This document shows positions 1 through 64,000 of a stretch of 64,000 nt of DNA, piece after piece. The stretch is from Clostridiaceae bacterium (GTDB lineage Bacteria; Bacillota; Clostridia; Peptostreptococcales; Tindalliaceae): positions 62,001 to 126,000 of the forward strand of contig JAABSW010000002.1 of the NCBI GenBank assembly GCA_011390155.1, given 5' to 3'. The position numbers and the translations under genes are program-made. Position 1 is the first letter of the stretch, and every line of letters begins with the position of its first letter. Under the pieces are notes generated by a model. The model did not search any database, had not been told where the DNA came from, and was given only the letters and a program-made list of their open reading frames with translations.

Positions 1-898
1 GTTGTTTCAACCGCAGTGATTTACCTTCTGTGTGGTTGTCCTCTGGATACAGCACCTTGGAAATCACTTCTGCCAGTTCTTTTTCCGCCAGTGAATCCAC
101 GTACCTGCCCTGCCCAAACAAGCCCATGTCCATGGGTTTCAGTGCTCTTGCACCCCATAAACGAAGGGTATTGACCACTTCTGAATCATATCCCAACACA
201 GGCATATCATAGGGAATGGCTTTGACGCATTGTGCGCCCGGTAGTAAGACATATTCCTTGCCATCCTTTATATATCTTTCAACGGTCCCACCAAAGCAGA
301 CAATTTCCGGTTCTTCCGGTTTTGCCACTTCCCAGACATTTCCGTCTTCAAGCCAGGGATCTGGCACCTCTACCTGAAACCCATTAACAATTTTTTGTTT
401 AAACAGTCCATATTCATACCGTATACCGTTACCGTGACCTTCCATACCCAACGTGGCCAGAGAATCCAAAAAACAAGCGGCCAACCTTCCAAGCCCTCCG
501 TTGCCAAGTCCCGCGTCCGGTTCACTGTTACGCACTTTGTTCAAGTCAATTCCCAGTTCTTCACAAGCCTGTGTCACCGGGGCTTCCAGACCCAGGTTCA
601 TCAGGTTGTTACCAAACAACCGGCCCATGAGAAATTCCATGGATAAATAATAAAGTTGACGACCGTTGGTTTCCATCTCCCTTTCTTTGGAATAAGCCCA
701 TTTTTCCATCACCCTGTCACGCAGTGCCATGGCCATGGCTTTGTATATTTGGCTGTCAGACGCATTTTTAAGGGTCCGGGCGTACAAAGTCTGCAACTTC
801 ATCTCAATGTCTTCTTTAATACGGTCCACAACGACCCTGTTTTCTGTTTCCTGGGCATCACCTTCGTTAGTGCTTGTTACATTATTGCGTTCATCCAT
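1..898 (-). CDS. glgP: Glycogen phosphorylase, N-terminal part (cut by window edge)
   Basis: Phosphorolyses alpha-1,4-glucan to glucose-1-phosphate in the cytoplasm. I read the frame by hand: it is open from the ATG at 898 to the left edge, about 299 residues of a family usually near 800. Visible family blocks are SMEFLMGRLFGNNL and DAGLGNGGLGRLAACFLDSLA, followed by the GNGIRYEYGLFKQ segment and a GYDSEVVNTLRLW segment. The PLP-lysine half lies outside the window. The start has an AAAAGGAG ribosome site about 8 nt upstream. It is the last visible gene of the glgC-glgD-glgA-glgP operon, 55 nt after glgA, so synthesis and degradation of glycogen are co-transcribed. Confidence 0.95.
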   Translation of the reverse strand, partial: MDERNNVTSTNEGDAQETENRVVVDRIKEDIEMKLQTLYARTLKNASDSQIYKAMAMALRDRVMEKWAYSKEREMETNGRQLYYLSMEFLMGRLFGNNLMNLGLEAPVTQACEELGIDLNKVRNSEPDAGLGNGGLGRLAACFLDSLATLGMEGHGNGIRYEYGLFKQKIVNGFQVEVPDPWLEDGNVWEVAKPEEPEIVCFGGTVERYIKDGKEYVLLPGAQCVKAIPYDMPVLGYDSEVVNTLRLWGARALKPMDMGLFGQGRYVDSLAEKELAEVISKVLYPEDNHTEGKSLRLKQ

Positions 899-953
899 CC
901 TAAAAACTCCTTTTATCGCTGCGTTCCAGCTGGTCTTTATCGCTCTTATGCGG

Positions 954-2393
954 CTATTTTTTCATTGTCAATGATTCATACAAAGATTTATACATGAGCG
1001 CTGAATGATCCCAGCTGTAATCTTTCCCCATAGCTGTTTTCACCAAGTGCTGCCATTCCTCCGGATCCTGTTGATAAAGTGTGACAGCCTCCTTCAGTGC
1101 ATACAACATTTCATGAGCATTATAGTTTTCAAAGGTAAATCCACAGCCATCACCGGAAGGGTTTCGGTAGTGAATCACGGTGTCTTTCAAACCTCCAGTT
1201 TCACGTACCACAGGCACACTTCCGTAACGCATGGAAATCAATTGTCCCAGCCCGCATGGTTCAAACTGGGAGGGCATCAGAAAAATATCCGATGCTGCGT
1301 ACAACTGACGCGCCAGTTTATTATCAAATTTTAACTGAACGTTGCATTTGCCGGGGTGGCGTTGTGCTGCCTGCTGCAACATTTGTTCATACTGGTGGTC
1401 TCCCGTGCCGATGATGACCAACTGTACGTCCAATGCCATAATTTCATCAATGACATGTTGTACCAGATCAAGCCCCTTTTGAGGAACCAGGCGTGTGATC
1501 ATGGCAATCAGCGGAACATCCTTGTCCGGCAACCCAAGTTCATTTTGCAGCCAGGCTTTATTAAGGGCTTTTTTATCAAGTTTTGTAACGGAAAATGGAT
1601 ATTTTAAATGAGGGTCTTTTTCAGGATTGTACTCATCATAATCCAAGCCATTTAAAATACCTCGTATTTTGTGGCCCTGGCTCTTCAGTAACCCCTCCAT
1701 CTGCTCGCCAAAATAAGGTGTTTGAATTTCTTCTGCGTAGGTGGGACTCACAGTGGTAACAATGTCTGCATAGTTTATGCCACCCTTTAGATAACTGACA
1801 TTGTTATGAAATTCCAGTCCTTCTCTGGTCAGGTGTTCATTTCCCAGATTGAACAATTCCCGAAGTGTCTCGGGTGGAAAGATCCCCTGGTATTTCAGGT
1901 TATGGATGGTAAACACTGTTTTGATATTTCGATAGTACGGTTTTTGCTGGTACATTATTTTATGAAGGGCGGGAATCATGCCTGCCTGCCAGTCATGGGA
2001 ATGAATGACATCGGGCTGAAAATCGAAGAAGGGGAGCATTTCAAGCACTGCCCGGTTAAAAAAAGCAAATCGCTCTCCATCGTCAGGATATCCATAATAA
2101 CCCGGACGGTTAAAGTGGTACTTGTTATCAAGGAAATAGAAAGGAATTCCCTCATATACCATATATTCAAGTCCACAAAACTGGTTTCTCCAACCCACAG
2201 GCACGTAAATACTTTCTTGCCACTTGATTTTTTCTCTGATTTCATCCGGAATTTCATTGTATTTGGGCATCACCACCCGTACATCCACATTTTCCTTTTT
2301 CAGTGCTTTGGGCAGGGAGCCAATCACATCTCCCAGGCCACCGGTTTTTATAAAAGGGGCTGCTTCTGAAGCCGCAAAAAGAACCTTTAACAT
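954..2393 (-). CDS. glgA: Glycogen synthase (ADP-glucose type, GT5)
   Basis: Transfers glucose from ADP-glucose to the growing alpha-1,4-glucan chain. The 479-residue product starts MLKVLFAASEAAPF and carries the KTGGLGDV ADP-glucose-binding motif at about residues 16-23. The C-terminal GT-B domain has SQFEPCGLGQL with the conserved glutamate. The frame opens upstream at 2432, but the ATG at 2393 is preceded by GAGGTGAAAGTT and gives the family-typical N-terminus, so I chose it. It follows glgD by 62 nt and precedes glgP by 55 nt in the same operon. Length and motifs look intact. Confidence 0.95.
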   Translation of the reverse strand: MLKVLFAASEAAPFIKTGGLGDVIGSLPKALKKENVDVRVVMPKYNEIPDEIREKIKWQESIYVPVGWRNQFCGLEYMVYEGIPFYFLDNKYHFNRPGYYGYPDDGERFAFFNRAVLEMLPFFDFQPDVIHSHDWQAGMIPALHKIMYQQKPYYRNIKTVFTIHNLKYQGIFPPETLRELFNLGNEHLTREGLEFHNNVSYLKGGINYADIVTTVSPTYAEEIQTPYFGEQMEGLLKSQGHKIRGILNGLDYDEYNPEKDPHLKYPFSVTKLDKKALNKAWLQNELGLPDKDVPLIAMITRLVPQKGLDLVQHVIDEIMALDVQLVIIGTGDHQYEQMLQQAAQRHPGKCNVQLKFDNKLARQLYAASDIFLMPSQFEPCGLGQLISMRYGSVPVVRETGGLKDTVIHYRNPSGDGCGFTFENYNAHEMLYALKEAVTLYQQDPEEWQHLVKTAMGKDYSWDHSALMYKSLYESLTMKK

Positions 2394-2455
2394 AACTTTC
2401 ACCTCATTTTCATTCTGATCTTTGAATGCCATCTATCCGTCATCACTGTAGTAAA

Positions 2456-3574
2456 TTAAATGACTGCCTGCTTTTCAATCACCAGGGGATAATCCCGTTC
2501 ACCTCTCAATTGTTTTCCTGGGGTTACCACCACGTCTTTGTCTAAAATCGCATTTTCAACCGTCGATCCCCGGTGAATCTGCCCCTTTTGCATCACAATG
2601 GCATTACGAACCACGGCTCCGGCATGCACGGTAACTCCTCTTCCCAGTATAGAATTTTCAACAGTTCCTGCGATATGACATCCGTTGGCAAGCAATGAAT
2701 TGCTTACGTCTGCACTGGCCAGGTATTTTACCGGGGGTTCATCTTTTACCTTTGTAAAGATATTACCATGTTTGAAGAACAATTCTTTCCAGATTTCCGG
2801 TTTTAACAAATCCATGCTGTGTCGGTAATAGGTGTCAATGGAATCAATTTTAGCCGCAAACCCTTTGTGTTCATAACCAAAGATATTGTACTTGTCCAGG
2901 TTTTTAATCAGGCCATCTTTCGTAAAGTCACGGTAGCCCCTGGCAATGCAGTCGTCAACAATCTCCATAAACAGAGATTTTTTCATAAAAGCAGTTTCCA
3001 TTGCCACAGCCGGGCTCAATCTATTCTCCTTGCTGGCGGCCATATCCCTGATTTGTCCATTGTTATCCAGCAGCAACGATAGCACGCGGTGGTTGTTTTG
3101 CTCTTCTGGTTGTATGTTCTTATAAACAATCACTATGTCTGCCTTTTTTTCTTCGTAACACTGTTGTACCTCTCGATAATCCATGTTGTAAATCACATTG
3201 CTGTTTGAAATCAGAATGTACTGCTGCCTGCTTCTGGTCAGATAATCCATATGGTTGTAATAGTGATCCACATCCCCAAGGTTGCCGGTAAACTGATCAT
3301 ACCTGAAAATTGGCGGCAACACAAACAATCCGTCCCTTTTGCTGAGAAGATCCCATTCCCTGCCTGAATCAACATGGTCCAAGAGGGAGCGATTGTAACT
3401 TTGTGTAAGAATGCCTATGTTTTTAATCCCTGAATTGGTCATGTTGGATAACACAAAATCGATAATGCGGTATCGACCACCAAAAGGAACAGCAGCTGTT
3501 GACCGTACACGGGTTAAGTCTTTGAGTTTTTGACGTATATCTGTGTCGTTAATAATGCCAAGTACATCTCTCAT
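2456..3574 (-). CDS. glgD: Glucose-1-phosphate adenylyltransferase-like subunit GlgD
   Basis: Homologue of GlgC that in Firmicutes acts as a partner subunit of ADP-glucose pyrophosphorylase. The 372-residue protein keeps the nucleotidyltransferase fold (AAVPFGGRYRIIDFVLSN) and a C-terminal left-handed beta-helix with hexapeptide repeats. The nucleotide-binding GGxGxRL signature of GlgC is absent, replaced by GIINDTDIRQKLKDLTR near the N-terminus. This is the known GlgD pattern and suggests a regulatory rather than catalytic role. The ATG at 3574 overlaps the glgC stop by one base (TAATG) behind AAGGGGGA, so the two subunits are probably translationally coupled. Confidence 0.93.
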   Translation of the reverse strand: MRDVLGIINDTDIRQKLKDLTRVRSTAAVPFGGRYRIIDFVLSNMTNSGIKNIGILTQSYNRSLLDHVDSGREWDLLSKRDGLFVLPPIFRYDQFTGNLGDVDHYYNHMDYLTRSRQQYILISNSNVIYNMDYREVQQCYEEKKADIVIVYKNIQPEEQNNHRVLSLLLDNNGQIRDMAASKENRLSPAVAMETAFMKKSLFMEIVDDCIARGYRDFTKDGLIKNLDKYNIFGYEHKGFAAKIDSIDTYYRHSMDLLKPEIWKELFFKHGNIFTKVKDEPPVKYLASADVSNSLLANGCHIAGTVENSILGRGVTVHAGAVVRNAIVMQKGQIHRGSTVENAILDKDVVVTPGKQLRGERDYPLVIEKQAVI

Positions 3575-4812
3575 TACAAATCCCCCTTCCGATCTTTCAG
3601 CCCATTGGGAGCACATCCAAATTCGTGACAATTTTCAATGTTGATTTCAACACCACTGGGAATCACTTTTCCCTGTGTGGCCACCACGTTTTCTCCCAGC
3701 ACTGTAATGCCTTCGGGCCCTTCTCCCGGCTGTCCGATGACGCAGTTATCCTCCACGGTGCATTCTTCACCCATGATGGTCCTTTCGATGGTGACGTTTT
3801 CGCCAATCACCGTATCTGACATCAGCACTGAGTCATTTACAACAGAATTTTTGCCTACCACGACACCTGGGAAAAGTACGGAGTTCTTCACCGAGCCGTA
3901 AATCTGACAGCCTTCATTGATGAGGGAATGCGTCACATGTGCACCCTTGGCAATGAATTGAACCGGCTGATTGGGGTTAACGGAATAAATCTTCCAGTCT
4001 CTTTCATACAGGTCAAGTTCCGGCTGATCAAGCAACAGGTCCATGTTAGCCTGCCATAAGCTTTCGATGGTTCCAACATCCTTCCAATAATGTCTAAAAG
4101 GATAGGCGAAGATTCTTTTTTTCTCATCCAGCAACATTGGAATAATATTCTTCCCAAAATCATGGTCAGATTCCTTGTTCATTTCATCTTCTATCAGTAC
4201 CTTTCGCAACAGCTTCCAGTTAAATACATACACACCCATGGAAGCCAGGTTGTTCTTGGCTTCTTTTGGCTTTTCCTGGAACTCCAGAATAACATTGTCT
4301 TTATCTGTGTTCATAATGCCGAAGCGATGGGTTTCTTCCCAGGGTACTTCTATGACAGCAATGGTCACGTCTGCTTCCCGTTCCTTGTGATAGTCCAGTA
4401 AAATGGAGTAGTCCATTTTATAGATGTGGTCTCCTGACAACACCAGCACATACTCCGGGTCATACTGGTCAACAAACTCAATGTTCTGGTAAACTGCGTT
4501 GGCGGTACCCAGGTACCAATGCCCTCCGTCATGCCGTACATAGGGTGGCAACACCGTTACGCCTCCCCTTTTTTTATCCAGATCCCAGTGACTTCCGATG
4601 CCTATATAGGAGTTCAGAATAAGAGGCTGGTATTGGGTTAACACCCCCACCGTATAGATTCCTGAGTTGGCACAATTACTCAGTGTAAAATCGATGATGC
4701 GGTATTTCCCGCCAAAGGGAACGGCTGGTTTGGCCAGTTTTCTTGTCAAAATACCCAGTCGGGTACCCTGTCCGCCGGCCAGTAACATAGCAACACACTC
4801 TTGTTTTGTCAC
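3574..4812 (-). CDS. glgC: Glucose-1-phosphate adenylyltransferase catalytic subunit
   Basis: Makes ADP-glucose and pyrophosphate from ATP and glucose-1-phosphate, the committed step of glycogen synthesis. The N-terminus has [11 protein letters not shown], then [15 protein letters not shown] and the substrate loop [13 protein letters not shown] beta-helix domain ends the protein. Two GTG codons compete as start, at 4818 and 4812. The ribosome site GGAGG leaves only 1 nt before the first and 7 nt before the second, so 4812 (412 residues) is preferred. It is the first gene of the glycogen operon, and the thrB terminator lies about 140 nt upstream. Confidence 0.95.
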
Positions 4813-4951
4813 AGTCACGCCTCCTCATCCAATTGTTTTTGGGTCAGATCCATTTTATGATTAACTCTTTTGTGAACCGATCATTCCCGTAATCCATACT
4901 TACCCAATTTATGGGCAAACACACGTCACTTTCTGATTTGAATAAACTGGA

Positions 4952-4988
4952 TAAAATCAAAACGACAAGCAGGGCACCCACTTGTCGC
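4952..4988 (-). terminator. Rho-independent terminator after thrB
   Basis: Inverted repeat CGACAAG (4963-4969) / CTTGTCG (4981-4987). On the minus strand it is followed by TTTTGATTTT. It separates the hom-thrB unit from the glycogen operon. Confidence 0.85.
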
Positions 4989-4992
4989 AATA

Positions 4993-5889
4993 CTATTCCA
5001 TAAAAACAGCTCCTGTATTGTCTCCCTGAAGTTTTTTAAGCTCCCATGTTTCAGGCGTTTCTTCCAACAGCCTGACAAATTCATCCTGCCTGTTCCGGCT
5101 GCCGGGCAACAAAAGATACGCCAGTGTAGGACCTGCACCACTGATGATGAGGGTGTTCATTTTTTTCTCCCTGGATTTCTCGTAGATATACTCCAGCGAT
5201 GGTAATAGTTTGCTTCTGTATGGCTGGTGAAGCCTGTCCCCCAGTGCTTTTTCCACAACCGCATAGTTGCCCTGCATCAATGCCCCTGTCAACAGGGCTG
5301 CTTTTCCCACATTATACACCGCATCGGCGAAAGGCACTTCTTTGGGAAGCGCTTCTCTGGCCATTTTCGTGCTTAAGCTTACATTGGGAATGGCCATCAA
5401 ACACTCCAATTCTCCGGGCACGTCAAACCGAACGTGGTCTGTCCCTTCTTCATCCCTGGATGAAACAACCACTCCACCCAATAAGGCAGGTGTCACATTG
5501 TCTGGATGGCCTTCCAATTCAACAGCCAAATGCAACAGTTCGTCCTGTGACATCAGGTTGCCTGCCAACCGATTGGCAGACACAATTCCTCCCACGATGC
5601 AAGCAGCGCTGCTCCCCATTCCCCTTGAAACGGGAACCTCATTGGTCACTCTGACAAACAACCCCCTTGGCTCCACAGACACTCTTTTAAAATAAGCACG
5701 TATACTTTTTACCACCAGGTTAGTTTCATCTGTTGGCAACGCCGCCGCATCACGACCGCAGTTCTCCACTTTCAAACCCGTCTCTGTCTCTTCAAGTTCC
5801 ACATAATTATACAAGCTCAGTGCAATACCCATACAATCGAACCCAGGGCCAACATTGGCCATGGTTGCAGGGACCCTGACGCGGATCAT
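4993..5889 (-). CDS. thrB: Homoserine kinase
   Basis: Phosphorylates homoserine with ATP to O-phosphohomoserine. It is a GHMP kinase of 298 residues. The N-terminus reads MIRVRVPATMANVGPGFDCMG, and the ATP loop PVSRGMGSSAA sits at about residues 88-98. A C-terminal glycine-rich SGAGPTLAYL motif is present. The ATG at 5889 gives the family-typical start but has only a weak GGG-containing ribosome site. The strong GGAGGAG upstream instead faces a separate ATG at 5915 in another frame, a possible leader peptide. The gene follows hom by 40 nt and ends before a terminator. Confidence 0.93.
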   Translation of the reverse strand: MIRVRVPATMANVGPGFDCMGIALSLYNYVELEETETGLKVENCGRDAAALPTDETNLVVKSIRAYFKRVSVEPRGLFVRVTNEVPVSRGMGSSAACIVGGIVSANRLAGNLMSQDELLHLAVELEGHPDNVTPALLGGVVVSSRDEEGTDHVRFDVPGELECLMAIPNVSLSTKMAREALPKEVPFADAVYNVGKAALLTGALMQGNYAVVEKALGDRLHQPYRSKLLPSLEYIYEKSREKKMNTLIISGAGPTLAYLLLPGSRNRQDEFVRLLEETPETWELKKLQGDNTGAVFME

Positions 5890-5915
5890 ACGCTCAACCC
5901 TTTCTGCCGTATCAT
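5886..5915 (-). other. Possible 9-codon leader ORF coupled to thrB
   Basis: A strong ribosome site (GGAGGAG, about 5 nt spacing) precedes ATG 5915, which reads MIRQKGLSV and stops at TGA. That stop overlaps the thrB ATG as ATGA. It could drive thrB by translational reinitiation. A one-base sequence error near the thrB start could give the same picture, so this is tentative. Confidence 0.35.
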
Positions 5916-5929
5916 TTTTTCTCCTCCAA

Positions 5930-7219
5930 TTAGCTAAGTTCTTCAACACGGATCACACTGGCCACTTCCACCAATTCATCCATGTGAAGTATGTCTTTTA
6001 CCGCCTGGCGCAACGCCAACTCCCGGGTTTTATGGGTGACAAACACCAAAGAAACCGGTTCTGTTTCACCTTTTTGAATCACGGATGACAAACTTACCCC
6101 ACAACCGCCAAAAGTGGTGGCAATTCTCCCCAATACTCCGGGAATATCCTTTACCAATAACCTGATGTAAAAAGCAGTGGAAGTCTGGTCCATGGCTTGT
6201 ACTTCTTTACCTGAAGGTTGATAATGAAGGGGGCAGGTAGGCGCGTTGACTTGCTGTTGGTGGCGGGCTACATTTATCACATCCCCCATCACAGCACTGG
6301 CAGTGGGAAGTGCCCCTGCTCCTTTTCCGTAAAACATCAATTCTCCCACGGCATTTCCTTTCACATAGACTGCATTATAAGCGTCATTCACCGCTGCCAG
6401 AGGATGCCCGGCAGGAATCATGGTGGGATGAACCCTCATCTCTATTCTGCCATTCAGACATCTGGCAATGGCCAATAATTTTATCACATACCCCAATTCT
6501 TTTGCATATTCAATGTCCAGGGGGCTTATTTTATCAATGCCTTCACGATACACCTTTTGAAAAGACACTTCTGTTTTGAAGCCTAAGGATGCCAGCAGTG
6601 TCAGTTTGTGTGCCGCATCAAACCCTTCAATGTCTGCTGTTGGATCAGCCTCTGCATACCCCTGTTCCTGAGCAGCCTGCAACGCGTCTTCAAAAGTGCT
6701 TCCTTCCTGGGTCATACGGGTCAGAATATAGTTGGTTGTACCATTGACTATCCCTATGATACTGTTGATCACATTGGCAGACAGACTATCCCTGATTGCC
6801 TGCAACACTGGAATGCCACCGGCAACACTGGCTTCATATCTCAGTTGCACTTTATGCTCCTCTGCCAGTTTGGTCAGTTCCACACCATGCTGCGCCAACA
6901 ACGCCTTGTTAGCCGTCACAACGTTTTTCCCGGATTTCAGAGCTTCCTTAATGCATTGATATGCGGGATTAATCCCACCCATCAGCTCCACCACCGTTTG
7001 AATGTCATTGTGATACACTATGTCTTTCCATTGTGTGGTATACAGAGGATTGTCCGAAGAAAGAATTCTGTCCTTATGTACATCACTAACAAGGATCTTT
7101 AGCACCTCAACCTGGACCCCTGCATGTGTAAGCATTTCCTGCTCATTCATTTCCAACAGCTGCCAAACCCCCTGGCCCACAACACCAAAACCCAAGAGTC
7201 CTATCTTCATTTTCATCAT
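5930..7219 (-). CDS. hom: Homoserine dehydrogenase with ACT domain
   Basis: NAD(P)H-dependent reduction of aspartate semialdehyde to homoserine, the branch point to threonine and methionine. The 429-residue product has the Rossmann motif GLLGFGVVGQGV near residues 7-18, the NAxKALLAQHG catalytic region, and DPTADIEGFDAAHKL. A C-terminal ACT domain (DIPGVLGRIATTFGGCGVS, about residues 352-370) is the usual threonine-feedback module. The site AGGATGTGATC precedes the ATG at 7219; a second ATG follows immediately. It lies between the ACT-domain regulator (11 nt upstream) and thrB, consistent with one threonine operon. Confidence 0.95.
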   Translation of the reverse strand: MMKMKIGLLGFGVVGQGVWQLLEMNEQEMLTHAGVQVEVLKILVSDVHKDRILSSDNPLYTTQWKDIVYHNDIQTVVELMGGINPAYQCIKEALKSGKNVVTANKALLAQHGVELTKLAEEHKVQLRYEASVAGGIPVLQAIRDSLSANVINSIIGIVNGTTNYILTRMTQEGSTFEDALQAAQEQGYAEADPTADIEGFDAAHKLTLLASLGFKTEVSFQKVYREGIDKISPLDIEYAKELGYVIKLLAIARCLNGRIEMRVHPTMIPAGHPLAAVNDAYNAVYVKGNAVGELMFYGKGAGALPTASAVMGDVINVARHQQQVNAPTCPLHYQPSGKEVQAMDQTSTAFYIRLLVKDIPGVLGRIATTFGGCGVSLSSVIQKGETEPVSLVFVTHKTRELALRQAVKDILHMDELVEVASVIRVEELS

Positions 7220-7230
7220 ATGATCACATC

Positions 7231-7677
7231 CTATTCTTTTCCAACAATTTTCACTTTATGGATGCCCCCAATTTTGCTTAATTGTTGAATGAGTTCCTCT
7301 ATGTTAACTTTCAAATCCATCGTTTCAAGTGAAATGGTCACGTTGGCTACCTGTAGATAAGGAATGTTCTGGTTAATGGTCACGACACTTCCATCAACTT
7401 TGGCAATTTCTTTCAACACTTCCAGCAGACTGCCGGACACGTGATCAATTAATAATTCCAACGTGACAATTCTTCCTTTACTCATTTCATAAAACGGGAA
7501 AACATGTTGACGGTATTTATAGTACGCACTGCGGCTAATCCCTGCTTGTTCAACAGCTTCATAGATAGTATTAACCTGTCCCTTTCCCAGAAGCTCATTT
7601 ACCTGAACGGTTTTTAGAAGCACTTCAGGTAATGCTTGGTGGTGGACAAGATAATATGTATGCTTTTCTTCAGTCAA
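7231..7677 (-). CDS. UPF0735/PheB-like ACT-domain regulator
   Basis: A 148-residue protein with an N-terminal helix-turn-helix-like segment (EAVEQAGISRSAYYKYR) and a C-terminal ACT domain. The layout matches the UPF0735/PheB family, thought to sense an amino acid. I place the start at TTG 7677 because GGGGGAG lies just upstream and the product then begins (M)TEEKHTYYLVHH as in the family. The ATG at 7740 lies upstream of the predicted -10 box. It is the first gene of the ACT-hom-thrB unit, 11 nt before hom, so control of threonine or homoserine synthesis is the natural inference. The effector is not shown by the sequence. Confidence 0.85.
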   Translation of the reverse strand: MTEEKHTYYLVHHQALPEVLLKTVQVNELLGKGQVNTIYEAVEQAGISRSAYYKYRQHVFPFYEMSKGRIVTLELLIDHVSGSLLEVLKEIAKVDGSVVTINQNIPYLQVANVTISLETMDLKVNIEELIQQLSKIGGIHKVKIVGKE

Positions 7678-7730
7678 TGGTTCTCCCCCTTTGTTCTCCC
7701 CGGAAAAACATTTGTATTTGCAACAGATAC

Positions 7731-7759
7731 ATATTAACATAAACCTGCCCTGTATACAA
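7731..7759 (-). promoter_or_regulatory. Sigma-A-type promoter of the threonine operon
   Basis: On the minus strand TTGTAT (7759-7754), a 17-nt spacer and TAATAT (7736-7731). The predicted transcript starts near 7724, about 47 nt before the TTG start at 7677. This placement supports the TTG over the upstream ATG. Confidence 0.55.
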
Positions 7760-7792
7760 GGATCATCAATAAAAATACCTCCAAGCAGAGTG

Positions 7793-7812
7793 GTCTAATT
7801 TTATTCATTAGA
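7793..7812. promoter_or_regulatory. Inverted repeat upstream of the threonine-operon promoter
   Basis: GTCTAAT / ATTAGAC with a 6-nt spacer, a perfect 7-bp dyad centred about 45 bp upstream of the -35 box. It has no T-tract on the exit side, so an operator for a regulator is more likely than a terminator. Confidence 0.4.
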
Positions 7813-7840
7813 CTATCAACTTTGAAGGTATCGTACAGGA

Positions 7841-8098
7841 TCACCCTTTGTTCTTGCGGTATAAAAAAGCATAGATCAGTAAATACAGCAGCATCAATAC
7901 GAAGAACCCACTAATGTAGCGTTGAAAACTACCGTAAAATACCTCATGGCTGATGCCCGTGATCTGTGAGATAAAAAAGGCAGCTGCCAATGTTGACGCA
8001 CCTGTGATCAGCCGCAATTCGGTTTCATTCCACCTCTGTTTCCCATTTTGTTTTTTATTCGATTGATCTCCTTTATTGTTATGCTGCTTTTGTGCCAT
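7841..8098 (-). CDS. Small membrane protein, unknown function
   Basis: An 85-residue product I do not recognise. After a hydrophilic Lys/Gln/Asn-rich N-terminus (about 25 residues) come two predicted transmembrane helices: LITGASTLAAAFFISQITGI, then ISGFFVLMLLYLLIYAFLY. It ends in a basic RKNKG tail. The ATG at 8098 follows AGAGGAG with 11 nt spacing; an in-frame ATG at 8119 is possible. It lies 37 nt after asparaginase on the same strand and is probably co-transcribed. The two-helix hairpin resembles small membrane accessory proteins of Firmicutes, but no role can be assigned. Confidence 0.7.
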   Translation of the reverse strand: MAQKQHNNKGDQSNKKQNGKQRWNETELRLITGASTLAAAFFISQITGISHEVFYGSFQRYISGFFVLMLLYLLIYAFLYRKNKG

Positions 8099-8135
8099 GA
8101 ACGCTTCGTCTCCTCTCATGCTTGTTACTAAATCA

Positions 8136-9137
8136 TTATTTCTGAGATCTATACTGGTCCTGTTCAAATATGTGCCTTATTTCTTCTCTGTTTTGGGTTG
8201 TTCCAAGAGCCAGCATGAGTTTAATGCGTGCTTTCTGTCCAGGCAGATCTCCTCCGAAAATAACACCCAGATCTCGCAGTTCTTTACCTCCACCCTTATA
8301 GCCATAGGTGCCCAGCACCCTGCCTGTGGGACACCGGGATACCATCACCAGTACGATCCCTTCCGCAACTGCCCGTCTTATACCAGGCATCATGGCTGGG
8401 GGCACATTTCCCCTGCCCATGGCTTCCAGTATTATACCCTTATTGCCCTGAGCAATACAGAAATCAATGAGCTGATGGTCCATCCCTGCCACACATTTTA
8501 TTAATGCCACCTGTTCTTCCAGTTCATCAGGCTGCAAAGACTGCCGATGTACCACTTCCCTGTGAAATATCACCTCATCATTGTCAACAATGCCCAGTGC
8601 GCCAAATTCCAGAGATTGAAAGGTGTTTAACCTCAAAGTATTGGTTTTTGTCACCTCACTGGCTGCATTTACCTCATTGTTCATGACAACCAAAACCCCT
8701 TTATTAGCTGCATCAGGTGAAATAACTGTACACACTGCAGCTGCCAGATTACTTGGTCCGTCATAGCCCAATTCCGAACTGTTACGCATGGCACCCACCA
8801 CCACTACTGGTTTTCTGGTGCTCAGTGTCAGATCAAGTAAAAAGGCTGTTTCTTCAAGGGTGTCTGTTCCATGGGTGATGACCACCCCGGATATATCATC
8901 TCTTTCCAGCAAACCCTGCACCTGTCTACTCAGTTTCATCATCAGGGCTGGGGTCACATGCGGCCCTGGCAATGAAGAAAAGGTTATTGGTTCGATCTCG
9001 GCAAACCGGTCAATGTTAGTGACCATGGACAAGATCTGGGCACCTGATAAAGAAGGGATCGCCGCTCCCAGTCTCTCATCAATGGACATGGATATGGTCC
9101 CACCTGTAAAAACAATGGCCACTTTAGGTTTTTTCAT
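8136..9137 (-). CDS. ansA: L-asparaginase
   Basis: Hydrolyses asparagine to aspartate and ammonia. The 333-residue protein carries both catalytic-threonine motifs: FTGGTISM near residues 10-17 and the VVITHGTDTLEETA block near residue 84-97. No signal peptide is visible, so a cytoplasmic enzyme is likely. The ATG at 9137 is preceded by GAGGAGGCGTGGC. The product supplies aspartate, the precursor of the threonine branch encoded downstream, but the two units appear to be transcribed separately. Asparaginase versus glutaminase preference cannot be read from these motifs. Confidence 0.92.
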   Translation of the reverse strand: MKKPKVAIVFTGGTISMSIDERLGAAIPSLSGAQILSMVTNIDRFAEIEPITFSSLPGPHVTPALMMKLSRQVQGLLERDDISGVVITHGTDTLEETAFLLDLTLSTRKPVVVVGAMRNSSELGYDGPSNLAAAVCTVISPDAANKGVLVVMNNEVNAASEVTKTNTLRLNTFQSLEFGALGIVDNDEVIFHREVVHRQSLQPDELEEQVALIKCVAGMDHQLIDFCIAQGNKGIILEAMGRGNVPPAMMPGIRRAVAEGIVLVMVSRCPTGRVLGTYGYKGGGKELRDLGVIFGGDLPGQKARIKLMLALGTTQNREEIRHIFEQDQYRSQK

Positions 9138-9289
9138 GCCACGCCTCCTCTGTCAGCAGAATTCAACCGCTGCTTTTATTCATTATACCTTTTTTCCAAA
9201 GCGCCTTCAATCAGCCAGCCCTTACGAAATTCTGCTCTTTTCAAGAAAAAGTAAATCATGTATGATAATCCTCGGGAGGGATTCCAGTC

Positions 9290-10657
9290 ATGAACCGCCA
9301 CAACAATCAACTACTTGCGGGAAACATTACCAAAGCATTGACAACTTTAGCCTTGCCCATCATGGGCACCTCGTTTTTACACATGGCTTACCACCTGGTG
9401 GATATGATCTGGATTGGTCTGCTGGGAAGCGATTCGGTTGCTTCCATTGGCATCGCAGGTTATTTTATCACCTTTAGCATGGCCTTGTCCCGGCTTGTAC
9501 AAGTGGGCACTGAAGTAAACATCGCTCAAAACATAGGTGCCCAACGAACCGAAGATGCCAATGCATACGCCGCCAGCTCTCTGCGCATGGCCCTGGCACT
9601 GGCAATTTTATACGGCCTTTTTCTGGCAATCTTCAAACAGCAGTTGGTTTCTTTTTTTCATATAAACAACCCTGAGGTGGAAGAAAATGCCATCCGTTAT
9701 TTGACCATCATGGCCATGGGCATGCCTTTTATTTTTCTGAATCCTATCATTACTTGTATCTACAATGGTGCTGGCAACAGCAAAGCACCCTTTAAAGTGA
9801 ACGCCCTTGGCATGATTGCCAATTTGATTCTCGACCCATTGTTTATCTTTGTGTTCGGCATGGGTGTCACCGGTGCAGCCATCGCCACAGTGCTCTCACA
9901 GTTTCTGGTAACAATAATCCTCTTTCGAATGCTTTTCAGAAAGTTACCCTATGATGCTTTTCATTTGAAAAGTGCTTTCAGGTTTTCCCTTGCCAGAGAC
10001 ATTGGCCGGCTTGGTTCTCCAGTTGCGCTGCAAACCGGACTTTTTTCCGTTTTTTCAATCTTATTGGCACGCATCGTCTCTGCCTATGGTGCCGAAGCTA
10101 TAGCGGCGCAAAAAGTTGGCGTTCAGATTGAATCCATTTCTTACATGACAGCTCATGGTTTTTCCATGGCGTTAAGCGCCTTTACAGGCCAGAATTTTGG
10201 TGCTGGTAAGTTTGATCGGGTAAGAAGAGGATTCCTCACTGCCGGCCTGCTCATGGGGATTTTTGGCGTGGCGACATCCCTTCTACTGTATTTTTTTGCA
10301 GAGCCTTTGTTTATGATTTTCATCAGAGAGCCCAGAACAGTGGTCATCGGAACACAATATGTGAAAATTCTTGGCCTGTCCCAGCTGTTTATGTGTTTTG
10401 AAATTGCCTTGTCTGGGGGTTTTAACGGACTGCGGAAAACCACTCCTCCAGCAGTGATCAGCATCCTTTTCACAGGACTGCGGGTGCCCGCAGCCTATTT
10501 GCTTTCACAGGAAACCATGCTGGGGTTGGACGGTGTGTGGTGGACCATCACCGGAAGTTCTTGGATCAAAGGTACGCTGATGCTAATCATGCTTGGCTTT
10601 CTTTTTCGATCCCTGCCCAAAGGTTCTCACAATGTAAAAGCTGTGCCAACCGCGTAG
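9290..10657 (+). CDS. MATE-family efflux transporter
   Basis: A 455-residue polytopic membrane protein of the MATE/MatE (MOP) superfamily, with about 12 hydrophobic segments in two homologous halves. The first half starts ITKALTTLALPIMGTSFLHMAYHLVDMIWIG-like (residues 12-42), a typical MATE opening. The second half starts near residue 240 (RLGSPVALQTGLFSV). Such proteins export cationic drugs or metabolites with Na+ or H+. GGGAGGG lies 9 nt before the ATG. It is monocistronic and faces away from asparaginase. The stop codon lies in the loop of its own terminator. The substrate is unknown. Confidence 0.9.
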   Translation: MNRHNNQLLAGNITKALTTLALPIMGTSFLHMAYHLVDMIWIGLLGSDSVASIGIAGYFITFSMALSRLVQVGTEVNIAQNIGAQRTEDANAYAASSLRMALALAILYGLFLAIFKQQLVSFFHINNPEVEENAIRYLTIMAMGMPFIFLNPIITCIYNGAGNSKAPFKVNALGMIANLILDPLFIFVFGMGVTGAAIATVLSQFLVTIILFRMLFRKLPYDAFHLKSAFRFSLARDIGRLGSPVALQTGLFSVFSILLARIVSAYGAEAIAAQKVGVQIESISYMTAHGFSMALSAFTGQNFGAGKFDRVRRGFLTAGLLMGIFGVATSLLLYFFAEPLFMIFIREPRTVVIGTQYVKILGLSQLFMCFEIALSGGFNGLRKTTPPAVISILFTGLRVPAAYLLSQETMLGLDGVWWTITGSSWIKGTLMLIMLGFLFRSLPKGSHNVKAVPTA

Positions 10658-10680
10658 TCCGGTGGCACAGCTTTGTTTTA
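10637..10680 (+). terminator. Terminator whose loop contains the MATE stop codon
   Basis: Perfect 12-bp stem AAAGCTGTGCCA (10637-10648) / TGGCACAGCTTT (10663-10674), then TTGTTTTA-like T-rich sequence. The TAG stop (10655-10657) is in the 14-nt loop. The same hairpin may also stop the converging minus-strand gene ending at 10678. Confidence 0.85.
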
Positions 10681-11169
10681 ATCTCTCTCCCCATGGGCAA
10701 TACGGCTGGCGGCTGCTGCTGCAATGGCCGCTACCATATCATCCATAAAGGTGTTAACTTTCCCTGTTCCCTTGTTGTCAAGTTCCTTTATAATGCCAAT
10801 TTTTTCTTTGTCCAGGTAGCCGTAGCTGGTCAACCCTATGGTTCCATAAAGATTGACAATGGACAGAGGCAATATTTCATCAATCCCGTACAATCCGGCA
10901 TCAGATTCAACAATACTCTGGAGAGGCTCCGGCAACTGTTTTTTTTCAGCCAGTTCATCAAGGGCAGCCCCGGTTAACACAGCATGTGCCACTTCTCTTT
11001 TCCATAACACCGCATCCACACTTTCCATGCATTCTTCCATTGTAAGGTTTGGTTGGTATGGCTGTTGTAATGTTAGCACCAGTTTTCCAATCTCAATAAC
11101 TGGCACACCCCGGTCTCTTAACACAGCCAGGGTTTTGTCATATAATTCCTGCATGGTCGGTTGGTTCAT
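10678..11169 (-). CDS. Phosphatidylglycerophosphatase A-family protein (YutG-like)
   Basis: A 163-residue soluble protein of the PgpA/YutG family, which removes phosphate from phosphatidylglycerophosphate in phospholipid synthesis. The family blocks are LPLSIVNLYGTIGLTSYGYLD and the acidic KVNTFMDDMVAAIAAA segment near the C-terminus. The ATG at 11169 is preceded by GAGGAGGATCAAG and gives MNQPTMQELYDK; the frame remains open to 11286 without a better site. It converges on the MATE gene across a shared hairpin. The exact substrate of this Firmicutes branch is less certain than the family assignment. Confidence 0.82.
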   Translation of the reverse strand: MNQPTMQELYDKTLAVLRDRGVPVIEIGKLVLTLQQPYQPNLTMEECMESVDAVLWKREVAHAVLTGAALDELAEKKQLPEPLQSIVESDAGLYGIDEILPLSIVNLYGTIGLTSYGYLDKEKIGIIKELDNKGTGKVNTFMDDMVAAIAAAAASRIAHGERD

Positions 11170-11410
11170 CTTGATCCTCCTCTTGTTAATCCTCTTATTG
11201 AAGGATGCCTTCAGGTTCTTGATTTTGACAACCGGCAAAATGAATAGAATCACATTTCGGTAAAAATCAGCACCCTGCCTCGGCAATTATTGTATACAGT
11301 TGGTAACACTCAGCCTTTTGAGGCTTCAGCCACACATCAACCTTACCATAAATACCCAGGGAGGTAAATGATGAAATCATGCCACTGTCATGAAGGGTTG
11401 ACCGGTTTGT

Positions 11411-12334
11411 TTAAAACAAGCGGTAAAGGTACCCGGCACCAACAGCCCCTACCAGGCTGAAGGCCAGGTACATCACAAACACCTTTCTCTTAACGATGGA
11501 ATAGACTGCAGCCATGGCTGGGATCGACGTTGCGGCACCCCCGATCATAAAGGCCAGTGCTGTTCCTTTGTCCATCCCCAGGTCCATTAATCCCCTGACA
11601 ACCGGCATGGCTGAAATACTACTGGCATAAGCCGGCACACCGATCAGCGCGGCCAGTAAAGGCCCTGCTTCACTTTCATTCCCCAGAAGACCAGCCACCC
11701 ATGACATGGGCACATACCTGGTGATCAAGGCTTCCAGAAAAAAAGCAATGAGGATATATTTTCCAATGAAGATTCCCATGTTTTTCATGTTTAGAAAAAA
11801 CTGAATCAAACGAACCAACATCAATTCTCTCCGCGTCAGTCCCTGTTCCATAAAAGCCTGGTTTGCCCCATTCTCCTCCCTGCCTCCAAACACCTTCAAT
11901 ACATTTTTTTCAATAAACCCGGACCGGGTCAGGTACAGGGTAACATACCCCGCTACCAAACCAATCACCAGCGTAGCCACCAAACGAGCCACTGCCATTT
12001 CTTTTCCCAAAATGCTATAGGTTAACACAAAGGATTCCGGACTCATCAGTGGAGAGGTAATCCAAAAGGCCATGATGGGTGCCATGGGGATGCCCGCCGC
12101 AAGCATTGCCGCTATGGCTGGAATCACCCCGCAGGAACAAAGTGGGCTGAAGGCCCCTGTTCCTGCTGCCACGGGCACAGAAGCAATCTGGCGTCCACGA
12201 AAAGCCTTCTCAAAATATACCTCCAGTTTAAAGGTTTTTATCAGGGATGCCACTGCAATGCTCAATAGAAAGAACGGAGCCAGGCTTATCACGGCCCCCA
12301 CAACAAACTGTATGACATAAATTATTATCTCCAT
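11411..12334 (-). CDS. DUF318/ArsP-type permease
   Basis: A 307-residue integral membrane protein of the DUF318 (YraQ/ArsP) permease family, with about eight hydrophobic segments. The signature GAFSPLCSCGVIPAI lies near residues 59-73, where adjacent cysteines are thought to engage a thiophilic substrate. Relatives export trivalent organoarsenicals or are linked to metal homeostasis. The ATG at 12334 sits 8 nt from AAGGAGG; an in-frame GTG at 12337 would be too close. It is the third gene after the cysteine-bearing MarR and the Cys-rich peptide and has its own copy of the MarR operator. Thiophilic metal or metalloid export is inferred from context, not shown. Confidence 0.85.
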   Translation of the reverse strand: MEIIIYVIQFVVGAVISLAPFFLLSIAVASLIKTFKLEVYFEKAFRGRQIASVPVAAGTGAFSPLCSCGVIPAIAAMLAAGIPMAPIMAFWITSPLMSPESFVLTYSILGKEMAVARLVATLVIGLVAGYVTLYLTRSGFIEKNVLKVFGGREENGANQAFMEQGLTRRELMLVRLIQFFLNMKNMGIFIGKYILIAFFLEALITRYVPMSWVAGLLGNESEAGPLLAALIGVPAYASSISAMPVVRGLMDLGMDKGTALAFMIGGAATSIPAMAAVYSIVKRKVFVMYLAFSLVGAVGAGYLYRLF

Positions 12335-12375
12335 CACTGGTTCCTCCTTACATTAACTTGTATGTCTTATGCATT

Positions 12376-12396
12376 ATTTGTATTATGCAATTATTG
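12376..12396 (-). promoter_or_regulatory. Second copy of the MarR operator, before the permease
   Basis: This 21-bp stretch matches 13101-13121 in front of marR at 19 of 21 positions. It contains TTGTATTATGCAA, an imperfect dyad, and keeps the minus-strand TACAAAT box that serves as -10 in the marR copy. It lies between the Cys-rich peptide stop and the permease start. Confidence 0.6.
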
Positions 12397-12404
12397 GGCG
12401 CAAG

Positions 12405-12560
12405 CTAACAACACCTACTATCTTTTTTGGTTTCAGCGCATTGTCCATCTGTATTTTTTTGCTTAGCTGGTTCTGTTGGGGAATTTGTCTCGCAACAGCT
12501 AACTGGTTTTCCTTTTGCCAGGGCATACAAATCCTTTAATGACATCTTTTGTTTATTCAT
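12405..12560 (-). CDS. 51-residue cysteine-rich peptide, unknown
   Basis: A short gene I translated by hand. The product begins MNKQKMSLKDLYALAKGKPV and has a central SCCET pair, a lone cysteine at residue 41 and a terminal CC, five cysteines in all. The rest is polar with many Lys, Thr, Asn and Gln. The ATG at 12560 has a strong CAGGAGG site about 8 nt upstream. It lies 25 nt after marR, and the permease follows 70 nt later. Paired cysteines in all three gene products suggest handling of a thiophilic ion, perhaps as a chaperone or buffer. I know no named family for it, and function is inference only. Confidence 0.7.
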   Translation of the reverse strand: MNKQKMSLKDLYALAKGKPVSCCETNSPTEPAKQKNTDGQCAETKKDSRCC

Positions 12561-12585
12561 CCTTAACACCTCCTGTTTTTCAGCG

Positions 12586-13080
12586 TTAACAGCAATTTGG
12601 ATTTGCCTGATCGAAGGCTTCCACCAAGAGTTTGGTCGCTCTCAAAACTTCTTCCACCTGGCCTTCAGGAAGAAACGCCACAATCTTTCGATAGTACTCT
12701 TTTATGTCTTTCTCCAATTTATCTGCTGTGACAGCTCCCTTGTCTGTCAGAGAAACCATCACAGTACGACGATCACTTTCGTCCCTGCTTCTGGAAACAT
12801 ACCCGTCCCTTACCAGGTTATCGACAATACGTGTCATGGTACTTGTTTGTGCATTCAATTTATCACTTAATTCGTTCATGGTAAGCTCAGGAGTCTGGCT
12901 CAGTTGGGTCAGTACATAGGCCTGGGAAGTTGTAAAACCATGTGGCTTAATTTGATCCCTTTCAAAGAGCTGCATCACACGCACCAAATGTTGTACGGTT
13001 TCTCCAATTTCTTCCACACAACAATCCCGATCATCTGCACAGCCGACCTGAGTTTTATTGATCATTTTGTTCTGGTTCAT
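12586..13080 (-). CDS. MarR-family regulator with N- and C-terminal cysteines
   Basis: A 164-residue winged-helix repressor. The HTH is LTMNELSDKLNAQTSTMTRIVDNL (about residues 66-89) and the wing carries DESDRRTVMVSLTDKG. Extra cysteines occur at both ends: Cys14, Cys20 and Cys21 in VGCADDRDCCVEE, and the terminal NPNCC. MarR proteins with terminal cysteines often sense oxidants, electrophiles or metals through thiols. AAGGAGG lies 7 nt before the ATG. Its promoter contains overlapping palindromes between -35 and -10, repeated before the downstream permease, so autorepression and control of the permease are likely. The inducer is unknown. Confidence 0.9.
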   Translation of the reverse strand: MNQNKMINKTQVGCADDRDCCVEEIGETVQHLVRVMQLFERDQIKPHGFTTSQAYVLTQLSQTPELTMNELSDKLNAQTSTMTRIVDNLVRDGYVSRSRDESDRRTVMVSLTDKGAVTADKLEKDIKEYYRKIVAFLPEGQVEEVLRATKLLVEAFDQANPNCC

Positions 13081-13100
13081 TGGTTTCCCTCCTTGTATTT

Positions 13101-13130
13101 ATTTGTATCATACAATTATTGTATTGTCAA
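13101..13130 (-). promoter_or_regulatory. marR promoter with overlapping palindromic operators
   Basis: Minus-strand TTGACA (13130-13125), 17-nt spacer, TACAAA (13107-13102). Within it are two perfect 13-bp dyads, TTGTATcATACAA (13103-13115) and TACAATtATTGTA (13111-13123). Their position between the promoter boxes is typical of steric repression. Confidence 0.7.
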
Positions 13131-13222
13131 TAAAAAAGAACGTGATTTAAATCACATTCTTCGGCTGATGACAAGAAAAGGGTACCGCATATCCTTTGTC
13201 TTTCATCGTTCCTTTATTGTTC

Positions 13223-15313
13223 TTACTCCTTCAGTACTTTTCGCAGAAAATCCTTTGCGATGTGTTTCACTTGACTGCCGAAACGGATTTCAACGCTTTT
13301 CTCCTTAACGGCCGTCACCTGTCCAGGCCCAAAGGTACTGTGTGTCACAGCATCTCCCAGCGTCAGAACTGGTGGTTCTTTTCCGGTATGTTCATGGACA
13401 GTTCCCATCATACGGTGTGCTTTGATCCGTTTAACATCAGACATAAACTGACTTTCACGGGACTTTTTTCCATAAGAATGGGTCGGTCCATAAATGGAGA
13501 CGTCATTCCTTGATCTTGTTAACCCAACATAGAAGAGGCGCCTTTCCTCTTCCATCAGCGCCCCATCCTGATTTTGTTCAAAGGCTTTTTCGCTGCCAGC
13601 TGATGGAAACAGACCTCCAATGACATCAACCAGGATCACATGGTCAAACTCCAATCCTTTAGAAGAGTGGATGGTGGTCAGGGTGATCTTTTTCCCCGGT
13701 TTGCGGGGCAAATCAGTCAGGGATTCAATCCTGGAACGCAACTGTGCAGGAGATGTCAACGTTTTTGTAAGGTATGCAATGATATCCAGCAATTGATCCG
13801 CCATTTCCCGGGATAGGCCTTTTTTCCTTTCCAAGTATAGGTTATACCCCAGCTGCTCCATCATGAAAGAAATGATGCGGTCTCCCTTTTTGCCAATGAG
13901 CTCCACCAGATTCTCTTTCAACTCCCTGACAGCTTTAACCTGGTAGACTTCCTTCAATAAGTGGGAATGAAGCAAGTGGTCCAGCACCGATTCTCCTCTT
14001 GTGGGTGGATTTGCCTTTAACCAGGTGATCATTTCTTTGGATATATAGCCGTTCATTTTATAATAGTGCTGCTCAAACAACGGCAGATTGTCCGGCTGAT
14101 GGGCGATTTCGATCATGCCCAACAGGTCTTGTGTTATCCAATGGTTCATCACATTCCCTTTTAAATCCCGCAGGGTAAAAGGAATTTTCTTTTTTGACAG
14201 GGCCTCAGCATAGGGGATGGCCGATAAATTATTGCGATACAAAAGACCAATGGTTTCCTCCCCACTCTTTCGTAAACCCACGATTTCCTCCAGCACCCTG
14301 TCCACCTGCTCCTGAAGGTTATCCACGGCAATGGTTTGAAGACTGCACGGTTCTGACCTTTTGGTGTAGGCTTTTTTTTCATATCGCGCTGAGTTCCTGC
14401 CAACAATGTCGTTGCTGATGCTGATAACCTGGGGACCGCACCGGTGATTCTCTTCCATAAAAAAAACCTTCGCCTCAGGCAGTTCCGCTTTGAAATTCAA
14501 CAGCAGTTGAGGGTCTGATCCTCTAAAACCATAGATCATCTGGTCGTCATCACCAACACAGAAAAGGTTGTTTTCAGGTTCTGACATAAGCCTGATCATC
14601 TTCCATTGCACCAGGGAAGTGTCCTGAAATTCATCCACCTGCCAATGAGTATACTTTCGCTGCAGGTTTTCCCGCAGGTTTTTTTCCTCCTGCAATATGT
14701 GGTATGCCTGGGTCAGTAAATCGTCATAGTCCAACCACCCATTGGCTTTCTTATAACCTTCATACCGACGATAAATTTCAAAAAAACCGGGAACACTGGT
14801 GGACAAACTTGCGATGGCCTCTTCCTCTAGCATCCGGTTTTTGACCAGGCTGATTTTCTGCATCAACTCATCCATATCATCTTCGCCAGGATAGTTATTA
14901 TTCACTTTCCTGTAGATGGCCCGCAGAATTCGAGGCTTGTACACCTGGCTCCGCTTATCTTCGATGAGTTGAAAGGGCAACCGACGTCCTTGGTACATGC
15001 GCCGTACAATGCCATATGCCATGGAATGAATGGTGGAAAAACTCACCTCTTCACTGTTGGGCAATTGGTGAAATAGAGAGAGAAACCGCTTTTGCATGTC
15101 ACTGGCCGCAGCCTTGGAAAATGTGACATTGCGTATGCGCCTGGGATCAACCTGTTCATGGAGAACCAAATGGGCAATGCGGCTGCACATAACGGTTGTT
15201 TTGCCTGCGCCAGCCACAGCCAAAACAATGGCCGGTCCTTTACCATGGGTTGTGGCTGTTATTTGCTGTTCATTAAAATGAATGTTGTGTTGTGAAAGCA
15301 TTTGTATGATCAT
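13223..15313 (-). CDS. UvrD/Rep-family SF1 DNA helicase
   Basis: A 696-residue superfamily 1 helicase. Walker A is AVAGAGKTTVM near residues 33-43; the Walker B/motif II region is WQVDEFQDTS; motif III is FCVGDDDQMIYGFRGSD; motif V/VI is TIHSSKGLEFDHV then EEERRLFYVGLTRS. The C-terminus ends in a PcrA-like tail (HSTFGPGQVTAVKEKSVEIRF). It would unwind DNA with 3'-5' polarity in repair or replication restart. The ATG at 15313 has GGAGAGGG upstream. At about 700 residues it is compact, lacking extra nuclease domains. It stands alone between marR and the amidotransferase gene. Confidence 0.92.
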   Translation of the reverse strand: MIIQMLSQHNIHFNEQQITATTHGKGPAIVLAVAGAGKTTVMCSRIAHLVLHEQVDPRRIRNVTFSKAAASDMQKRFLSLFHQLPNSEEVSFSTIHSMAYGIVRRMYQGRRLPFQLIEDKRSQVYKPRILRAIYRKVNNNYPGEDDMDELMQKISLVKNRMLEEEAIASLSTSVPGFFEIYRRYEGYKKANGWLDYDDLLTQAYHILQEEKNLRENLQRKYTHWQVDEFQDTSLVQWKMIRLMSEPENNLFCVGDDDQMIYGFRGSDPQLLLNFKAELPEAKVFFMEENHRCGPQVISISNDIVGRNSARYEKKAYTKRSEPCSLQTIAVDNLQEQVDRVLEEIVGLRKSGEETIGLLYRNNLSAIPYAEALSKKKIPFTLRDLKGNVMNHWITQDLLGMIEIAHQPDNLPLFEQHYYKMNGYISKEMITWLKANPPTRGESVLDHLLHSHLLKEVYQVKAVRELKENLVELIGKKGDRIISFMMEQLGYNLYLERKKGLSREMADQLLDIIAYLTKTLTSPAQLRSRIESLTDLPRKPGKKITLTTIHSSKGLEFDHVILVDVIGGLFPSAGSEKAFEQNQDGALMEEERRLFYVGLTRSRNDVSIYGPTHSYGKKSRESQFMSDVKRIKAHRMMGTVHEHTGKEPPVLTLGDAVTHSTFGPGQVTAVKEKSVEIRFGSQVKHIAKDFLRKVLKE

Positions 15314-15403
15314 GATGATCCCTCTCCAAACGTTACTTTTTTTGCAGCCAAAGAAAACTGGAGACAGCAAAGCGACCCCAGTTCCACTTATATAACCATA
15401 ATC

Positions 15404-16099
15404 TTATTGGTTTATGTTAACAAAGTTGATGAAAATCTGGGAATTCTGTTCCAGTCGGCTTGCATCATCCAATTCATCAACAAACTGTTGGAAAAATGCA
15501 GGGTCTTTTTCTTTCAAGTCGTCAAATATTTCCTGTCCTGCTTCCAGGTCATATTCCGGATGGAACTGCACGCCCCACACAGGTAACTCTTTATACTGGA
15601 ATGCATGTATGTCACATTTATCTGAGGAGCCTAATACACGAAAGTCCTCTGGCAGGCTCATGGCTTCATCATAATGAGACAATAAGCATACGGGATTGGT
15701 CAATCCCCTAAAGAGGGTATTTTCCTTCAATGATAAATTGCCCCAGCCCATTTCAGGATGAGACGCCTTTCGTAAATGATTTTTTCCGGCCAGGCAACGC
15801 ACAAGGAACTGATGTCCATAGCAGATACCCAGAATAGGCTTATTGTTATTCATAAAGTCTTCAATCACTTTTTTCATTTCATCTTCCCAGCCAAGGTCGT
15901 CCAGGGTGGAAGCTTCCGAACCTGACAGGATTAGATGCGTGGCATCCCCAGCTTGTTTCAACACTTCTTCCGCAGTGGTGTTCTCCATCACCCGGATAAA
16001 TTGGCCTTCCGTCTCAGCTTTGGATAAGTGCATTTGAACAACACGGTCAAAGCTTTTTGCAAAATCGTCATCTAAAAAGAAGTTTAATACCAGTACCAT
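15404..16099 (-). CDS. Class I glutamine amidotransferase-like protein
   Basis: A 231-residue GATase1 domain with an intact triad: Cys93 in GICYGHQF, and His180 with Glu182 in QFHPEYD. The domain would release ammonia from glutamine for a partner enzyme, or act as a gamma-glutamyl hydrolase. It is a free-standing domain, like GMP-synthase-type amidotransferases of the YfeJ/YkuR kind, and no synthase partner is adjacent. GGGAGG lies 8 nt before the ATG at 16099. Its upstream region contains an ATTGCAT sequence also seen near the neighbouring Sec-peroxiredoxin. The substrate cannot be assigned. Confidence 0.85.
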   Translation of the reverse strand: MVLVLNFFLDDDFAKSFDRVVQMHLSKAETEGQFIRVMENTTAEEVLKQAGDATHLILSGSEASTLDDLGWEDEMKKVIEDFMNNNKPILGICYGHQFLVRCLAGKNHLRKASHPEMGWGNLSLKENTLFRGLTNPVCLLSHYDEAMSLPEDFRVLGSSDKCDIHAFQYKELPVWGVQFHPEYDLEAGQEIFDDLKEKDPAFFQQFVDELDDASRLEQNSQIFINFVNINQ

Positions 16100-16196
16100 A
16101 TGAAAAACCTCCCATTATTGCATTGATGTGGTGATATTACCCGCTATTATTGTATCTGTTTTCCATGGACAGCACAAGATGTCATCCCTAGAATAC

Positions 16197-16236
16197 AAGA
16201 AAAACAAGCACCCCTACTATGATCAGGGATGCTTGC
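16197..16236 (-). terminator. Terminator after the Sec-peroxiredoxin gene
   Basis: Stem CAAGCACCCCT (16205-16215) / AGGGATGCTTG (16225-16235), 11 bp with one G-U pair on the minus-strand RNA, followed by TTTTTCTTG on that strand. Confidence 0.85.
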
Positions 16237-16249
16237 TGAAAGTGACTCT

Positions 16250-16969
16250 CTATTCATCAAAAGCTTCAGTGACTTTCCATTCTTTCCACACATTACCTAC
16301 CAAGCCAGGACTTGGCTTCAACACCTTTTTACCCGGTTTCCAACCTGAAGGCGTGGCTTCTGTTCCCTTGCTGGCACGAACCAGTTGGAAGGCTTTCACC
16401 TGTCGGATGGATTCTTCCACGTTTCTACCGACAGGGGGTGTCAGCACTTCATATCCCTGAACAATGCCGTCGGGGTCGATGATGAACCTGCCTCTGGTTT
16501 CAACACCGCCTTCTTCGTCATAAATCCCATACATGGTTCCGATGGTACCACCCGGGTCTGAGCACATGGGAAAAGGAATGTCCTTTTCTATCATTTTTGA
16601 TAGTTCATGGTCATTCCACATTTTGTGAACGAACACACTGTCCACACTCATGGACAATACCTGAACATCCAGGTCTTTTAATACCTGATTTTTTTCAGCA
16701 ACTGCTGAAACTTCAGTCGCTCAGACAAAGGTGAAGTCACCGGGATAGAAACACAATAGCACCCACTTACCTTTGTATTCAGACAAATCGACATTAACAA
16801 ATTTTCCTTCAAAAAAAGCCGGTGCAGAAAATGGTGGCGCAGGTTTTCCCACTTTAATCATCGTTTGCTGTTCCTCCTTTACTGGTTCCATGACTGTACC
16901 ATCTGTAACCTCTTCCTTTTGTTTCTTTACTGCCGGTCGCTGGCATCCTGGTTTAAATTCTTCAGGCAT
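16250..16969 (-). CDS. prxU: Selenocysteine-containing peroxiredoxin (in-frame UGA at 16721-16723)
   Basis: Reduces hydrogen and organic peroxides. The reading frame runs from ATG 16969 (behind GAGGAGGTGACTGC) to 16250 but is crossed by one TGA at codon 83. That codon falls exactly where peroxiredoxins have the peroxidatic cysteine: [20 protein letters not shown]. Homology resumes at once after it ([45 protein letters not shown]) with no frame change. A stem-loop starts immediately behind the UGA, as in bacterial SECIS elements. The 239-residue product has an N-terminal Lys/Glu-rich extension of about 36 residues. Other cysteines are Cys9 and one in the PMCSDPGG segment. Selenoprotein peroxiredoxins are known from amino-acid-fermenting clostridia. 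Confidence 0.9.
16698..16723 (-). promoter_or_regulatory. bSECIS-like stem-loop directly after the Sec UGA
   Basis: On the minus-strand RNA the UGA (16723-16721) is followed at once by GCGACUG (16720-16714), a 9-nt loop AAGUUUCAG and CAGUUGC (16704-16698), a 7-bp stem with one G-U pair. Position and size fit a SelB-binding bacterial SECIS. Confidence 0.7.
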
Positions 16970-17004
16970 GCAGTCACCTCCTCATATTGATAGACACCTA
17001 TTTA

Positions 17005-17054
17005 ATTGCATTGATTTTAACTATGCAATCATTACAGCATCCTGTATCATTATA
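17005..17054 (-). promoter_or_regulatory. Promoter -10 and inverted repeat before the Sec-peroxiredoxin gene
   Basis: A minus-strand TATAAT lies at 17054-17049; the -35 is poor. Downstream of it, in the leader, is a perfect dyad ATTGCAT (17005-17011) / ATGCAAT (17023-17029) with an 11-nt spacer, a candidate site for an activator or repressor of the peroxiredoxin. Confidence 0.4.
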
Positions 17055-17084
17055 CCCTTGTTGAATCTATCTATGCAGATTAAC

Positions 17085-17117
17085 AAAAAAAACTCCCGGA
17101 TTATTTCTGGGAGCTTT
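17085..17117 (-). terminator. Terminator upstream of the Sec-peroxiredoxin gene
   Basis: Stem CTCCCGG (17093-17099) / CTGGGAG (17107-17113) with a 7-nt loop and one G-U pair, then eight T on the minus strand (17092-17085). It ends the transcript of the gene starting at 17719. Confidence 0.85.
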
Positions 17118-17134
17118 TGTTCACGCTGGTAACA

Positions 17135-17719
17135 CTATTCTTCTTCACCACTTGCCCAGGCATCAAATTTTTCCATGACCCTGGCGTGGGTTTGTTTGGA
17201 GATCTCAGGCAGTTCTCCCAAGGCTTTTTCTGCTTCATCAAATCCCTTTTGGATGGCATCCTTCAACAAGGCCGCCTTTTCCCTGTCGCCTCCTGATAAG
17301 GCAATGGCAAAATCAACAATGCGGTCACTGGTCTTTTCAACACCCAGTTCGCCTTCCGGACCCAGCAATGCCTCCAGCTCTGTCCTGGCCTCTTCATCAA
17401 TCTTTACCTCAGGGCCTTCCTGTTTAAGTCGTTCCGCAGACATACCCTGGCGTTCCAATAAACGGATTACCAGTTCTCTCAGATGCTCATGGGCACGGTT
17501 GCTTTCTTCCCAGAGTCGCGCAATGGTGTTATCGTCTCTTACCGGTGCTGGTTTATCATAGGTGGCTTTCTGTACCGTTTCACTCTTTGTCAGTTTATCT
17601 TCCACAACACTCTTTTTGTCATTGTTCTTGTCTGCTGCTTTTTTCTGATTCCCTTCAGCTTTCTTCTGATGCTGCATGGCTGCTTCATAAACATTTGTCT
17701 GCTTATCTGTTATTTTCAT
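17135..17719 (-). CDS. Conserved hypothetical protein, 194 residues
   Basis: I do not recognise a named family. The first ~60 residues are charged and low-complexity (Lys, Asp, Gln, Asn), probably disordered. The rest is predicted helical, with LRELVIRLLERQGMS, a central block TSDRIVDFAIALSGGD, and KALGELPEISKQTHARVMEK, ending in acidic GEEE. No signal peptide, membrane segment or cysteine is present. The ATG at 17719 has GGGAGGC upstream. The next upstream gene is another unknown protein ending 62 nt away on the same strand. A terminator follows. A cytoplasmic scaffold or regulatory role is possible, but nothing in the sequence identifies it. Confidence 0.75.
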   Translation of the reverse strand: MKITDKQTNVYEAAMQHQKKAEGNQKKAADKNNDKKSVVEDKLTKSETVQKATYDKPAPVRDDNTIARLWEESNRAHEHLRELVIRLLERQGMSAERLKQEGPEVKIDEEARTELEALLGPEGELGVEKTSDRIVDFAIALSGGDREKAALLKDAIQKGFDEAEKALGELPEISKQTHARVMEKFDAWASGEEE

Positions 17720-17781
17720 CAGAATGCGCCTCCCTTCACAAAGTTTATCGGCATATCCGCTAAAGAATTAAAGGTTTTTTT

Positions 17782-18798
17782 CTACTGCGTCTTTTCCTTC
17801 AGTTTTTCCTCCAGCTGCAACAGTTTATCTTTTTCTCTCACAGGCATTTTGACCATTAATTCATTGCGCAAATGTATGCCTTCCTCTTTTTTATTTCTTT
17901 TATCACCCAGCCGGACAGTGTTTTTTTGAGTTTCTGTCCAGGCAACTTTTTTATTCCTGTGGTACAAATCAAAATCTGCCAACCGATGCCCTTTCTCATC
18001 ATACTCAAGACCAACCAGTATTTTTTTTATTTCAGGGGGCTTTAAAAAACTGAAAAGTCTTACCTGGTAGGCCATGACTGACATCAGTGCCAAGGCGTGA
18101 TCTCTTGTCCAGCTTTCCCCCAGAATCATGCCCATTTCCAACCCGGAAATCACCTGAATTAAACGCTTGTAATGCAACTCATAGTTTTCCTTTGTATCGT
18201 AGAGGTTAATCCTGTACTCGTACCAGGACCCATCTTTCAAACTATGGGTAATGTACAGCAGGGCTTCTCTGCGTAGTTGTGCGTAGCACTCGTTTAAAGG
18301 CTGGTCAATGAGCAGATGCTGGTTGTGAACAGCCTTTTCATCCAGGGCCTGGTGTAACCGCTGGGTGGTCAGCCCCAGCATTGTCTGGCCTTTTTCCCCC
18401 AAGCGAACACCTTCTTTCCAGGTAACCCTGCGGGCATTAAAATCTTTTGCCAGCACTTCAATGATTTCGTCTTCAATTTCCGGCACCCTGAAAATCAGGA
18501 TCCGTGGACCCATGTCAATCCGTTCAATGTCATCCATCAGTTGCTGATTAATCACTTCGCTGAGTACTGCTGTGCCGCTTCCCTCGGCAAGCAATATATA
18601 CGCCGCATCGTCGGAATCTGTGATTTCAAGGCCTGTGGGGGTGATAAAAAGAAGTGTGCTGTTTTCATCAGATTCCCGTTGTCCTTCTTCCAAGGTCACC
18701 TCTCTGCAACCCAAGTGCATGGTCAAACGTTGGCTGGTTTCCTGGGGGTTCGTTGACCGAATGAAAAGTAATCGTGTTCCAACGCGCAAGTAAATCAT
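17782..18798 (-). CDS. Conserved hypothetical protein, 338 residues
   Basis: Unrecognised soluble protein. It starts MIYLRVGTRLLFIRSTNPQE and is a mix of strands and helices. Features include an acidic patch near residue 60 (DSDDAAYILLAEGSG), a segment IDMGPRILIFRVPEIEDE and a strongly charged C-terminus (REKDKLLQLEEKLKEK) that may form a short coiled coil. No membrane segment or metal motif is visible. GGAGG lies 8 nt before the ATG. It sits between a phosphoesterase gene (24 nt upstream) and another unknown gene, all on one strand. Function cannot be proposed. Confidence 0.75.
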   Translation of the reverse strand: MIYLRVGTRLLFIRSTNPQETSQRLTMHLGCREVTLEEGQRESDENSTLLFITPTGLEITDSDDAAYILLAEGSGTAVLSEVINQQLMDDIERIDMGPRILIFRVPEIEDEIIEVLAKDFNARRVTWKEGVRLGEKGQTMLGLTTQRLHQALDEKAVHNQHLLIDQPLNECYAQLRREALLYITHSLKDGSWYEYRINLYDTKENYELHYKRLIQVISGLEMGMILGESWTRDHALALMSVMAYQVRLFSFLKPPEIKKILVGLEYDEKGHRLADFDLYHRNKKVAWTETQKNTVRLGDKRNKKEEGIHLRNELMVKMPVREKDKLLQLEEKLKEKTQ

Positions 18799-18822
18799 AT
18801 GAAACCTCCTGTTCTACTGGAC

Positions 18823-19443
18823 CTAAAGTTTTATGCGGCCACTGGTCATTTTCCGGTAGGCATTGGTTCCCAGGGGATACGCTAAATGGTGTACCGTCCA
18901 GTCATCCACCTCTATCACATTGATGGAAAGCAAACCGTTTAACAGCACCCGGGCTTCTCCCACTTCTGTCAGTGGTTCAAATTTATGGCCAAAGCAATAA
19001 TACCCTTCTTTAACAGGGTCCTCTTCCATGGCATGCATCAGATAAAATTTTTTTCCGTAAAGTTCAACCATACGGTCATCAAAGCGTTCTCCAGGACATA
19101 CCACCTTCAGGGTTTCAAGGTCATCATGGTTACCCATGGCAATGTGAACACCTGCATTACTTATTATTCGAACATGTTGGAGAAACTCAGAAACTGCCTT
19201 CTGGTAATGAGGCAGGTGAAAATTCTGCTGTTCTATTTTATAATTATCCGCTATATCACCTGTATGAATGATTTCAACAGGTTTTAGCTTCTCAATCACC
19301 CGGTAGAGAAAAGGGTATATTTCTGTTGGTGTGTCACTGATGTGCAGAATCACACGCCGGGAGGCCATTAAGGCGTCGGGAATAAATGGCCGATTGGCCA
19401 CCGCGTACCCCATGGCTTTGATTCTATTTTTCCACTGTTTCAT
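18823..19443 (-). CDS. Calcineurin-like metallophosphoesterase
   Basis: A 206-residue cytoplasmic protein with metallophosphoesterase motifs in order: VILHISD (Asp), EIIHTGDIAD (GD), AMGNHDD (GNHD) and GYYCFGHKFEP (GH). The first motif is shortened relative to the usual DxH, so one metal ligand may differ (ISDTPTE). Such enzymes hydrolyse phosphodiesters or phosphomonoesters with two metals. The ATG at 19443 follows AAAGGATTTGGATC; an upstream ATG at 19509 has no good ribosome site. It is 24 nt from the next unknown gene and probably forms an operon with it. The substrate is not evident. Confidence 0.8.
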   Translation of the reverse strand: MKQWKNRIKAMGYAVANRPFIPDALMASRRVILHISDTPTEIYPFLYRVIEKLKPVEIIHTGDIADNYKIEQQNFHLPHYQKAVSEFLQHVRIISNAGVHIAMGNHDDLETLKVVCPGERFDDRMVELYGKKFYLMHAMEEDPVKEGYYCFGHKFEPLTEVGEARVLLNGLLSINVIEVDDWTVHHLAYPLGTNAYRKMTSGRIKL

Positions 19444-19558
19444 GATCCAAATCCTTTCGTTGTACACCAGTTTCATCCCCATCACCATAGTAATGGTTAT
19501 GTAAGTCATTCATCTTATGAATCTCTTCGTATGAAGGTAGTATACCCGAATTTCTTCA

Positions 19559-19600
19559 TAATAAAAAGAACCGGCAGACTAACTGTCCTTTACCGGTCCT
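19559..19600 (-). terminator. Terminator of the AOR/MoaD unit
   Basis: Outer stem GAACCGG (19568-19574) / CCGGTCC (19593-19599), 7 bp with a G-U pair, followed on the minus strand by CTTTTTATT. It sits just after the MoaD-like gene. Confidence 0.75.
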
Positions 19601-19612
19601 TGGTCTTAGGTA

Positions 19613-19846
19613 TCATCCACCACCAACCGGCGGAAAGATTGACACGATATCTTCTGGGGATAATGGCGTATCCAACTGACCATCCCTGCCATTAATCAAC
19701 AGGATGGCCACCTCTTCTTCTGGTATCTCCAGGGTATTAATGATATGCCGGCAGGTCATTGCTTCAGGCCCATCCACCATGACTTCTTTTCCCCGGTCTG
19801 TTCTCAAAGTGGCAAAAAGACGAACCTTAATGGTCATTTTTCTCAT
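19613..19846 (-). CDS. MoaD/ThiS-family sulfur-carrier protein
   Basis: A 77-residue ubiquitin-fold protein ending in the diagnostic Gly-Gly (IFPPVGGG), the site of adenylation and thiocarboxylation. In molybdopterin synthesis such proteins deliver sulfur to the pterin. The start is either ATG 19846 (MRKMTIKV) or 19837; GGAGGAAGG lies just upstream of both. It is the last gene of the aor - radical SAM - moaD order, which is common around tungsten-type aldehyde oxidoreductases, so it probably serves the AOR tungstopterin rather than general cofactor synthesis. A terminator follows. Confidence 0.85.
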   Translation of the reverse strand: MRKMTIKVRLFATLRTDRGKEVMVDGPEAMTCRHIINTLEIPEEEVAILLINGRDGQLDTPLSPEDIVSIFPPVGGG

Positions 19847-19899
19847 CCTTCCTCCAAATGATTTTCTCTTTATATACCCCACCGCTGTGGTGTCATTCA

Positions 19900-21063
19900 T
19901 CAGGGACACATGACAAATTTTCTCGCCCACAAACAATCTGCACAGGTGGGCTGAACCCCGTAACAATCCTCTTTGGTTTCGGTTGCATATTCACAGCCTT
20001 CCACCAGATCGCAATCCATGCAAGAAGGGTAGAAGTTACAGTGAATCTGGTAGCGAAACCGCTTGTATTCAACATCATTCCATATTTCCAGCAGGCTTTT
20101 TTCTTTCAGATTGCCAAAGGAATGTTTCGACACCTGCTTTTTTCTGCCAAAGACATATTCTTCATACGGGTGTGAAAAACGGTAGCAGGGAGATATGTCG
20201 CCGCCGGCAGTGATATAGGTGGTGACATCTGCGATAAAGGCGCATTCCCGCTCAGATTTAAGGACAGCCTGTGGAAACTGAACTGTTATGGCTTTACGAT
20301 GAGAATACATCCTGATTTTATGAAAGAGTTTTTGTGTTTCATTTTGTGCCAGGCTTGCAAAATCATACAAATACTGGTCTTTGTTTTCTTCTGTTTGTGG
20401 GATCAGGTTGGACAGGATCAGTTTCCCACAACCCAGCTCATGGGCTAAATCCAGCACATCATAAATTTCATCGATGTTCTTTTTGGAAGCCACAAACTGA
20501 AGGCTTATGCGGGGCCAGGCTGTGTCAAGTTCCTTTTTCCGCTGTTGCAGGCGTCGGATCCCATCGACCACAACGTCCAGCCCAATGCCCCGAATGGATT
20601 CGAAGGCTTTTCCCACGCCATCCACCGAAACCGTCATATCCTGCACCGTGCCCACAATGGTTTCGATGTGTTTGTCTGTTAGCATGGTACCGTTGGTGGT
20701 GATGTGCAGGGGATAATCTGCCAGTCGGTGAACCACATATTCAAATCGTGGATGGTACAGTGGTTCGCCGATACCTCCCAGCACAATTTTGTTAATGCCT
20801 TTCACCTGTTTCAGGTTATCAAACACCCTTTCCAACAAATCGTCGTCCATGTCCAGGTTAAAGTTTTCATCGTCCCAGCTTTTTCGGTAACAAATGGCAC
20901 AGTTCAGGTTGCAGCGGTCTGTCAGTTCCAGGTATATTTTGTGAATGATATCCTGGGAGGTCAATTCCACTTTATATCCCAGCTCCTGGAGGTGGGTGCG
21001 GTCCTTCAGGTTATCTTCAAAAATGTATTCATTTATCAAAGTTTCATGGGTTTTGTTGTTCAT
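19900..21063 (-). CDS. Radical SAM/SPASM protein for AOR maturation
   Basis: A 387-residue radical SAM enzyme. The cluster motif is ELTDRCNLNCAICYRKSW (CxxxCxxC, about residues 52-59), followed by the glycine-rich GGIGEPLYHP. The C-terminal SPASM-like region has many cysteines (FYPSCMDCDLVEGCEYA, then PTCADCLWARKFVMCP) for auxiliary Fe-S clusters. Proteins of this type accompany aldehyde:ferredoxin oxidoreductases and are thought to help build or insert the tungsten bis-pterin cofactor. AAAGGAG lies 7 nt before the ATG. It is downstream of aor across an attenuator-like hairpin and 53 nt before the MoaD-like gene. Confidence 0.88.
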   Translation of the reverse strand: MNNKTHETLINEYIFEDNLKDRTHLQELGYKVELTSQDIIHKIYLELTDRCNLNCAICYRKSWDDENFNLDMDDDLLERVFDNLKQVKGINKIVLGGIGEPLYHPRFEYVVHRLADYPLHITTNGTMLTDKHIETIVGTVQDMTVSVDGVGKAFESIRGIGLDVVVDGIRRLQQRKKELDTAWPRISLQFVASKKNIDEIYDVLDLAHELGCGKLILSNLIPQTEENKDQYLYDFASLAQNETQKLFHKIRMYSHRKAITVQFPQAVLKSERECAFIADVTTYITAGGDISPCYRFSHPYEEYVFGRKKQVSKHSFGNLKEKSLLEIWNDVEYKRFRYQIHCNFYPSCMDCDLVEGCEYATETKEDCYGVQPTCADCLWARKFVMCP

Positions 21064-21091
21064 ATAAAAGCTCCTTTGATGGTGCTAATTG

Positions 21092-21121
21092 AGAAAAAGA
21101 GCTTCCAGAGGAAGCTCTTTT
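21092..21121 (-). terminator. Attenuator-like hairpin between aor and the radical SAM gene
   Basis: Perfect 9-bp stem AGAGCTTCC (21098-21106) / GGAAGCTCT (21110-21118) with a 3-nt loop, then TTTTTCTC on the minus strand. No promoter is obvious after it, so it probably lowers read-through into the maturation genes. Confidence 0.75.
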
Positions 21122-21157
21122 CTTCACTTTATGGTGATCATGTTTGTCATTTCAAAC

Positions 21158-22954
21158 TTACTTTATGCCCAGTTCAGCCAACTTAGCCTCCGTGGGAACA
21201 CCTTCAGCGTCCCAACCGCGCACATCATAGTATTTTGGTAACATTTCATCCAACTGTGACATTGAACCTTTAGAAGGTCCATCAACAATCCCTTCTTCCA
21301 GTAAACGTTTAGGCAATGTATCATCCGCTTTGCCTAAGCCACTGTCAATGTTGAAGAGTTTCTCCATGTTCCAGATTCTGTCACCTGTTGCCAGTAAGCT
21401 GGCCGCATCATAGTCATCCCCAGTTACCGCATTGATTATGTCCGCATAATCATCGGCGTTCATGGCGAAAGAAGTAAAGAGGCACATACCCGTTGAATCG
21501 ATGGCTGCAGTCAGGTCCTGGAATATTTTAACCCATTCTGGTTTACCATTAGCTTCAAAACGGTCCAGTTTTTCAGGCAGCGCCAGGATTTCCGGAGAGA
21601 TCAGGTAAGCACGCACGTGACATCCACCCCGGTTGGAGGTTGCATAGGCAAGGCCCTGGCCTTGAATTGCACGCGGATCGTAGGCAGGCAGTTCCTGCTT
21701 TTTAACACTCATGGAATACTCAGGAGCGCCATACATTTCACCTAAGCGATAGGATCCTTCTGCCATTTTATCGCCCAGTCCTTCACGAAGCCCCATACGT
21801 TTTGTCCATTCGATAACAGCTTCTGCATTTCCAAACTCCAGGGACAGTCCATCCAACTCGTCATCTTTGATTAATCCTCGTTGGTAGAGTTCCATGGCGG
21901 CAGCAATGGTGGCTGAGGCTGAAATAGTATCCAGACCCACCTCGTTACACCAGTAGTTGGCTTTGATCACTGCGGCCAGGTCAGACACACCACAGTCTGC
22001 GCCAAATCCCCAAACAGTTTCATATTCTGGTCCACCGCTTTCAATGTCATCCACTTTACAGTGGCGTCCACAGGCGATGGGGCATCCATAACAGCCAACA
22101 CGCTTCACCAGGTATTTATCCGCAAGGGTTTCACCGCTGATTTCTTCAGCCTGGGCAAAGGTGGATTGTTGGAAATTGTTGGCAGGGAAAACACCATTTT
22201 CATTGATAATATTCACCAGTACCGCTGTACCGTAAGTTGGCAGACCCTGGCCTGTAACCCCATTTTCACGAATCTTTTCGTTGACACGTTTAACTACTTC
22301 CTTCAACTTGTCTTTGTCAGCTACTTCAGGTTTGCTGGAACCTTTTACCACAATGGCTTTTAGATTCTTGGAACCCATTACAGCACCCACACCAGAACGG
22401 CCTGCGGCACGATCAAGGTCATTCATCACAGCGGCAATGCGTGAAAGCTTTTCGCCTCCTGGTCCAATGTTAAGTACTTTTGCTTTTTCATTGTTTTCTT
22501 TTAATAGCATTTCTGTGGTTTCCGAGGTCATTTTGCCCCATAAATGCGCAGCGTCCTTGATGGTGACTTCTTCATCCACGATGCTGATGTAAACAGGTTT
22601 TTCAGATTTCCCCTCGATGATTACCATGTCATATCCAGCAAATTTCAGTTCTGCTCCCCATCGTCCTCCGGAATTGGAAGAAGCAATGGTGCCTGTCAAA
22701 GGTGATTTTGTGATGACCATGTAACGGCCACCCGTAGGCACTGTCTGAACCCCGCTTAAAGGTCCGGCTGCAATAAACAGCTTGTTGTCAACATCAAAAG
22801 GCTCAATTTTGTGATCCACTTCATTTGCAAACATTTTTTCTGCCAGACCCCGGCCACCCAGATACTGTTTAGCCAGTTCTTTGTCCAAAGCTTCTTTCTT
22901 GATATCACCTGTTGATAAATTGATTCTCAGTACTGTTCCTCGATAACCATACAT
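21158..22954 (-). CDS. aor: Aldehyde:ferredoxin oxidoreductase (tungsten/molybdenum)
   Basis: Interconverts aldehydes and carboxylates using ferredoxin, a tungsten (or Mo) bis-pterin and one [4Fe-4S] cluster. The 598-residue length matches the family. The N-terminal domain opens MYGYRGTVLRINLSTGDI and carries PTGGRYMVITKSPLTGTIASSNSGG for pterin binding. Cluster ligands are in RVGCYGCPIACGRHC, with the fourth cysteine in DSTGMCLFTSF near residue 493. The central GRSGVGAVMGSKNLKAI block is diagnostic. AAAGGAGG precedes the ATG. A consensus sigma-54 promoter lies 77-92 nt upstream and the sigma-54 activator gene adjoins, so expression is probably induced by a small metabolite. Confidence 0.96.
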   Translation of the reverse strand: MYGYRGTVLRINLSTGDIKKEALDKELAKQYLGGRGLAEKMFANEVDHKIEPFDVDNKLFIAAGPLSGVQTVPTGGRYMVITKSPLTGTIASSNSGGRWGAELKFAGYDMVIIEGKSEKPVYISIVDEEVTIKDAAHLWGKMTSETTEMLLKENNEKAKVLNIGPGGEKLSRIAAVMNDLDRAAGRSGVGAVMGSKNLKAIVVKGSSKPEVADKDKLKEVVKRVNEKIRENGVTGQGLPTYGTAVLVNIINENGVFPANNFQQSTFAQAEEISGETLADKYLVKRVGCYGCPIACGRHCKVDDIESGGPEYETVWGFGADCGVSDLAAVIKANYWCNEVGLDTISASATIAAAMELYQRGLIKDDELDGLSLEFGNAEAVIEWTKRMGLREGLGDKMAEGSYRLGEMYGAPEYSMSVKKQELPAYDPRAIQGQGLAYATSNRGGCHVRAYLISPEILALPEKLDRFEANGKPEWVKIFQDLTAAIDSTGMCLFTSFAMNADDYADIINAVTGDDYDAASLLATGDRIWNMEKLFNIDSGLGKADDTLPKRLLEEGIVDGPSKGSMSQLDEMLPKYYDVRGWDAEGVPTEAKLAELGIK

Positions 22955-23030
22955 AATATTAACTCCTCCTTTGTCTCTGTGCTTCGTATAGAATTACGTG
23001 CATTCTGCATAAATGATAACAACATAATGT

Positions 23031-23046
23031 TGCAAATTGCGTGCCA
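23031..23046 (-). promoter_or_regulatory. Sigma-54 (-24/-12) promoter of aor
   Basis: On the minus strand TGGCACGCAATTTGCA, an exact match to TGGCAC-N5-TTGCA. The start would fall near 23020, giving a leader of about 65 nt to the aor ATG. Confidence 0.9.
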
Positions 23047-23159
23047 AAACCAACTTTTCTGATGTTTTATCTTGTGTTATCTCTTTAAGGTAGTGATAAC
23101 AACGGTCCCCGACTTCCTTATAGTTATACCTGACGAAATAAATATTCAGAGAGCCACAA

Positions 23160-23223
23160 AGAACACTTCGAAGTGTTCTGATATAGATCGTTTTTATTGA
23201 TGCACATGTTTCAATACGGAACA
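23160..23223. promoter_or_regulatory. Candidate upstream activator sites for the aor sigma-54 promoter
   Basis: Two dyads lie 115-190 bp upstream of the promoter. The first is a perfect 20-bp palindrome at 23160-23179 built on GAACACTTC/GAAGTGTTC. The second, at 23207-23223, is TGTTTC-N5-GGAACA. The spacing suits enhancer sites for the adjacent activator. Confidence 0.65.
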
Positions 23224-23227
23224 CTTG

Positions 23228-25168
23228 TTACGCTTTGGAACAATCAATGTGGTACTTCTTCGCTTTACGGTAAAAGGTATTCCGGCCGATTCCCAGTGCT
23301 TCTGCCGTTAGAGACACATTGCCGCTGTAGCTCCGGTAAACCTTTTCGATGTGTTGCTTTTCAATTTCTTCAAGGCATTCAATGTCTTGCTTGTCACAGT
23401 CCACTTCAGTGTCAGTGATTTCTTCAATTTTTCGACCCTGCTGCCACAGGTGGCAGGTATTCAGGTTGATGATTTGTTCCACTGTGTTTTCCAATTCCCG
23501 AATGTTACCCGGCCATTGATAGTCCAGGAGTTGGTTAAGTTGGTCGGGCCGTAGAGTCACAGGGTTTTTCCCCAGTTTCATGGATTTAACAGTGATGAAA
23601 TAGTCCACCAACAGGCTGATGTCATCCTTGCGTTGTCGCAATGGCATTAATTCCAGAGGCACCACATTCAATCGGTAATACAGATCCCGGCGGAAGTTTC
23701 CTTTGTCCACTTCTGCCCGTAAATCTTTGTTGGTGGCTGCAATAATCCTCACATCCACCTCTGTTTCCCTGTTGCCACCGACGCGGAACAGCTTCCCGGT
23801 TTCAAGGACCCGCAACAGGTTTGTTTGCATATCGTAAGGCATTTCTCCAATTTCATCCAAGAACAAGGTTCCCCCGTCAGCCCATTCGAACTTGCCCAGC
23901 TGACCGCCCCGTTTGGCTCCTGTAAAGGCACCTTCTTCATAACCGAAAAGCTCCGACTCAATTAAATTGCGGGGTATGGCACCACAGTTGATGGCCACAA
24001 AAGCTTCGTCCCGCCGGTCACTGGCGTTATGAATGGCCTGGGCAAACACTTCCTTTCCCACACCGCTTTCCCCGGTAATCAGCACTGTTGAGGGACTGTT
24101 GGCAACACGGCGGGCATAGTCAATAAGTTTCAGAAACTGTTGGTTCCGGCCGACAATTTTGTCAAAGGTATACACCGCCCGGCTGCCTGCCAGCTTATGG
24201 GCAATTTTTCGCACTTTTTTAATTTCCTTCAGAACACAAACCACTCCCTGATGTTGACCGTCTTTGAATTCAACTGGATAAGTACTGAAGGAACAATGGA
24301 CCTTGCCGTTTTTCCCCTGCAGAACCATTTCTTCTTCGGTAAAGTTCAGTCCTTTACCCACGTCTTTATAAATGTGTTCCCAACTACTGACCAATTCACC
24401 AATGTGCATCCCTTTGGTTTCCTGTTCTTCATACCCCAGCATTTCCACTACAGCCTTATTGATGGTTTTGATGTATCCCCTGGGTCCTACGGTAAAGATG
24501 CCGGCGGTGATGGAATCAATGATGGTGCTGATGGAATTTCTGGCCAGTTCCAACTTTTGATTTGCCTGTCGTATGGTCAGCATCTGTTCAATGGCATTGG
24601 CGGCTGCCACAACCATGCCCAGGGTATGGGAATGGACCAAATGACTTCTGCCAGTCAAATCAAGGGTTCCAATCATTTTTCCCTTAGGATCATACAGAGG
24701 AGCTGCAGAACATGTCCAGCGGTGATAGGCTGTGACATAATGCTCTTCACCATCCACCTGTATAGGAATCTTTTCTTCCAAGGCTGTTCCCATGGCGTTG
24801 GTGCCAATGTGTTTTTCATGCATATAGGCACCGGGTATCATTTCCAGGCGGGCAGCTTCCTTCAACACTTCATCATCACCCTGGATGTCAAGGATACAAC
24901 CCTCCCTGTCGGTGAGAATGGCAAAAAAACCAGAACCACTGACAAAATCACATAACTGCTTTAAAAATGGAGAAGAGGTTTCGATCAGCTCCCGGTTTTC
25001 TTCCATTTTCCGTTGCAGCTTTGCTCCCTGTAGAATCAGGGAACTGTACATGCGCCCCAGCTCAACCCCATACTCTGCGCTTCTTTCATGAGAACGGCGA
25101 ATGTATTCCTTTTCTATGTTAGAAACTTTTTTCCCACCTTTTATTTCAACCAGTGCCCCTTGTTTCAT
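23228..25168 (-). CDS. Sigma-54-dependent activator, AcoR-like (GAF-PAS-AAA+-Fis)
   Basis: A 646-residue enhancer-binding protein. An N-terminal GAF-like sensor (about residues 60-190, ending [21 protein letters not shown]) precedes a PAS domain near 215-310 ([16 protein letters not shown]). The AAA+ domain has Walker A GESGVGKE, the sigma-54 contact loop EGAFTGA, Walker [13 protein letters not shown] and the arginine region. A Fis-type HTH ends the protein ([21 protein letters not shown]). The ATG at 25168 has AAAGGGG with 9 nt spacing; the ATG at 25177 abuts it. It lies directly upstream of its probable target aor. The ligand may be an alcohol, aldehyde or acetoin-like compound, which the sequence cannot decide. 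Confidence 0.93.
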
Positions 25169-25182
25169 GTTTCTCATCCCCT

Positions 25183-25692
25183 TTATATTTCCTGCAAAAC
25201 AGCCAGCGCCTTCTCATAATCCGGGTAATTTCCAATTTCCGGTACCACTTCCACATATCTAACCAGGCCCTCTTGGTCAATCACAACAATGCCTCGTGCC
25301 AGCAGGCGATGTTCTTCCATGAGAAACCCGTATTTCAAACCAAAATCTGCATCCTTGTGATCGCTGAGTACAATGGAGTTTTCGATGCCCTTGTCGGCGC
25401 AGTAGCGCTTTAAGGCGGCTGGCAGGTCCATGCTGATGCTTAGAATCACCGCGTTATCTATTTTCCCGGCTTCTTCGTTGAAACGCACCGTTTGCATATC
25501 ACAGACAGACGTATCGATGGAAGTAGCCACACTGATCAGCACTTTCCTTCCCGCCAGTTCACTGAGGCGAAAAGATGACATATCCTTCGTCAACGCTGAA
25601 AAAACCGGAGCCGGTGCATTTTCTTTGACTGGGCTTCCCACCAATGTCACAGGCTTACCCTTCATGGTTACAAGTCCTTTTCTTTTTTCCAC
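25183..25692 (-). CDS. tpx: Thiol peroxidase (Tpx-type atypical 2-Cys peroxiredoxin)
   Basis: Reduces peroxides using thioredoxin. The 169-residue protein has the peroxidatic Cys64 in the [19 protein letters not shown] block and the resolving Cys98 in [12 protein letters not shown], matching the Cys61/Cys95 arrangement of the family. The conserved ending [17 protein letters not shown] is present. Start choice is uncertain: GTG 25692 follows GGAGG with 8 nt spacing, while ATG 25665 ([10 protein letters not shown], the usual family start) follows AAAGGA. The gene lies 14 nt upstream of the activator gene and 17 nt after a tautomerase gene, probably one transcript. Confidence 0.92.
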
Positions 25693-25709
25693 AAACAGGT
25701 CCTCCTTTT

Positions 25710-25898
25710 TTATTTTTTCTTTTCTGACAGCAGCTGTGTGCCATTCCCAATGTTGTCAAAATCGTTCTCCCGAATGAGGGTCACGAAGGCTTCTTCAGGA
25801 ATTTCCAAAATCCGGCTGGCAGATGCCACCATTTCCTTTACCAGGGCTGCTTTCTTATCCTTGCTCATGGTTGATGCCTCAATTGTGATGACTGGCAT
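25710..25898 (-). CDS. 4-oxalocrotonate tautomerase-family protein
   Basis: A 62-residue protein starting MPVITIEASTMSKDKKAALV. The N-terminal Pro1 (after Met removal) is the catalytic base of the tautomerase superfamily, and the length equals the family monomer, which forms hexamers. CAGGAGGAG precedes the ATG at 25898; the frame stays open upstream without a better start. It is the first gene of a short unit with tpx. It is divergent from the molybdopterin oxidoreductase. The physiological substrate of such stand-alone tautomerases is usually unknown. Confidence 0.88.
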   Translation of the reverse strand: MPVITIEASTMSKDKKAALVKEMVASASRILEIPEEAFVTLIRENDFDNIGNGTQLLSEKKK

Positions 25899-25928
25899 AA
25901 AATCTCCTCCTGTTCTTTTTGTTGTTTC

Positions 25929-25937
25929 TGTTATAAT
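25929..25937 (+). promoter_or_regulatory. Extended -10 promoter of the molybdopterin oxidoreductase
   Basis: TGTTATAAT matches the extended -10 (TGnTATAAT). No good -35 is present. Transcription would start near 25944, about 18 nt before the ATG at 25962. Confidence 0.55.
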
Positions 25938-25961
25938 AGTGAATAAAAAGGGTGAAACACT

Positions 25962-27917
25962 ATGAAACAAATTCAAAGCGCATGTCCCCTGGACTGTTGG
26001 GATGCCTGCAGCATACTGGTGAAAGTTGATGAAGATGGTAAGGCATCTCTTTCCGGAGATCCTACCGACCCCATTACCCAGGGTTTTTTATGCCGTAAGG
26101 GGCAGCAAATGCTGGAACGTTTTAACCACGCTGATCGCCTCACCTCTCCCATGAAACGTGTTGAAAGTGACTGGAAACCCATTTCCTGGAACCAGGCACT
26201 GGATGAAATTGCCGACAAACTTCGTCACATTCTTGCAACCACTGGTCCTTCCAGTCTCATTCATTACAGCGAAGGTGGTCATGGAGGATTGGCCAAGCAC
26301 ATCGACACTGCTTTTTTCAACGAGCTGGGTGGCGTAATCACCCCCAGAGGCAGTCTCTGCTGGAGCGCAGGCATCGCTGCACAAAAACTTGATTTCGGCA
26401 ATTCTTACTGCCACCCACCGGAAGATTTGCTAAATACCCAGTGCCTGATCCTGTGGGGGCGCAACCCGGCGGATACCAACATTCATCTGGTGCCCTTCAT
26501 TAAGAAGGTCCGAAAGGCTGGCGTACCCGTTTACCTGATCGACCCTGTGAACAGTGCCAGCACTTCCCTGGCAGATCATCACCTGGCCCTTAAACCCGGC
26601 AGCGACGGCCACCTGGCCCTAGCGCTGGCAAAGGCCATTGTGGAGGCAGGCCACATGGACACTCAGGTTGAAAATCATTCGAACCACCTCACGGAATATC
26701 TGTCATTTCTGGAAACACTCAACTTCGATGAATTGGTCCGCACCACCGGTCTGACAGAAAACCAGGTACGGCAACTGGCTGAAACCTACGGGAAAGCCAG
26801 ATCAGGTGCCATCTACCTTGGGTACGGAATCCAACGAAACCTCCATGGAGGCCGTAATGTTCGCCTCATCGATGCATTGGCCGCACTGACAGGCAACATC
26901 GGCGTACCCGGGGGTGGTGTTAACTACGCCCACCGCAACACGTCCCAGTGGGTGGACGGTCCTTACCTGGATAACATTAACGCCACACAGTCACCCACCT
27001 TTCCCCGGTCACATTTTTCCGATTATGTGTTAGAACAGAAACCAGGACAGTTGCAGGGTATCTTTGTCACCAAGGCCAATCCCGCGGTTCAGTTGCCAGA
27101 TACCTTTAAAGTGGCAAAAGCCTTTGACCATATTCCTTTTAAAGTGGTCATTGACCATTTCATGACAGACACCGCTCAGTTAGCCGACTACGTATTACCC
27201 CCCACCATGATCCTGGAAGAAGAAGACATTGTCTTCTCCTCCATGTGGCACAACCGTTTTACCTGGACTGAGAAAGCTCTGGAGCCTCCCAAAGGGGTTC
27301 TGCATGAATTCCATATTTTCCAGCAGCTGGCTCATCGTTTGGAAATGGGTAACTTTATTGACAGATACCCGGACATTTCCTTTTATCTTTCAAAAAGCAT
27401 AGCTCCTTTGTGTGACTACCTGGGCCTTACCCCGGTTGACCTGCGTGGCCGTCGCCTGGGTGTTCCGGGACATGAACTACCCTGGGAAAAACATTCCTTC
27501 GAAACCCCTACAGGACGCTTTACCTTCCACGTACCGAAAACGGAGGATTTCAACCTCAACATAGCCGCTTCATCACAATTTCCATACCGGATGCTGTCGG
27601 TGCACAGGTCCGAATCCCTCCATTCTCAGCACATGCGTACACTTGATGAGGAGGCCGTGCCCAAGGTGACCATGCATCCTGCTACGGCAGCGGAAGCCGG
27701 TGCCACCGAAGGATCAACTGTACAACTTACCTCATCCACTGGTTCTCTCACCTGCCGTACTAACATAGACCCCGACCTGCAACCTGGCCTGCTGGTTTTG
27801 AAGGAGGGCACATGGTTAAAGAACGGTACGGTTAATCAACTAACACGCCAGGCAATGACTGACATTGGCGAACAGGTGGCCTACCACGACTGTTATTGCC
27901 AAATGGAAGTTCTCTAA
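25962..27917 (+). CDS. Molybdopterin-dependent oxidoreductase, DMSO-reductase family
   Basis: A 651-residue single-subunit enzyme. The N-terminal CPLDCWDACSILVKV plus Cys45 in GFLCRKG gives the four ligands of a [4Fe-4S] cluster. The pterin-binding middle has LTSPMKRVESDWKPISWNQALDEIA and a cysteine in PRGSLCWSAG that may ligate the metal. The C-terminal dinucleotide-binding domain includes MLSVHRSESLHSQHMRTL. No Tat signal is visible, so it is probably cytoplasmic. No electron-transfer subunit is adjacent, so ferredoxin or another soluble donor is likely. Relatives range from formate dehydrogenase-like to acetylene hydratase-like enzymes, and the substrate is undetermined. Confidence 0.9.
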   Translation: MKQIQSACPLDCWDACSILVKVDEDGKASLSGDPTDPITQGFLCRKGQQMLERFNHADRLTSPMKRVESDWKPISWNQALDEIADKLRHILATTGPSSLIHYSEGGHGGLAKHIDTAFFNELGGVITPRGSLCWSAGIAAQKLDFGNSYCHPPEDLLNTQCLILWGRNPADTNIHLVPFIKKVRKAGVPVYLIDPVNSASTSLADHHLALKPGSDGHLALALAKAIVEAGHMDTQVENHSNHLTEYLSFLETLNFDELVRTTGLTENQVRQLAETYGKARSGAIYLGYGIQRNLHGGRNVRLIDALAALTGNIGVPGGGVNYAHRNTSQWVDGPYLDNINATQSPTFPRSHFSDYVLEQKPGQLQGIFVTKANPAVQLPDTFKVAKAFDHIPFKVVIDHFMTDTAQLADYVLPPTMILEEEDIVFSSMWHNRFTWTEKALEPPKGVLHEFHIFQQLAHRLEMGNFIDRYPDISFYLSKSIAPLCDYLGLTPVDLRGRRLGVPGHELPWEKHSFETPTGRFTFHVPKTEDFNLNIAASSQFPYRMLSVHRSESLHSQHMRTLDEEAVPKVTMHPATAAEAGATEGSTVQLTSSTGSLTCRTNIDPDLQPGLLVLKEGTWLKNGTVNQLTRQAMTDIGEQVAYHDCYCQMEVL

Positions 27918-27948
27918 ACTAAAACACAAGAAGCAGCCGCTGCAGATC

Positions 27949-28374
27949 CTATGAAATGGCAAAAAGGATTTCTGCTTCAGCTGCTTTTTCTCCGTTCACA
28001 GTGGCAACTCCCTTTCCCACTCCGAAGGATTTTCTGATCTTGGTAATTTCTATTTCCAGTTTCAATACATCCCCCGGCACCACTTTACGGCGGAAGCGCG
28101 CCTGGTTTACCCCTGCAAAATAGGCTGTCTTCCCTTTAAACTCAGGTTCACTCAATAACAGTACTGCCCCTACCTGGGCCAGGGCTTCCAAAATCAGTAC
28201 GCCTGGCATCACTGGCTCCTGGGGAAAATGCCCTTGAAAAAAAGGTTCATTAATAGTCACATTTTTTGTGCCCAGGGCCAGCTTTCCTTCCTCCTGAATG
28301 TCGACACTGTCAACCAGCAGGAATGGATACCGATGGGGAATACAGGCCATAATCTCTGTAATGTTTTTAATCAC
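27949..28374 (-). CDS. fabZ: 3-hydroxyacyl-ACP dehydratase
   Basis: Dehydrates 3-hydroxyacyl-ACP to trans-2-enoyl-ACP in fatty-acid elongation. The 141-residue hot-dog protein has the catalytic His49 in [14 protein letters not shown] and Glu63 in LILEALAQ, plus the [11 protein letters not shown] opening. The start is GTG 28374, 9 nt after GGAGG. It is transcribed away from the main fab operon and separated from it by the alcohol dehydrogenase. The main operon has no second fabZ in the window, so this gene probably supplies the missing step. Confidence 0.94.
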
Positions 28375-28664
28375 CCTTGTTTACCTCCTATGTGGAAATG
28401 ATATGGAAAAACGAATTTTCTTGAAATTCAGTATATCATAGGTTTATTTCATCATCAAGAGAACTGTCCCATATTTGCACGTCAAAACCCATAAATTATG
28501 TTCCACTTCGGACCACTGTTCCTATATGCATGTTCTCTTTTGATGCAACTTTGCTTTTTTCAGGCCATGTTCGTTTAACGAATTGATCTGATTTCGTATA
28601 AATTTTACATTTTTAAAATTATTTTTTTAAGACTGACTTTGCTTAAATTTCAACATTATTGCGA

Positions 28665-28701
28665 ATTGTTTAATTATTAACTTTATTGTTTAATTATTAA
28701 C
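28665..28701 (+). repeat. Two identical 17-bp direct repeats, 20 bp apart
   Basis: ATTGTTTAATTATTAAC occurs at 28665-28681 and again at 28685-28701, a period of 20 bp (about two helical turns). Each contains the dyad TTAAT-T-ATTAA. They end 9 bp before the -24 element of the adh promoter, as expected for paired protein-binding sites. Confidence 0.75.
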
Positions 28702-28710
28702 ATCATCATT

Positions 28711-28726
28711 TGGTATATACCTTGCA
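28711..28726 (+). promoter_or_regulatory. Sigma-54-like promoter of the alcohol dehydrogenase
   Basis: TGGTATATACCTTGCA fits TGG-N10-GC with an exact TTGCA -12 element; the -24 box has two mismatches to TGGCAC. The start would be near 28737, about 64 nt before the ATG. Confidence 0.65.
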
Positions 28727-28800
28727 ATATAAATGTCTTATCCACAATCTGCTCCCTCGGGATGCAGAAATAAACGGAAAAGAAAAAGGAGGCAATTTGT

Positions 28801-29946
28801 ATGGTATATTCGTATTTCATGCCTGCAGTCAATCACATGGGACCCGGTGCAGCAAAAATGGTCGGGGAAGAAGCTAAAAGCAGGGGACTAAAAAAAGCAC
28901 TGATCGTTACTGATGGTTTCTTAGAGAAGGCAGTTGCTCCAGACGTTGCTGGGTACTTAAAAGAAGCTGGCGTTAAAGCAGTTATCTTTGGCGGCGCTCA
29001 ACCGAACCCCACAGATCTAAATGTACACGCTGGTGTCGACGTTTATAAAGAAAACAAATGTGACTGTATCGTTTCATTAGGCGGCGGTTCTTCTCATGAC
29101 TGTGCTAAAGGTATTGCCTTTGTTATCGGCGGCGGCGGACATATCCGTGATTATGAAGGTGTCAACAAGAGCACCAAAGACGGCCCACCACTGTTGGCCA
29201 TCAACACCACCGCTGGTACTGCCAGTGAAATGACCCGCTTTTGTATTATCACCAACACAGAAACAAAAGTTAAAATGGCCATCGTTGACTGGCGTTGTAC
29301 AGCTGTTGTTTCCTTTAATGATTCTGAAATCATGAAGGGAATGCCACAAGGTTTGACAGCTGCCACAGGCATGGACGCTCTGACCCATGCTGTCGAAGCG
29401 TATGTATCCACCGTTTCCACACCTGTAACAGATTCAGCAGCCCTGATGTGCATTGAGCTCATTGGCAAAAACCTTCGCAAGGCAGTTGCCAACGGCGAAG
29501 ACATGGAAGCCAGAGACGCTATGATGTACGCACAATTCCTGGGCGGCATGGCTTTTAACAACGCCGTTCTTGGTTATGTTCACGCTATGGCTCACCAATT
29601 GGGCGGATTCTATGACCTTCCACATGGTGTTTGTAACGCGATCCTCTTACCAGCCGTTTCAAGATTTAACATGATTGCCAAAATGGAACGTTTCGCTGAT
29701 ATCGCTGTGGCAATGGGCGAAAACATCGAAGGTCTTTCCACCCGCGACGCTGCCATTAAGGGCATTGACGCCATTAAAGCTTTGTCTACAGACGTAGGCA
29801 TTCCTGCTGGCTTAAAAGAACTAAAAGTGAAGGAAAAAGACCTGGAAGTTATGGCTAAGAACGCTATGAAAGATGCTTGCGGCGGCACAAACCCACGTTG
29901 CCCCAGTCTGGAAGAAGTTATCCAAATCTTCAAAGACGCCATGTAG
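28801..29946 (+). CDS. Iron-containing alcohol dehydrogenase
   Basis: NAD(P)H-dependent interconversion of aldehydes and primary alcohols. The 381-residue protein is a group III dehydrogenase with the coenzyme motif VSLGGGSSHDCAKG near residues 95-108. Metal-site segments GMDALTHAVEAY, GYVHAMAHQLGG and DLPHGVCNA carry the conserved Asp/His ligands. AAAGGAGG lies 8 nt before the ATG. Codon choice is more biased than in neighbouring genes (GGC Gly, GCT Ala), suggesting high expression. It is monocistronic, with a strong terminator after it and a sigma-54-like promoter before it. With AOR it could form an acid-aldehyde-alcohol route. Confidence 0.95.
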   Translation: MVYSYFMPAVNHMGPGAAKMVGEEAKSRGLKKALIVTDGFLEKAVAPDVAGYLKEAGVKAVIFGGAQPNPTDLNVHAGVDVYKENKCDCIVSLGGGSSHDCAKGIAFVIGGGGHIRDYEGVNKSTKDGPPLLAINTTAGTASEMTRFCIITNTETKVKMAIVDWRCTAVVSFNDSEIMKGMPQGLTAATGMDALTHAVEAYVSTVSTPVTDSAALMCIELIGKNLRKAVANGEDMEARDAMMYAQFLGGMAFNNAVLGYVHAMAHQLGGFYDLPHGVCNAILLPAVSRFNMIAKMERFADIAVAMGENIEGLSTRDAAIKGIDAIKALSTDVGIPAGLKELKVKEKDLEVMAKNAMKDACGGTNPRCPSLEEVIQIFKDAM

Positions 29947-29974
29947 TTTCATATACCTCTCTTATATTGAAAGG

Positions 29975-30012
29975 CAGACAGCTGATCTCACAGCTGTCTG
30001 TTTTTCTTTTTT
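29975..30012 (+). terminator. Terminator after the alcohol dehydrogenase
   Basis: Perfect 10-bp stem CAGACAGCTG (29975-29984) / CAGCTGTCTG (29991-30000), loop ATCTCA, then TTTTTCTTTTTT. Confidence 0.95.
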
Positions 30013-30054
30013 AAGCCATTTTTCCCAAAGGATCAGGAAAAAATTGATTTTTGC

Positions 30055-30103
30055 TTGCACCTGCAGAGAAAATCTGTTATTATTTTTTAGTAGCTGGTCT
30101 TAA
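30055..30103 (+). promoter_or_regulatory. fab operon promoter with FapR-like operator
   Basis: TTGCAC (30055-30060), 17-nt spacer and TATTAT (30078-30083) form a good promoter. Immediately after it, over the expected start site, lies TTAGTAGCTGGTCTTAA (30087-30103), close to the 17-bp imperfect palindrome bound by FapR, the malonyl-CoA-responsive repressor of Firmicutes lipid genes. The assignment rests on resemblance. Confidence 0.6.
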
Positions 30104-30160
30104 TAGCTATCATTATACTCTGTTCGTATATTTCTTCACCTCATGGAGGAGTGGTTTCAT

Positions 30161-31168
30161 TTGAATAAAACAATTTCAGCTTTTATCAGCGGTATTGGCA
30201 GTGAAGTGCCAGCCACCGTCATTACCAATGAAGACCTGGCACAACTGGTGGACACCAGCGACGAATGGATCAGGTCCCGGACAGGTATCCAGGCGCGCCG
30301 ACAGGCATCCCCGGAATTGGCTGCATCAGACCTGGCCACCATTGCGGGACAGCGGGCATTGGAAACAGCCGGCATCAATGCCGATGAACTGGGTGCCATT
30401 ATTGTAGCCACCAGTACACCGGACATGGTTTTCCCTTCCACTGGCTGTGTCATTCAAAAAAACCTGCAGGCAACCAATGCCTTTGCCTATGACCTAAGCG
30501 ACGCTTGTTCAGGTTTCCTGTTTGCTCTTTCCAACGGGTCGCAATATGTGGAAAGCGGCATGTGCCAACATGTGTTGGTGATCGGGGTTGACTTGATGAC
30601 ACGTATCACCGACTTTCAGGACCGTAACACCTGTGTCCTTTTTGGTGACGGTGCCGGTGCGGTGGTCATTAGCGGCAGTAAAGAAACCGGCGGTGTGCTG
30701 GGAACTCAGTTAGGCACAGACGGTCGTTTTGGTGAAATTTTACAGGTGCCGGCTGGGGGCAGTCGTATGCCACTGACTGAGGAAAATTTTTCTGAAAGAA
30801 AACAATTCATTCATATGAATGGCAGTGAAGTGTTTAAATTGGCGGTTCGTTCCATGGAACAGGCCGCCCTTCAGCTGCTGGATCACACTGGTGTGTCGTT
30901 AAAAGACATTGACTGGTTGGTGCCACACCAGGCCAATAAACGCATCATCGAGACCCTGGGCAAACGGCTACAGATACCAGGCGAACGGGTTTTCATGAAC
31001 CTGCAGCATTATGGCAACATGTCGGCCGCTTCCATCCCTGTAGCACTGGACGAAGCTTGGCGAAAGGGACTCATCCTGCCTGACCAATTAATACTAATGC
31101 TTGCCTTTGGAGGCGGGCTCACCTGGGGCGCGTCCCTGGCAAAGTGGTCATTACCACCACAATCGTAA
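30161..31168 (+). CDS. fabH: Beta-ketoacyl-ACP synthase III
   Basis: Starts fatty-acid synthesis by condensing an acyl-CoA with malonyl-ACP. The triad is visible: Cys116 in DLSDACSGFLFAL, His256 in VPHQANKRI and Asn286 in HYGNMSAAS. The start is TTG 30161 (335 residues, reading (M)NKTISAFISGIG), 9 nt after GGAGGAG. The ATG at 30143 overlaps the ribosome site itself and would add a non-homologous extension. It is the first gene of the fab operon, 21 nt before fabK. Confidence 0.95.
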   Translation: MNKTISAFISGIGSEVPATVITNEDLAQLVDTSDEWIRSRTGIQARRQASPELAASDLATIAGQRALETAGINADELGAIIVATSTPDMVFPSTGCVIQKNLQATNAFAYDLSDACSGFLFALSNGSQYVESGMCQHVLVIGVDLMTRITDFQDRNTCVLFGDGAGAVVISGSKETGGVLGTQLGTDGRFGEILQVPAGGSRMPLTEENFSERKQFIHMNGSEVFKLAVRSMEQAALQLLDHTGVSLKDIDWLVPHQANKRIIETLGKRLQIPGERVFMNLQHYGNMSAASIPVALDEAWRKGLILPDQLILMLAFGGGLTWGASLAKWSLPPQS

Positions 31169-31189
31169 GTAACCGTAAGGAGGAACACC

Positions 31190-32140
31190 ATGAATTTTCA
31201 AACCCCGTTATGCAAGCTATTGAACATTGATGTCCCCATTATCCAGGGCGGCATGGCCTGGGTGGCCACTGCTCCACTGGCTGCAGCCGTATCCAACGCA
31301 GGCGGCCTTGGAATCGTGGCAGCGGGTAACGCCCCTGCTGAAGTGGTTGAAGCTGAAATCATCAGAACCCGCACATTAACCGATAAAACCTTTGGTGTTA
31401 ACATTATGCTTCTGTCGCCCTTCATCGATGAAGTGGTGGAAGTTGTCTGTCGCCAGAAAGTACCTGTTGTCACAACGGGTGCCGGTAATCCCGGTAAGTA
31501 CATGGAACGTTTCAAAGCCTACGGTGCCCAGGTAATTCCCGTGGTACCCTCAGTGGCCCTGGCAAGACGCATGGAAAGGTCTGGCGCGGACGCAGTGATT
31601 GTGGAAGGCACCGAAGCCGGCGGACACATAGGCGAGCTGGCCACCATGGCCCTGGTGCCCCAGGTGGTAAAAGCTGTCAAAATTCCAGTGATTGCTGCCG
31701 GCGGCATGGCCGACGGCAAAGGACTGCTGGCAGGATTGTCTTTAGGTGCTCAGGCTGTTCAAATGGGTACGCGCTTCGTCTGTTCCACAGAATGCGAAGC
31801 ACATGATGCCTATAAAGAAACATTATTGAAAGCCGGAGACAGGGATGCCATTGTGACAGCCCGTAGTACTGGCCACCCGGTTCGGGTGATCAAGAATAAA
31901 TTTACCCAGGACTTGCTGCGCATTGAAAAGGAAGGTGCCAGCCTGGAAGAAATCGAAAAATTGGGCACTGGCCGGTTACGCATTGCTGTGCAGGATGGTG
32001 ACATGGTGAATGGTTCTGTCATGTCAGGCCAAATTGCCGGGCTGTTGGAAGACATTTTACCCTGCGCCACCATCATCCAACAAATTATGTCAGAAGCTGC
32101 CAAACAGTTGATGCATCTTAATACGCTGAAAGGAGATTGA
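31190..32140 (+). CDS. fabK: Enoyl-ACP reductase II (FMN-dependent)
   Basis: Reduces enoyl-ACP in the last elongation step, replacing FabI in many Firmicutes. The 316-residue TIM-barrel flavoprotein has the opening PIIQGGMAWVATAPLAAAVSNAGGLG, the GxEAGGH-type loop VEGTEAGGHIGEL near residues 137-149, and the FMN-phosphate segment PVIAAGGMADGKG. The family also includes nitronate monooxygenases, but position inside a complete fab operon makes FabK the natural call. AAGGAGG precedes the ATG. It is 4 nt before fabD. Confidence 0.95.
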   Translation: MNFQTPLCKLLNIDVPIIQGGMAWVATAPLAAAVSNAGGLGIVAAGNAPAEVVEAEIIRTRTLTDKTFGVNIMLLSPFIDEVVEVVCRQKVPVVTTGAGNPGKYMERFKAYGAQVIPVVPSVALARRMERSGADAVIVEGTEAGGHIGELATMALVPQVVKAVKIPVIAAGGMADGKGLLAGLSLGAQAVQMGTRFVCSTECEAHDAYKETLLKAGDRDAIVTARSTGHPVRVIKNKFTQDLLRIEKEGASLEEIEKLGTGRLRIAVQDGDMVNGSVMSGQIAGLLEDILPCATIIQQIMSEAAKQLMHLNTLKGD

Positions 32141-32144
32141 TTTT

Positions 32145-33233
32145 ATGAGCCAGATCGCCTTTATCTTCCCCGGGCAGGGCGCCCAGTATGTGGGGATGGG
32201 AAAGGATTTTTATGAACAGGAATCATTGGCCAGAGAGGTGTTTCAGGAAGCTGATGACACCCTGGGGATTCCCATAACCCGTCTCTGTCATGAGGGTCCG
32301 GAAACTGAACTGATGCAAACAGAAATCACACAACCTGCTATCCTGACCACCAGCGTGGCCATGTTGCGGGTGCTTACATCAAGAGGGTTCGACTCCACCA
32401 TGACAGCCGGATTAAGCTTGGGAGAATATACTGCACTGGTTCACGCCGGTACCATCCCCTTTGGCGAAGCACTTAAACTGGTTCAAAAAAGAGGCAAATA
32501 CATGCAAGAAGCCGTTCCTGCCGATAGAGGCGGCATGGCTGCCATTTTGGGGCTGAATCCCGAGTACCTGGAAGATTGTCTCTCTGTGGGACGCAGAATT
32601 GGTTTCGTATCCGTAGCCAATTACAACTGTCCTGGGCAGATTGTCCTCTCCGGGGAAAAGGACGCCGTTAAACAAGCCATGGAAGCCTGTAAGGAGGCGG
32701 GTGCAAAAAAAGCGGTAATGCTTACCGTCAGTGCCCCTTTCCATACCCCCATGCTGGATTCTGCCGGCGAACGATTAAAAATCAATCTTAGCCAAATTGA
32801 CATGCAATCACCCAACCAATTGTTCTTCAGCAATGTCACCGGCGGATTGATGACAGACTCCACTGAAATTGCTCCCGCACTCATCCAACAGGTAAGCCAT
32901 TCCGTGTTGTGGGAAAAGTGCCTGTTATCCATGATGCACCAGGGTTGCAGCACCTTTGTTGAAATTGGGCCATCCAACAGCCTCACCGGGTTTGTTAAAC
33001 GCACAGCTAAAACCCATAAGCTGCAGGCATCAGGTATGCACATCGAGCACATGGATCAATTGGAAACTGTTGCTGAAACACTAACAAAGGAGGGATTCCA
33101 TGGAAATGACCAACAAAGTCGCCCTGATCACCGGGGCATCCCGGGGCATCGGCCGGGCCATTGCCCTGAAGATGGCTCAGTGTGGCGCACGGATCGTGAT
33201 CAACTATGCCCGCCAGGAGAGCTTGGCGCTTGA
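32145..33233 (+). CDS. fabD: Malonyl-CoA:ACP transacylase with C-terminal run-on
   Basis: Loads malonyl groups onto ACP. Catalytic Ser91 is in AGLSLGEYTALVHAG, and the conserved His is in VSAPFHTPML near residue 200; the N-terminus IAFIFPGQGAQYVGMG is typical. The family usually ends near 310 residues. Here the frame lacks a stop at that point and continues about 44 residues into fabG, ending at 33233, a total of 362. The run-on is Gly/Pro/Arg-rich and looks like an out-of-frame reading of the fabG Rossmann motif. It starts right at the fabG ribosome site. Loss of the stop codon or a single-base error are both possible. Confidence 0.92.
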   Translation: MSQIAFIFPGQGAQYVGMGKDFYEQESLAREVFQEADDTLGIPITRLCHEGPETELMQTEITQPAILTTSVAMLRVLTSRGFDSTMTAGLSLGEYTALVHAGTIPFGEALKLVQKRGKYMQEAVPADRGGMAAILGLNPEYLEDCLSVGRRIGFVSVANYNCPGQIVLSGEKDAVKQAMEACKEAGAKKAVMLTVSAPFHTPMLDSAGERLKINLSQIDMQSPNQLFFSNVTGGLMTDSTEIAPALIQQVSHSVLWEKCLLSMMHQGCSTFVEIGPSNSLTGFVKRTAKTHKLQASGMHIEHMDQLETVAETLTKEGFHGNDQQSRPDHRGIPGHRPGHCPEDGSVWRTDRDQLCPPGELGA

Positions 33234-33843
33234 AGTGAAAAAGGAAATTGAAGCAATGGGTGGAACAGCCATGATTGCCCAGGCAGACGTGACTGATGAG
33301 AACCAGATCAGTGCAATGATGGCAAACGTCAAAGAAACTTTTGGCCCTGTGGACATTTTGGTGAACAATGCCGGCATCACCCGGGACGGCCTGTTGGTAC
33401 GCATGAAAAGCGATGACTGGCACCAGGTTATTAACACCAACCTGACCAGCGCCTTTTACATGAGCCGGGCCGTCAGCAAAGACATGATGAAAGCAAAGAC
33501 AGGGCGTATTATTAACATATCTTCTGTGGTAGGCGTTTCCGGCAATGCAGGCCAGGCAAATTATAGTGCCTCAAAGGCTGGACTCATTGGATTGACCAAA
33601 TCCATGGCCCGGGAACTGGCGGCAAAAAATATCACTGTCAATGCAGTGGCACCAGGGTTTATCGAAACAGAAATGACAGATGCACTCTCAGACAAGGTCA
33701 AAGAACAACTTGTCACCCAAATTCCTTTAAAATCTTTGGGTAAGGCAGAAGACGTAGCTGAAACAGTTTGTTTTCTGGCGGGAAATGGCGGTCGTTACAT
33801 CACCGGACAAGTGATCCAGGTGGATGGCGGCATGGCTATGTAA
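33100..33843 (+). CDS. fabG: 3-oxoacyl-ACP reductase
   Basis: NADPH-dependent reduction of 3-oxoacyl-ACP. This 247-residue short-chain dehydrogenase has the coenzyme motif LITGASRGIGRA near residues 9-20, the NNAG motif at 89-92 and the catalytic Ser142, Tyr155 and Lys159 in the SSVVGVSGNAGQANYSASK block. The C-terminal YITGQVIQVDGGMAM is standard. GGAGGG lies 5 nt before the ATG at 33100, inside the fabD reading frame; a second ATG at 33106 is possible. The gene overlaps fabD by 134 nt and lies 66 nt before acpP. Confidence 0.95.
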   Translation: MEMTNKVALITGASRGIGRAIALKMAQCGARIVINYARQESLALEVKKEIEAMGGTAMIAQADVTDENQISAMMANVKETFGPVDILVNNAGITRDGLLVRMKSDDWHQVINTNLTSAFYMSRAVSKDMMKAKTGRIINISSVVGVSGNAGQANYSASKAGLIGLTKSMARELAAKNITVNAVAPGFIETEMTDALSDKVKEQLVTQIPLKSLGKAEDVAETVCFLAGNGGRYITGQVIQVDGGMAM

Positions 33844-33909
33844 CCAGCCGGTAACATAGAATATGTATTGACCAAAATAAACCAGATAAAAATCGAGGAG
33901 GAAAACATT

Positions 33910-34140
33910 ATGTTTGAAAGAATTGTAGAAATCATTGCTGAGCAACTGGAAATCGAGGACAAGAACACCATCAAACCGGAAACTTCCATTATGAACGACC
34001 TGGAAGCCGATTCTCTGGACGCAGTGGAAATCGTCATGGCCATTGAAGATGAATTTGGCATTGAAATTTCCGACGAAGATGCAGAGCAGTTTAAAAACAT
34101 TGGCGACATCGCCAAATATGTGGAATCACGACAGGAATAA
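33910..34140 (+). CDS. acpP: Acyl carrier protein
   Basis: A 76-residue acidic helical protein that carries acyl chains on a 4'-phosphopantetheine attached to Ser35 in LEADSLDAVEIV. The ATG at 33910 follows GAGGAGG with 8 nt spacing; the open frame extends upstream to 33868 but lacks a start with a site. It sits between fabG and fabF, the usual order. A hairpin in the 72-nt gap before fabF may keep ACP levels higher than FabF. Confidence 0.96.
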   Translation: MFERIVEIIAEQLEIEDKNTIKPETSIMNDLEADSLDAVEIVMAIEDEFGIEISDEDAEQFKNIGDIAKYVESRQE

Positions 34141-34154
34141 CCTTGAAAAACAGT

Positions 34155-34196
34155 TAAAACAGACAGACGGCCCTGCTTACTGAGGCCGTCCTGTTT
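34155..34196 (+). terminator. Hairpin between acpP and fabF (partial terminator or processing site)
   Basis: Stem GACGGCC (34166-34172) / GGCCGTC (34184-34190), extendable to an outer AAACAG/CTGTTT pairing with a small bulge. The trailing sequence is CTGTTT, a weak T-tract, so read-through into fabF is expected. Confidence 0.5.
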
Positions 34197-34212
34197 GATA
34201 AGGAGGTACTCT

Positions 34213-35454
34213 ATGAAGAATCAACGTGTTGTCATCACCGGCATGGGATGTGTGACTCCCATTGGCACCGGCCTGGCCGATTTTTGGGAAGGTTTGCAAA
34301 AGGGGGTTAGTGGCGCAGGACCCATCACCCTTTTTGATGCCTCAGAATACCCTGTTCAATTTGCTGCAGAAGTAAAAGATTTTAAACCGGAGGAAGTGCT
34401 GGATAAACGGGAAGCTAAAAAAATGGACCGTTTTACACAGTTTGCTGCCGTTGCGGCTTTGGAAGCACTAAAAGATGCTGGGTTTAAAGAAAATGAAATG
34501 GACCCGGATGAATTGGGTGTGATATTAGGTTGTGGCATTGGCGGCCTTGCCACACTGGAAGAACAACATCAAAACTTGTTAAACAGAGGCCCCAGAAGGG
34601 TAAGCCCCTTCACCATTCCCATGATGATTTCCAACCTGGCCGCAGGCCAAATTGCCATTTTAACAAATGCAAAAGGACCCAACATGACCATTGTCACCGC
34701 CTGCGCTTCAGCCACCAACGCCATTGGAGAAGCTTTTAAAATGATCCAGCGGGGCGCTGCGAAGGCCATACTCACCGGTGGTACCGAAGCGTCCATTACA
34801 CCCATATCCATTGCCGGGTTTTCTTCCATGAAAGCCCTTTCCACAAGAAACGATGACCCTACAGCCGCCAGCCGTCCCTTTGACGCTGACCGTGATGGAT
34901 TTGTCATGGGCGAAGGTGCTGGCGTGATAATGCTGGAATCACTGGAACATGCCCAGGCCCGAGGTGCCCGGATTTATGCGGAGATGGCAGGTTACGGTAC
35001 CCATACCGACGCCCACCACATCACTGCCCCTGACCCGGAAGGTGCCGGCGCAGCCAAAGCAATGACCAAAGCCCTGGAAGATGCAGGAATGTCACCCACA
35101 GACATCCAATACATTAACGCCCACGGCACCAGCACCCATTACAATGATAAACTGGAAACACTGGCCATTCAAAAGGTCTTTGGTGACCACGCTCATGCGT
35201 TACTGGTCAGCTCCACAAAATCCATGACAGGCCACTTGCTGGGTGCTGCCGGGGGTGTGGAAGCCATTGCCTGCGTCATGGCCCTCCAAGACCAATTGGT
35301 ACCACCCACCATCAATTACACCACTCCGGACGAAGACTGTACCCTGAACTATGTACCGAACCAGACCCAATCTGCTGAAGTGAAAGCCACTCTTTCAAAT
35401 TCCCTTGGTTTTGGCGGTCATAACGCTTCCATTCTCATCAAGGAGTTCAAATAA
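34213..35454 (+). CDS. fabF: Beta-ketoacyl-ACP synthase II
   Basis: Condenses acyl-ACP with malonyl-ACP during elongation. The 413-residue thiolase-fold enzyme has the catalytic triad Cys164 (TACASATNA), His304 (NAHGTSTHYND) and His341 (KSMTGHLLGAAGG). The ATG at 34213 has AAGGAGG 6 nt upstream; an in-frame ATG at 34195 lies before the ribosome site. It is the last gene of the fab operon, followed by a strong terminator. No accBCDA genes are present in the window. Confidence 0.96.
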   Translation: MKNQRVVITGMGCVTPIGTGLADFWEGLQKGVSGAGPITLFDASEYPVQFAAEVKDFKPEEVLDKREAKKMDRFTQFAAVAALEALKDAGFKENEMDPDELGVILGCGIGGLATLEEQHQNLLNRGPRRVSPFTIPMMISNLAAGQIAILTNAKGPNMTIVTACASATNAIGEAFKMIQRGAAKAILTGGTEASITPISIAGFSSMKALSTRNDDPTAASRPFDADRDGFVMGEGAGVIMLESLEHAQARGARIYAEMAGYGTHTDAHHITAPDPEGAGAAKAMTKALEDAGMSPTDIQYINAHGTSTHYNDKLETLAIQKVFGDHAHALLVSSTKSMTGHLLGAAGGVEAIACVMALQDQLVPPTINYTTPDEDCTLNYVPNQTQSAEVKATLSNSLGFGGHNASILIKEFK

Positions 35455-35480
35455 AAACAGGATTAAATCTCCCTTCACAA

Positions 35481-35520
35481 AAGGCACGGCTCTCCAATCA
35501 AGGAAGCCGTGCCTTATTTT
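35481..35520 (+). terminator. Terminator of the fab operon
   Basis: Stem AAGGCACGGCT (35481-35491) / AGCCGTGCCTT (35505-35515), 11 bp perfect, then ATTTT. Confidence 0.9.
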
Positions 35521-35538
35521 GCCAGTTAATGAATTTAA

Positions 35539-36816
35539 TTAAGAGACTATTTCCTTTATGGTTGCGATGGTACGGTCAATTTCTTCCTCTGTGTTGTAAG
35601 GTGCCAGTCCGATGCGCACCAAACCACCAACAGATTCCAGGCCCAAGGTGTTGTTGATCAGTTCCCTGGCATAGTAGTGGCCGTCCCAAACGCAAATGCC
35701 TTTTTCCCCCATTTTTTTAGCTACTTCTTCTGCATGCATCCCTTCCACCAGGAAAGACACCGTTGATGTACGAGGGTCACCTTCTTTTGGACCATGTACT
35801 TTTACTTTTGGCAAGGCCCTTAGCGCAGTCCGCAGTTTCTTCGCCAGCGGCTCCTCGTAGGCATCAATGGCCAGCATCCCTGCCACTACCAGACGTCTTC
35901 TTCCCGTTAAGCCTTCCATCCATTCCGGGTGGTTCTCCGCCGCCCAGGTTTCACTGTCCTGTCCAATGGAAGCAATGAATTCAACCGCTTCAGCCGATCC
36001 ACTGATGGATTCAAACTGGGGTGTGCCTGTTTCAAACTTCTGGGGTGGGTTTTCATTGTCTTCCACTATTACACGGTAGGTCCGGAGTTCGTCCATCAGT
36101 TCTTTTCGTCCATAAAGCACGCCCATGTGGGGTCCGAAAAACTTATAGGTGGAACACAGTAAAAAGTCCATCCCCATGTCTTTCACATCAATGGGTTGGT
36201 GCGGCGCATAGTGAACGGCATCCACAATGGTGATGGCTCCCATTTCTTTGGCCATTTTAATCATGGGTTTAATGTCTGTAATGGTGCCCACACCATTGGA
36301 TGCCCAGTTCAGGGCAACTACCTTCGTTTTATCACTTAACTTTTCTTTGTAATCTTCCATGTTCATGGTGCAGTCTTCCGGGTTCACTGCCACCCGTTTA
36401 ACCACAATTCCTTTTTCTTCCATGTGACGCCAGGGAGAACGGTTGGACTCATGGTCCAAATCAGTAATAATCACTTCGTCGCCTTTCTTCATGTCTCTCA
36501 CCAAGGCCAAGGCCAATTTGAAATTGTTGGTGCTGCTGCTGTCCCCAAACATGATTTCTTCAGCTTTGCAGCCCAGAAAATCGGCCAGCGTCTCTCTGGC
36601 AGCTTCATGGATGGCATCACTTTCCTGTGAAGTAATGAAATGTCCATGAGCATTGGCATTATGGTGTAGTAAGTACTCAGTCACTTTATCTGCAACCCGT
36701 TGAGGCACCTGTGTACCTCCAGGACCATCAAGGTACATAATGGGATGTCCGTTGACTACCCTCTCAATAGATGGGAATTGACTTCTGATTTTTTCAACAT
36801 CATACCACTTGTTCAT
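35539..36816 (-). CDS. Cysteine desulfurase-like aminotransferase class V
   Basis: A 425-residue PLP enzyme of fold type I. The opening PSIERVVNGHPIMYLDGPGGTQVPQ and the PLP-lysine region LLCSTYKFFGPHMG match the cysteine desulfurase-like family TIGR01976 rather than classical NifS/IscS. The mobile active-site cysteine loop of IscS is not evident. The ATG at 36816 follows AAAGGGG with 8 nt spacing; the ATG at 36834 overlaps that site. It lies 21 nt after the dUTPase gene on the same strand. Desulfurase or related beta-elimination activity is inferred; the substrate is unproven. Confidence 0.85.
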   Translation of the reverse strand: MNKWYDVEKIRSQFPSIERVVNGHPIMYLDGPGGTQVPQRVADKVTEYLLHHNANAHGHFITSQESDAIHEAARETLADFLGCKAEEIMFGDSSSTNNFKLALALVRDMKKGDEVIITDLDHESNRSPWRHMEEKGIVVKRVAVNPEDCTMNMEDYKEKLSDKTKVVALNWASNGVGTITDIKPMIKMAKEMGAITIVDAVHYAPHQPIDVKDMGMDFLLCSTYKFFGPHMGVLYGRKELMDELRTYRVIVEDNENPPQKFETGTPQFESISGSAEAVEFIASIGQDSETWAAENHPEWMEGLTGRRRLVVAGMLAIDAYEEPLAKKLRTALRALPKVKVHGPKEGDPRTSTVSFLVEGMHAEEVAKKMGEKGICVWDGHYYARELINNTLGLESVGGLVRIGLAPYNTEEEIDRTIATIKEIVS

Positions 36817-36837
36817 TTGCTTAACCCCTTTCATTTT

Positions 36838-37326
36838 TTAATAACCTTCTTCTTGACGCTGACGGTTCACCTGGTTTTTGTCCCAATAGGCTTCCATCAC
36901 CTCTTGTTCAGTTAATTGCAGCTGCCGTCCCAACGCTAAAAAAGCTGCAAACAAAAGACGGTAATTCGGTGCTGTGGGTTCTTCTTCAAAACGACTGGCG
37001 AACCGGTATACCCTTTGAAACTGTACTGTCAGGTCTACATTGGCCGGTGCAGGTTCCAGGGATTCGAAGGTGCAGGAAAGCTCCAGGCCCAGACTCAGCA
37101 GAAAATGCAACCCATCCACGTATTCTTCCAAGATCACATTTGCCGGTGATGCCGGCTTCAAACTCCAGAACTTAAAGCAGCGCGTCTCATTGGCCAGTTC
37201 ACCCAGCTCTACCTGAAAAGCCAGTATTTTACGGTTTATCAGATCTTCCTCTTCCAACAGATGATTTTCCTGAATATAAAGGTCCAATTCTTTCTGTTTT
37301 TCAAATAAATCTTTCCAAATCAACAT
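36838..37326 (-). CDS. Dimeric dUTP diphosphatase (MazG-like, all-alpha)
   Basis: Hydrolyses dUTP to dUMP and pyrophosphate, keeping uracil out of DNA. The 162-residue all-helical protein has the metal-binding motif FQVELGELANETRCFKFWS (E-x-x-E-x12-type region near residues 37-55) and the second motif ILEEYVDGLHFLLSLG with Glu and Asp ligands. This matches the dimeric dUTPase family of Firmicutes and phages, not the trimeric one. GGGAGGC precedes the ATG. It lies 37 nt after the DapA-like gene and 21 nt before the desulfurase-like gene. Confidence 0.87.
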   Translation of the reverse strand: MLIWKDLFEKQKELDLYIQENHLLEEEDLINRKILAFQVELGELANETRCFKFWSLKPASPANVILEEYVDGLHFLLSLGLELSCTFESLEPAPANVDLTVQFQRVYRFASRFEEEPTAPNYRLLFAAFLALGRQLQLTEQEVMEAYWDKNQVNRQRQEEGY

Positions 37327-37363
37327 AACGCCTCCCTATCCTTATAATACCTTTTAACCCCGG

Positions 37364-38248
37364 TTATCGAGTTACAAGGTATTCTTTTAGCGCACCTTCC
37401 ACTTTTTCTCTATCTTTCACATTCAGAGGAATCATGGGTTTCCTGGGGAGTCCGCCTTCGTAACCCATGTAACTTGCAGCAACTTTTAAAGCCGCCACAC
37501 CAATGCCCCGGGTGACCAAATGGTTCACCTGCAGCAGATTTAACTGCAGCCGACGGGCTTCTTCCCACTTGCCATCTTGAACCAGCGTCATCAGTCGACA
37601 GCAATCTTCCGGAAGAATATTGGCCAGTGCCACTGTGGCACCATTGGCTCCCAAGGTCAGGGCTGGCAATAGAAAACCGGCGTTGCCTGCAAAAATGGAG
37701 AAAGGTTGTTTTGCATCACGAATGATTTCTGCCAACTGTACAATATCCCCTGCAGTGTCTTTGATACCTGCAATGTTGGGGTGATTGGAAAGCCGGGCAA
37801 CTAAAGCTGAAGACAGGTTTATTCCTGTGTTGGGAGGCATGTTGTACAACATCACAGGGACAGGGCACTGGTCTGCCACTTCCTGGAAATAAGCTTCCAA
37901 AGCAGCTTCCGTCATGCTTCCTTTGTAATAATGAGGTGGTAAGACTAACACTGCATCCGCACCCATCTCACCCACCAGTTTGCTAAAGCGTATGGTTTCA
38001 GCAGTGGATTCATAACTCGTGCCCACGATGATTTTTTTGTCCTCATGAAAGTGTTCTATGCAAAAACCAACCAAATCAACCTTTTCAGCTTCTGTTAGGT
38101 AAACAAATTCGCCATTGGATCCCAGCACAACGATACCTGCCAACGCTGTTGCAGACCATTTGTCCAGGTTATGTTTCATTTTTTCATAATCAATGGACCC
38201 GTCTTCAGCAAAGGGTGTCAAGACAGGTGTGTAAATGCCTTCAAACAT
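37364..38248 (-). CDS. Dihydrodipicolinate synthase family protein
   Basis: A 294-residue class I aldolase of the DapA superfamily. The Schiff-base lysine is in IAGIKDTAGD near residue 163, the catalytic tyrosine in MLYNMPPNTGINLS near 133, and a GSNGEFVYLT phosphate/carboxylate loop near 45. Instead of the GTTGE of true DapA, this protein has GSNGE, which with the NMPPNTG segment suggests a non-lysine member such as a 4-hydroxy-2-oxoglutarate-type aldolase. The ATG at 38248 lies after GGGGAGGAGGG. There are no lysine-pathway genes nearby, so I do not call it dapA. Confidence 0.82.
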   Translation of the reverse strand: MFEGIYTPVLTPFAEDGSIDYEKMKHNLDKWSATALAGIVVLGSNGEFVYLTEAEKVDLVGFCIEHFHEDKKIIVGTSYESTAETIRFSKLVGEMGADAVLVLPPHYYKGSMTEAALEAYFQEVADQCPVPVMLYNMPPNTGINLSSALVARLSNHPNIAGIKDTAGDIVQLAEIIRDAKQPFSIFAGNAGFLLPALTLGANGATVALANILPEDCCRLMTLVQDGKWEEARRLQLNLLQVNHLVTRGIGVAALKVAASYMGYEGGLPRKPMIPLNVKDREKVEGALKEYLVTR

Positions 38249-38331
38249 ATTGACCCTCCTCCCCTTCTCCTTCCATTCAAGCATACCTTATTTAGAATAA
38301 AAAAACCATGACCTTTTCATAATTCATCGTC

Positions 38332-38368
38332 GGAATAAAAACACCCCTCAGCGAATGTCGCTGAGGGG
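38332..38368 (-). terminator. Terminator of the glutamate dehydrogenase gene
   Basis: Perfect 10-bp stem CCCCTCAGCG (38344-38353) / CGCTGAGGGG (38359-38368), loop AATGT; the minus strand then reads TGTTTTTATTC. Confidence 0.93.
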
Positions 38369-38401
38369 CCTGTCTAAGAATGATTAATTGATTCGATCTG
38401 G

Positions 38402-39661
38402 CTAGTACCAGCCACGGAGTTTCATTGCATCTGCCACACGTTTGATGGACATCATGTAGGCAGCTGTTCTCATGTCAACATTGTGTTCACCCATTAGTGT
38501 CCAAATGTCATCGAAGGCTTTATACATTTTATCTTCCTGTTTATCCTGTACTTCTTTAAAAGTCCAGTTATAACGCATCAGGTTCTGTACCCACTCAAAG
38601 TAAGAAACCATAACACCGCCAGCATTGGCTAAAATATCCGGTACCACTAAAATACCTTTTTCATTCAATATGGCGTCGCCTTCTGGTGTTGTGGGGCCAT
38701 TGGCACCTTCGCAAACTATTTTGGCTTTAACTTCTTTGGCCACATCGCCAGTCAACACATTTTCAAGGGCGCAGGGCATTAAAATTTCCACGTCCAGGCT
38801 TAGCACCTCATTGCGATCCATTTCCTTTTGTGCGCCAGTGAAGCCGGTGATGACTTTGGTTTTGTTTTGCTGTGCAAATTCCATCACTGCCTTAATGTCC
38901 AAACCATCTTCATGGTAAAGTGTGCAGGATACATCAGAGATACCCACCACTTTTGCACCCATCTCCTGCAAATACATGGCCGCAAAGGAACCTACGTTAC
39001 CAAAACCTTGCACTGCAACAGGCATTCCCTTAAGGTCCATGCCTTTCATTTGAGCAGCTTTACGAGCCATAAGGGCAACACCGTAACCGGTGGCTTCTGT
39101 TCTGGCCAGTGATCCGTAATAGCTAACCGGTTTACCAGTAAATACGCCCGGTTCAAAACGGCCGGTTGTTTTTTCATATTCATCAACCATCCAAGCCATG
39201 ATTTGACCGGTGGTGCCTACATCTGGTGCAGGAATATCAGTTTTTTCACCTATGATGGGAGCAATGGCACGGGCATATCCCCTTGACAATCTTTCCAGTT
39301 CTCCTTCTGACAACTCATAAGGGTCAACAATGATACCCCCTTTACCGCCGCCGTAAGGAATGCCAACAACACCGCACTTGAATGTCATCCAGGTGGACAA
39401 TGCTTTTACTTCATCACGGTTCACACCATGGTGAAAACGCACGCCGCCTTTAAAAGGACCCACTGCATCATTGTGCTGTGAACGGTATCCAATAAAGGTT
39501 TTGATGCTTCCATCGTCCATTTTAACCGGAATTGACACTTGCAGCACACGAATCGGATTTTTAAGAATTTCGTAAACCTCTGGTGGTGTTCCCAGCTTGT
39601 CACAAGCTGCCTTTACTTGCTGTTGTGCAATTTCAAAGGGGTTAAGGGTTTTTTCGGCCAT
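38402..39661 (-). CDS. gdhA: Glutamate dehydrogenase
   Basis: Oxidative deamination of glutamate to 2-oxoglutarate and ammonia, or the reverse. The 419-residue protein has the substrate site FKGGVRFHHGVNRDEV, the catalytic GIPYGGGKGGI region near residue 118, and the coenzyme motif VAVQGFGNVGSFAA. The length matches the hexameric, mostly NAD-linked clostridial type. GAGGAGG lies upstream of the ATG at 39661. It is monocistronic with a strong terminator and a long leader of about 210 nt. Amino-acid fermentation is a plausible role. Confidence 0.95.
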   Translation of the reverse strand: MAEKTLNPFEIAQQQVKAACDKLGTPPEVYEILKNPIRVLQVSIPVKMDDGSIKTFIGYRSQHNDAVGPFKGGVRFHHGVNRDEVKALSTWMTFKCGVVGIPYGGGKGGIIVDPYELSEGELERLSRGYARAIAPIIGEKTDIPAPDVGTTGQIMAWMVDEYEKTTGRFEPGVFTGKPVSYYGSLARTEATGYGVALMARKAAQMKGMDLKGMPVAVQGFGNVGSFAAMYLQEMGAKVVGISDVSCTLYHEDGLDIKAVMEFAQQNKTKVITGFTGAQKEMDRNEVLSLDVEILMPCALENVLTGDVAKEVKAKIVCEGANGPTTPEGDAILNEKGILVVPDILANAGGVMVSYFEWVQNLMRYNWTFKEVQDKQEDKMYKAFDDIWTLMGEHNVDMRTAAYMMSIKRVADAMKLRGWY

Positions 39662-39954
39662 TTGACTGCCTCCTCATAAATATAGTTATTTTGTTTCAGG
39701 CAAACTGTCAGTTCTTCATAGGCTCGGAAAAATGGCAACGTTGTCATTGTTAAATTTATAGCAACTATATCCCTTGCCACCATGTTTCCTTTTTGTCGGT
39801 ATTGTTTTCAGTCTATTTCCACTTTTCCAACAGCGGAAGGCTATGAAAAAACTGGCTTTCACCTGGTACGGTCAATTGAATTATATCACAGACCTTCAAA
39901 AAGTGGTAGGTTTTTCCCCAATAATTTCGTGATTTCGATATATTTTAAACAAAA
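39662..39954 (-). promoter_or_regulatory. gdhA leader and promoter region
   Basis: No gene. An extended -10 (TGATATAAT on the minus strand) lies at 39888-39880, so the transcript would carry a leader of about 210 nt. That leader contains a short dyad CAACGTTG at 39737-39744 but no riboswitch I recognise. Confidence 0.5.
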
Positions 39955-41322
39955 TTAACCTTTATCATTAAATATGACTTTTTTTTGCCAGCCTCCTCGC
40001 AGGTACATGACCCATCCAAACAAACATATCAATGCATTACTGATGATCATGGCAAACCAAACCCCCTGGGAACCCAATTCTGTCAGCCAGCCAAAGAGAA
40101 GAATCATTGGAATACGCAGAATCCATAACCGTCCCATGTCCATTAACATGGCGTACATCGTATGGCCGGACCCCTGAAAGGTACCAATGAGTATCTGGAA
40201 AACAGCCATTAAAGGCATGGTCATGGCTATCAGCCTGGTATATTCAAGGCTTTGCTGGTAAACACTGGCGTCGTCCTTAATAAAGGCTCCGACAACATAA
40301 GGGGATACCAGGTATAGGAAAGCGCCTCCTAAAGCCATTGTGGAAACAGACAATGTGGCAGCGGTTTTCACTGATGATTTGGCTCGTGGAAGTTGGTCAG
40401 CTCCCAGGTTCTGTCCCACCATGGTGGCAAGGGCCGTCCCAATGCCCATGACAGGCATGATCAACATCATGGACAGCCGATTACCAATACCAAAGGCGGC
40501 CAGGGTGTCTTCTCCGTAGTTGATGACAAAAGCGTTTAATATAATGAATCCAAAAGCAGAAAATGACTGTCCCAATGAAGCTGGCAATCCCACCCGCAGA
40601 AGGTGAGACAGGGTTTTTCTTTCCATGCGTAAATCTTTGAATGACAGTTGAATACCGTTAGCTTGTGTAAAAAGGGTGTACACTGCATAGATGGCAAAAA
40701 TACTACGTGAAAATACCGTTGCAATGGCCACACCCCTGATGCCCCATCCCAGTAAAATGATGCACACAGGGTCCAGCGCAATGTTGAGCACCACACCGGA
40801 TACATTCAGTACCATGGGTGTGTATGTGTCTCCCTGCCCCTGGCGAATGGCATTAAAGACAAAGAAGGCAAAGAGTGCGGGCAATTCCCAGATCATAATT
40901 GCCAGATACTGGTTGGCATACAGAAAAACGTCTCCTTTGGCACCCATTCCACGGAGGACAAAGGGAGCTGCCACACTGCCCAGCAAACTGATGGACACTG
41001 CCATGAGTAATGCAAAAGAGAGCATTTGTCCTGCAATTTTTTTGGCCTGTACACTGTTTGAGGAACCAATGTACTGGGAGATTAACGCTGTCCCGGCCAC
41101 GTTAACACCCATTCCCAGTGAAAGGGTAAAATACAACACGGGAAAGACCAGAATAATGGCCGCCAATTCAGCTGTTCCCAACCGATTGCCGACCCAGTAA
41201 GTGTCCACAAGACTATAAAGTGTCTGAATAAAATTGTTAAACATGATTGGTAAGGCCATGGCAACCAGGGTTTTAACAAGTGGTCCCCTGAGAATCATGG
41301 TTCTTTTCTCTCCGTAGTCCAT
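39955..41322 (-). CDS. MATE-family efflux transporter
   Basis: A second MATE transporter, 455 residues, with about 12 hydrophobic segments in two repeats. The first repeat opens PLVKTLVAMALPIMFNNFIQTLYSLVDTYWVG and the second begins near residue 235 (LLRVGLPASLGQSFSAFGF). It belongs to a different subgroup from the exporter at 9290-10657, and the two are only distantly similar. ATGGAGG lies 5-8 nt before the ATG at 41322. An extended -10 (TGATATAAT, minus 41371-41363) lies about 45 nt upstream. It is monocistronic, substrate unknown. Confidence 0.9.
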   Translation of the reverse strand: MDYGEKRTMILRGPLVKTLVAMALPIMFNNFIQTLYSLVDTYWVGNRLGTAELAAIILVFPVLYFTLSLGMGVNVAGTALISQYIGSSNSVQAKKIAGQMLSFALLMAVSISLLGSVAAPFVLRGMGAKGDVFLYANQYLAIMIWELPALFAFFVFNAIRQGQGDTYTPMVLNVSGVVLNIALDPVCIILLGWGIRGVAIATVFSRSIFAIYAVYTLFTQANGIQLSFKDLRMERKTLSHLLRVGLPASLGQSFSAFGFIILNAFVINYGEDTLAAFGIGNRLSMMLIMPVMGIGTALATMVGQNLGADQLPRAKSSVKTAATLSVSTMALGGAFLYLVSPYVVGAFIKDDASVYQQSLEYTRLIAMTMPLMAVFQILIGTFQGSGHTMYAMLMDMGRLWILRIPMILLFGWLTELGSQGVWFAMIISNALICLFGWVMYLRGGWQKKVIFNDKG

Positions 41323-41362
41323 GATGCCTCCATATTCTTTGACATAACTTTAGTATATCATC

Positions 41363-41371
41363 ATTATATCA
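41363..41371 (-). promoter_or_regulatory. Extended -10 promoter of the second MATE gene
   Basis: Minus-strand TGATATAAT, an extended -10 element about 40 nt before the ATG at 41322. The -35 region is poor. Confidence 0.45.
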
Positions 41372-41439
41372 TAGGATGGTTTCATCAAAAAATAAAAACT
41401 GAACATTCAATAACACTCAAGCGAGAACACTGCTTATCA

Positions 41440-41994
41440 TTACCTTAGGCTTTCATTCCAATTTTCTTTATACACAATTTCTTCCAGTTTCTGTCTTGGG
41501 GTGGGTGAAGGGGTTGCTTCCGGGTAGCCCAAGGTGATCACTGCCACCACATATTTGTCTTCCGGAATGTTCAAAACAGGTCTTATCTCTTCCTGCACAA
41601 ACCAGGCTACCCAACAGGTACCCAATCCAAGGTTTTCAGCTTCCAGTACAAGGTGTTCTGTGGCAATGGCCGTGTCGCGAATGGCTTGTTTCAATTCGTT
41701 GCCCGGGCTGTTTTCCTGGACTGCAGGCCCTTTCCCGCTATTGTACCTGGGAGAAGGATCAGCAATACAGACAATATGAACCGGCGCTGACATCATCCAT
41801 CGTTGCTGATGTGAAACGTGGGCAATTTTTGTTCTCATTTCATCTGATGTCACAAGTATGAATCTCCATGGCTGTGTATTGTTGCCGGAAGGAGCCCATC
41901 TGGCACTTTCCAACACACTGATGATTTTATCCTCCTCCACTTCCCTGGACAAATATTTCCGAATACTTCTTCGTTCTTTAATAATCTGCAGCAT
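41440..41994 (-). CDS. Nitroreductase-family flavoprotein
   Basis: A 184-residue FMN enzyme. The N-terminal ERRSIRKYLSREVEEDKI and ARWAPSGNNTQPWRFILV segments bind FMN phosphate. The middle AIRDTAIATEHLVLEAENLGLGTCWVAWF is the standard dimer core. The C-terminal ALGYP-like motif reads VITLGYPEATPSPTPR. Such enzymes reduce nitro compounds, quinones or flavins with NAD(P)H. AAGGAGG lies upstream of the ATG. It diverges from the lipoprotein gene, and a Fur-like palindrome lies in the shared 121-bp gap, so iron or metal control is possible. Substrate unknown. Confidence 0.88.
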   Translation of the reverse strand: MLQIIKERRSIRKYLSREVEEDKIISVLESARWAPSGNNTQPWRFILVTSDEMRTKIAHVSHQQRWMMSAPVHIVCIADPSPRYNSGKGPAVQENSPGNELKQAIRDTAIATEHLVLEAENLGLGTCWVAWFVQEEIRPVLNIPEDKYVVAVITLGYPEATPSPTPRQKLEEIVYKENWNESLR

Positions 41995-42018
41995 GGCTTA
42001 GTCCTCCTTAAAGTCGTT

Positions 42019-42066
42019 AAATGATTATCATTTGCATCATTGGTGCATTCTGGGGTATACTATACC
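42019..42066 (+). promoter_or_regulatory. Lipoprotein promoter overlapped by a Fur-like palindrome
   Basis: Perfect 15-bp palindrome AAATGATTATCATTT (42019-42033), whose reverse strand contains the core AATGATAATCATT of Fur boxes. It touches TTGCAT (42032-42037), which with an 18-nt spacer and TATACT (42056-42061) forms a promoter. The -10 lies in a second dyad, GGTATA-C-TATACC (42054-42066). Repression by a Fur-family protein (Fur, Zur) is suggested. Confidence 0.6.
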
Positions 42067-42115
42067 TATCCTTACCCAAAATTTAAAGAAATGATCAAAT
42101 TGGAGGTATTAATCC

Positions 42116-42652
42116 ATGAAAAGAAACCTGCTGTTCTTATCTATCTTGTTGTTGATCACCCTGACACTCGCTTCCTGTGCCCCTGCATCTCCCTCCGAAC
42201 CTGCCAGCGAACCCGTTACCGAGCCAGTTGTCGAAACGACTCAATCGTCTGACCAGTCAGCCGCCGCAGAACTTGCTGCCACCCAGGACGCCGCATTTCT
42301 TGACACTGTTGTCCCTGTTAATGAAAACGTGGAGTCCTATTTAGGGCAAGAAGTGACTGTTTCCGGCTTTGTGTTGTACAGAGATTCCTTTGACAACGAC
42401 GATTTCATGGTAACCCGGCTTGTGGTGGATTGTTGCATCGATGATGCCGCTGCCACAGGGTTTGTCACCCAATGGGCTGGCGATGCACCTGCTGCAGATG
42501 AATGGGTGGAAGTCACTGGGATCATCGACCAGCGTGAAGTTGAGGATATTACCACGGGCATGACGTTTATGCAACCATACTTGATTGCCAGCAGCCTTGA
42601 AATCATTGAACCTTATGAATCGGAATACTTGTTTCTCTCCACCTTTCAATAA
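42116..42652 (+). CDS. Lipoprotein with DUF1980-like C-terminal domain
   Basis: A 178-residue lipoprotein. The signal peptide ends in the lipobox LASC, with Cys21 as lipidation site. A Ser/Pro/Glu linker of about 45 residues follows, then a globular OB-like domain with GQEVTVSGFVLYRDSF, VTRLVVDCCIDDAAATGF and WVEVTGII. The CC pair in that block is typical of DUF1980/TIGR03943 (YcgQ) proteins, which are usually paired with DUF318 permeases and linked to metal uptake. Here no permease is adjacent, although one is encoded at 11411-12334. A Fur-like box overlaps its promoter. A cell-surface metal-binding role is inferred. Confidence 0.78.
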   Translation: MKRNLLFLSILLLITLTLASCAPASPSEPASEPVTEPVVETTQSSDQSAAAELAATQDAAFLDTVVPVNENVESYLGQEVTVSGFVLYRDSFDNDDFMVTRLVVDCCIDDAAATGFVTQWAGDAPAADEWVEVTGIIDQREVEDITTGMTFMQPYLIASSLEIIEPYESEYLFLSTFQ

Positions 42653-42674
42653 AATAACAGTTACTTGTATTACC

Positions 42675-42710
42675 ACCTGTAGCGTGTTTTTAACTGCTGC
42701 AGGTTTTTTT
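42675..42710 (+). terminator. Terminator after the lipoprotein gene
   Basis: Stem ACCTGTAGC (42675-42683) / GCTGCAGGT (42696-42704), 9 bp with one G-U pair, followed by seven T. It isolates the radical SAM cluster downstream. Confidence 0.85.
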
Positions 42711-42728
42711 ATTTCCATTGGCTCTTCA

Positions 42729-42737
42729 TGGTATAAT
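42729..42737 (+). promoter_or_regulatory. Extended -10 promoter of the radical SAM cluster
   Basis: TGGTATAAT matches the extended -10 consensus. The transcript would start near 42744, only about 16 nt before the first ATG at 42760. The -35 region lies in the terminator T-tract and is poor. Confidence 0.6.
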
Positions 42738-42759
42738 GGGTTATTGAATGGAGGATCTT

Positions 42760-43899
42760 ATGGAACTGATCAGAATGAATCCAAAAGAAAAAATAACCTA
42801 CAAGACTCAAGTGCAGCAGTACCTGCACTTTTGCAGACGAGTGTATGATGGTAACGTCCACTACCGGGATGCCCTGAGCCAGGTACTCCGGTCCATACTG
42901 CTGGGAAAGGCTGCCATCTGTCAAGGCAGTTGGTTTCAGCCTTTACTGGTGATCGACCGGGGAGTAGTGAAAGCCGTTTGTACACTGGCAGTGGTGGACC
43001 GATTGGATCATTTGCTGCAAATCACTTATTTTGAAGCCCTTCCTCATCAGCAGCAGGCAGTGGATTTGATCCTGGAGGAAGCTGAACGTATTGCTGAGAA
43101 AAAAAGGATTCCGCAAATGTCTGTGGGACTTAATTTTCATGTGAATTACGGCCTGGGGATTCTTGCCAGCCATCATGACCAGCCCCAAAGTTTTGGCAGT
43201 GCTTATCATCCTGCCGAATATGGAGATTATTTCAGGCCTCGCGCCACGGAAATTGTTCCCCTTACCTCCTATTTAACCAACATGAAAAACTTCTGCCTTC
43301 CTGTGCCAGACAGATTAATGCAGCGCATAAAACAACAATACACCGTTCGTGTGGCTGATTTTTCTAACATAGAATCCGAAGCCCGTCTGTATACCCAGTT
43401 GAATAATCTCATCTTTGCCGATCATCCTTTTTATTTTGAGCGCAGAATCCAGGAGGACCTGGAGCTTTTTAAAAGCTTCCGCCTGTTTCTGAAACCTGAG
43501 CACCTGCTTTTTCTCGAATACAAGGACAAACCCATTGGCTTTATGTTGTGGTACCCGGATTTTAATGAGCTGATTCCACCTGGCGGTTCCCTCGGGCTCA
43601 CCACTCTACTTAAAAATTTTTTCCAGGGTTCAAAAATCCGTCGGTTTAAGATTGTTGAACTGGGCGTGTTACCACCTTACCAGAAAACCGGGGCGGTATT
43701 ATCCCTCTTCGAAGCCTGCCACAGCTTCACTAAAGGTCGCTATGACTGGTGTGAGGCTGGATGGATTTTAGAGGAAAACATTGCTTCCACCGGCTTTGGA
43801 AAACGATGGGCAGATGAACCCTATAAAAAATACCAGGTGTACCTGCTGCAACCACCCTGGGTGCAGGGAAAGGAACTGGCCCATGTTTCAGACCTATGA
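42760..43899 (+). CDS. GNAT-like acyltransferase, first gene of the radical SAM cluster
   Basis: A 379-residue soluble protein with a C-terminal GNAT-like fold: a PIGFMLWYPDFNEL strand pair near residue 265, then IVELGVLPPYQKTGAVLSLFEAC, which resembles the acetyl-CoA loop, and WILEENIASTGFGKRW with the conserved Asn-x-x-Ser ending YKKYQVYLL. The N-terminal half is a second, degenerate domain of similar type. GNAT enzymes move acyl groups from CoA or ACP to an amine. The ATG at 42760 sits 5 nt after GGAGG; the ATG at 42748 overlaps that site. Its end overlaps the next gene by 17 nt. Substrate unknown. Confidence 0.75.
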   Translation: MELIRMNPKEKITYKTQVQQYLHFCRRVYDGNVHYRDALSQVLRSILLGKAAICQGSWFQPLLVIDRGVVKAVCTLAVVDRLDHLLQITYFEALPHQQQAVDLILEEAERIAEKKRIPQMSVGLNFHVNYGLGILASHHDQPQSFGSAYHPAEYGDYFRPRATEIVPLTSYLTNMKNFCLPVPDRLMQRIKQQYTVRVADFSNIESEARLYTQLNNLIFADHPFYFERRIQEDLELFKSFRLFLKPEHLLFLEYKDKPIGFMLWYPDFNELIPPGGSLGLTTLLKNFFQGSKIRRFKIVELGVLPPYQKTGAVLSLFEACHSFTKGRYDWCEAGWILEENIASTGFGKRWADEPYKKYQVYLLQPPWVQGKELAHVSDL

Positions 43900-44866
43900 T
43901 GAAGCCCTCAGGCTTCCTGAAGCCTGGTATAACCTGACTCACTACAACCCCTGGCTGCACCCGGATAAATTATCTCTCTTGGAAAGACTTCAGCCCTGTC
44001 ACCAACAATACCATATAGACCCGGAAGCAGGCATCGCTTTTGTTTCTTATGCATTGCGGCTCAATGCCCTGTCCTTGTCGGGGAAGAAGCAGATAAAGAT
44101 CCCAGTGCGAATGGCAGGCCTTCCCCTGTCCATTGCAGAGTGTGGCTATCACGCAGACACTGCACAGGCCCGGACAACCATGGCGAACTATCTCCGGTCA
44201 CAAAAAGGCATATGGATCATCCTCAATGCCGTGGATGAATTCCCCCTGCCCATGGGTGCTACCCTTCCTTCCTGCCACCTCCCTGTCACCTGGCCGACCT
44301 TTGATGATTACATATTTTCCCTTCGCAGTCCTTACCGAAGGTGGATCAGCAGAGGAATTGAAAAAGGCAGTAATTTGAAAGTTCGACCACTTGCTCCTGA
44401 ATCTTTTTCAATGTTGCATTACAATTTGTATGTGGACGTGTTTGAGCGTTCACCTTATCAATTAGAAAAATTGAGGCTGGCTTATTTTCAACAATTTCCC
44501 GCCAATCTCTTTGAATTTTGTCTTGATGAAAAGCCGGTGGGTTTCGTCCAAGTGACAATGACCCCGTCAGTATTGACCTTTCTATTCTGCGGCTTTGATC
44601 GAACCCTGGTGACTTCCCACCACCTTTACCAAAATATGTTGCTATGGTTGCTGCGAATGGCCATCGAAAGAAAATGTTCTCTGGTGGATTTTGGTCAAAC
44701 CACGGAAGAAACAAAATCCAAACTGGGAGCTGTCATGCAACCTAAAGACATGTACCTCTCCCACAAAAACCCTGTGATCTATTCGTTGATGAGTCCCCTT
44801 GCCCGGCAGCTCAGTTACCCGGGCTATCAGGTGATCCACCATGTGTTCAAGGAGCCAACGCAATGA
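43883..44866 (+). CDS. FemAB/GNAT-like acyltransferase
   Basis: A 327-residue soluble protein. The central segment DYIFSLRSPYRRWISRGIEKG near residues 140-160 resembles the FemAB/BioF2-like pattern in which a short helix and basic residues bind the acyl donor. It is followed by LFEFCLDEKPVGFVQVTMTPSVLTFLFCGFD, a GNAT-type beta sheet, and DFGQTTEETKSKLGAVMQPKDMYLSH near the C-terminus, also common in FemAB-like proteins. It may therefore acylate an amino group or link an amino acid to a lipid. AAAGGA lies 8 nt before the ATG. The stop overlaps the next ATG (ATGA). Assignment to the exact family is tentative. Confidence 0.72.
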   Translation: MFQTYDEALRLPEAWYNLTHYNPWLHPDKLSLLERLQPCHQQYHIDPEAGIAFVSYALRLNALSLSGKKQIKIPVRMAGLPLSIAECGYHADTAQARTTMANYLRSQKGIWIILNAVDEFPLPMGATLPSCHLPVTWPTFDDYIFSLRSPYRRWISRGIEKGSNLKVRPLAPESFSMLHYNLYVDVFERSPYQLEKLRLAYFQQFPANLFEFCLDEKPVGFVQVTMTPSVLTFLFCGFDRTLVTSHHLYQNMLLWLLRMAIERKCSLVDFGQTTEETKSKLGAVMQPKDMYLSHKNPVIYSLMSPLARQLSYPGYQVIHHVFKEPTQ

Positions 44867-46233
44867 AACTGCTTATGGTAAAATGCCACCAAAAAACCCT
44901 GTTTTCATGGCTTCAGCCCATCCAGACAGAACCATATGAATTGGAAATACTGGCTTCTGTTGCCGAATCATCCGGTACAGCCTACCGTATTTTTGATGCC
45001 CTGTTTGCGAAAGAATCTTTTCAACATGTATTGCAGCAAGAAACGCCGGATGTACTGTTACTGAGTGGGTATATCACGGCGGTGGACACCATGCTGGCTT
45101 ATGCCCGTATTGCCCGAATGACAAACCCTGACCTGGTGATTGTGGCTGGAGGCGTTCATGCCTCCCTGTGTCCTGAAGATTTTATGGTGCCTGCCATCGA
45201 CCTGGTGGTTCATTCCGATGGTGCAAGGGTACTGAAACAACTCATTGATACCGGGTTTCATCGGAATGCCTGGCCTTCCATGAAGGGGTTGGCTTATTGG
45301 AATGATGGCAAGTGGGTCACCAACCCTGCCATGACCACCCCTGGAAATAGTCTTCCATCGGCAAACCGCTCCTATTTCCACCAGCATAAGCAACACACCC
45401 GATACCTTCATCACAGTCCGGTGGCCCTGCTTCAAACGGCCCTGTCCTGCCCTCATAGCTGCAACTTCTGTTATTGCCGTCATCTAAATAACGGGGTTTA
45501 TGCCCCTCGGCCCATGGACTGTGTCATTCAGGAAATAAGTCAAATCCCTTGTGATACCATATGGATCATTGACGACACCTTCCTGATTGAGCGGAAACGG
45601 GTCGAAGCATTCATGAAGGGCCTTGCCGCTGCAGGTATCCATAAGCAATTCATCGCTTATGCACGGGCGGATTTTCTGGCGGAACATGCTGACCTGGTAC
45701 CGAAACTGAAGCAAGCAGGTTTTGTGGAGTTTATCATCGGTCTGGAATCCCAGAACCCGGAAGAACTGGCTTCCTATGACAAGAAATGCACCGCTATGGA
45801 AAACCAGCAGGCGGTTCAACGCCTTCAAGAACAGGGCATACAGGTCACCGGACTGTTCATCGCTCACATCCATTACACGCCAGAAGATTTTCGGGATTTG
45901 CGTCGTTGGATGAACACCCTGCAACTCAACACTTACACGCTTTCCATTTACACCCCCATGAAGGGGCTTCCTGGCTACGAGGAGGTCCAATCGCACTTGA
46001 CCACCCATGACCCTAAAAAATGGGACTTCCTTCACTTAGTGATGGATCCTACGGGCATGAGCCGTTTTCGCTTTTATTGTGAGGTTTGGTACACCTATGC
46101 CCAGCAACTGGGACACAACAAAATCCTGCGCCAGTTTATTATTTCTTCTTTGGTGCGAATTTTTAAGTCCCGGACAGCAACGCTAAAAAACACCTTTTTG
46201 CAAAAGGTTATTAGAAAGGAATCCTCCCTATGA
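44863..46233 (+). CDS. B12-binding-type radical SAM enzyme, copy A
   Basis: A 456-residue radical SAM protein. The N-terminal ~150 residues form a Rossmann-like B12-binding-type domain (VLLLSGYITAVDTMLAYAR, VIVAGGVHASLCPEDF); the DxHxxG cobalamin-ligand motif is missing. The [4Fe-4S] ligands are Cys196, Cys200 and Cys203 in LSCPHSCNFCYCRH, with an extra Cys205. A conserved IIDDTFLIERKRVEAF block follows. The C-terminal segment WDFLHLVMDPTGMSRFRFYCEVW is shared in outline with copies B and D. It starts in an ATGA overlap and ends in another with the methyltransferase. Methylation or C-C bond chemistry is possible. Confidence 0.85.
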   Translation: MKLLMVKCHQKTLFSWLQPIQTEPYELEILASVAESSGTAYRIFDALFAKESFQHVLQQETPDVLLLSGYITAVDTMLAYARIARMTNPDLVIVAGGVHASLCPEDFMVPAIDLVVHSDGARVLKQLIDTGFHRNAWPSMKGLAYWNDGKWVTNPAMTTPGNSLPSANRSYFHQHKQHTRYLHHSPVALLQTALSCPHSCNFCYCRHLNNGVYAPRPMDCVIQEISQIPCDTIWIIDDTFLIERKRVEAFMKGLAAAGIHKQFIAYARADFLAEHADLVPKLKQAGFVEFIIGLESQNPEELASYDKKCTAMENQQAVQRLQEQGIQVTGLFIAHIHYTPEDFRDLRRWMNTLQLNTYTLSIYTPMKGLPGYEEVQSHLTTHDPKKWDFLHLVMDPTGMSRFRFYCEVWYTYAQQLGHNKILRQFIISSLVRIFKSRTATLKNTFLQKVIRKESSL

Positions 46234-46886
46234 TGAACACAGCCTCCACCCAACGCCAATGGAATTTTTGGTCTGGCTTCTATGAGAAACTATGGGTTCA
46301 ACATGTATCCCTAAAACCTACCCGCCGACAACTACTAAAAATAATGGAGCAGCTGGTGGTATCAGGAGAAGTCTGCCGTATCCTTGACGTGGGCTGCGGC
46401 ACGGGCCAGTTAATCCGTGACATTCTGTCAGCCTTTCCACAGGTCCCCTTCCATATCACCGGCATCGACTACGCTGAAGGAATGCTCAGCCAGGCGAAAG
46501 AAAATCTAAAAGACTTCACAGGTGTCAGTTTGCATCAACTGGATGCTCATGAAATTCACCAATTGGGTCTGTCCTTCGACATCATTGTCTGCACCCATTC
46601 CTTTCCTTATTATCATAACCAGTCACAAGTACTGCACCATTTTTACCAGACCCTCAAACTCCAAGGGTGTCTGATCCTGGCCCAGGCAGCTTCCGAAACC
46701 TGGTACGACAAGGTTGCCTTGTTTTTTGTCAGTCTTACCACCGGAAAAGCCCATTATCCCAACAAAGCCACCTTACACAAGATGACTGACGGGTTGTTCC
46801 ACCTGGAATCAGTGACGCCCATCCGGGAACGATGGTTCATGCCCTCTATCCTGTGCTTTCGCTATATCAGGAGGGCTCACCCATGA
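46230..46886 (+). CDS. Class I SAM-dependent methyltransferase
   Basis: A 218-residue cytoplasmic methyltransferase. Motif I is ILDVGCGTGQLIRDIL near residues 51-66, the acidic motif II is ITGIDYAEGMLSQAKENL, and motif IV is FDIIVCTHSFPYYHN near residue 115. It would methylate a small molecule or a cluster intermediate on O, N or C. It has ATGA overlaps at both ends, with radical SAM copy A before and copy B after, so strict co-translation is likely. It is the only non-radical methyltransferase of the cluster. Confidence 0.85.
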   Translation: MMNTASTQRQWNFWSGFYEKLWVQHVSLKPTRRQLLKIMEQLVVSGEVCRILDVGCGTGQLIRDILSAFPQVPFHITGIDYAEGMLSQAKENLKDFTGVSLHQLDAHEIHQLGLSFDIIVCTHSFPYYHNQSQVLHHFYQTLKLQGCLILAQAASETWYDKVALFFVSLTTGKAHYPNKATLHKMTDGLFHLESVTPIRERWFMPSILCFRYIRRAHP

Positions 46887-48277
46887 ACGTGCTGCTGATT
46901 CGTCCCCGTCCACCTGCAGAAACCATTGGACTGCAGCATGTCATGGTGTGCGAGCCTCTTGAATTGGAATATGTGGCTGCCAATGTTGATCTGTCGGAAG
47001 CCAACATCACCATCCTGGACATGATCCTGGAAAAGAAACCTTTGAAATACTTTCTTCGCCGCTACCAGCCGGAAGTGGTTGGTTTAACCGGCTATATCAC
47101 TCACATCAATGTCATGAAAAACTATGCCCGTCAAATCAAGACTTTGTTTCCCCACTGCCTGGTGGTGGTGGGCGGCGTGCATGGTGAAGTGTTGCCACAG
47201 GATCTGGAGGACCCTTCCATTGACGTTGTACTGGAGTCATACGCACTGGAAGCCTTTAACCAGCTGCTTCACAACCTCCAACAACAAAAGATGACCCACA
47301 CAACAGACAGACTTGATCTGTCTCTCATCAAAGCCCAGGTTAAAGGGGTGTACCAGCCGGGATGCCGACAGCCAAAAGCCACCAGCTTTACCCATGCCTT
47401 TCCGGATCGAACAACAACAGCCCGCTACAGAAATCGCTATTATTATATGTTCCACCGACCCTGTGCCCTGATGAAAACCTCCTTCGGATGCCCCTACCAG
47501 TGCACTTTCTGCTTCTGCCGTCACATCACCGGCGATGGGTACTACACCCGCCCCCTGGCAGAGGTGCTGGATGAGCTGGAACAAATTGGCGAAGAAGAAA
47601 TTTACATCGTGGACGACGATTTTCTGGCTTCAAAGGAGCGAGTAATGGCATTTTGCCAGGGCCTGGAGCAGCGCAAACTTCGTAAAAAGTTTCTGGTCTA
47701 CGGCCGGGCAGATTTCATTGCACACAATCCGGAAGTGATTCAGGCGTTCCGTGAACAAGGGTTGCAAGCTGTCATTGTGGGACTGGAATCTGCCCGGGAG
47801 AAAGACCTGGACACCTACCACAAGCAAACCTCCCTGCAGGAAAACGAAGCAGCTGTGCGTATCTTGCAGCAACACGATGTTGCGGTGTATGCCACCCTGA
47901 TCCTGGAACCGAACTATACCAAAAATGATTTTCGAAGTCTGGGAAAATGGTTGACAAAAATGGACCTTATTTTTGTCAATTTGCAACCCTTAACCCCTCT
48001 GCCGGGAACACCACTTTATGAAACTTACCAAAACCAGCTGATGGTACCAGTCTCTGAAGTTGAAAAATGGGACCTGGCCCATTTGGTAATTCGCCCAGGT
48101 CATATGAGTATGCGCCAATACTATATCCAGTTGCTGACACTTTATTTTAAAATTACCCTGCGGCCAAAAAATGTGATGACAATGATTCGGAAGTACGGCT
48201 TAAAAGCCACCCTGTCCCTGTCCATTGGCAGCAGCCACATCACACGTCAGTACATAAGAAAAATCCTGAGAGGATAA
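46883..48277 (+). CDS. B12-binding-type radical SAM enzyme, copy B
   Basis: A 464-residue paralogue of copies A and D. The N-terminal domain starts MNVLLIRPRPPAETIGLQHV and contains VVGLTGYITHINVMKNYAR and VVVGGVHGEVLPQDL, with no DxHxxG histidine. Ligands of the radical SAM cluster are Cys203, Cys207 and Cys210 in FGCPYQCTFCFCRH. A following IVDDDFLASKERVMAF block is conserved in the paralogues. The C-terminus WDLAHLVIRPGHMSMRQYYIQL is also shared. The ATG at 46883 has AGGAGGG upstream and overlaps the methyltransferase stop by 4 nt. It precedes copy C by 6 nt. Confidence 0.85.
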   Translation: MNVLLIRPRPPAETIGLQHVMVCEPLELEYVAANVDLSEANITILDMILEKKPLKYFLRRYQPEVVGLTGYITHINVMKNYARQIKTLFPHCLVVVGGVHGEVLPQDLEDPSIDVVLESYALEAFNQLLHNLQQQKMTHTTDRLDLSLIKAQVKGVYQPGCRQPKATSFTHAFPDRTTTARYRNRYYYMFHRPCALMKTSFGCPYQCTFCFCRHITGDGYYTRPLAEVLDELEQIGEEEIYIVDDDFLASKERVMAFCQGLEQRKLRKKFLVYGRADFIAHNPEVIQAFREQGLQAVIVGLESAREKDLDTYHKQTSLQENEAAVRILQQHDVAVYATLILEPNYTKNDFRSLGKWLTKMDLIFVNLQPLTPLPGTPLYETYQNQLMVPVSEVEKWDLAHLVIRPGHMSMRQYYIQLLTLYFKITLRPKNVMTMIRKYGLKATLSLSIGSSHITRQYIRKILRG

Positions 48278-48283
48278 ACTTCC

Positions 48284-49636
48284 ATGACCAACAAGAAAAA
48301 AGAACTCATACCCATTGCCCATAAAAAGATCTTGTTTATCCAGTCCACCCCCTATGCCCCAGCAGGACAGCCTATTAAAAAGAAAAAACTATACTTTGTG
48401 GGGCTGGCACTGCCCCTGTTGGCAGCCCTGACACCCGACCACTGGCAGGTGGACGTCTGCCTGGAAACCATTGAAGATATTCCCTGGGACACGGATGCAC
48501 AGGTGGTGGCCATCGGTGGTATGGGCCATGCCATTGTCAGGTCAAAGGACATTGCCGCAGCTTTTAAAGAACAAGGCAAGACGGTGATCATGGGTGGTTA
48601 CATGGCAAGCATGATGGCAGACGAGGCAAAACAATACTGTGACAGCGTGGTCATCGGCGACGCTGAACCGGTGTGGCAGCAGGTAATCAAAGACCTGGAG
48701 CAGGGAAATTTGCAGCCCTTCTATGAGAAACCTCTTGTGGATTACACCACACCCCTGCCCCGCTTTGACCTGATCCTGGACAAACCCATCGGCGATTTTC
48801 TCCCGGTACAAGCCGGTCGGGGCTGCCCCAACACCTGTAGTTTTTGTTCTGTTTACTGCCTCTACAAAGGCCGTTACCACCAGCGAAAGCTGGAAGAGGT
48901 AATGCGGGATATTGAACAAGTGAAGACGCTTGGTTTTAACAAGTTTCTGCTGCTTGATGACAACATCGCCGCCAGCCGGGATTACCTGCTGGCCCTGGCA
49001 GAAGCCATCACACCCCTGGGGATGAAATGGTTCTCCCAGTGTGACATCACCATCGGTGACGACCCTGTGCTACTGAAGTCCCTGGCAAAAAGCGGCTGCA
49101 TTGCCCTTTCTTTTGGGCTGGAGAGCATCAGTGCTGAAAGTCTACAATCTATGGACAAGGGATGGGCCAACCCTGCCCGCTACCGGAAACTGATGAAGAA
49201 TATCCAACAGGCAGGCATTGATGTGTCCACGGAAATGGTGGTGGGGGCCGACGGGGACACCCTGGCTTCCATCGCAGATACCGCTGAATTTATTGCTTCA
49301 ACCGGTGTGGTTGTCCCCCGGTTCTACATCCTTACTCCCATACCTGGCACAGCTTTTTTTGATAAGATGAAACAACAGGGGCGAATTGTGAAGGATGATA
49401 TCTACGCTTATAATGGTACGGAAGCTGTGCACCAACCATTGCACATGACCCCGGAAGAATTGACCCAGGCTTACTGGAATCTGTATGAAAAGGTGTTTTC
49501 CCTTTCCTCCATTGTGAGACGCACTTTTTTTCGACCGGGAGCACTAAGAAAACTGCCCCTTACGCTGTTTTATGTTTCAGTTAACCTGTTTTACCGCTAC
49601 CAGATCAAGCGGCGCATACCCCCCAACATTATTTAA
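48284..49636 (+). CDS. Radical SAM enzyme, copy C (distinct subgroup)
   Basis: A 450-residue B12-binding-type radical SAM protein, less like A, B and D. The N-terminal domain has a Rossmann-like core AQVVAIGGMGHAIVRSKDIAAAFKEQ and VIMGGYMASMMADEA, then IGDAEPVWQQVIKDLE. The cluster ligands are Cys181, Cys185 and Cys188 in GRGCPNTCSFCSVYC, and a LLDDNIAASRDYLLAL block follows. The C-terminal third has VPRFYILTPIPGTAFFDKM, typical of enzymes that act on lipid or isoprenoid substrates such as HpnJ-like proteins, although that link is weak. A C-terminal amphipathic stretch (LPLTLFYVSVNLFYRYQIKRR) could touch the membrane. It precedes copy D by 11 nt. Confidence 0.83.
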   Translation: MTNKKKELIPIAHKKILFIQSTPYAPAGQPIKKKKLYFVGLALPLLAALTPDHWQVDVCLETIEDIPWDTDAQVVAIGGMGHAIVRSKDIAAAFKEQGKTVIMGGYMASMMADEAKQYCDSVVIGDAEPVWQQVIKDLEQGNLQPFYEKPLVDYTTPLPRFDLILDKPIGDFLPVQAGRGCPNTCSFCSVYCLYKGRYHQRKLEEVMRDIEQVKTLGFNKFLLLDDNIAASRDYLLALAEAITPLGMKWFSQCDITIGDDPVLLKSLAKSGCIALSFGLESISAESLQSMDKGWANPARYRKLMKNIQQAGIDVSTEMVVGADGDTLASIADTAEFIASTGVVVPRFYILTPIPGTAFFDKMKQQGRIVKDDIYAYNGTEAVHQPLHMTPEELTQAYWNLYEKVFSLSSIVRRTFFRPGALRKLPLTLFYVSVNLFYRYQIKRRIPPNII

Positions 49637-49647
49637 GGAGAGCACCC

Positions 49648-51012
49648 ATGAAAATTCTATTGGTTCGACCACCCAGAATGAAGCAATCAGTCATCATCGG
49701 AGAATTTATGTTCAGCGAACCCATTGGCCTGGAAATAGTGGCTTCCATGCTGCAAAGCGAACATGAGATAACCTTGTTTGACATGATGGCAGACAGTTCA
49801 TCCCTTCAATCTCAGTTGAAAAAGACGAAGCCCCAGGTAGTGGGCATCACCTCTCTATGCATTGATGTGGAAGGCGTGCTGACCATCGCCCAGGAAGTGA
49901 AAGAATGTAATCCGGGCATCATCACCCTGGTGGGAGGTACCCAGGCCACCCTGGTACCGGAAGCGTTTTACCACGAAGCTGTGGACCATGTGTTTCAATA
50001 CACAACTTCCCACAATGTGCCCACACTCATGAGATATCTTGAGAACAAAACCCCTGCACCCCCGTTGGCAGGGGTATTGAGCCGTTGCCACCAGTATCAG
50101 GTGACCCCCACCGAACCGGTGAATGAATACATTTTGCCGGACCGAAAGATTACCGCACCCTACCGTCACCAGTATTCCTATTTTGGCTACCGGCCCAGTG
50201 CCATCATGGGCACCGCCAGAGGTTGCAGCAAAGCCTGCCACTTCTGCCTCCGCTGGCGTCTGGAGGGCTGCCAGGAAACTTACTTCCCCATGGAAAAGGT
50301 GCAGGAAGAGATCCTGTCCATTAAAGAAGACAGCGTCATGATTTTTGACAATGATTTTCTTCATAACGGGGACCGTGTCAATGAACTGTGTGATTTTCTG
50401 GAAGAAAAAAACATACGAAAAAACTGGGTCTGTTACGCCAGTGTTCACAGCATCCTTCAAAACAGGGAAGCCGTCACCCGCTTTCATGGACTGGGCTTGA
50501 AGGCGGTGCTGGTGGGCTATGAGACCTTCCAGGATGAAGAATTAAAAGATTACAACAAAAAAACCAGGCTGAAAGACCACCTGGCATGCAGTGTTTTTTT
50601 AAAGGAACTGGGGTTGGATGTCTGGGCCTCTTTTATGGCTCACCCTGACTGGACCCGGGAAGATTTTTCACGACTTCGTCGACACATCCGCCAGCTTAAC
50701 CCGGAAATCACCAGCATTTCACCCCTGACCCCCTTCCCCACCTTACCCCTTTACAAAACCTACGAAGACAGACTGCTGTACGGGAAAGAAGAGTACTGGG
50801 CCTGGAGCTTCGGCCAGGTGATGATCAGGCCTTCACAAATGACCTTGCGTCAATATTACTGGGAGCTGCTGAAAACCAACCTGTATGTCAACGTGGTGAG
50901 TAACAGCTTGCCTTATGTGATCCGGAAATTTGGCTGGGCCAGTTTGCTGAGGTTGACACGGGGCTCTTTTGTGTTGTTAAAAAGATACGTTTCGCTTATG
51001 CGCAACGCTTAG
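49648..51012 (+). CDS. B12-binding-type radical SAM enzyme, copy D
   Basis: A 454-residue paralogue of copies A and B. It starts MKILLVRPPRMKQSVIIGEF; the Rossmann-like domain includes VVGITSLCIDVEGVLTIAQ and ITLVGGTQATLVPEAF. The cluster ligands are Cys193, Cys197 and Cys200 in ARGCSKACHFCLRW, without the fourth cysteine of A and B. The motif IFDNDFLHNGDRVNEL corresponds to the DD-FL block of the others. The C-terminal VMIRPSQMTLRQYYWELLKTN matches copy B closely. AAGGAGAG precedes the ATG. It ends the cluster; no clear terminator follows before the argH promoter 67 nt later. Confidence 0.85.
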   Translation: MKILLVRPPRMKQSVIIGEFMFSEPIGLEIVASMLQSEHEITLFDMMADSSSLQSQLKKTKPQVVGITSLCIDVEGVLTIAQEVKECNPGIITLVGGTQATLVPEAFYHEAVDHVFQYTTSHNVPTLMRYLENKTPAPPLAGVLSRCHQYQVTPTEPVNEYILPDRKITAPYRHQYSYFGYRPSAIMGTARGCSKACHFCLRWRLEGCQETYFPMEKVQEEILSIKEDSVMIFDNDFLHNGDRVNELCDFLEEKNIRKNWVCYASVHSILQNREAVTRFHGLGLKAVLVGYETFQDEELKDYNKKTRLKDHLACSVFLKELGLDVWASFMAHPDWTREDFSRLRRHIRQLNPEITSISPLTPFPTLPLYKTYEDRLLYGKEEYWAWSFGQVMIRPSQMTLRQYYWELLKTNLYVNVVSNSLPYVIRKFGWASLLRLTRGSFVLLKRYVSLMRNA

Positions 51013-51078
51013 ATTAGTCATGTAATTCTTGGTGGCATTGCATGTTTACTCAAGTGTTCTCATTTGTATTCATTTTGG

Positions 51079-51107
51079 TTGACTAACATCCTCTTCTTAC
51101 ATATGAT
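51079..51107 (+). promoter_or_regulatory. Sigma-A promoter of argH
   Basis: TTGACT (51079-51084), exact 17-nt spacer, TATGAT (51102-51107). Transcription would start near 51114, about 43 nt before the ATG. Confidence 0.8.
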
Positions 51108-51156
51108 AAAAACAAATAACTTTTTTTAAGTACCCAACATTCAAAGGGGGATACCC

Positions 51157-52551
51157 ATGGAAAACAAAAAAGCCCTGTGGAGTGGTCGTTTTGCCTCTTC
51201 TCCAGGAGAAAAAATGCAACAGTTCAGCCAGTCGCTGGACGTGGACTGGCAATTTTACCAGGAAGACATTGCCGGCAGCCGGGCCCATGGGGCCATGTTG
51301 TACAAGGTAGGTCTCTTAACTGCCGATGAGCAGGAAGCCATTGACAAGGCCCTTTATGAAATTGAAAAGGAAATTGAAAAAGGTGAGTTTATGCCGGACG
51401 TGGCTTTGGAAGACGTGCACATGAACATAGAAGCCCGTCTTATTGAAAAACTGGGTCCCCTTGGCGCCAAAATTCACACCGGCCGTTCCCGGAACGACCA
51501 GGTAGCCACGGATTACCGGTTGTTTATGAAAAAACGGTTAACGGACCTGTTGGCTGAAGAAAAGCACCTGCTGGAAGCCCTGCTTCACCGGGCAGAAATG
51601 GACATTGATGTACTGATCCCCGGGTTTACACACCTGCAGCATGCCCAGCCCATTTCCATGGGCCATTACTGGATGGCTTATTTTTGGAAGTTTTACCGGG
51701 ATGTGAACCGGATGCTTTTTGCCCTGGACACCACCGACCAGAACCCTCTGGGTGCAGGTGCTCTGGCAGGCACCACTTTGCCCATTGACCGGCACATCAC
51801 CACCCAGCTGCTGGGGTTCGCTTCCGTTACGGAAAACAGCCTGGACACGGTGTCTGACAGGGATTATCTGCTGGAGTTTCTTTTTGCTGCCTCCACCTTC
51901 ATGCTCCATGTCAGCCGGTTAAGCGAGGACCTGATTTTGTGGAACACTTCAGAGTTTGATTTCATTGAACTCCCAGACGCCTTCTGCACCGGCAGCAGCA
52001 TGATGCCCAACAAGAAAAACCCCGACGCCCTGGAGCTGATGCGGGGTAAAACCAGCGGTGTGCTGGCAGCCATGAATGATTTGATGACCAATTTGAAGGG
52101 GTTGCCCCTCACCTATAACCGGGACCTGCAGGAGGATAAACGGCCTGTGTTCCACGCCCTGAAAACCATGGGAGAAGTACTGGGCATTCTTCCTTCGTTG
52201 CTGGAGCAGATCCGCATCAAGGAGGATTCCATTGCCCCCCATCTGAAAAAAGGCTTTCTCTTGGCCACAGACGTGGCGGAGTACCTGGTGGAGAAAGGGG
52301 TGCCCTTCCGTGACACCCATCACATTGTGGGCCAGGCGGTCCAGGCCTGTCTGGCAAAGGGCACCGGCTTTGAAGGCCTGTCCCTGGAAGAATGGAAAAC
52401 TTTTCACCCTTCCATTGATGAAGATTTGTTCCCCCGGCTGACCATTGAAGCGGCCGTGGATGGCCGAAAAAGCTTTGGCGGTACGGCCCGGTCTGAGGTA
52501 AAACGTCAGATTGTGGCGGGCCGGTCTTCCATCAGCCGGATTACTTTTTGA
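51157..52551 (+). CDS. argH: Argininosuccinate lyase
   Basis: Cleaves argininosuccinate to arginine and fumarate. The 464-residue protein opens ALWSGRFASSPGEKM and has the fumarase-superfamily signature GSSMMPNKKNPDALEL near residues 279-294. The HTGRSRNDQVATDYRLF block near residue 109 and GFTHLQHAQPISMGHY near 155 carry further active-site residues. AAGGGGG lies 8 nt upstream of the ATG. It stands alone without argG, unusual since the two are often adjacent. Its 3' end overlaps the converging mutY gene by 46 bp. Confidence 0.95.
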   Translation: MENKKALWSGRFASSPGEKMQQFSQSLDVDWQFYQEDIAGSRAHGAMLYKVGLLTADEQEAIDKALYEIEKEIEKGEFMPDVALEDVHMNIEARLIEKLGPLGAKIHTGRSRNDQVATDYRLFMKKRLTDLLAEEKHLLEALLHRAEMDIDVLIPGFTHLQHAQPISMGHYWMAYFWKFYRDVNRMLFALDTTDQNPLGAGALAGTTLPIDRHITTQLLGFASVTENSLDTVSDRDYLLEFLFAASTFMLHVSRLSEDLILWNTSEFDFIELPDAFCTGSSMMPNKKNPDALELMRGKTSGVLAAMNDLMTNLKGLPLTYNRDLQEDKRPVFHALKTMGEVLGILPSLLEQIRIKEDSIAPHLKKGFLLATDVAEYLVEKGVPFRDTHHIVGQAVQACLAKGTGFEGLSLEEWKTFHPSIDEDLFPRLTIEAAVDGRKSFGGTARSEVKRQIVAGRSSISRITF

Positions 52552-53624
52552 TAGACTTCCGGAAAGGCCAGCTCTTTTAAATTTTCCACCGGCACCCACT
52601 GAAAACCTTCCGGCAAGTTCTCTTTATCAGTGGTGGAATGGAATACTTCCACGAACCACTTGCGGTGAGAGAACACATGGTTGTATTTACCGATGTACTC
52701 AAAGGGATCCATGTACTCCGCCCATTGCCTCGCGGCCTCTACACCCGATTCACCTGATTTTTCACGCTTCCCTTGATCTCTTTGGCTGTCATGGGAAGTG
52801 GCCAACTCCGCCATGGGAAATGCCCACAATCCACCCAATAAACCTTTGGGTGGATTCTTTTTCGCTGCCACCTTCCTTCGGGTGCTGTCCAGCACATAAA
52901 ACACCCAGTACCGGTGCCGGGTGGTGGTGTCTTTTTTGATACGAATGGGCAGTTGATCCACCTGAGAAGTGGCAAAAGCCTGGCAATGATCCTGCACAGG
53001 ACACGCCCCACATGCCGGGTTAGACGGCAAACATACCAAAGCCCCCAGTTCCATCATGGCTTCATTAAAATCCCCGGGGCGCTCCCGGGGGATGATCACC
53101 TGCAGTGCCTGCTGCACCTTTTTGATGGTGGCTGCTTCCATCACGTTTTCCCCCATGGCTGTTAACCGGGCGTACATCCTGAGCACATTGCCGTCCACGG
53201 AAGGCAAGGGCACCCCATAGGCCATGCTCAAAACAGCAGCAGCGGTGTAGGGTCCCACTCCAGGCAGTTTCTTCGCTGCTTTTTCTGTGTCGGGGAATTC
53301 ACCCTGGTGTTCTTCCACCATAAGCCGTGCTGCCTTCAGCAGGTTCCGGGCACGGGAATAATACCCTAGTCCTTCCCAAAGCTTCAACACATCATCTTCC
53401 TGGGCCTTGGCAAGGGAGGGAATGTCTGGGTATCGCTCCACAAAACGGATGAAATAGGGTGTGCCCGTTTCCACCCGGGTTTGCTGTAACATGATTTCCG
53501 ACAACCAACGGCGATAAGGTGTTGACTCTTCCCGCCAGGGCATACTGCGTCGGTTTGTATAAAACCAGCTGATGAGAGGCTCCACCCAGGGAGACGCACC
53601 GCTGCTCTTCAACTCTTTTTTCAT
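52506..53624 (-). CDS. mutY: A/G-specific adenine glycosylase
   Basis: Removes adenine mispaired with 8-oxoguanine or guanine. The 372-residue enzyme opens SWFYTNRRSMPWRE and has the ExxLQQT-type SEIMLQQTRVETG block, the helix-hairpin-helix LPGVGPYTAAAVLSMAYG with the catalytic Asp downstream in VPLPSVDGNVLR, and the [4Fe-4S] ligands CLPSNPACGACPVQDHC near residues 193-209. A C-terminal NUDIX-like domain (about residues 230-360) reads YWVFYVLDSTRR and GLWAFPMAEL. The ATG at 53624 has AGGTATT-type weak ribosome sequence. It converges on argH with a 46-bp overlap. Confidence 0.94.
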   Translation of the reverse strand: MKKELKSSGASPWVEPLISWFYTNRRSMPWREESTPYRRWLSEIMLQQTRVETGTPYFIRFVERYPDIPSLAKAQEDDVLKLWEGLGYYSRARNLLKAARLMVEEHQGEFPDTEKAAKKLPGVGPYTAAAVLSMAYGVPLPSVDGNVLRMYARLTAMGENVMEAATIKKVQQALQVIIPRERPGDFNEAMMELGALVCLPSNPACGACPVQDHCQAFATSQVDQLPIRIKKDTTTRHRYWVFYVLDSTRRKVAAKKNPPKGLLGGLWAFPMAELATSHDSQRDQGKREKSGESGVEAARQWAEYMDPFEYIGKYNHVFSHRKWFVEVFHSTTDKENLPEGFQWVPVENLKELAFPEVYQKVIRLMEDRPATI

Positions 53625-53722
53625 TAGAATACCTCCATCTTGCTATTCATTACATTCATATTGAAATAATAGTAATATTGCTTCCTGAAAGTGTTATCCT
53701 TTCCTTTGATTGCTTAATCCAT

Positions 53723-55135
53723 TTATTCAAAAACCTGTCTTTCCTCTTCAGGTTTAGCTTCTTCCAAAAATAGTTCTTCTTCCTCTTCTTCAGCCTCTTC
53801 CAGCTCTGTTTGACCCAGCAACCGACGACTGTCTTCCAGGGGCAATTCTTCCACTTCCCGCAACCTTCTTTCAATGGCCCGGGTACGAGTGCCTGCCGTA
53901 TCGATCACTTTGCCGGCTTCTTCCAGCTTCTTTCTTGTTTTGTCCAGTACCGCTCCAAATTTATGAAACTCAGTTTTTACGGCTCCCAACAACTGCCACA
54001 CTTCACTAGACCGTTTTTCAATGGCCAGGGTCCGAAAGCCCATCTGCATGCTGTTAAGAAAAGCAGAGATTGTGGTGGGCCCGGCAATCATCACTTTATA
54101 CTCTCTTTGAAGGGTTTCGAAAAGGTTCAGCCGCAGCACCTCTGCATAGAGTCCTTCGAAGGGCAGGAACAGTATGGCAAAATCCGTGGTATGGGGCGCT
54201 TCTATGTATTTATCCCGGATACTTTTTGCTTCCCCTTTAATACGGTTGGACAATTTCTTTTGGTACTCCTGAATCCCCTCCATATCACCGGCTTCGTAGG
54301 CGTCCAGCAGCTGCTGGTAATCTTCTGTGGGAAACTTGGCGTCCATGGGCAGCCAGACACAAGGGCCATCTGCTTCCCTGCCTGGCATTTTTACGGCAAA
54401 TTCCACTCGGTCGTTACTGTTGGGTTTCGTGGCAATGTTCTTTTCGTACTGGTCTGTGGTTAACAGCTGTTCCAACAGGTTTTCCAGCTGGTATTCACCC
54501 AGAATACCTCTGGTTTTCACATTAGACAGCACCTTCTTTAAGTCGCCAACGCCGGTGGCCAGGGTTTGCATTTCACCCAGGCCTTGGTGCACTTGCTCCA
54601 GGCGTTCACTCACCTGCTTAAAAGATTCACCCAGACGTGTTTCCAGGGTTTTGTGGAGTTTTTCATCCACCGTGGCCCGCATTTCCTCCAGTTTCTGCTG
54701 ATTATTTTCCTGCATCTGACGGACTTTTTCCTCCACTGATTCCCTCATTTTGTCTAATCGGTGATCGGTGGATTCTGTCAGGTTTTTCAGGGCACTATTC
54801 ACTTCTTCCCGGCTTTTTTTTGCTGTATCGTCGGAGGAAGTTCGTATTTTTTCCAGGTGTCTGCCGGTGGTCTCTTCAAACTGTCGCAGGCTGTCCATCA
54901 GTTCTTTTCTGGCGTCACGCTCATTGCGACTGAACAGATTCCGGGTTTGTTGTGCCTCTTCCTTCATTTGCTTCACCAGGGCAGTCACCTGATACTCCAT
55001 AGACTGGGTTTTTCCTGTCTGTTCTTTGAGCTGTTGTTCCAGTTTTTTGGTTTCACCAGACTTAACCAGTAATACCAGTATCAATACCAGCTGCAAAGCA
55101 CCAAGGGCCAGCAACAATAGGTTTTCCATTGTCAT
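53723..55135 (-). CDS. rmuC: DNA recombination protein RmuC
   Basis: A 470-residue RmuC-family protein, thought to limit DNA inversions between repeats through a nuclease-like fold. An N-terminal membrane anchor (LLALGALQLVLILVLLV, residues 6-22) is followed by a long coiled coil (about 30-190) rich in Glu, Gln and Lys. The RmuC domain then has KTRGILGEYQLENLLEQLL, PNSNDRVEFAVKMPG and DAKFPTEDYQQLLDAYE. The tail is very acidic. The ATG at 55135 follows GGGGGG and overlaps the stop of the DUF418 gene by 4 nt. It is 98 nt from mutY. Confidence 0.92.
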   Translation of the reverse strand: MTMENLLLLALGALQLVLILVLLVKSGETKKLEQQLKEQTGKTQSMEYQVTALVKQMKEEAQQTRNLFSRNERDARKELMDSLRQFEETTGRHLEKIRTSSDDTAKKSREEVNSALKNLTESTDHRLDKMRESVEEKVRQMQENNQQKLEEMRATVDEKLHKTLETRLGESFKQVSERLEQVHQGLGEMQTLATGVGDLKKVLSNVKTRGILGEYQLENLLEQLLTTDQYEKNIATKPNSNDRVEFAVKMPGREADGPCVWLPMDAKFPTEDYQQLLDAYEAGDMEGIQEYQKKLSNRIKGEAKSIRDKYIEAPHTTDFAILFLPFEGLYAEVLRLNLFETLQREYKVMIAGPTTISAFLNSMQMGFRTLAIEKRSSEVWQLLGAVKTEFHKFGAVLDKTRKKLEEAGKVIDTAGTRTRAIERRLREVEELPLEDSRRLLGQTELEEAEEEEEELFLEEAKPEEERQVFE

Positions 55136-56379
55136 GAAGAAGCCCCCCTTTCAGTGAGTTTCCTGTTTCCATAGGTACCTCTGCGCCAGAGGGCTTCCAT
55201 GGGGCCCTGGCGGAACCGCTGCAGCCAATAATGGCTGATGAACACTTGAATTGTATAAATCACAAGGGTGATGGCCACTCCCTGTGCCAGGGAGATCTGG
55301 TGCATCAATCCCAGGCCGTGGCCGTAGAAAATGGTGGTTAAGAACAGGGACTGGGTAAGGTAATGGGTCAACGCCATACGCCCCACGGGAACCAAAACAA
55401 ACAGCCGTTTTTGCCAGGCAGGTTTTTGCCACAATAGCAACAGGATGGACAAATAAAAGAGAGCCACCACCACCGTTGCCAACTCTTTGGTCAATTCTGC
55501 CAGAAAAAAGGCTTGTCGCTGACTCATCACAGCCATGAGACTCACGCCCCGGGTTGATCCAATCCACAGGTAAAGTGCTGTGAGCAACAAGCCTGTTAGA
55601 CCTGATACCACCCGGGTTACTTTTAGTTCATGAATATATTGGGGTACTTGTTGAAAGAATTTGATTTTTCCTGCATAAAAACCAGCCAAAAAAATACCCA
55701 CCAGCTTGGGAACCCATACCATAAAATTCATGAACACCAGTGGTATTTCCCGCTGGAAACGAAAAACCACCGTTTCCAAATAACTGCCTTCCCTGTATTG
55801 GGTCACAAAACGCTGCAGGCTTTGCTGGTACATTTCATAGGCCTGTGGTGTCATGAGGCTAGGATTCATGGTAGGTGCAGAGACCAGCCAGGATAGGAAC
55901 AGTATGGTGCTGGCCAGGATCACCAAAGACCATGCCCTGATTCGATTGGGTGGTTGACGGTAAAAGAGCATGAGCACAAACCCCCCGATGGCATATCCGG
56001 TCAGGATGTCCCCATACCAGAAAAAGACCATGTGCAGCAAACCAAATATGAGAAGAAAGAAAAGCCGGCGTTGGAAAATAGGCAAAGGGTCCAGGCCCTT
56101 TTCTGCCAATCGATGCGTGAACAAATAGAAACCCAGTCCGAATAGAAATGAAAACAGGGTATAAAACTTGCCTGTGGCAAAGATTTGAATGAGTAATGCC
56201 ACCACCTGATCTGTTCCTTCGTAATTGAAGGGATTGCCACTGAAGGTATGTAACGTGTCATTAAACATTTGGGTGTTGACCAGTAACACGCCGAAAAGGG
56301 CAAAGCCCCGAAGCATATCAATGCTGTCAATGCGATCCTTCCCTGATGAAGGGGTTAGTTGACTGATGGTCTGTTCCAT
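55132..56379 (-). CDS. DUF418-family membrane protein
   Basis: A 415-residue polytopic protein with about ten hydrophobic segments. The opening RIDSIDMLRGFALFGVLLVN is the family signature, and the C-terminal DUF418 domain carries GRMALTHYLTQSLFLTTIFYG near residue 335. Relatives (YeiB-like) are related to acyltransferase-3-type membrane proteins, but function is unknown. No strong ribosome site is present before ATG 56379 (AGACAGGTG only). It overlaps rmuC by 4 nt, so the two are co-translated; the functional link is unclear. A terminator for the next gene upstream lies between. Confidence 0.85.
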   Translation of the reverse strand: MEQTISQLTPSSGKDRIDSIDMLRGFALFGVLLVNTQMFNDTLHTFSGNPFNYEGTDQVVALLIQIFATGKFYTLFSFLFGLGFYLFTHRLAEKGLDPLPIFQRRLFFLLIFGLLHMVFFWYGDILTGYAIGGFVLMLFYRQPPNRIRAWSLVILASTILFLSWLVSAPTMNPSLMTPQAYEMYQQSLQRFVTQYREGSYLETVVFRFQREIPLVFMNFMVWVPKLVGIFLAGFYAGKIKFFQQVPQYIHELKVTRVVSGLTGLLLTALYLWIGSTRGVSLMAVMSQRQAFFLAELTKELATVVVALFYLSILLLLWQKPAWQKRLFVLVPVGRMALTHYLTQSLFLTTIFYGHGLGLMHQISLAQGVAITLVIYTIQVFISHYWLQRFRQGPMEALWRRGTYGNRKLTERGASS

Positions 56380-56456
56380 GGTTTCACCTGTCTTTCTATT
56401 ATGGGTGGCCGGTCATGGGATAATGCCCTGCTTCATTGTAACATACCTGATTGCAT

Positions 56457-56483
56457 GAAAAAAGACCGGTACATACCGGTCCC
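56457..56483 (-). terminator. Terminator of the 2-Cys peroxiredoxin gene
   Basis: Stem GACCGGT (56464-56470) / ACCGGTC (56475-56481) with a 4-nt loop; six T follow on the minus strand (56463-56458). Confidence 0.88.
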
Positions 56484-56521
56484 AGTTTGAATACAAATTG
56501 ACTGTCTGTTTTTAGAACGAC

Positions 56522-57061
56522 TTATAAGGTGTCGTCCCCTTCGCTCCAGTCAACAGGGCATAAGCCGCCTGATTTTAATGCCTGAAGTACCCGCAGGGTT
56601 TCGTCAACACTTCTGCCCACGTTCATGTCATGGACCACATTGTACCGTACTATGCCCTCAGGATCAATGATGAAGAGGCCCCGCAGTGCAATACCTTCTT
56701 CTTCCACTAAAACCCCATAGTCTCTTGCAACCTGTTGGGTCATGTCAGAGGCCAATGGAAATTTTAGTTTACCCAATCCACCATTGTCATGGGCTTGGTT
56801 AATCCATGCTTTGTGGGAATGTTCACTGTCAGTGCTGATCCCCAGCACTTCGGCATTGGCTTTTCTAAAATCTTCCATGCGTTTGTTGATGCCAGTTATT
56901 TCAGTCGGGCAAACAAAGGTGAAGTCCAGTGGATAGAAAAACATGACCAACCACTTGCCTTTGTAATCATCCAGTTTTACTTTTCCAAATTTCTCACCTT
57001 CCCCATCCACGTACTTCATTTCAAAGAAAGGTGCCGTTTTTCCAACTAATCGTTCTGCCAT
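56522..57061 (-). CDS. 2-Cys peroxiredoxin (AhpC/Prx1 type)
   Basis: A 179-residue typical 2-Cys peroxiredoxin. The peroxidatic Cys51 is in PLDFTFVCPTEITG and the resolving Cys168 in KSGGLCPVDW near the C-terminus. Both active cysteines are present, unlike the Sec-enzyme at 16250-16969. The ATG at 57061 follows CAGGAGG; an upstream ATG at 57079 lacks a site. It is monocistronic with a terminator, and a perfect Fur/PerR-type palindrome lies 88-104 bp upstream of the ATG. No ahpF or rubrerythrin gene adjoins. Confidence 0.95.
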   Translation of the reverse strand: MAERLVGKTAPFFEMKYVDGEGEKFGKVKLDDYKGKWLVMFFYPLDFTFVCPTEITGINKRMEDFRKANAEVLGISTDSEHSHKAWINQAHDNGGLGKLKFPLASDMTQQVARDYGVLVEEEGIALRGLFIIDPEGIVRYNVVHDMNVGRSVDETLRVLQALKSGGLCPVDWSEGDDTL

Positions 57062-57148
57062 GGATATTCCTCCTGTCATTGGTCACTTTCGACTCATTAC
57101 TCATACACATATATCTATATATCCATACACACGTCTTTTTAAACATTA

Positions 57149-57165
57149 ATGATAATAATTATCAT
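57149..57165. promoter_or_regulatory. Perfect Fur/PerR-type box upstream of the peroxiredoxin
   Basis: ATGATAATAATTATCAT, a 17-bp perfect palindrome that contains TGATAATNATTATCA (57150-57164), identical to the Bacillus Fur 7-1-7 consensus and close to the PerR one. It is between the peroxiredoxin and the divergent gene at 57369. Confidence 0.75.
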
Positions 57166-57368
57166 CAATCTCCCGGAATGCTCGTTCTTTAAAAACCCTT
57201 CGTAGGTAAGCTTTTAGGGGCTACCTCCATCTTATGGGTAGTACCTCGTTACATTGAATGTTATTTATTCTTTCATCCTATACTTTATGGGTGGTGTCAC
57301 TTCATGCTATTTTCCTTATAATATAAGAATAGTTTTTCTATATTCGCCAGCGATAGGAGGATTCTAAT

Positions 57369-57854
57369 ATGAACCAGACTATGGAAGAATCGGTACTGGG
57401 TGTCGTACCCCACATGAAACTGAAGACCGGATTGTTTTCATCAAAAGAATTTACCCTGGTTGTCACCAACCAGCGAGTGATTTTTGCAAGGTTATCCAAA
57501 GAGATGGTCAAAGAAACTCATCAGGAAGCTGTTGAAAAATCCAAAGCGGAAAACAAGGGATACTGGGAACGGTCCATGATGGGTTATGCCGCAGTCAACC
57601 AGATTTCCGCCGCTTACGAATCCATGCACCCTGAAGAGATCATTGGGGAACATCCAGATAATTTTTTTGTTCCAGGACAGTATATCAAAAAAGTTGTCTT
57701 CAAGCTGGGAGACAACCAGATGGGACAATCCAGTAACCGAGGCACTGACACCATGATCGTCACCACTCACAGTGAAAAACTCAAACTCACTACCCATGGC
57801 CTGAAAGTAAAGGATGTAAAAGATTTGTTCTACCGTGCCGCCATATACATATAA
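57369..57854 (+). CDS. Hypothetical protein, PH-like domain possible
   Basis: A 161-residue soluble protein I do not recognise by name. The pattern FTLVVTNQRVIFARLSKEMV near residues 27-46, then IIGEHPDNFFVPGQYIKKVVFKLGD and TMIVTTHSEKLKLTTHGLKV, alternates beta strands like bacterial PH-like domains, where TNQR-IF marks the first strands. No membrane segment or signal is present. A TATAAT at 57317-57322 and an AGGAGG site lead into the ATG. It is followed after 39 nt by the zinc-ribbon metallopeptidase gene, probably co-transcribed. Membrane or protein binding is a guess. Confidence 0.72.
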   Translation: MNQTMEESVLGVVPHMKLKTGLFSSKEFTLVVTNQRVIFARLSKEMVKETHQEAVEKSKAENKGYWERSMMGYAAVNQISAAYESMHPEEIIGEHPDNFFVPGQYIKKVVFKLGDNQMGQSSNRGTDTMIVTTHSEKLKLTTHGLKVKDVKDLFYRAAIYI

Positions 57855-57893
57855 CCTGCCCTACCCCATCTCCCTCGAGAAAGGATGAGGCCC

Positions 57894-60800
57894 ATGGCTT
57901 ATTGCCCTGCATGCCGGCGTGAACTGCCGGATGGATTAAAGTTTTGCACCTCCTGCGGAAACAAAATGGTTCCCATAACAACTAAAAACCTTTGTCCATC
58001 CTGCGAAAAAGAAAACCCCGCAGGGGTCAAATTTTGTGTTCACTGCGGAAAATCAATGAGTCACTCTCATCTTCCTCATGCCGAACATCCGAAAGCGGTT
58101 CTGGTACCAATGTCCCACGGGGATCTCTCAACCAATGAGTTGGAGACAGAGCCCTTCGCAGCCCCAGACCCTGCGCCGGAAAAACCTGTTCCTTCTGCCA
58201 GTTCATTTATCAACCCCGCACAAGGGCAGCCTTCTTCTGCATCCCCTGAACCTTCATCCAAAGGAAAAAGAATTGCCTTAATCGCTGGTGTGTTAGTCAT
58301 TGCCCTCATTGGTCTCGTGGTTGGCCAAAGCCTTTTTTCTGCTGACCGTTTAAAAGAGGAAGGATTGTCCGGATCCTCTGGGTTGAGCAAGGTCACCAGT
58401 GACACGGGAGACCTGAACCCGGCACCCATTCCGCTGTCAGGCTCAAAACCATTTCGCATTGAACATTCTGATGCACTGACGCTATGGGCTGATGAACACG
58501 CCTTGGACCAGGACCGTGATTTTCAGGTATCCACGCTGCAAGAAGATGAACTTTTTGAATTTGCCACAAAGGTAAATTCCGACGAATGGCTGGTGATCGA
58601 CGCCTACCATGTTGACGCCGGACTGGCCCCGGATGAATTATTTCCAGGTCATTACACCATTGAAATAGATCTGAAGGCCATGGGCATCCCAGAGAACCTG
58701 TACGACCAGGTATCCATCCTTCGTCACAGTGATGGTCAGCCCTATGAAGAAATGAACACGTGGCTGGAAGGGCATGTGCTAATGTGCCAAGCCAGGCAGA
58801 ACAGCATCCTGGCCGTCTTGTTGGGCCTGACAATTGGATTGCCGGTCGTTTATCACATTGAATACTCTAAGCGGGAAATGGGTGGCCCAGCCTGGCTGAT
58901 CGGCACCAATGCCTACGAAAATGTGAACTGGTTTAATTACAAAGGTCTAGACGGCTACACCATTTACTGGCCTGATATTATGATCTCCGCCAACCCTCAG
59001 GAAGTAGACCAGGTGCGTAAAGCCATTGAAGACTATGAGCCCTTGGAAAACCTGTTGCAAAAGCAAAGACAACTGACATCGGGAGGGGGTACTAACCCTA
59101 CCGAGTATGGTCATCAAGTGAGGAATTTCATTGATCAACGCTCAGATTTCCTCCACCAGTCTGCTTTGGACATTCACGAAGAAAAGGGGAAAGCTTTTGC
59201 CGAAGCCAGCAAAAAATTGAATGACCCACAGTGGCGGGAAGATAATTTATTCCCCCTGGAAGTCAAGGAATCCCTTAATGCTGTAAGGTATGCTGATGAA
59301 TACCTGTTCACCCATCGCCAATTGCTGAAACCTAAAAACCGCACAGAAATCTTCCTGCTGCCTGACTGGCCACACGGCGCTGAAAACTACGGTTTCGCCG
59401 TCACTCCCTGGGTTGGTCCCCGGTTTTACCAGCTTTTAGGACCCATTTACATGCACATAAATGTGAGTTCCAATGTTTTTCCACAGGTTTCCGGAAAAGC
59501 AACCGTGGACAGGAACAAAGTAGACAACTTCAGAATCACCATTCTTCATGAATTGTTTCACGTAGCCCAGGGCGAATACCTGCGCATTGGTTCCAGCTTT
59601 CATACCGCTTTTTTTGAATCAACGGCTGCGATGCTTGAATACGAAGCCAAGGATTATTACGTTAAAAATGGTTGGATCAAACCTGGCACTGTTCTGACTG
59701 GGAGAAATTTCAAAGAGCTGCTGCGCCTGACCAACGGCTTTCCCTCCTATTGGGAAGACCAGTTATCCTCCAGTGCCGACTGGGATACCTATACCAATCA
59801 TCATGCTTACACCCTGTCCCTGTTTTATGATTTTATGAGAGATCGGTATTATGCCTCCCAACCTGATCAGTTTCTCCGTGATTTACTGGGCCAATACCAC
59901 TATGACAGGGATTGGATGAAAGCCATGATCCACCGGACCAGTAATAGCGAAGAGGTTTTTAAAATGGACTTCAGGCTTTTTTATGCCCACGAAGGGCCTG
60001 TTATCGCCCAGCATGTGGTGCCAAATATCGATAACAGCCTGGATGAATACCGTAACATGTTATATGATTTAACCCCGACAGACACCTTGCAGACCATTGA
60101 TGACATCATTCGCCCTCTTTCTTCCGGGTTACGGATTTTCAAAGTAGGCTATGACACCAACCGCTATTCACCCAATGATGTCACCTTTGTGCTGATGAAA
60201 CACCGTCCCGGAGAACTAATGGAAAACGATATTTGGCTTCGAGTTAGTCTGACTAACAGCCAACAACGAGGCCATGATTTTACAACCATAACAGGAAAAT
60301 ACCACGCAATTCAAGGAATTGAACCCAGCCTTGTGGCTGTACAGGAAATTACTGCCCGCAAAGACGTCTCTGCTGATAGTCTGAAGTACACCAGTACCAT
60401 ATTAACCCCGCCCAGCAGCCCTCACCTGAAAATGGAAGAAAACAAGTTGGTGGTCAACTTGCTGCCCTACAGCCAGGCTGCGGTGGAAGGCATCGTCAAC
60501 AAATACCTTGTCACCATTCAGGACCCTTACGGCCATACCGTGGTGCTGGAAACCAGGGAACCCCTGTTGGAACTGGAGCTGGACGGCAGCGGCGATTTTA
60601 TTGACTGGGAGTCCTCTGAGATGAAAAACCTCATAGGTGACAGTGCCCGTAAATACCTGGAGAATAACCCTTCCCTCCGGGCACAGCTGGAAAGTGAATA
60701 TGACCATGAAACCATTGAATCCGCACTTAATTCTGTGGGTGACCTGAACATGGACATGGGCGTTATGGGCAGGGCTGCGGAGGTGCTGAACCAGGCAGCC

Positions 60801-61187
60801 GGACACCAGGGGGCAGAACGAAAATTCACCGTCACCTATATGGAGATGATCGAGGATGGCGATACCCTGATTTACGGCCCGGTGAGCGATGTGGGTGAGT
60901 TGGCCGCCGAAGCTCCTTCTTCAGCCGGTGTCAATATTCTGGGCACCTGGAAAGGCAAGGTGCAAATCACAAACCAGGAAGTCACGGTGGGCATTGTACC
61001 AGGAGGAGACGGCTACGATTACCTCATGGCCAATTCCCTCTACCCGGAAGTGCAGCTGTGGGGCAATGACAACGGGGATGGCACCGTCACCTTTGGGAAG
61101 GACCAGGGATTTGAAGTGCTGCTGATAAAGAATTCCGAGAATGAACTGTATCAGATAGCACCTCCCATTACCCTGAGACGCCAGTAA
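57894..61187 (+). CDS. Zinc-ribbon membrane-anchored zincin-like protein
   Basis: A 1097-residue protein. It begins with two zinc ribbons (CPACRRELPDGLKFCTSC and CPSCEKENPAGVKFCVHC), then a Pro/Ser-rich linker, then one transmembrane helix near residues 125-147 (IALIAGVLVIALIGLVVG). The rest should be extracytoplasmic. A metallopeptidase motif HELFH lies at residues 552-556, followed by a candidate third ligand Glu575 in AFFESTAAMLEYEA, the gluzincin arrangement. The C-terminus (residues ~1015-1097) is a beta-rich domain with NILGTWKGKVQITNQEV. The ATG at 57894 has AAAGGATGAGG upstream. No named family is recognised. The ribbons inside and the peptidase outside suggest a sensing or processing role. 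Confidence 0.8.
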   Translation: MAYCPACRRELPDGLKFCTSCGNKMVPITTKNLCPSCEKENPAGVKFCVHCGKSMSHSHLPHAEHPKAVLVPMSHGDLSTNELETEPFAAPDPAPEKPVPSASSFINPAQGQPSSASPEPSSKGKRIALIAGVLVIALIGLVVGQSLFSADRLKEEGLSGSSGLSKVTSDTGDLNPAPIPLSGSKPFRIEHSDALTLWADEHALDQDRDFQVSTLQEDELFEFATKVNSDEWLVIDAYHVDAGLAPDELFPGHYTIEIDLKAMGIPENLYDQVSILRHSDGQPYEEMNTWLEGHVLMCQARQNSILAVLLGLTIGLPVVYHIEYSKREMGGPAWLIGTNAYENVNWFNYKGLDGYTIYWPDIMISANPQEVDQVRKAIEDYEPLENLLQKQRQLTSGGGTNPTEYGHQVRNFIDQRSDFLHQSALDIHEEKGKAFAEASKKLNDPQWREDNLFPLEVKESLNAVRYADEYLFTHRQLLKPKNRTEIFLLPDWPHGAENYGFAVTPWVGPRFYQLLGPIYMHINVSSNVFPQVSGKATVDRNKVDNFRITILHELFHVAQGEYLRIGSSFHTAFFESTAAMLEYEAKDYYVKNGWIKPGTVLTGRNFKELLRLTNGFPSYWEDQLSSSADWDTYTNHHAYTLSLFYDFMRDRYYASQPDQFLRDLLGQYHYDRDWMKAMIHRTSNSEEVFKMDFRLFYAHEGPVIAQHVVPNIDNSLDEYRNMLYDLTPTDTLQTIDDIIRPLSSGLRIFKVGYDTNRYSPNDVTFVLMKHRPGELMENDIWLRVSLTNSQQRGHDFTTITGKYHAIQGIEPSLVAVQEITARKDVSADSLKYTSTILTPPSSPHLKMEENKLVVNLLPYSQAAVEGIVNKYLVTIQDPYGHTVVLETREPLLELELDGSGDFIDWESSEMKNLIGDSARKYLENNPSLRAQLESEYDHETIESALNSVGDLNMDMGVMGRAAEVLNQAAGHQGAERKFTVTYMEMIEDGDTLIYGPVSDVGELAAEAPSSAGVNILGTWKGKVQITNQEVTVGIVPGGDGYDYLMANSLYPEVQLWGNDNGDGTVTFGKDQGFEVLLIKNSENELYQIAPPITLRRQ

Positions 61188-61243
61188 ACCAACTAACTGA
61201 AATTTTTCCCAAATTATGATCATCTCATCAAGGAGGAAATGCC

Positions 61244-62737
61244 ATGACTGTCAAATTTTGTGGAGAATGCGGCCACCCACTGGAGCCTGAAAGTCAATTT
61301 TGTGGGGAGTGTGGTTGGAAAGTGCCAAAGCAGGATGAAACAGAAGCAAGCACTGTTGAACAACCTGCTGAACAACCTCTTCAACAACCTGTTCAGCCGC
61401 CTATTAAAGAACCACCTGCTTCTTCAATGAACCAAACAGACCAAAAACCCTGGCAACCTCAACAAAGGGAACACAATCCTTTCAAATCATTTTCCCAGGC
61501 TGTAAATCAGGGAACCCAGCATCAGTGGAAAGGTGAAGGCAGTGGAGGGCAGACAAGAGCTGATCCCCACCCATCAGCCAAGGATACGGCCGCACCTCCC
61601 CCGTCTGCTTCGCCTGTAACAATGTCGCCACAGCCTTCTGCTTCAAACCCCCGACACCCTGGGGCAATCCGGCAGAAAACTTCTGTGCATCCGGGAAATC
61701 AAGGAGCCATGCGCGGCGCCCCCGGTTCAGTAAAAAAGAAACCCATTGCCTTGATTGTGGGCGGAATCCTTCTGATACTCATTTTGGCAGCTGGTGCCAT
61801 GTTCTTCCTGGGAGATAGAAACAACCCTGGCGAAACCGGTAGTGCCGCCTCATCTGGTTTGTTTTCAGGAGGCATCTCACCGGAAAGCTTAGATGGCAAC
61901 TGGTTTTCAGATTTTACACCCCTTTCTGTTACACTTAATGACGAGGTTGTCCCAGAATACAATGTCATGATTGGCCGCACCACCAGTACCCAGATGAACT
62001 TGTCCATGAACAGCGACGGCACGGGATCAGCTTCTTTCCAGGGCAGCAGTTATGGCTATGAATTTTCCAGCGAAGCCGAGGTCATTTTGAATAATAATCA
62101 ACTCCTTGTTCGTTACCACGACCCTGAAACGGGTTACCAATTGGAGTACACAGGTACTGTGGCCAACGACGGAGATGGATACTTCGTAACAGGAACCTAC
62201 GAAACTGTCATGGCAGAATCCGGGGTGATCCCTGGAGAGCTTCGTGTCAAAGGCTCCTGGGAATCCTATACGGTGCAGGCCCGTGTGGGAGAGGAACTGA
62301 ACACCACCGGCGCAAAAACCGACACCACCCTGGCAGACCTGCAGGGTGAGTGGTCTGGATCACTGGTTTTTGATGACTTTGTCATTAGAAACGCACCGCC
62401 GGGCAGTGAAGAGGAAGTGCAGGCATTTCAGGAAGAAGTCATCGGCAAGGAATCAACCTGTACCCTGCATTTTCAGGATGATACCTTTTTCATGACCTTT
62501 GTTTTCCCAGATGGAACCGAAGATGTATTGGATGAATTTCCACCCATCACCCTGGAAAACGGAGTGTTCTCAGTGGCTTCTGCCAGTTCTCCCAACGACC
62601 GGGACAATTTCCGAATTGATGTGTACGGAGTGGTGAAGGACACTGGCATGCAAATGATTGAGGGAGGTTTTACCTTTATAGCAGCCGAAGGCGGCTCAGA
62701 TTTCGAAATGAAAGCCAGCTTTCAAGTGACCAAATAA
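61244..62737 (+). CDS. Zinc-ribbon membrane protein with beta-rich extracellular domains
   Basis: A 497-residue protein of the same architecture as the preceding gene. A zinc ribbon at residues 6-23 (CGECGHPLEPESQFCGEC) is followed by about 130 residues rich in Pro, Gln and Ser. One transmembrane helix lies near 166-188 (IALIVGGILLILILAAGAMFF). Two beta-rich domains follow outside: LDGNWFSDFTPLSVTLND and LQGEWSGSLVFDDFVIRN, a repeated G-x-W-S opening reminiscent of lipocalin-like or META-like folds. GGAGG lies before the ATG. It is 56 nt after the zincin gene and 19 nt before lemA. Function unknown. Confidence 0.8.
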   Translation: MTVKFCGECGHPLEPESQFCGECGWKVPKQDETEASTVEQPAEQPLQQPVQPPIKEPPASSMNQTDQKPWQPQQREHNPFKSFSQAVNQGTQHQWKGEGSGGQTRADPHPSAKDTAAPPPSASPVTMSPQPSASNPRHPGAIRQKTSVHPGNQGAMRGAPGSVKKKPIALIVGGILLILILAAGAMFFLGDRNNPGETGSAASSGLFSGGISPESLDGNWFSDFTPLSVTLNDEVVPEYNVMIGRTTSTQMNLSMNSDGTGSASFQGSSYGYEFSSEAEVILNNNQLLVRYHDPETGYQLEYTGTVANDGDGYFVTGTYETVMAESGVIPGELRVKGSWESYTVQARVGEELNTTGAKTDTTLADLQGEWSGSLVFDDFVIRNAPPGSEEEVQAFQEEVIGKESTCTLHFQDDTFFMTFVFPDGTEDVLDEFPPITLENGVFSVASASSPNDRDNFRIDVYGVVKDTGMQMIEGGFTFIAAEGGSDFEMKASFQVTK

Positions 62738-62756
62738 AGAAAAGGGAGTGACCATC

Positions 62757-63314
62757 ATGCTATTACCAATTGTCGGCATTATCCTGGGGTTCATTGTGTT
62801 GATTGGCGTTCTTGCAGCCGCTTATTACAACCAGTTTGTTACCCTGCGCAACAAAAGTGACGAAGCCTTTTCCACCATGGACGTGTACCTGAAAAAGCGG
62901 TACGACCTGATTCCCAACCTGGTGGAAACGGTGAAAGGCTACGCTACCCATGAGCAGGAAACCCTGGAGCGGGTGACACAAGCCCGTAACATGGCCATCC
63001 AGGCCAACAATTTTCAGGAACGCCAGCAACAGGAAAACATGTTGTCCGGCACGCTGAAATCACTGTTTGCACTGTCGGAGAACTACCCAGACCTGAAAGC
63101 AAACACCAATTTCCTTGATTTGCAAAACCAACTGCAAAAATTGGAAGAAGACATTGCCCAGTCACGGAAATATTATAATGGCGTGGTGAAAGTCTTTAAC
63201 ACAAAGATCCAGGTATTTCCAGCCAACCTGGCCGCCATGATGCTGGGCTTTCACACATATCCCTATTTTATGGCAGATAGGCAGGAGCGAGAAAATGTCC
63301 AGGTACAGTTCTAA
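62757..63314 (+). CDS. LemA family protein
   Basis: A 185-residue LemA-type protein: one N-terminal membrane helix (IVGIILGFIVLIGVLAAAYY), then the family motif YNQFVTLRNKSDEAFSTMDVYLKKRYDLIPNLVETVKGYA. The long helices continue to IAQSRKYYNGVVKVFNTKIQVFPANLAAMMLGF. LemA proteins are common in bacteria, often beside DUF2207 proteins, with no firm biochemical role. The ATG at 62757 lies after AAAGGGAG; an upstream GTG at 62748 is too close to the site. It is followed 31 nt later by a DUF2207 gene. Confidence 0.92.
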   Translation: MLLPIVGIILGFIVLIGVLAAAYYNQFVTLRNKSDEAFSTMDVYLKKRYDLIPNLVETVKGYATHEQETLERVTQARNMAIQANNFQERQQQENMLSGTLKSLFALSENYPDLKANTNFLDLQNQLQKLEEDIAQSRKYYNGVVKVFNTKIQVFPANLAAMMLGFHTYPYFMADRQERENVQVQF

Positions 63315-63345
63315 CCATCGTCCCTGGAAACGAAGGAGGAACACC

Positions 63346-64000
63346 ATGAATTTCATTCAACGGCTGATAATCATTACCCTTTTATCACTGTTATTGGCGG
63401 CTTCTTTCCCCTTATGCCCTGCTGCCCAGAACACCAATTTTGTGATTCAGGCCTACGATATCAACATGCAGGTCCAGGATGATAACAGCTACCTCATCAC
63501 CGAAACCATCAATGTCTTATTCAACGTTGACCAAAGGGGAATTATTCGCACCATCCCCCTGAACACCTACCGTGGTGATGCAGCTCAGATCACCGATGTC
63601 AGTGTGAATGGACACCCTTTTGAAACCAGCCGGGAGGGTGGTGACCTGAGAATCCGCATCGGTGACCCGGACCGGTATGCCAGCCCACAGGAACAATACC
63701 GCATCTCTTATCGTTATGCCATTGGTGATGACGGGTTAAGTGATATGGATGAGTTGTATGTTAACCTCATTGGTCTGGACTGGGATGTGAACATTGAGGA
63801 GGTCACCTTCACCATTGTCATGCCTGCCGCCTTTGACCCTTCCCCTCTGAATTTTACCTACGGAAGGGCTGGCAGTACAGAAAATGAAAGGGTGGATTAC
63901 CAAGTGGCCGGCACCACCATCACCGGATCGCTTCCAGGAGGCCTGGGCCCTCACGAAGCCCTCACCGTTGCACTGCCATTGCCAGAAGGTTACTTTATCA
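63346..64000 (+). CDS. DUF2207-family membrane protein, N-terminal part (cut by window edge)
   Basis: The frame is open from ATG 63346 to the right edge, about 218 residues. A signal peptide (LIIITLLSLLLAASFPLCPAA, about residues 7-27) leads into an extracytoplasmic beta domain: INMQVQDDNSYLITETINVLF, then RGIIRTIPLNTYRG and YRISYRYAIG. This is the conserved N-terminal DUF2207 (YciQ-like) domain; full members have further membrane helices, which lie outside the window. GGAGGA precedes the ATG. The LemA-DUF2207 pair is common, so both may work in one membrane complex. Confidence 0.88.
   Translation, partial: MNFIQRLIIITLLSLLLAASFPLCPAAQNTNFVIQAYDINMQVQDDNSYLITETINVLFNVDQRGIIRTIPLNTYRGDAAQITDVSVNGHPFETSREGGDLRIRIGDPDRYASPQEQYRISYRYAIGDDGLSDMDELYVNLIGLDWDVNIEEVTFTIVMPAAFDPSPLNFTYGRAGSTENERVDYQVAGTTITGSLPGGLGPHEALTVALPLPEGYFI

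Follow-up and report, generated by a model that had tools for sequence, protein, structure and literature searches.

A MarR-permease cassette with paired cysteines in Clostridia: a probable alarm and export system for arsenic compounds

The cassette and its relatives

We identified a compact cassette of three minus-strand genes in the window (the whole 64,000-nucleotide stretch of DNA that was analysed), encoding a MarR-type repressor, a short cysteine-rich peptide and an ArsP_1-family permease, with a palindromic operator occurring both ahead of marR and before the permease (Table 1). The three frames lie where the first-pass annotation had placed them, and its report of paired cysteines in all three products holds: the repressor carries them in a DCC motif and as a terminal CC, the peptide in SCC, C and CC motifs, and the permease in PLCSCG.

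Table 1. Features of the cassette and of related operons (window positions, except in the last row, where each locus is named)
Feature	Position	Strand	Description
MarR-type repressor	12586..13080	-	164 aa; PF01047 57.7 bits, cut-off 24.6
Cys-rich peptide	12405..12560	-	51 aa; homologues in 5 other loci, same place
ArsP_1-family permease	11411..12337	-	308 aa; PF03773 150.3 bits, cut-off 32.3
Putative operator O1	13103..13115		palindrome TTGTATCATACAA, 12/12; overlaps -10 of the marR promoter; counterpart in 18/18 linked loci
Putative promoter P1	13102..13130	-	-35 TTGACA 13125-13130, 17-bp spacer, -10 TACAAA 13102-13107
Putative operator O2a	12378..12390		TTGCATAATACAA on minus strand, between peptide and permease; 12/12
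Putative operator O2b	12362..12374		weaker tandem copy, 16 bp beyond O2a; 9/12
C-terminal-CC MarR-arsM operons	L088 4112-5394; L089 3945-5779; L108 1029-2819; L110 1048-2823		

A scan of genome contigs, together with profile searches within both the class and the order to which the window belongs, yielded 18 loci in 17 genomes (the window included) in which a close relative of the MarR protein is followed by an ArsP_1 permease. Across the order, MarR matches at E <= 1e-60 occur in 16 of 393 genomes and are permease-linked in 15; the exception, L086 in genome G008, encodes a close MarR with no adjacent downstream permease and, by the same site search that was applied to the linked loci, with the operator at neither place. 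Twenty-five weaker MarR loci (L010 and L088 being one place) were checked and gave no permease match, plasmids held no MarR relative at E <= 1e-25, and viral contigs held no MarR relative. Comparison of flanking genes found no third gene recurring in more than three of the 18 loci, and since the neighbours vary in this way the unit is marR-(peptide)-permease, which bears out the earlier description of a self-contained regulator and exporter cassette.

Some related loci depart from this layout. A second copy of the cassette at L079 (3480-4534, G493:C64) keeps marR, the operators and the peptide, its permease being reduced to a 92-aa frame without PLCSCG. At L026 (3327-5371) the MarR has an N-terminal extension with two further CC, the permease loop holds three CC pairs, and behind the permease comes a second MarR, which is partial. 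A suspected permease with an in-frame stop at G000:C83 turned out to be a pair of distinct half-length ORFs.

Operators and the MarR protein

Each of the 18 permease-linked loci has the palindrome TTGYATnATRCAA in two places, over the marR promoter and ahead of the permease. At every locus, the site before marR and the one preceding the permease (behind marR, or behind the peptide where there is one) match at least 11 of 12 fixed positions, and the best operator score per locus was reached in at most 0.55% (upstream) and at most 0.2% (downstream) of 2000 Markov resamplings. The duplication noted in the first-pass annotation is thus real and conserved: in the window its best 21-mer agrees at 19 of 21 positions, and the extended 23-mer (12374-12396 against 13099-13121) at 21 of 23, while resampling the two intergenic stretches 60 times under a Markov model gave a chance mean of 14.25 and a maximum of 17 for the best 23-mer match. 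Across the 2.72-Mb genome there are three perfect copies of the palindrome TTGYATNATRCAA: the two described here, and one within a 449-aa coding region that we take to be MiaB-like. The copy between peptide and permease is present as described, although mostly as a tandem pair whose weaker second member had been overlooked: a second internal copy of at least 9 of 12 positions stands at exactly +16 in 13 of the 18 loci, against 1 of 468 at other offsets. Distant MarR loci whose proteins have no such cysteine pairs can carry the same operator (12/12 at L029, 11/12 at L030 and 10/12 at L031), and for this reason the DNA specificity may be older than the MarR cysteines.

A TTGACA-like -35 (TTGCAT in L026), spaced 16-18 bp from a -10 of TACAAT or TACAAA, precedes marR in 18 of 18 loci. 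The role of the internal site is less settled, as O2 could be a roadblock on read-through from P1 and not a second promoter. A plausible -10 (TACAAT or TACAAA) 18 bp after TTGTAT or TTGTAA at O2 is seen only in L028, L077, L080, L081 and L027, which favours a roadblock, yet a tandem whose copies are offset by exactly 16 bp, as found in 13 of 18 loci, would fit a dedicated, regulated promoter equally well. We give the roadblock somewhat less than an even chance; it concerns the internal site only and is compatible with the reading of the whole cassette set out below.

The window MarR has a single cysteine at C14 and two vicinal pairs, C20/C21 in DCC and C163/C164 in the terminal NPNCC-COOH. All 18 permease-linked MarRs have a CC before helix 1 and a C-terminal NP(N/S/K)CC, and the unlinked L086 protein has kept the first pair and lost the second. 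In an AlphaFold2 model (mean pLDDT 86.1; 19 sequences), which resembles MarR structures, the first pair lies just ahead of helix 22-47 and the second beyond the last helix, 142-159; by analogy with MarR folds, the two would meet across the dimer. The protein shares with AdcR/ZitR, OhrR, AbfR and E. coli MarR both the fold and a palindromic operator over its own promoter, but differs from all of them in its two vicinal CC pairs, one of which sits at the extreme C-terminus. Against the AdcR model NF038251 it scores 31.2 bits (cut-off 175), and its score against the NCBIfam model of OhrR is likewise far under the cut-off.

Permease, peptide and loop cysteines

The permease has only two cysteines, C67 and C69 of PLCSCG, and none in its central hydrophilic loop. 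It resembles ArsP (PF03773) in exceeding the family cut-off, in carrying a C(S/T)C motif (C67-S-C69) in a transmembrane segment, and in belonging to a small stand-alone detoxification cassette. It departs from the ArsP clusters described in PMC4435449, where LAV precedes the motif in cluster 1 and tPF in cluster 2, as its CSC is preceded by SPL; the cassette permeases of L084 and L085 have TPFCSC, the motif of cluster 2. The nearest NCBIfam models, SO_0444 (NF033936, 116.2 bits, cut-off 300) and SaoE (NF040736, 112.0 bits, cut-off 325), belong to the same superfamily and match over nearly the full length, but the scores are far under both cut-offs, as are those of the other permeases scanned. 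The AlphaFold2 model of the permease reached a mean pLDDT of only 59.7, too low for a fold search. Permeases of the PLCSCG clade occur at the marR cassette locus alone, with nine matches at E <= 1e-130 in 340 genomes and the next at 6e-63. L080 (3604-4791) and L081 (6235-7422) each have an additional ArsP_1-type permease upstream of marR on the same strand; it is the longer of the two and carries AVCSCT, which is cluster-1-like.

The first-pass annotation had proposed the peptide as a new component and had made this depend on its recurrence at related loci; homologues are found behind marR in five others (L024, L025, L077, L078 and L079). The window peptide consists of a KMSLKDLYALAKGK segment followed by the CC motifs (SCC, C and a terminal CC), its ATG being preceded by AGGAGG with an alternative GTG start at 12569, and the homologues share the start K-SLKELYRIAKGK, followed by CC or C motifs. 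The dN/dS ratio is 0.28-0.47 in the six of 15 pairs for which it was computable, silent sites being saturated in the remaining nine; the peptide is real and under purifying selection. With six of 18 loci carrying it, however, it is optional and no core part of the cassette. Pfam and NCBIfam hold no family matching the window peptide or the two homologues searched, and the PDB has no match for a six-sequence profile. Run against 386 genomes from the order, that profile found only six loci (the window included) in five genomes, and in all six the peptide lies between the cassette marR and its permease and nowhere else.

Several further candidates were set aside. When a three-sequence profile (A2) was run against the 391 genomes covered for the class, ten of them had matches at E <= 0.05, the window's own at 5e-27 and nine at 0.005-0.05; the ten loci of those nine genomes lie mostly inside long unrelated frames or across stops, and none is convincing. 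Two short frames with DLFxLNKGAAVDCCDL in G264 (L054, L058) resemble a dispersed repeat. A selenoprotein reading of the peptides of L024 and L025, which end KDC and then TGA, was rejected because read-through would cross the operator and because TAA or TAG terminates the remaining four peptides. Elsewhere in the window (16250-16969, minus strand), a peroxiredoxin frame contains one TGA where the peroxidatic cysteine is expected (FTFV-TGA-ATE), and since it stays open for 239 residues when the TGA is read as Sec, the product is probably a selenoprotein.

The longest hydrophilic stretch of the permease separates its two halves and is rich in K and R, so that by the positive-inside rule it would be placed in the cytoplasm. 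Cysteines in this loop were never seen together with the peptide: loop cysteines occur in none of the six peptide loci and in eight of the 12 loci without it (two to six each), no locus having both (Fisher p 0.013 over 18 loci). Among nine loop-reaching permeases of the PLCSCG clade, from which the L079 remnant was excluded, the peptide is present exactly when the loop is free of cysteines (five against four; Fisher p 0.008); the L024 permease is cut by a contig end. A tree-aware test, with L079 and L086 excluded from the permease tree, reduces this to two independent contrasts, both in the PLCSCG clade and in the predicted direction (sign test p 0.5). One of the two is the window itself, which groups with the loop-CC loci L022, L023 and L028 (99/95 support) and yet has the peptide and no loop cysteines. 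Neither feature is essential, since both are missing from four loci (L082-L085). The lack of co-occurrence, which only two independent contrasts support, suggests that a thiol relay may be borne either by the loop or by the peptide.

Ligand, mechanism and meaning

The choice of ligand is guided by four related operons in which a MarR with cysteines at its end is followed directly by arsM. In genomes G045 and G439 the MarR ends in KKNKCC, has its second CC in the helix 1-2 region and carries an 11/12 operator, and the arsenite methyltransferase scores 319.8 and 301.2 bits against NF008823 (cut-off 263). G493 and G454, which also hold the MarR-permease cassette, have a MarR-arsM pair with MarRs ending in KCCN or KCCS and again an 11/12 operator. 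The four MarRs thus share a KxKCC end, with one residue more in two of them. All four arsM genes exceed the cut-off (296-320 bits), and in three of the four operons arsM is followed by arsN1a (NF040503, over cut-off), an arsinothricin-resistance acetyltransferase. Because these four CC-ending MarRs stand directly upstream of arsM, trivalent (organo)arsenicals appear, from kinship, to be the likeliest ligand and are preferred over the general thiophilic ion first proposed. The cluster-2 ArsP motif TPFCSC in the cassette permeases of L084 and L085 speaks for them as well. The kinship has limits: the arsM-linked MarRs share only 26-31% identity with the window MarR and have their non-terminal CC elsewhere, and L090, which belongs to their group, lacks a terminal CC and lies ahead of a macrolide-type MFS pump, breaking the arsM link. 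An ArsM search of ten genomes gave matches over cut-off in four, G493 and G454 among them, and the window genome (97% complete) has no ArsM over cut-off. This absence would fit defence against methylarsenite released by neighbours, but it removes a direct link. ArsM matches with an in-frame TGA were seen in two Clostridia genomes (L107, L109) and are possibly selenoprotein ArsM, a type represented in NCBIfam.

We hypothesize that the cassette is a MarR-controlled thiol-relay exporter or detoxification unit for trivalent arsenicals, a reading to which we give about even chances. MarR dimers would occupy O1, which covers the -10 of P1, and the tandem O2, repressing both marR and the permease gene; the two cysteine pairs would capture a soft thiol-binding toxicant, likeliest a trivalent arsenical such as As(III) or methylarsenite, and the DNA would be released. 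The permease with its CSC motif would then export the toxicant, as its family suggests. The peptide, presumably co-transcribed with marR, could dock to a partner through its N-terminal segment and hand the toxicant to the permease through its CC motifs, and in permeases without a peptide the central-loop CC motifs could perform the hand-over in cis; this hand-over, in either form, is the weakest step of the scheme.

The same cassette might instead answer to a soft metal ion, Cu(I), Zn(II), Hg(II) or Cd(II), its permease being an SO_0444- or SaoE-like metal exporter. In favour of this stand the nearest NCBIfam models of the permease, namely SO_0444 Cu/Zn efflux and SaoE, and the presence of the cassette in the metal reducer Fervidicella metallireducens (L027). 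The CC-COOH end of the window MarR and peptide, moreover, also gives its name to the SAO organometal-system protein SaoC, the 'Cys-Cys-COOH selenoprotein' of PMC13188914, although, unlike SaoC, the peptide has no NCBIfam match and this end is missing from its five homologues. With the SO_0444 and SaoE scores so far under their cut-offs in every permease scanned, and with the related CC-ending MarRs preceding arsM and arsN1 instead of metal genes, we consider a metal ligand rather unlikely. A thiol-redox or electrophile sensor of the OhrR/AbfR kind, governing export of an organic compound, strikes us as improbable: AbfR and E. coli MarR, both with oxidation-responsive cysteines (in part according to structure-entry titles), do appear among the Foldseek matches of the MarR model, but the OhrR and AdcR models are far from matched, arsenicals and metals are the substrates associated with the permease family, and the hosts are anaerobes, Anoxynatronum and Tindallia among them. 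As for the peptide, it could serve to buffer or reset the sensor by taking ligand away from MarR, or act as a sacrificial chelator, with no delivery to the permease. It always lies directly behind marR on the marR side of O2 and so would be made with MarR rather than with the permease; its presence in the PLCSCG clade exactly when the loop has no cysteines nevertheless points to the permease, and we hold the buffering role to be unlikely.

Returning to the thiol-relay unit for trivalent arsenicals, we tentatively extend it to a joint reading that we think possible though doubtful, in which vicinal cysteine pairs form a movable arsenical relay, a lineage has swapped one carrier for another, and the regulator is the founding member of a family of MarR-type arsenical sensors. 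Under this joint reading the relay would be either the permease-loop CC motifs or a separate 45-55-aa helix-plus-CC peptide, the window lineage would have exchanged loop for peptide relative to its nearest relatives Anoxynatronum and Tindallia, and the sensor family would use its C-terminal CC and also run the arsM/arsN1 operons.

To our knowledge, the known bacterial arsenic sensors are ArsR-family proteins, and in ArsR a cysteine-based release frees the repressor ahead of arsenic genes. The role proposed here resembles that of ArsR/SmtB sensors in just this respect, cysteine-based release before arsenic genes, but the regulator is of the MarR family (PF01047). Searches of an open-access library of papers turned up no MarR-type arsenical sensor. 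The ArsP_1 permease family is, as we read it, the known part, here with a regulator type not usual for it: the one clostridial arsP case consulted, in passages of PMC11653729, comes with no named regulator and gives the activation as 'mechanism unknown', whereas the window permease would answer to a MarR. What appears new, within the literature so searched, is a candidate MarR-type arsenical sensor together with an undescribed optional cysteine peptide, and the cassette is probably a new kind of alarm and export system for arsenic compounds. If true, a sensor of the MarR type that ends in Cys-Cys would represent an invention separate from the ArsR-family sensors, bearing on how anaerobes switch on arsP-type exporters. 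If the peptide is in turn a metal(loid) relay, able to shift from a free protein into a permease loop and back, the cassette would offer a compact and testable model for the origin of small metal chaperones.

Follow-up and report, generated by a model that had tools for sequence, protein, structure and literature searches.

The window analyzed here, a stretch of 64,000 nucleotides from a Clostridiaceae bacterium, carries seven genes (designated A to G, positions 42760 to 51012) that probably form a single operon and constitute a genuine conserved gene set; in our judgment the chances are about evenly balanced that this cluster makes an undescribed N-acylated amino lipid (lipoamide), with radical enzymes modifying its carbon skeleton at the cytoplasmic membrane. 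All seven open reading frames, read directly in the window sequence, lie on the plus strand, and the junctions are exactly those listed in an earlier reading of the sequence alone: −17 (A/B), −4 (B/C), −4 (C/D), −4 (D/E), +6 (E/F), and +11 nt (F/G). The lipoprotein gene upstream has a strong intrinsic terminator (positions 42675 to 42711, plus strand). This hairpin with its T-run, which has a folding energy of −15.7 kcal/mol and a z score of −4.78 (0 of 200 shuffles equally stable), sets the cluster apart from that gene. It is followed by an extended −10 element, TGGTATAAT, at positions 42729 to 42737 of the plus strand and by a GGAGG sequence at positions 42750 to 42754, upstream of gene A. 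The identical element occurs in a sister species (L034, the other member of the genus with the cluster), where it is again spaced 22 nt from the ATG and preceded by a hairpin with a T-run. A generic promoter and terminator scan returned no more sites than were found in shuffled sequences, so the promoter claim rests on the conservation of TGGTATAAT in the sister species; on these grounds, the proposal in the sequence-only reading that the cluster has its own promoter and an isolating upstream terminator holds up. Downstream, no terminator is visible before argH. Riboswitch control was rejected, as Rfam models had no matches in the window or immediately 5′ of the cluster at the seven loci examined. 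An FMN riboswitch is located just 3′ of the cluster in one genome (L027).

The cluster was found in dozens of anaerobic Clostridia-type bacteria, including 18 of 254 good-quality genomes of the order and 8 of 398 genomes of the phylum, a rarity that identifies it as a cassette rather than a housekeeping locus. Clusters could be read through in about 28 genomes, where the genes are always on one strand and mostly in the order ABCDEFG, though sometimes shuffled. Among 98 relatives, genes A and F were both present in 16 and both absent in 82 (Fisher P = 1e-18, a value that ignores relatedness). Gene B was present in all 31 F-positive genomes, whereas gene G was missing from 2 of the 31, and in 2 of the 29 genomes that have it, it lies away from the cluster. 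By these sequence comparisons, genes A to F are a conserved, coinherited six-gene core and gene G is an accessory. The sequence-only reading had named homologs scattered without conserved neighbors, or a close match of the whole set to a cluster whose product is known, as outcomes that would count against it; what was found instead was conservation of the neighboring genes, and a literature search with little coverage of subscription journals returned no paper on such a cluster. Genes recurring at the flanks were limited to antisense open reading frame shadows, ATPase-type genes, and lineage-specific neighbors. No exporter, regulator, resistance gene, carrier protein, nonribosomal peptide synthetase (NRPS), polyketide synthase (PKS), or peptidase was conserved with the cluster.

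Gene A (positions 42760 to 43899, plus strand) encodes a 379-residue protein with no Pfam domain match that is best described, from profile alignment and a predicted model, as a putative tandem-GNAT N-acyltransferase of the bacterial ceramide synthase (bCerS)/YghO superfamily. Alignment with hhalign extended over 348 columns with both YghO (probability, 99.2; E value, 2e-19) and a Pseudomonas copy (probability, 99.4; E value, 7e-22), and the latter was also recovered by tblastn (E value, 2e-6). The Pseudomonas copy resides in a sphingolipid cluster, where it is adjoined by genes for an acyl-AMP ligase, a carrier protein, an epimerase/dehydratase, and a class I/II aminotransferase of the serine palmitoyltransferase (SPT) type. 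The predicted model of A (pLDDT, 93.7) had tandem-GNAT proteins as its best fold matches (Z scores of 20 to 23). A C-terminal ExxWILxxN...YK motif recurs in part of the set; the strict pattern ExxWILxxN...Y..Y matched the window copy and 10 of the 24 other cluster copies, as well as YghO and the Pseudomonas copy. By full-length homology and fold, A is a remote relative of bCerS/YghO (including the bCerS protein CC_1154, also named aca), from which it differs in having only about 20% identity, in belonging to another phylum, and in its gene context, which lacks SPT, acyl carrier protein, CerR, and acyl ligase partners. That the superfamily also includes solitary clostridial members (L047 to L049) counts, like the low identity, against the lipid reading.

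Gene B (positions 43883 to 44866, plus strand) encodes a 327-residue FemAB/Acetyltransf_6-like transferase with a conserved GQTxEETKxKLG motif, its match to PF13480 (E value, 5e-4) falling slightly below the gathering score. The sequence-only reading had listed GNAT-like and FemAB/GNAT-like proteins. Gene D (positions 46230 to 46886, plus strand) encodes the one class I S-adenosylmethionine (SAM) methyltransferase that had been proposed (PF13649; E value, 6e-18), and it is fused to gene E in two Acidaminobacter genomes. An apparent fusion of E and F in another genome (L043) was rejected because it spans a run of N, i.e., an assembly gap.

Genes C (positions 44863 to 46233), E (positions 46883 to 48277), and G (positions 49648 to 51012), all on the plus strand, encode proteins with both PF02310 and PF04055 domains above the cutoff. 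The CxxxCxxC motif was intact in every sequence compared (23/23 for C, 24/24 for E, 24/24 for F, and 20/20 for G), and on the basis of domains and motif C, E, and G can be securely assigned to the B12-binding radical SAM class and are predicted to bind cobalamin. CobS was above the cutoff in 19 of 20 cluster genomes, indicating the presence of cobamide synthesis genes. The nearest curated family is that of the hopanoid C-3 methylase HpnR, which likewise combines B12-binding and radical SAM domains and acts on a hydrophobic substrate; however, C, E, and G scored 138, 176, and 168 bits, respectively, far below the TIGR04367 cutoff of 650 bits, and the cluster encodes up to three paralogs rather than one. 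Scores against BchE (80 to 129 bits) also missed the cutoff (TIGR02026; 481 bits), and matches to the families ApyD and rSAM_ocin_1 were weak. In a phylogenetic tree, C, E, and G each formed one clade and jointly formed a clade (support, 100/99) on the HpnR side rather than the BchE side, with long branches; the three are ancient duplicates that go back to a single HpnR-like B12 radical SAM enzyme. Such enzymes are not necessarily methylases, as BchE is not one. Hopanoid methylation by C, E, or G was rejected, since squalene-hopene cyclase (TIGR01507) was above the cutoff in 0 of 20 carriers. C, E, F, and G end in strongly basic tails: the mean net charge over the last 60 residues is +6 to +11, compared to −13 to +5 in controls from the window. 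This tail is weak evidence, because it is absent from HpnR (+1) and BchE and is present in a Paraclostridium relative of F from another context (+11).

Gene F (positions 48284 to 49636, plus strand) encodes the most conserved member of the cluster (57 to 71% identity) and belongs to an AprD4-like family distinct from C, E, and G. All four radical SAM proteins had been described as being of the B12-binding type, which applies to C, E, and G by Pfam; F matched PF04055 alone, and a B12-binding-type domain shape is apparent only in its predicted model (pLDDT, 88.5). The closest solved structure is that of the radical SAM 1,2-diol dehydratase AprD4 (Z score, 30.9; root mean square deviation, 2.8; 387 residues; 18% identity), which is also the best PDB sequence match. 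The folds are similar, but the aminoglycoside context of AprD4 is absent here, and the score against the NCBIfam AprD4 model (NF033070) was 63 bits, below the cutoff of 500. Other structural neighbors include MgmA, CysS, TokK, and OxsB. It counts against a lipid substrate that AprD4, MgmA, and CysS, the best neighbors of F, use soluble or protein substrates. Tes-like coupling by F was also considered; a search of PDB sequences with the F profile gave no Tes chain up to an E value of 10, and none was among the best 50 fold matches. The Mss/Tes membrane-spanning lipid synthases are radical SAM enzymes that act on lipid chains in anaerobes, whereas the cluster described here adds acyltransferase and B12 partners.

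Three clusters from outside the order (L062, L064, and L065, two of them from one genus) include in the operon a phosphatidylserine decarboxylase (PSD) gene (155 to 158 bits; cutoff, 22) and a FeeM-type gene (43 to 48 bits; cutoff, 27), both of which are absent from the window cluster. Their restriction to these three variants counts against the lipid reading. In L062 and L064 the two genes separate F from C, as they do in L065, which has the same sequences. Each of the three genomes encodes another PSD elsewhere, making that of the cluster a second copy. FeeM is an N-acyl amino acid synthase, and we know of no radical enzymes that form part of fee clusters. An exosortase lipid anchor, an idea prompted by the pairing of PSD with an acyltransferase, was not supported, with PF09721 found in 0 of 20 carriers.

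The assignment of A to the bCerS/YghO superfamily and the variant PSD and FeeM genes support the earlier suggestion of an N-acylated or lipid-derived product tailored by radical steps, and they leave both a membrane lipid and a diffusible N-acyl metabolite in contention. The latter would be an N-acyl amino acid or amine, acting as an antibiotic or signal and carrying radical methylations, and the patchy distribution of the cassette, with probable lateral spread, is consistent with such a product, as are the FeeM genes of three clusters, whose family makes N-acyl amino acids, and the antibiotic pathways from which AprD4, CysS, TokK, and OxsB come. We nevertheless find it rather doubtful, given that no export, regulatory, resistance, carrier, NRPS, or PKS gene is conserved with the cluster, that relatives of A with a known role produce membrane ceramide, and that the founding family of PSD works on membrane lipids. 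Given its place in the bCerS superfamily, A might instead be a ceramide synthase proper, with the other genes decorating ceramide, a reading largely refuted by missing SPT and, in our view, highly improbable: 6 of the 20 cluster genomes (G043, G108, G177, G194, G400, and G464) had 0 SPT-type matches, those in the remaining carriers are of a kind also found in cluster-negative genomes, and the clusters lack acpR, cerR, and aasR.

Modification of a cofactor, a tetrapyrrole, or the cell wall is unlikely. BchE gave the second-best score for C, E, and G, and B resembles FemAB, but the grouping of C, E, and G is with HpnR, and such a pathway has no obvious role for the acyltransferase, PSD, and FeeM partners. 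Very little probability attaches to a pathway for a ribosomally synthesized and posttranslationally modified peptide (RiPP) with its precursor gene elsewhere, even though B12 radical SAM methylases are known from RiPP clusters and ApyD and rSAM_ocin_1 are among the weak matches, since neither a peptidase nor an exporter is conserved. A precursor encoded within the cluster was rejected, there being no space for its gene and no conserved small open reading frame in the wider gaps, in agreement with the sequence-only reading, which had noted neither a precursor nor a transporter, NRPS, or PKS gene.

In the N-acylated amino lipid pathway that we propose, A would transfer a long acyl chain to an amine, as in bCerS, and B would attach either another acyl group or an aminoacyl group. 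C and E, together with G where it is present, may then act on different carbons of one growing scaffold, most likely by methylcobalamin-dependent C-methylation of unactivated positions; the radical modification of the skeleton is thus probably C-methylation. F would carry out a different radical step, for which an AprD4-like deoxygenation or dehydration is the best guess, and D may perform O- or N-methylation, probably in step with E. The basic tails of the radical enzymes could serve in membrane docking, and in some lineages the headgroup may be further trimmed by a dedicated PSD or a YaeI-like phosphoesterase.

Radical SAM enzymes alter bacterial lipids, such as 3-methylhopanoids and membrane-spanning lipids, that are used as geochemical markers, and the makers of several are still sought. 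The cluster is short and conserved, occurs in cultured bacteria (Alkaliphilus transvaalensis, Acidaminobacter hydrogenoformans, and Acetoanaerobium noterae), and is a candidate for making a further class of radical-SAM-modified lipids. It is possible, and we suggest it only tentatively, that anaerobic Bacillota have a new class of membrane lipid, namely an N-acyl amino lipid bearing several C-methyl branches introduced by radical chemistry. Its synthesis would employ a bCerS-like enzyme that does not serve sphingolipid formation and three paralogous HpnR-like methylases that do not serve hopanoid formation. The bCerS/YghO acyltransferase family now reaches organisms without serine palmitoyltransferase, and the three sibling B12 radical SAM enzymes of one pathway provide a natural set for studying the determinants of specificity.

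The seven genes A to G, which span window positions 42760 to 51012, form a real unit. All seven open reading frames lie on the plus strand with junctions of -17, -4, -4, -4, +6, and +11 nt, exactly as the sequence-only reading had described, and the terminator that it placed upstream was found and is strong. The extended -10 promoter that it assigned to the cluster is also present, followed by GGAGG; this promoter is believable because TGGTATAAT and its 22-nt distance to the start are kept in the sister species of the genus, where they are preceded by a different terminator hairpin. A generic promoter and terminator scan gave a site yield no better than that from shuffled sequences. The gene upstream of the cluster (42116 to 42652) encodes a lipoprotein with a DUF1980 C-terminal/TIGR03943 domain, and the sister species likewise has the end of a similar gene ahead of its cluster.

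With gene E (46883 to 48277) as the query, nine named relatives were recovered (Alkaliphilus transvaalensis, Clostridium tunisiense, Youngiibacter fragilis, Sedimentibacter hydroxybenzoicus, two Acidaminobacter, and MAGs from Tissierella, Desulfosporosinus, and the Soudan mine), and the set was found at all nine loci, the Desulfosporosinus locus ending before G. Gene A had a strong match in 16 of 98 relatives; all 16 loci contained the set, but genome G097 carried G on another contig. Gene F occurred in the same 16 relatives and in 0 of the 82 others. Its orthologs were 57 to 71% identical across the order sample; those of the phylum sample reached at least 58%, and neither sample had a weaker match that passed the thresholds used. 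B was present in 31/31 F-positive genomes, whereas G was present in 29/31 and lay apart from the cluster in G097 and G526, and G is therefore accessory. The set is rare, occurring in 18 of 254 good-quality genomes of the order sample and 8 of 398 of the phylum sample. A complete ABCDEFG cluster was also carried by Acetoanaerobium noterae on NZ_CP154629.1 (2.63 Mb), which is filed as "plasmid pTPELB2" and is almost certainly a chromosome. ABCDEFG was the commonest order, with variants including ABDEGCF, BACDEGF, ABGCDEF, and DEFABGC, on a single strand in every case. In two Acidaminobacter genomes (L030:9137-11359 and L033:9206-11431), the methyltransferase gene D (46230 to 46886) is fused to E, a natural indication that these proteins work together.

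Four B12-binding-type radical SAM proteins had been proposed; this is secure for the HpnR-like C (44863 to 46233), E, and G (49648 to 51012), and the AprD4-like F (48284 to 49636) has no B12-binding domain recognizable by Pfam. A tree was built from 63 radical SAM proteins, rooted for drawing only and with long HpnR and Aureibacter branches; in it, C, E, F, and G each had a clade of their own (100/99 or better). The clades of C, E, and G joined into a larger one beside HpnR; F fell in a separate clade with solitary radical SAM proteins from Synechocystis, Paraclostridium, Treponema, and Aureibacter and with five Citrobacter plasmid proteins. Within each of C, E, and F, the Desulfosporosinus MAG paired with Youngiibacter despite their distant taxonomy, which suggests either that the cassette moved by lateral transfer or that the MAG contig was misbinned. 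The five Citrobacter proteins, 29 to 32% identical to F, are encoded on a Citrobacter portucalensis plasmid (NZ_CP134684.1, L066:9717-21812) along with a GH3-like ligase, a GNAT protein, a PAP2 phosphatase, and a fatty acid desaturase, apparently another undescribed, lipid-looking radical SAM cluster.

Gene A (42760 to 43899) matched no Pfam family and gave no meaningful hit in NCBIfam. In profile alignments, it aligned over its full length with Escherichia coli YghO (probability, 99.2) and with a Pseudomonas plasmid protein (probability, 99.4). The latter shares 64% identity with YghO and is encoded among genes for an acyl-AMP ligase, a phosphopantetheine carrier, an epimerase/dehydratase, and a class I/II aminotransferase. 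The predicted fold is a tandem GNAT, with N-myristoyltransferases further down the match list (Z, 15). For dihydroceramide synthesis, the acyl-CoA N-acyltransferase (aca) is given as CC_1154 and yghO (PMC9386255), and bCerS is a cytoplasmic peripheral membrane protein (PMC11087976; PMC11324152). By descent, A is thus a candidate long-chain N-acyltransferase. In E. coli MG1655, yghO (b2981, L050:4044-5216) is annotated as a putative DNA-binding transcriptional regulator, which looks wrong because of its identity to the Pseudomonas sphingolipid-cluster acyltransferase and the aca listing. Solitary bCerS/YghO-like genes lie beside unrelated genes in other relatives lacking the cluster (loci L047, L048, and L049). 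An SPT-type oxoamine synthase had no match in 6 of 20 carriers, so carriers do not need one; no hopene cyclase above the cutoff and no exosortase were found in the 20 carriers. These absences speak against a ceramide, hopanoid, or exosortase-anchor pathway. CobS was present in 19 of 20, and cobamide synthesis is likely available to them.

The protein families, their co-inheritance, and the variant partners are shown by the analysis, and every substrate, the sequence of reactions, and the role as methylases in the following scheme are inferred. A would form a fatty amide, and the FemAB-like B (43883 to 44866) would attach a second group, acyl or aminoacyl. C, E, and G, most likely C-methylases, would act successively on one common scaffold, F would catalyze a distinct radical step, and D would methylate a heteroatom, perhaps channeled with E.

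Three variant clusters (L062, L064, and L065) carry two adjoining extra genes between F and C, encoding a phosphatidylserine decarboxylase (155 to 158 bits against a cutoff of 22) and a FeeM N-acyl amino acid synthase (43 to 48 bits against a cutoff of 27); these scores are from L062 and L064, the L065 copies being near-identical. The decarboxylase looks like a dedicated copy because the same genomes have another elsewhere. A YaeI-like metallophosphoesterase gene is inserted in three other clusters (L041, L043, and L045). The C termini of the cluster radical SAM proteins are markedly basic, which is consistent with, though not specific to, membrane docking. Together, the variant-cluster genes, the YaeI-like insertions, and the basic C termini point to a lipid product, and the earlier proposal of a lipid or N-acyl product is strengthened by independent evidence. 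The set is a real, conserved, and apparently so far undescribed biosynthetic cluster whose product is likely of the N-acyl/lipid class, with both a membrane lipid and a diffusible N-acyl metabolite as live readings.
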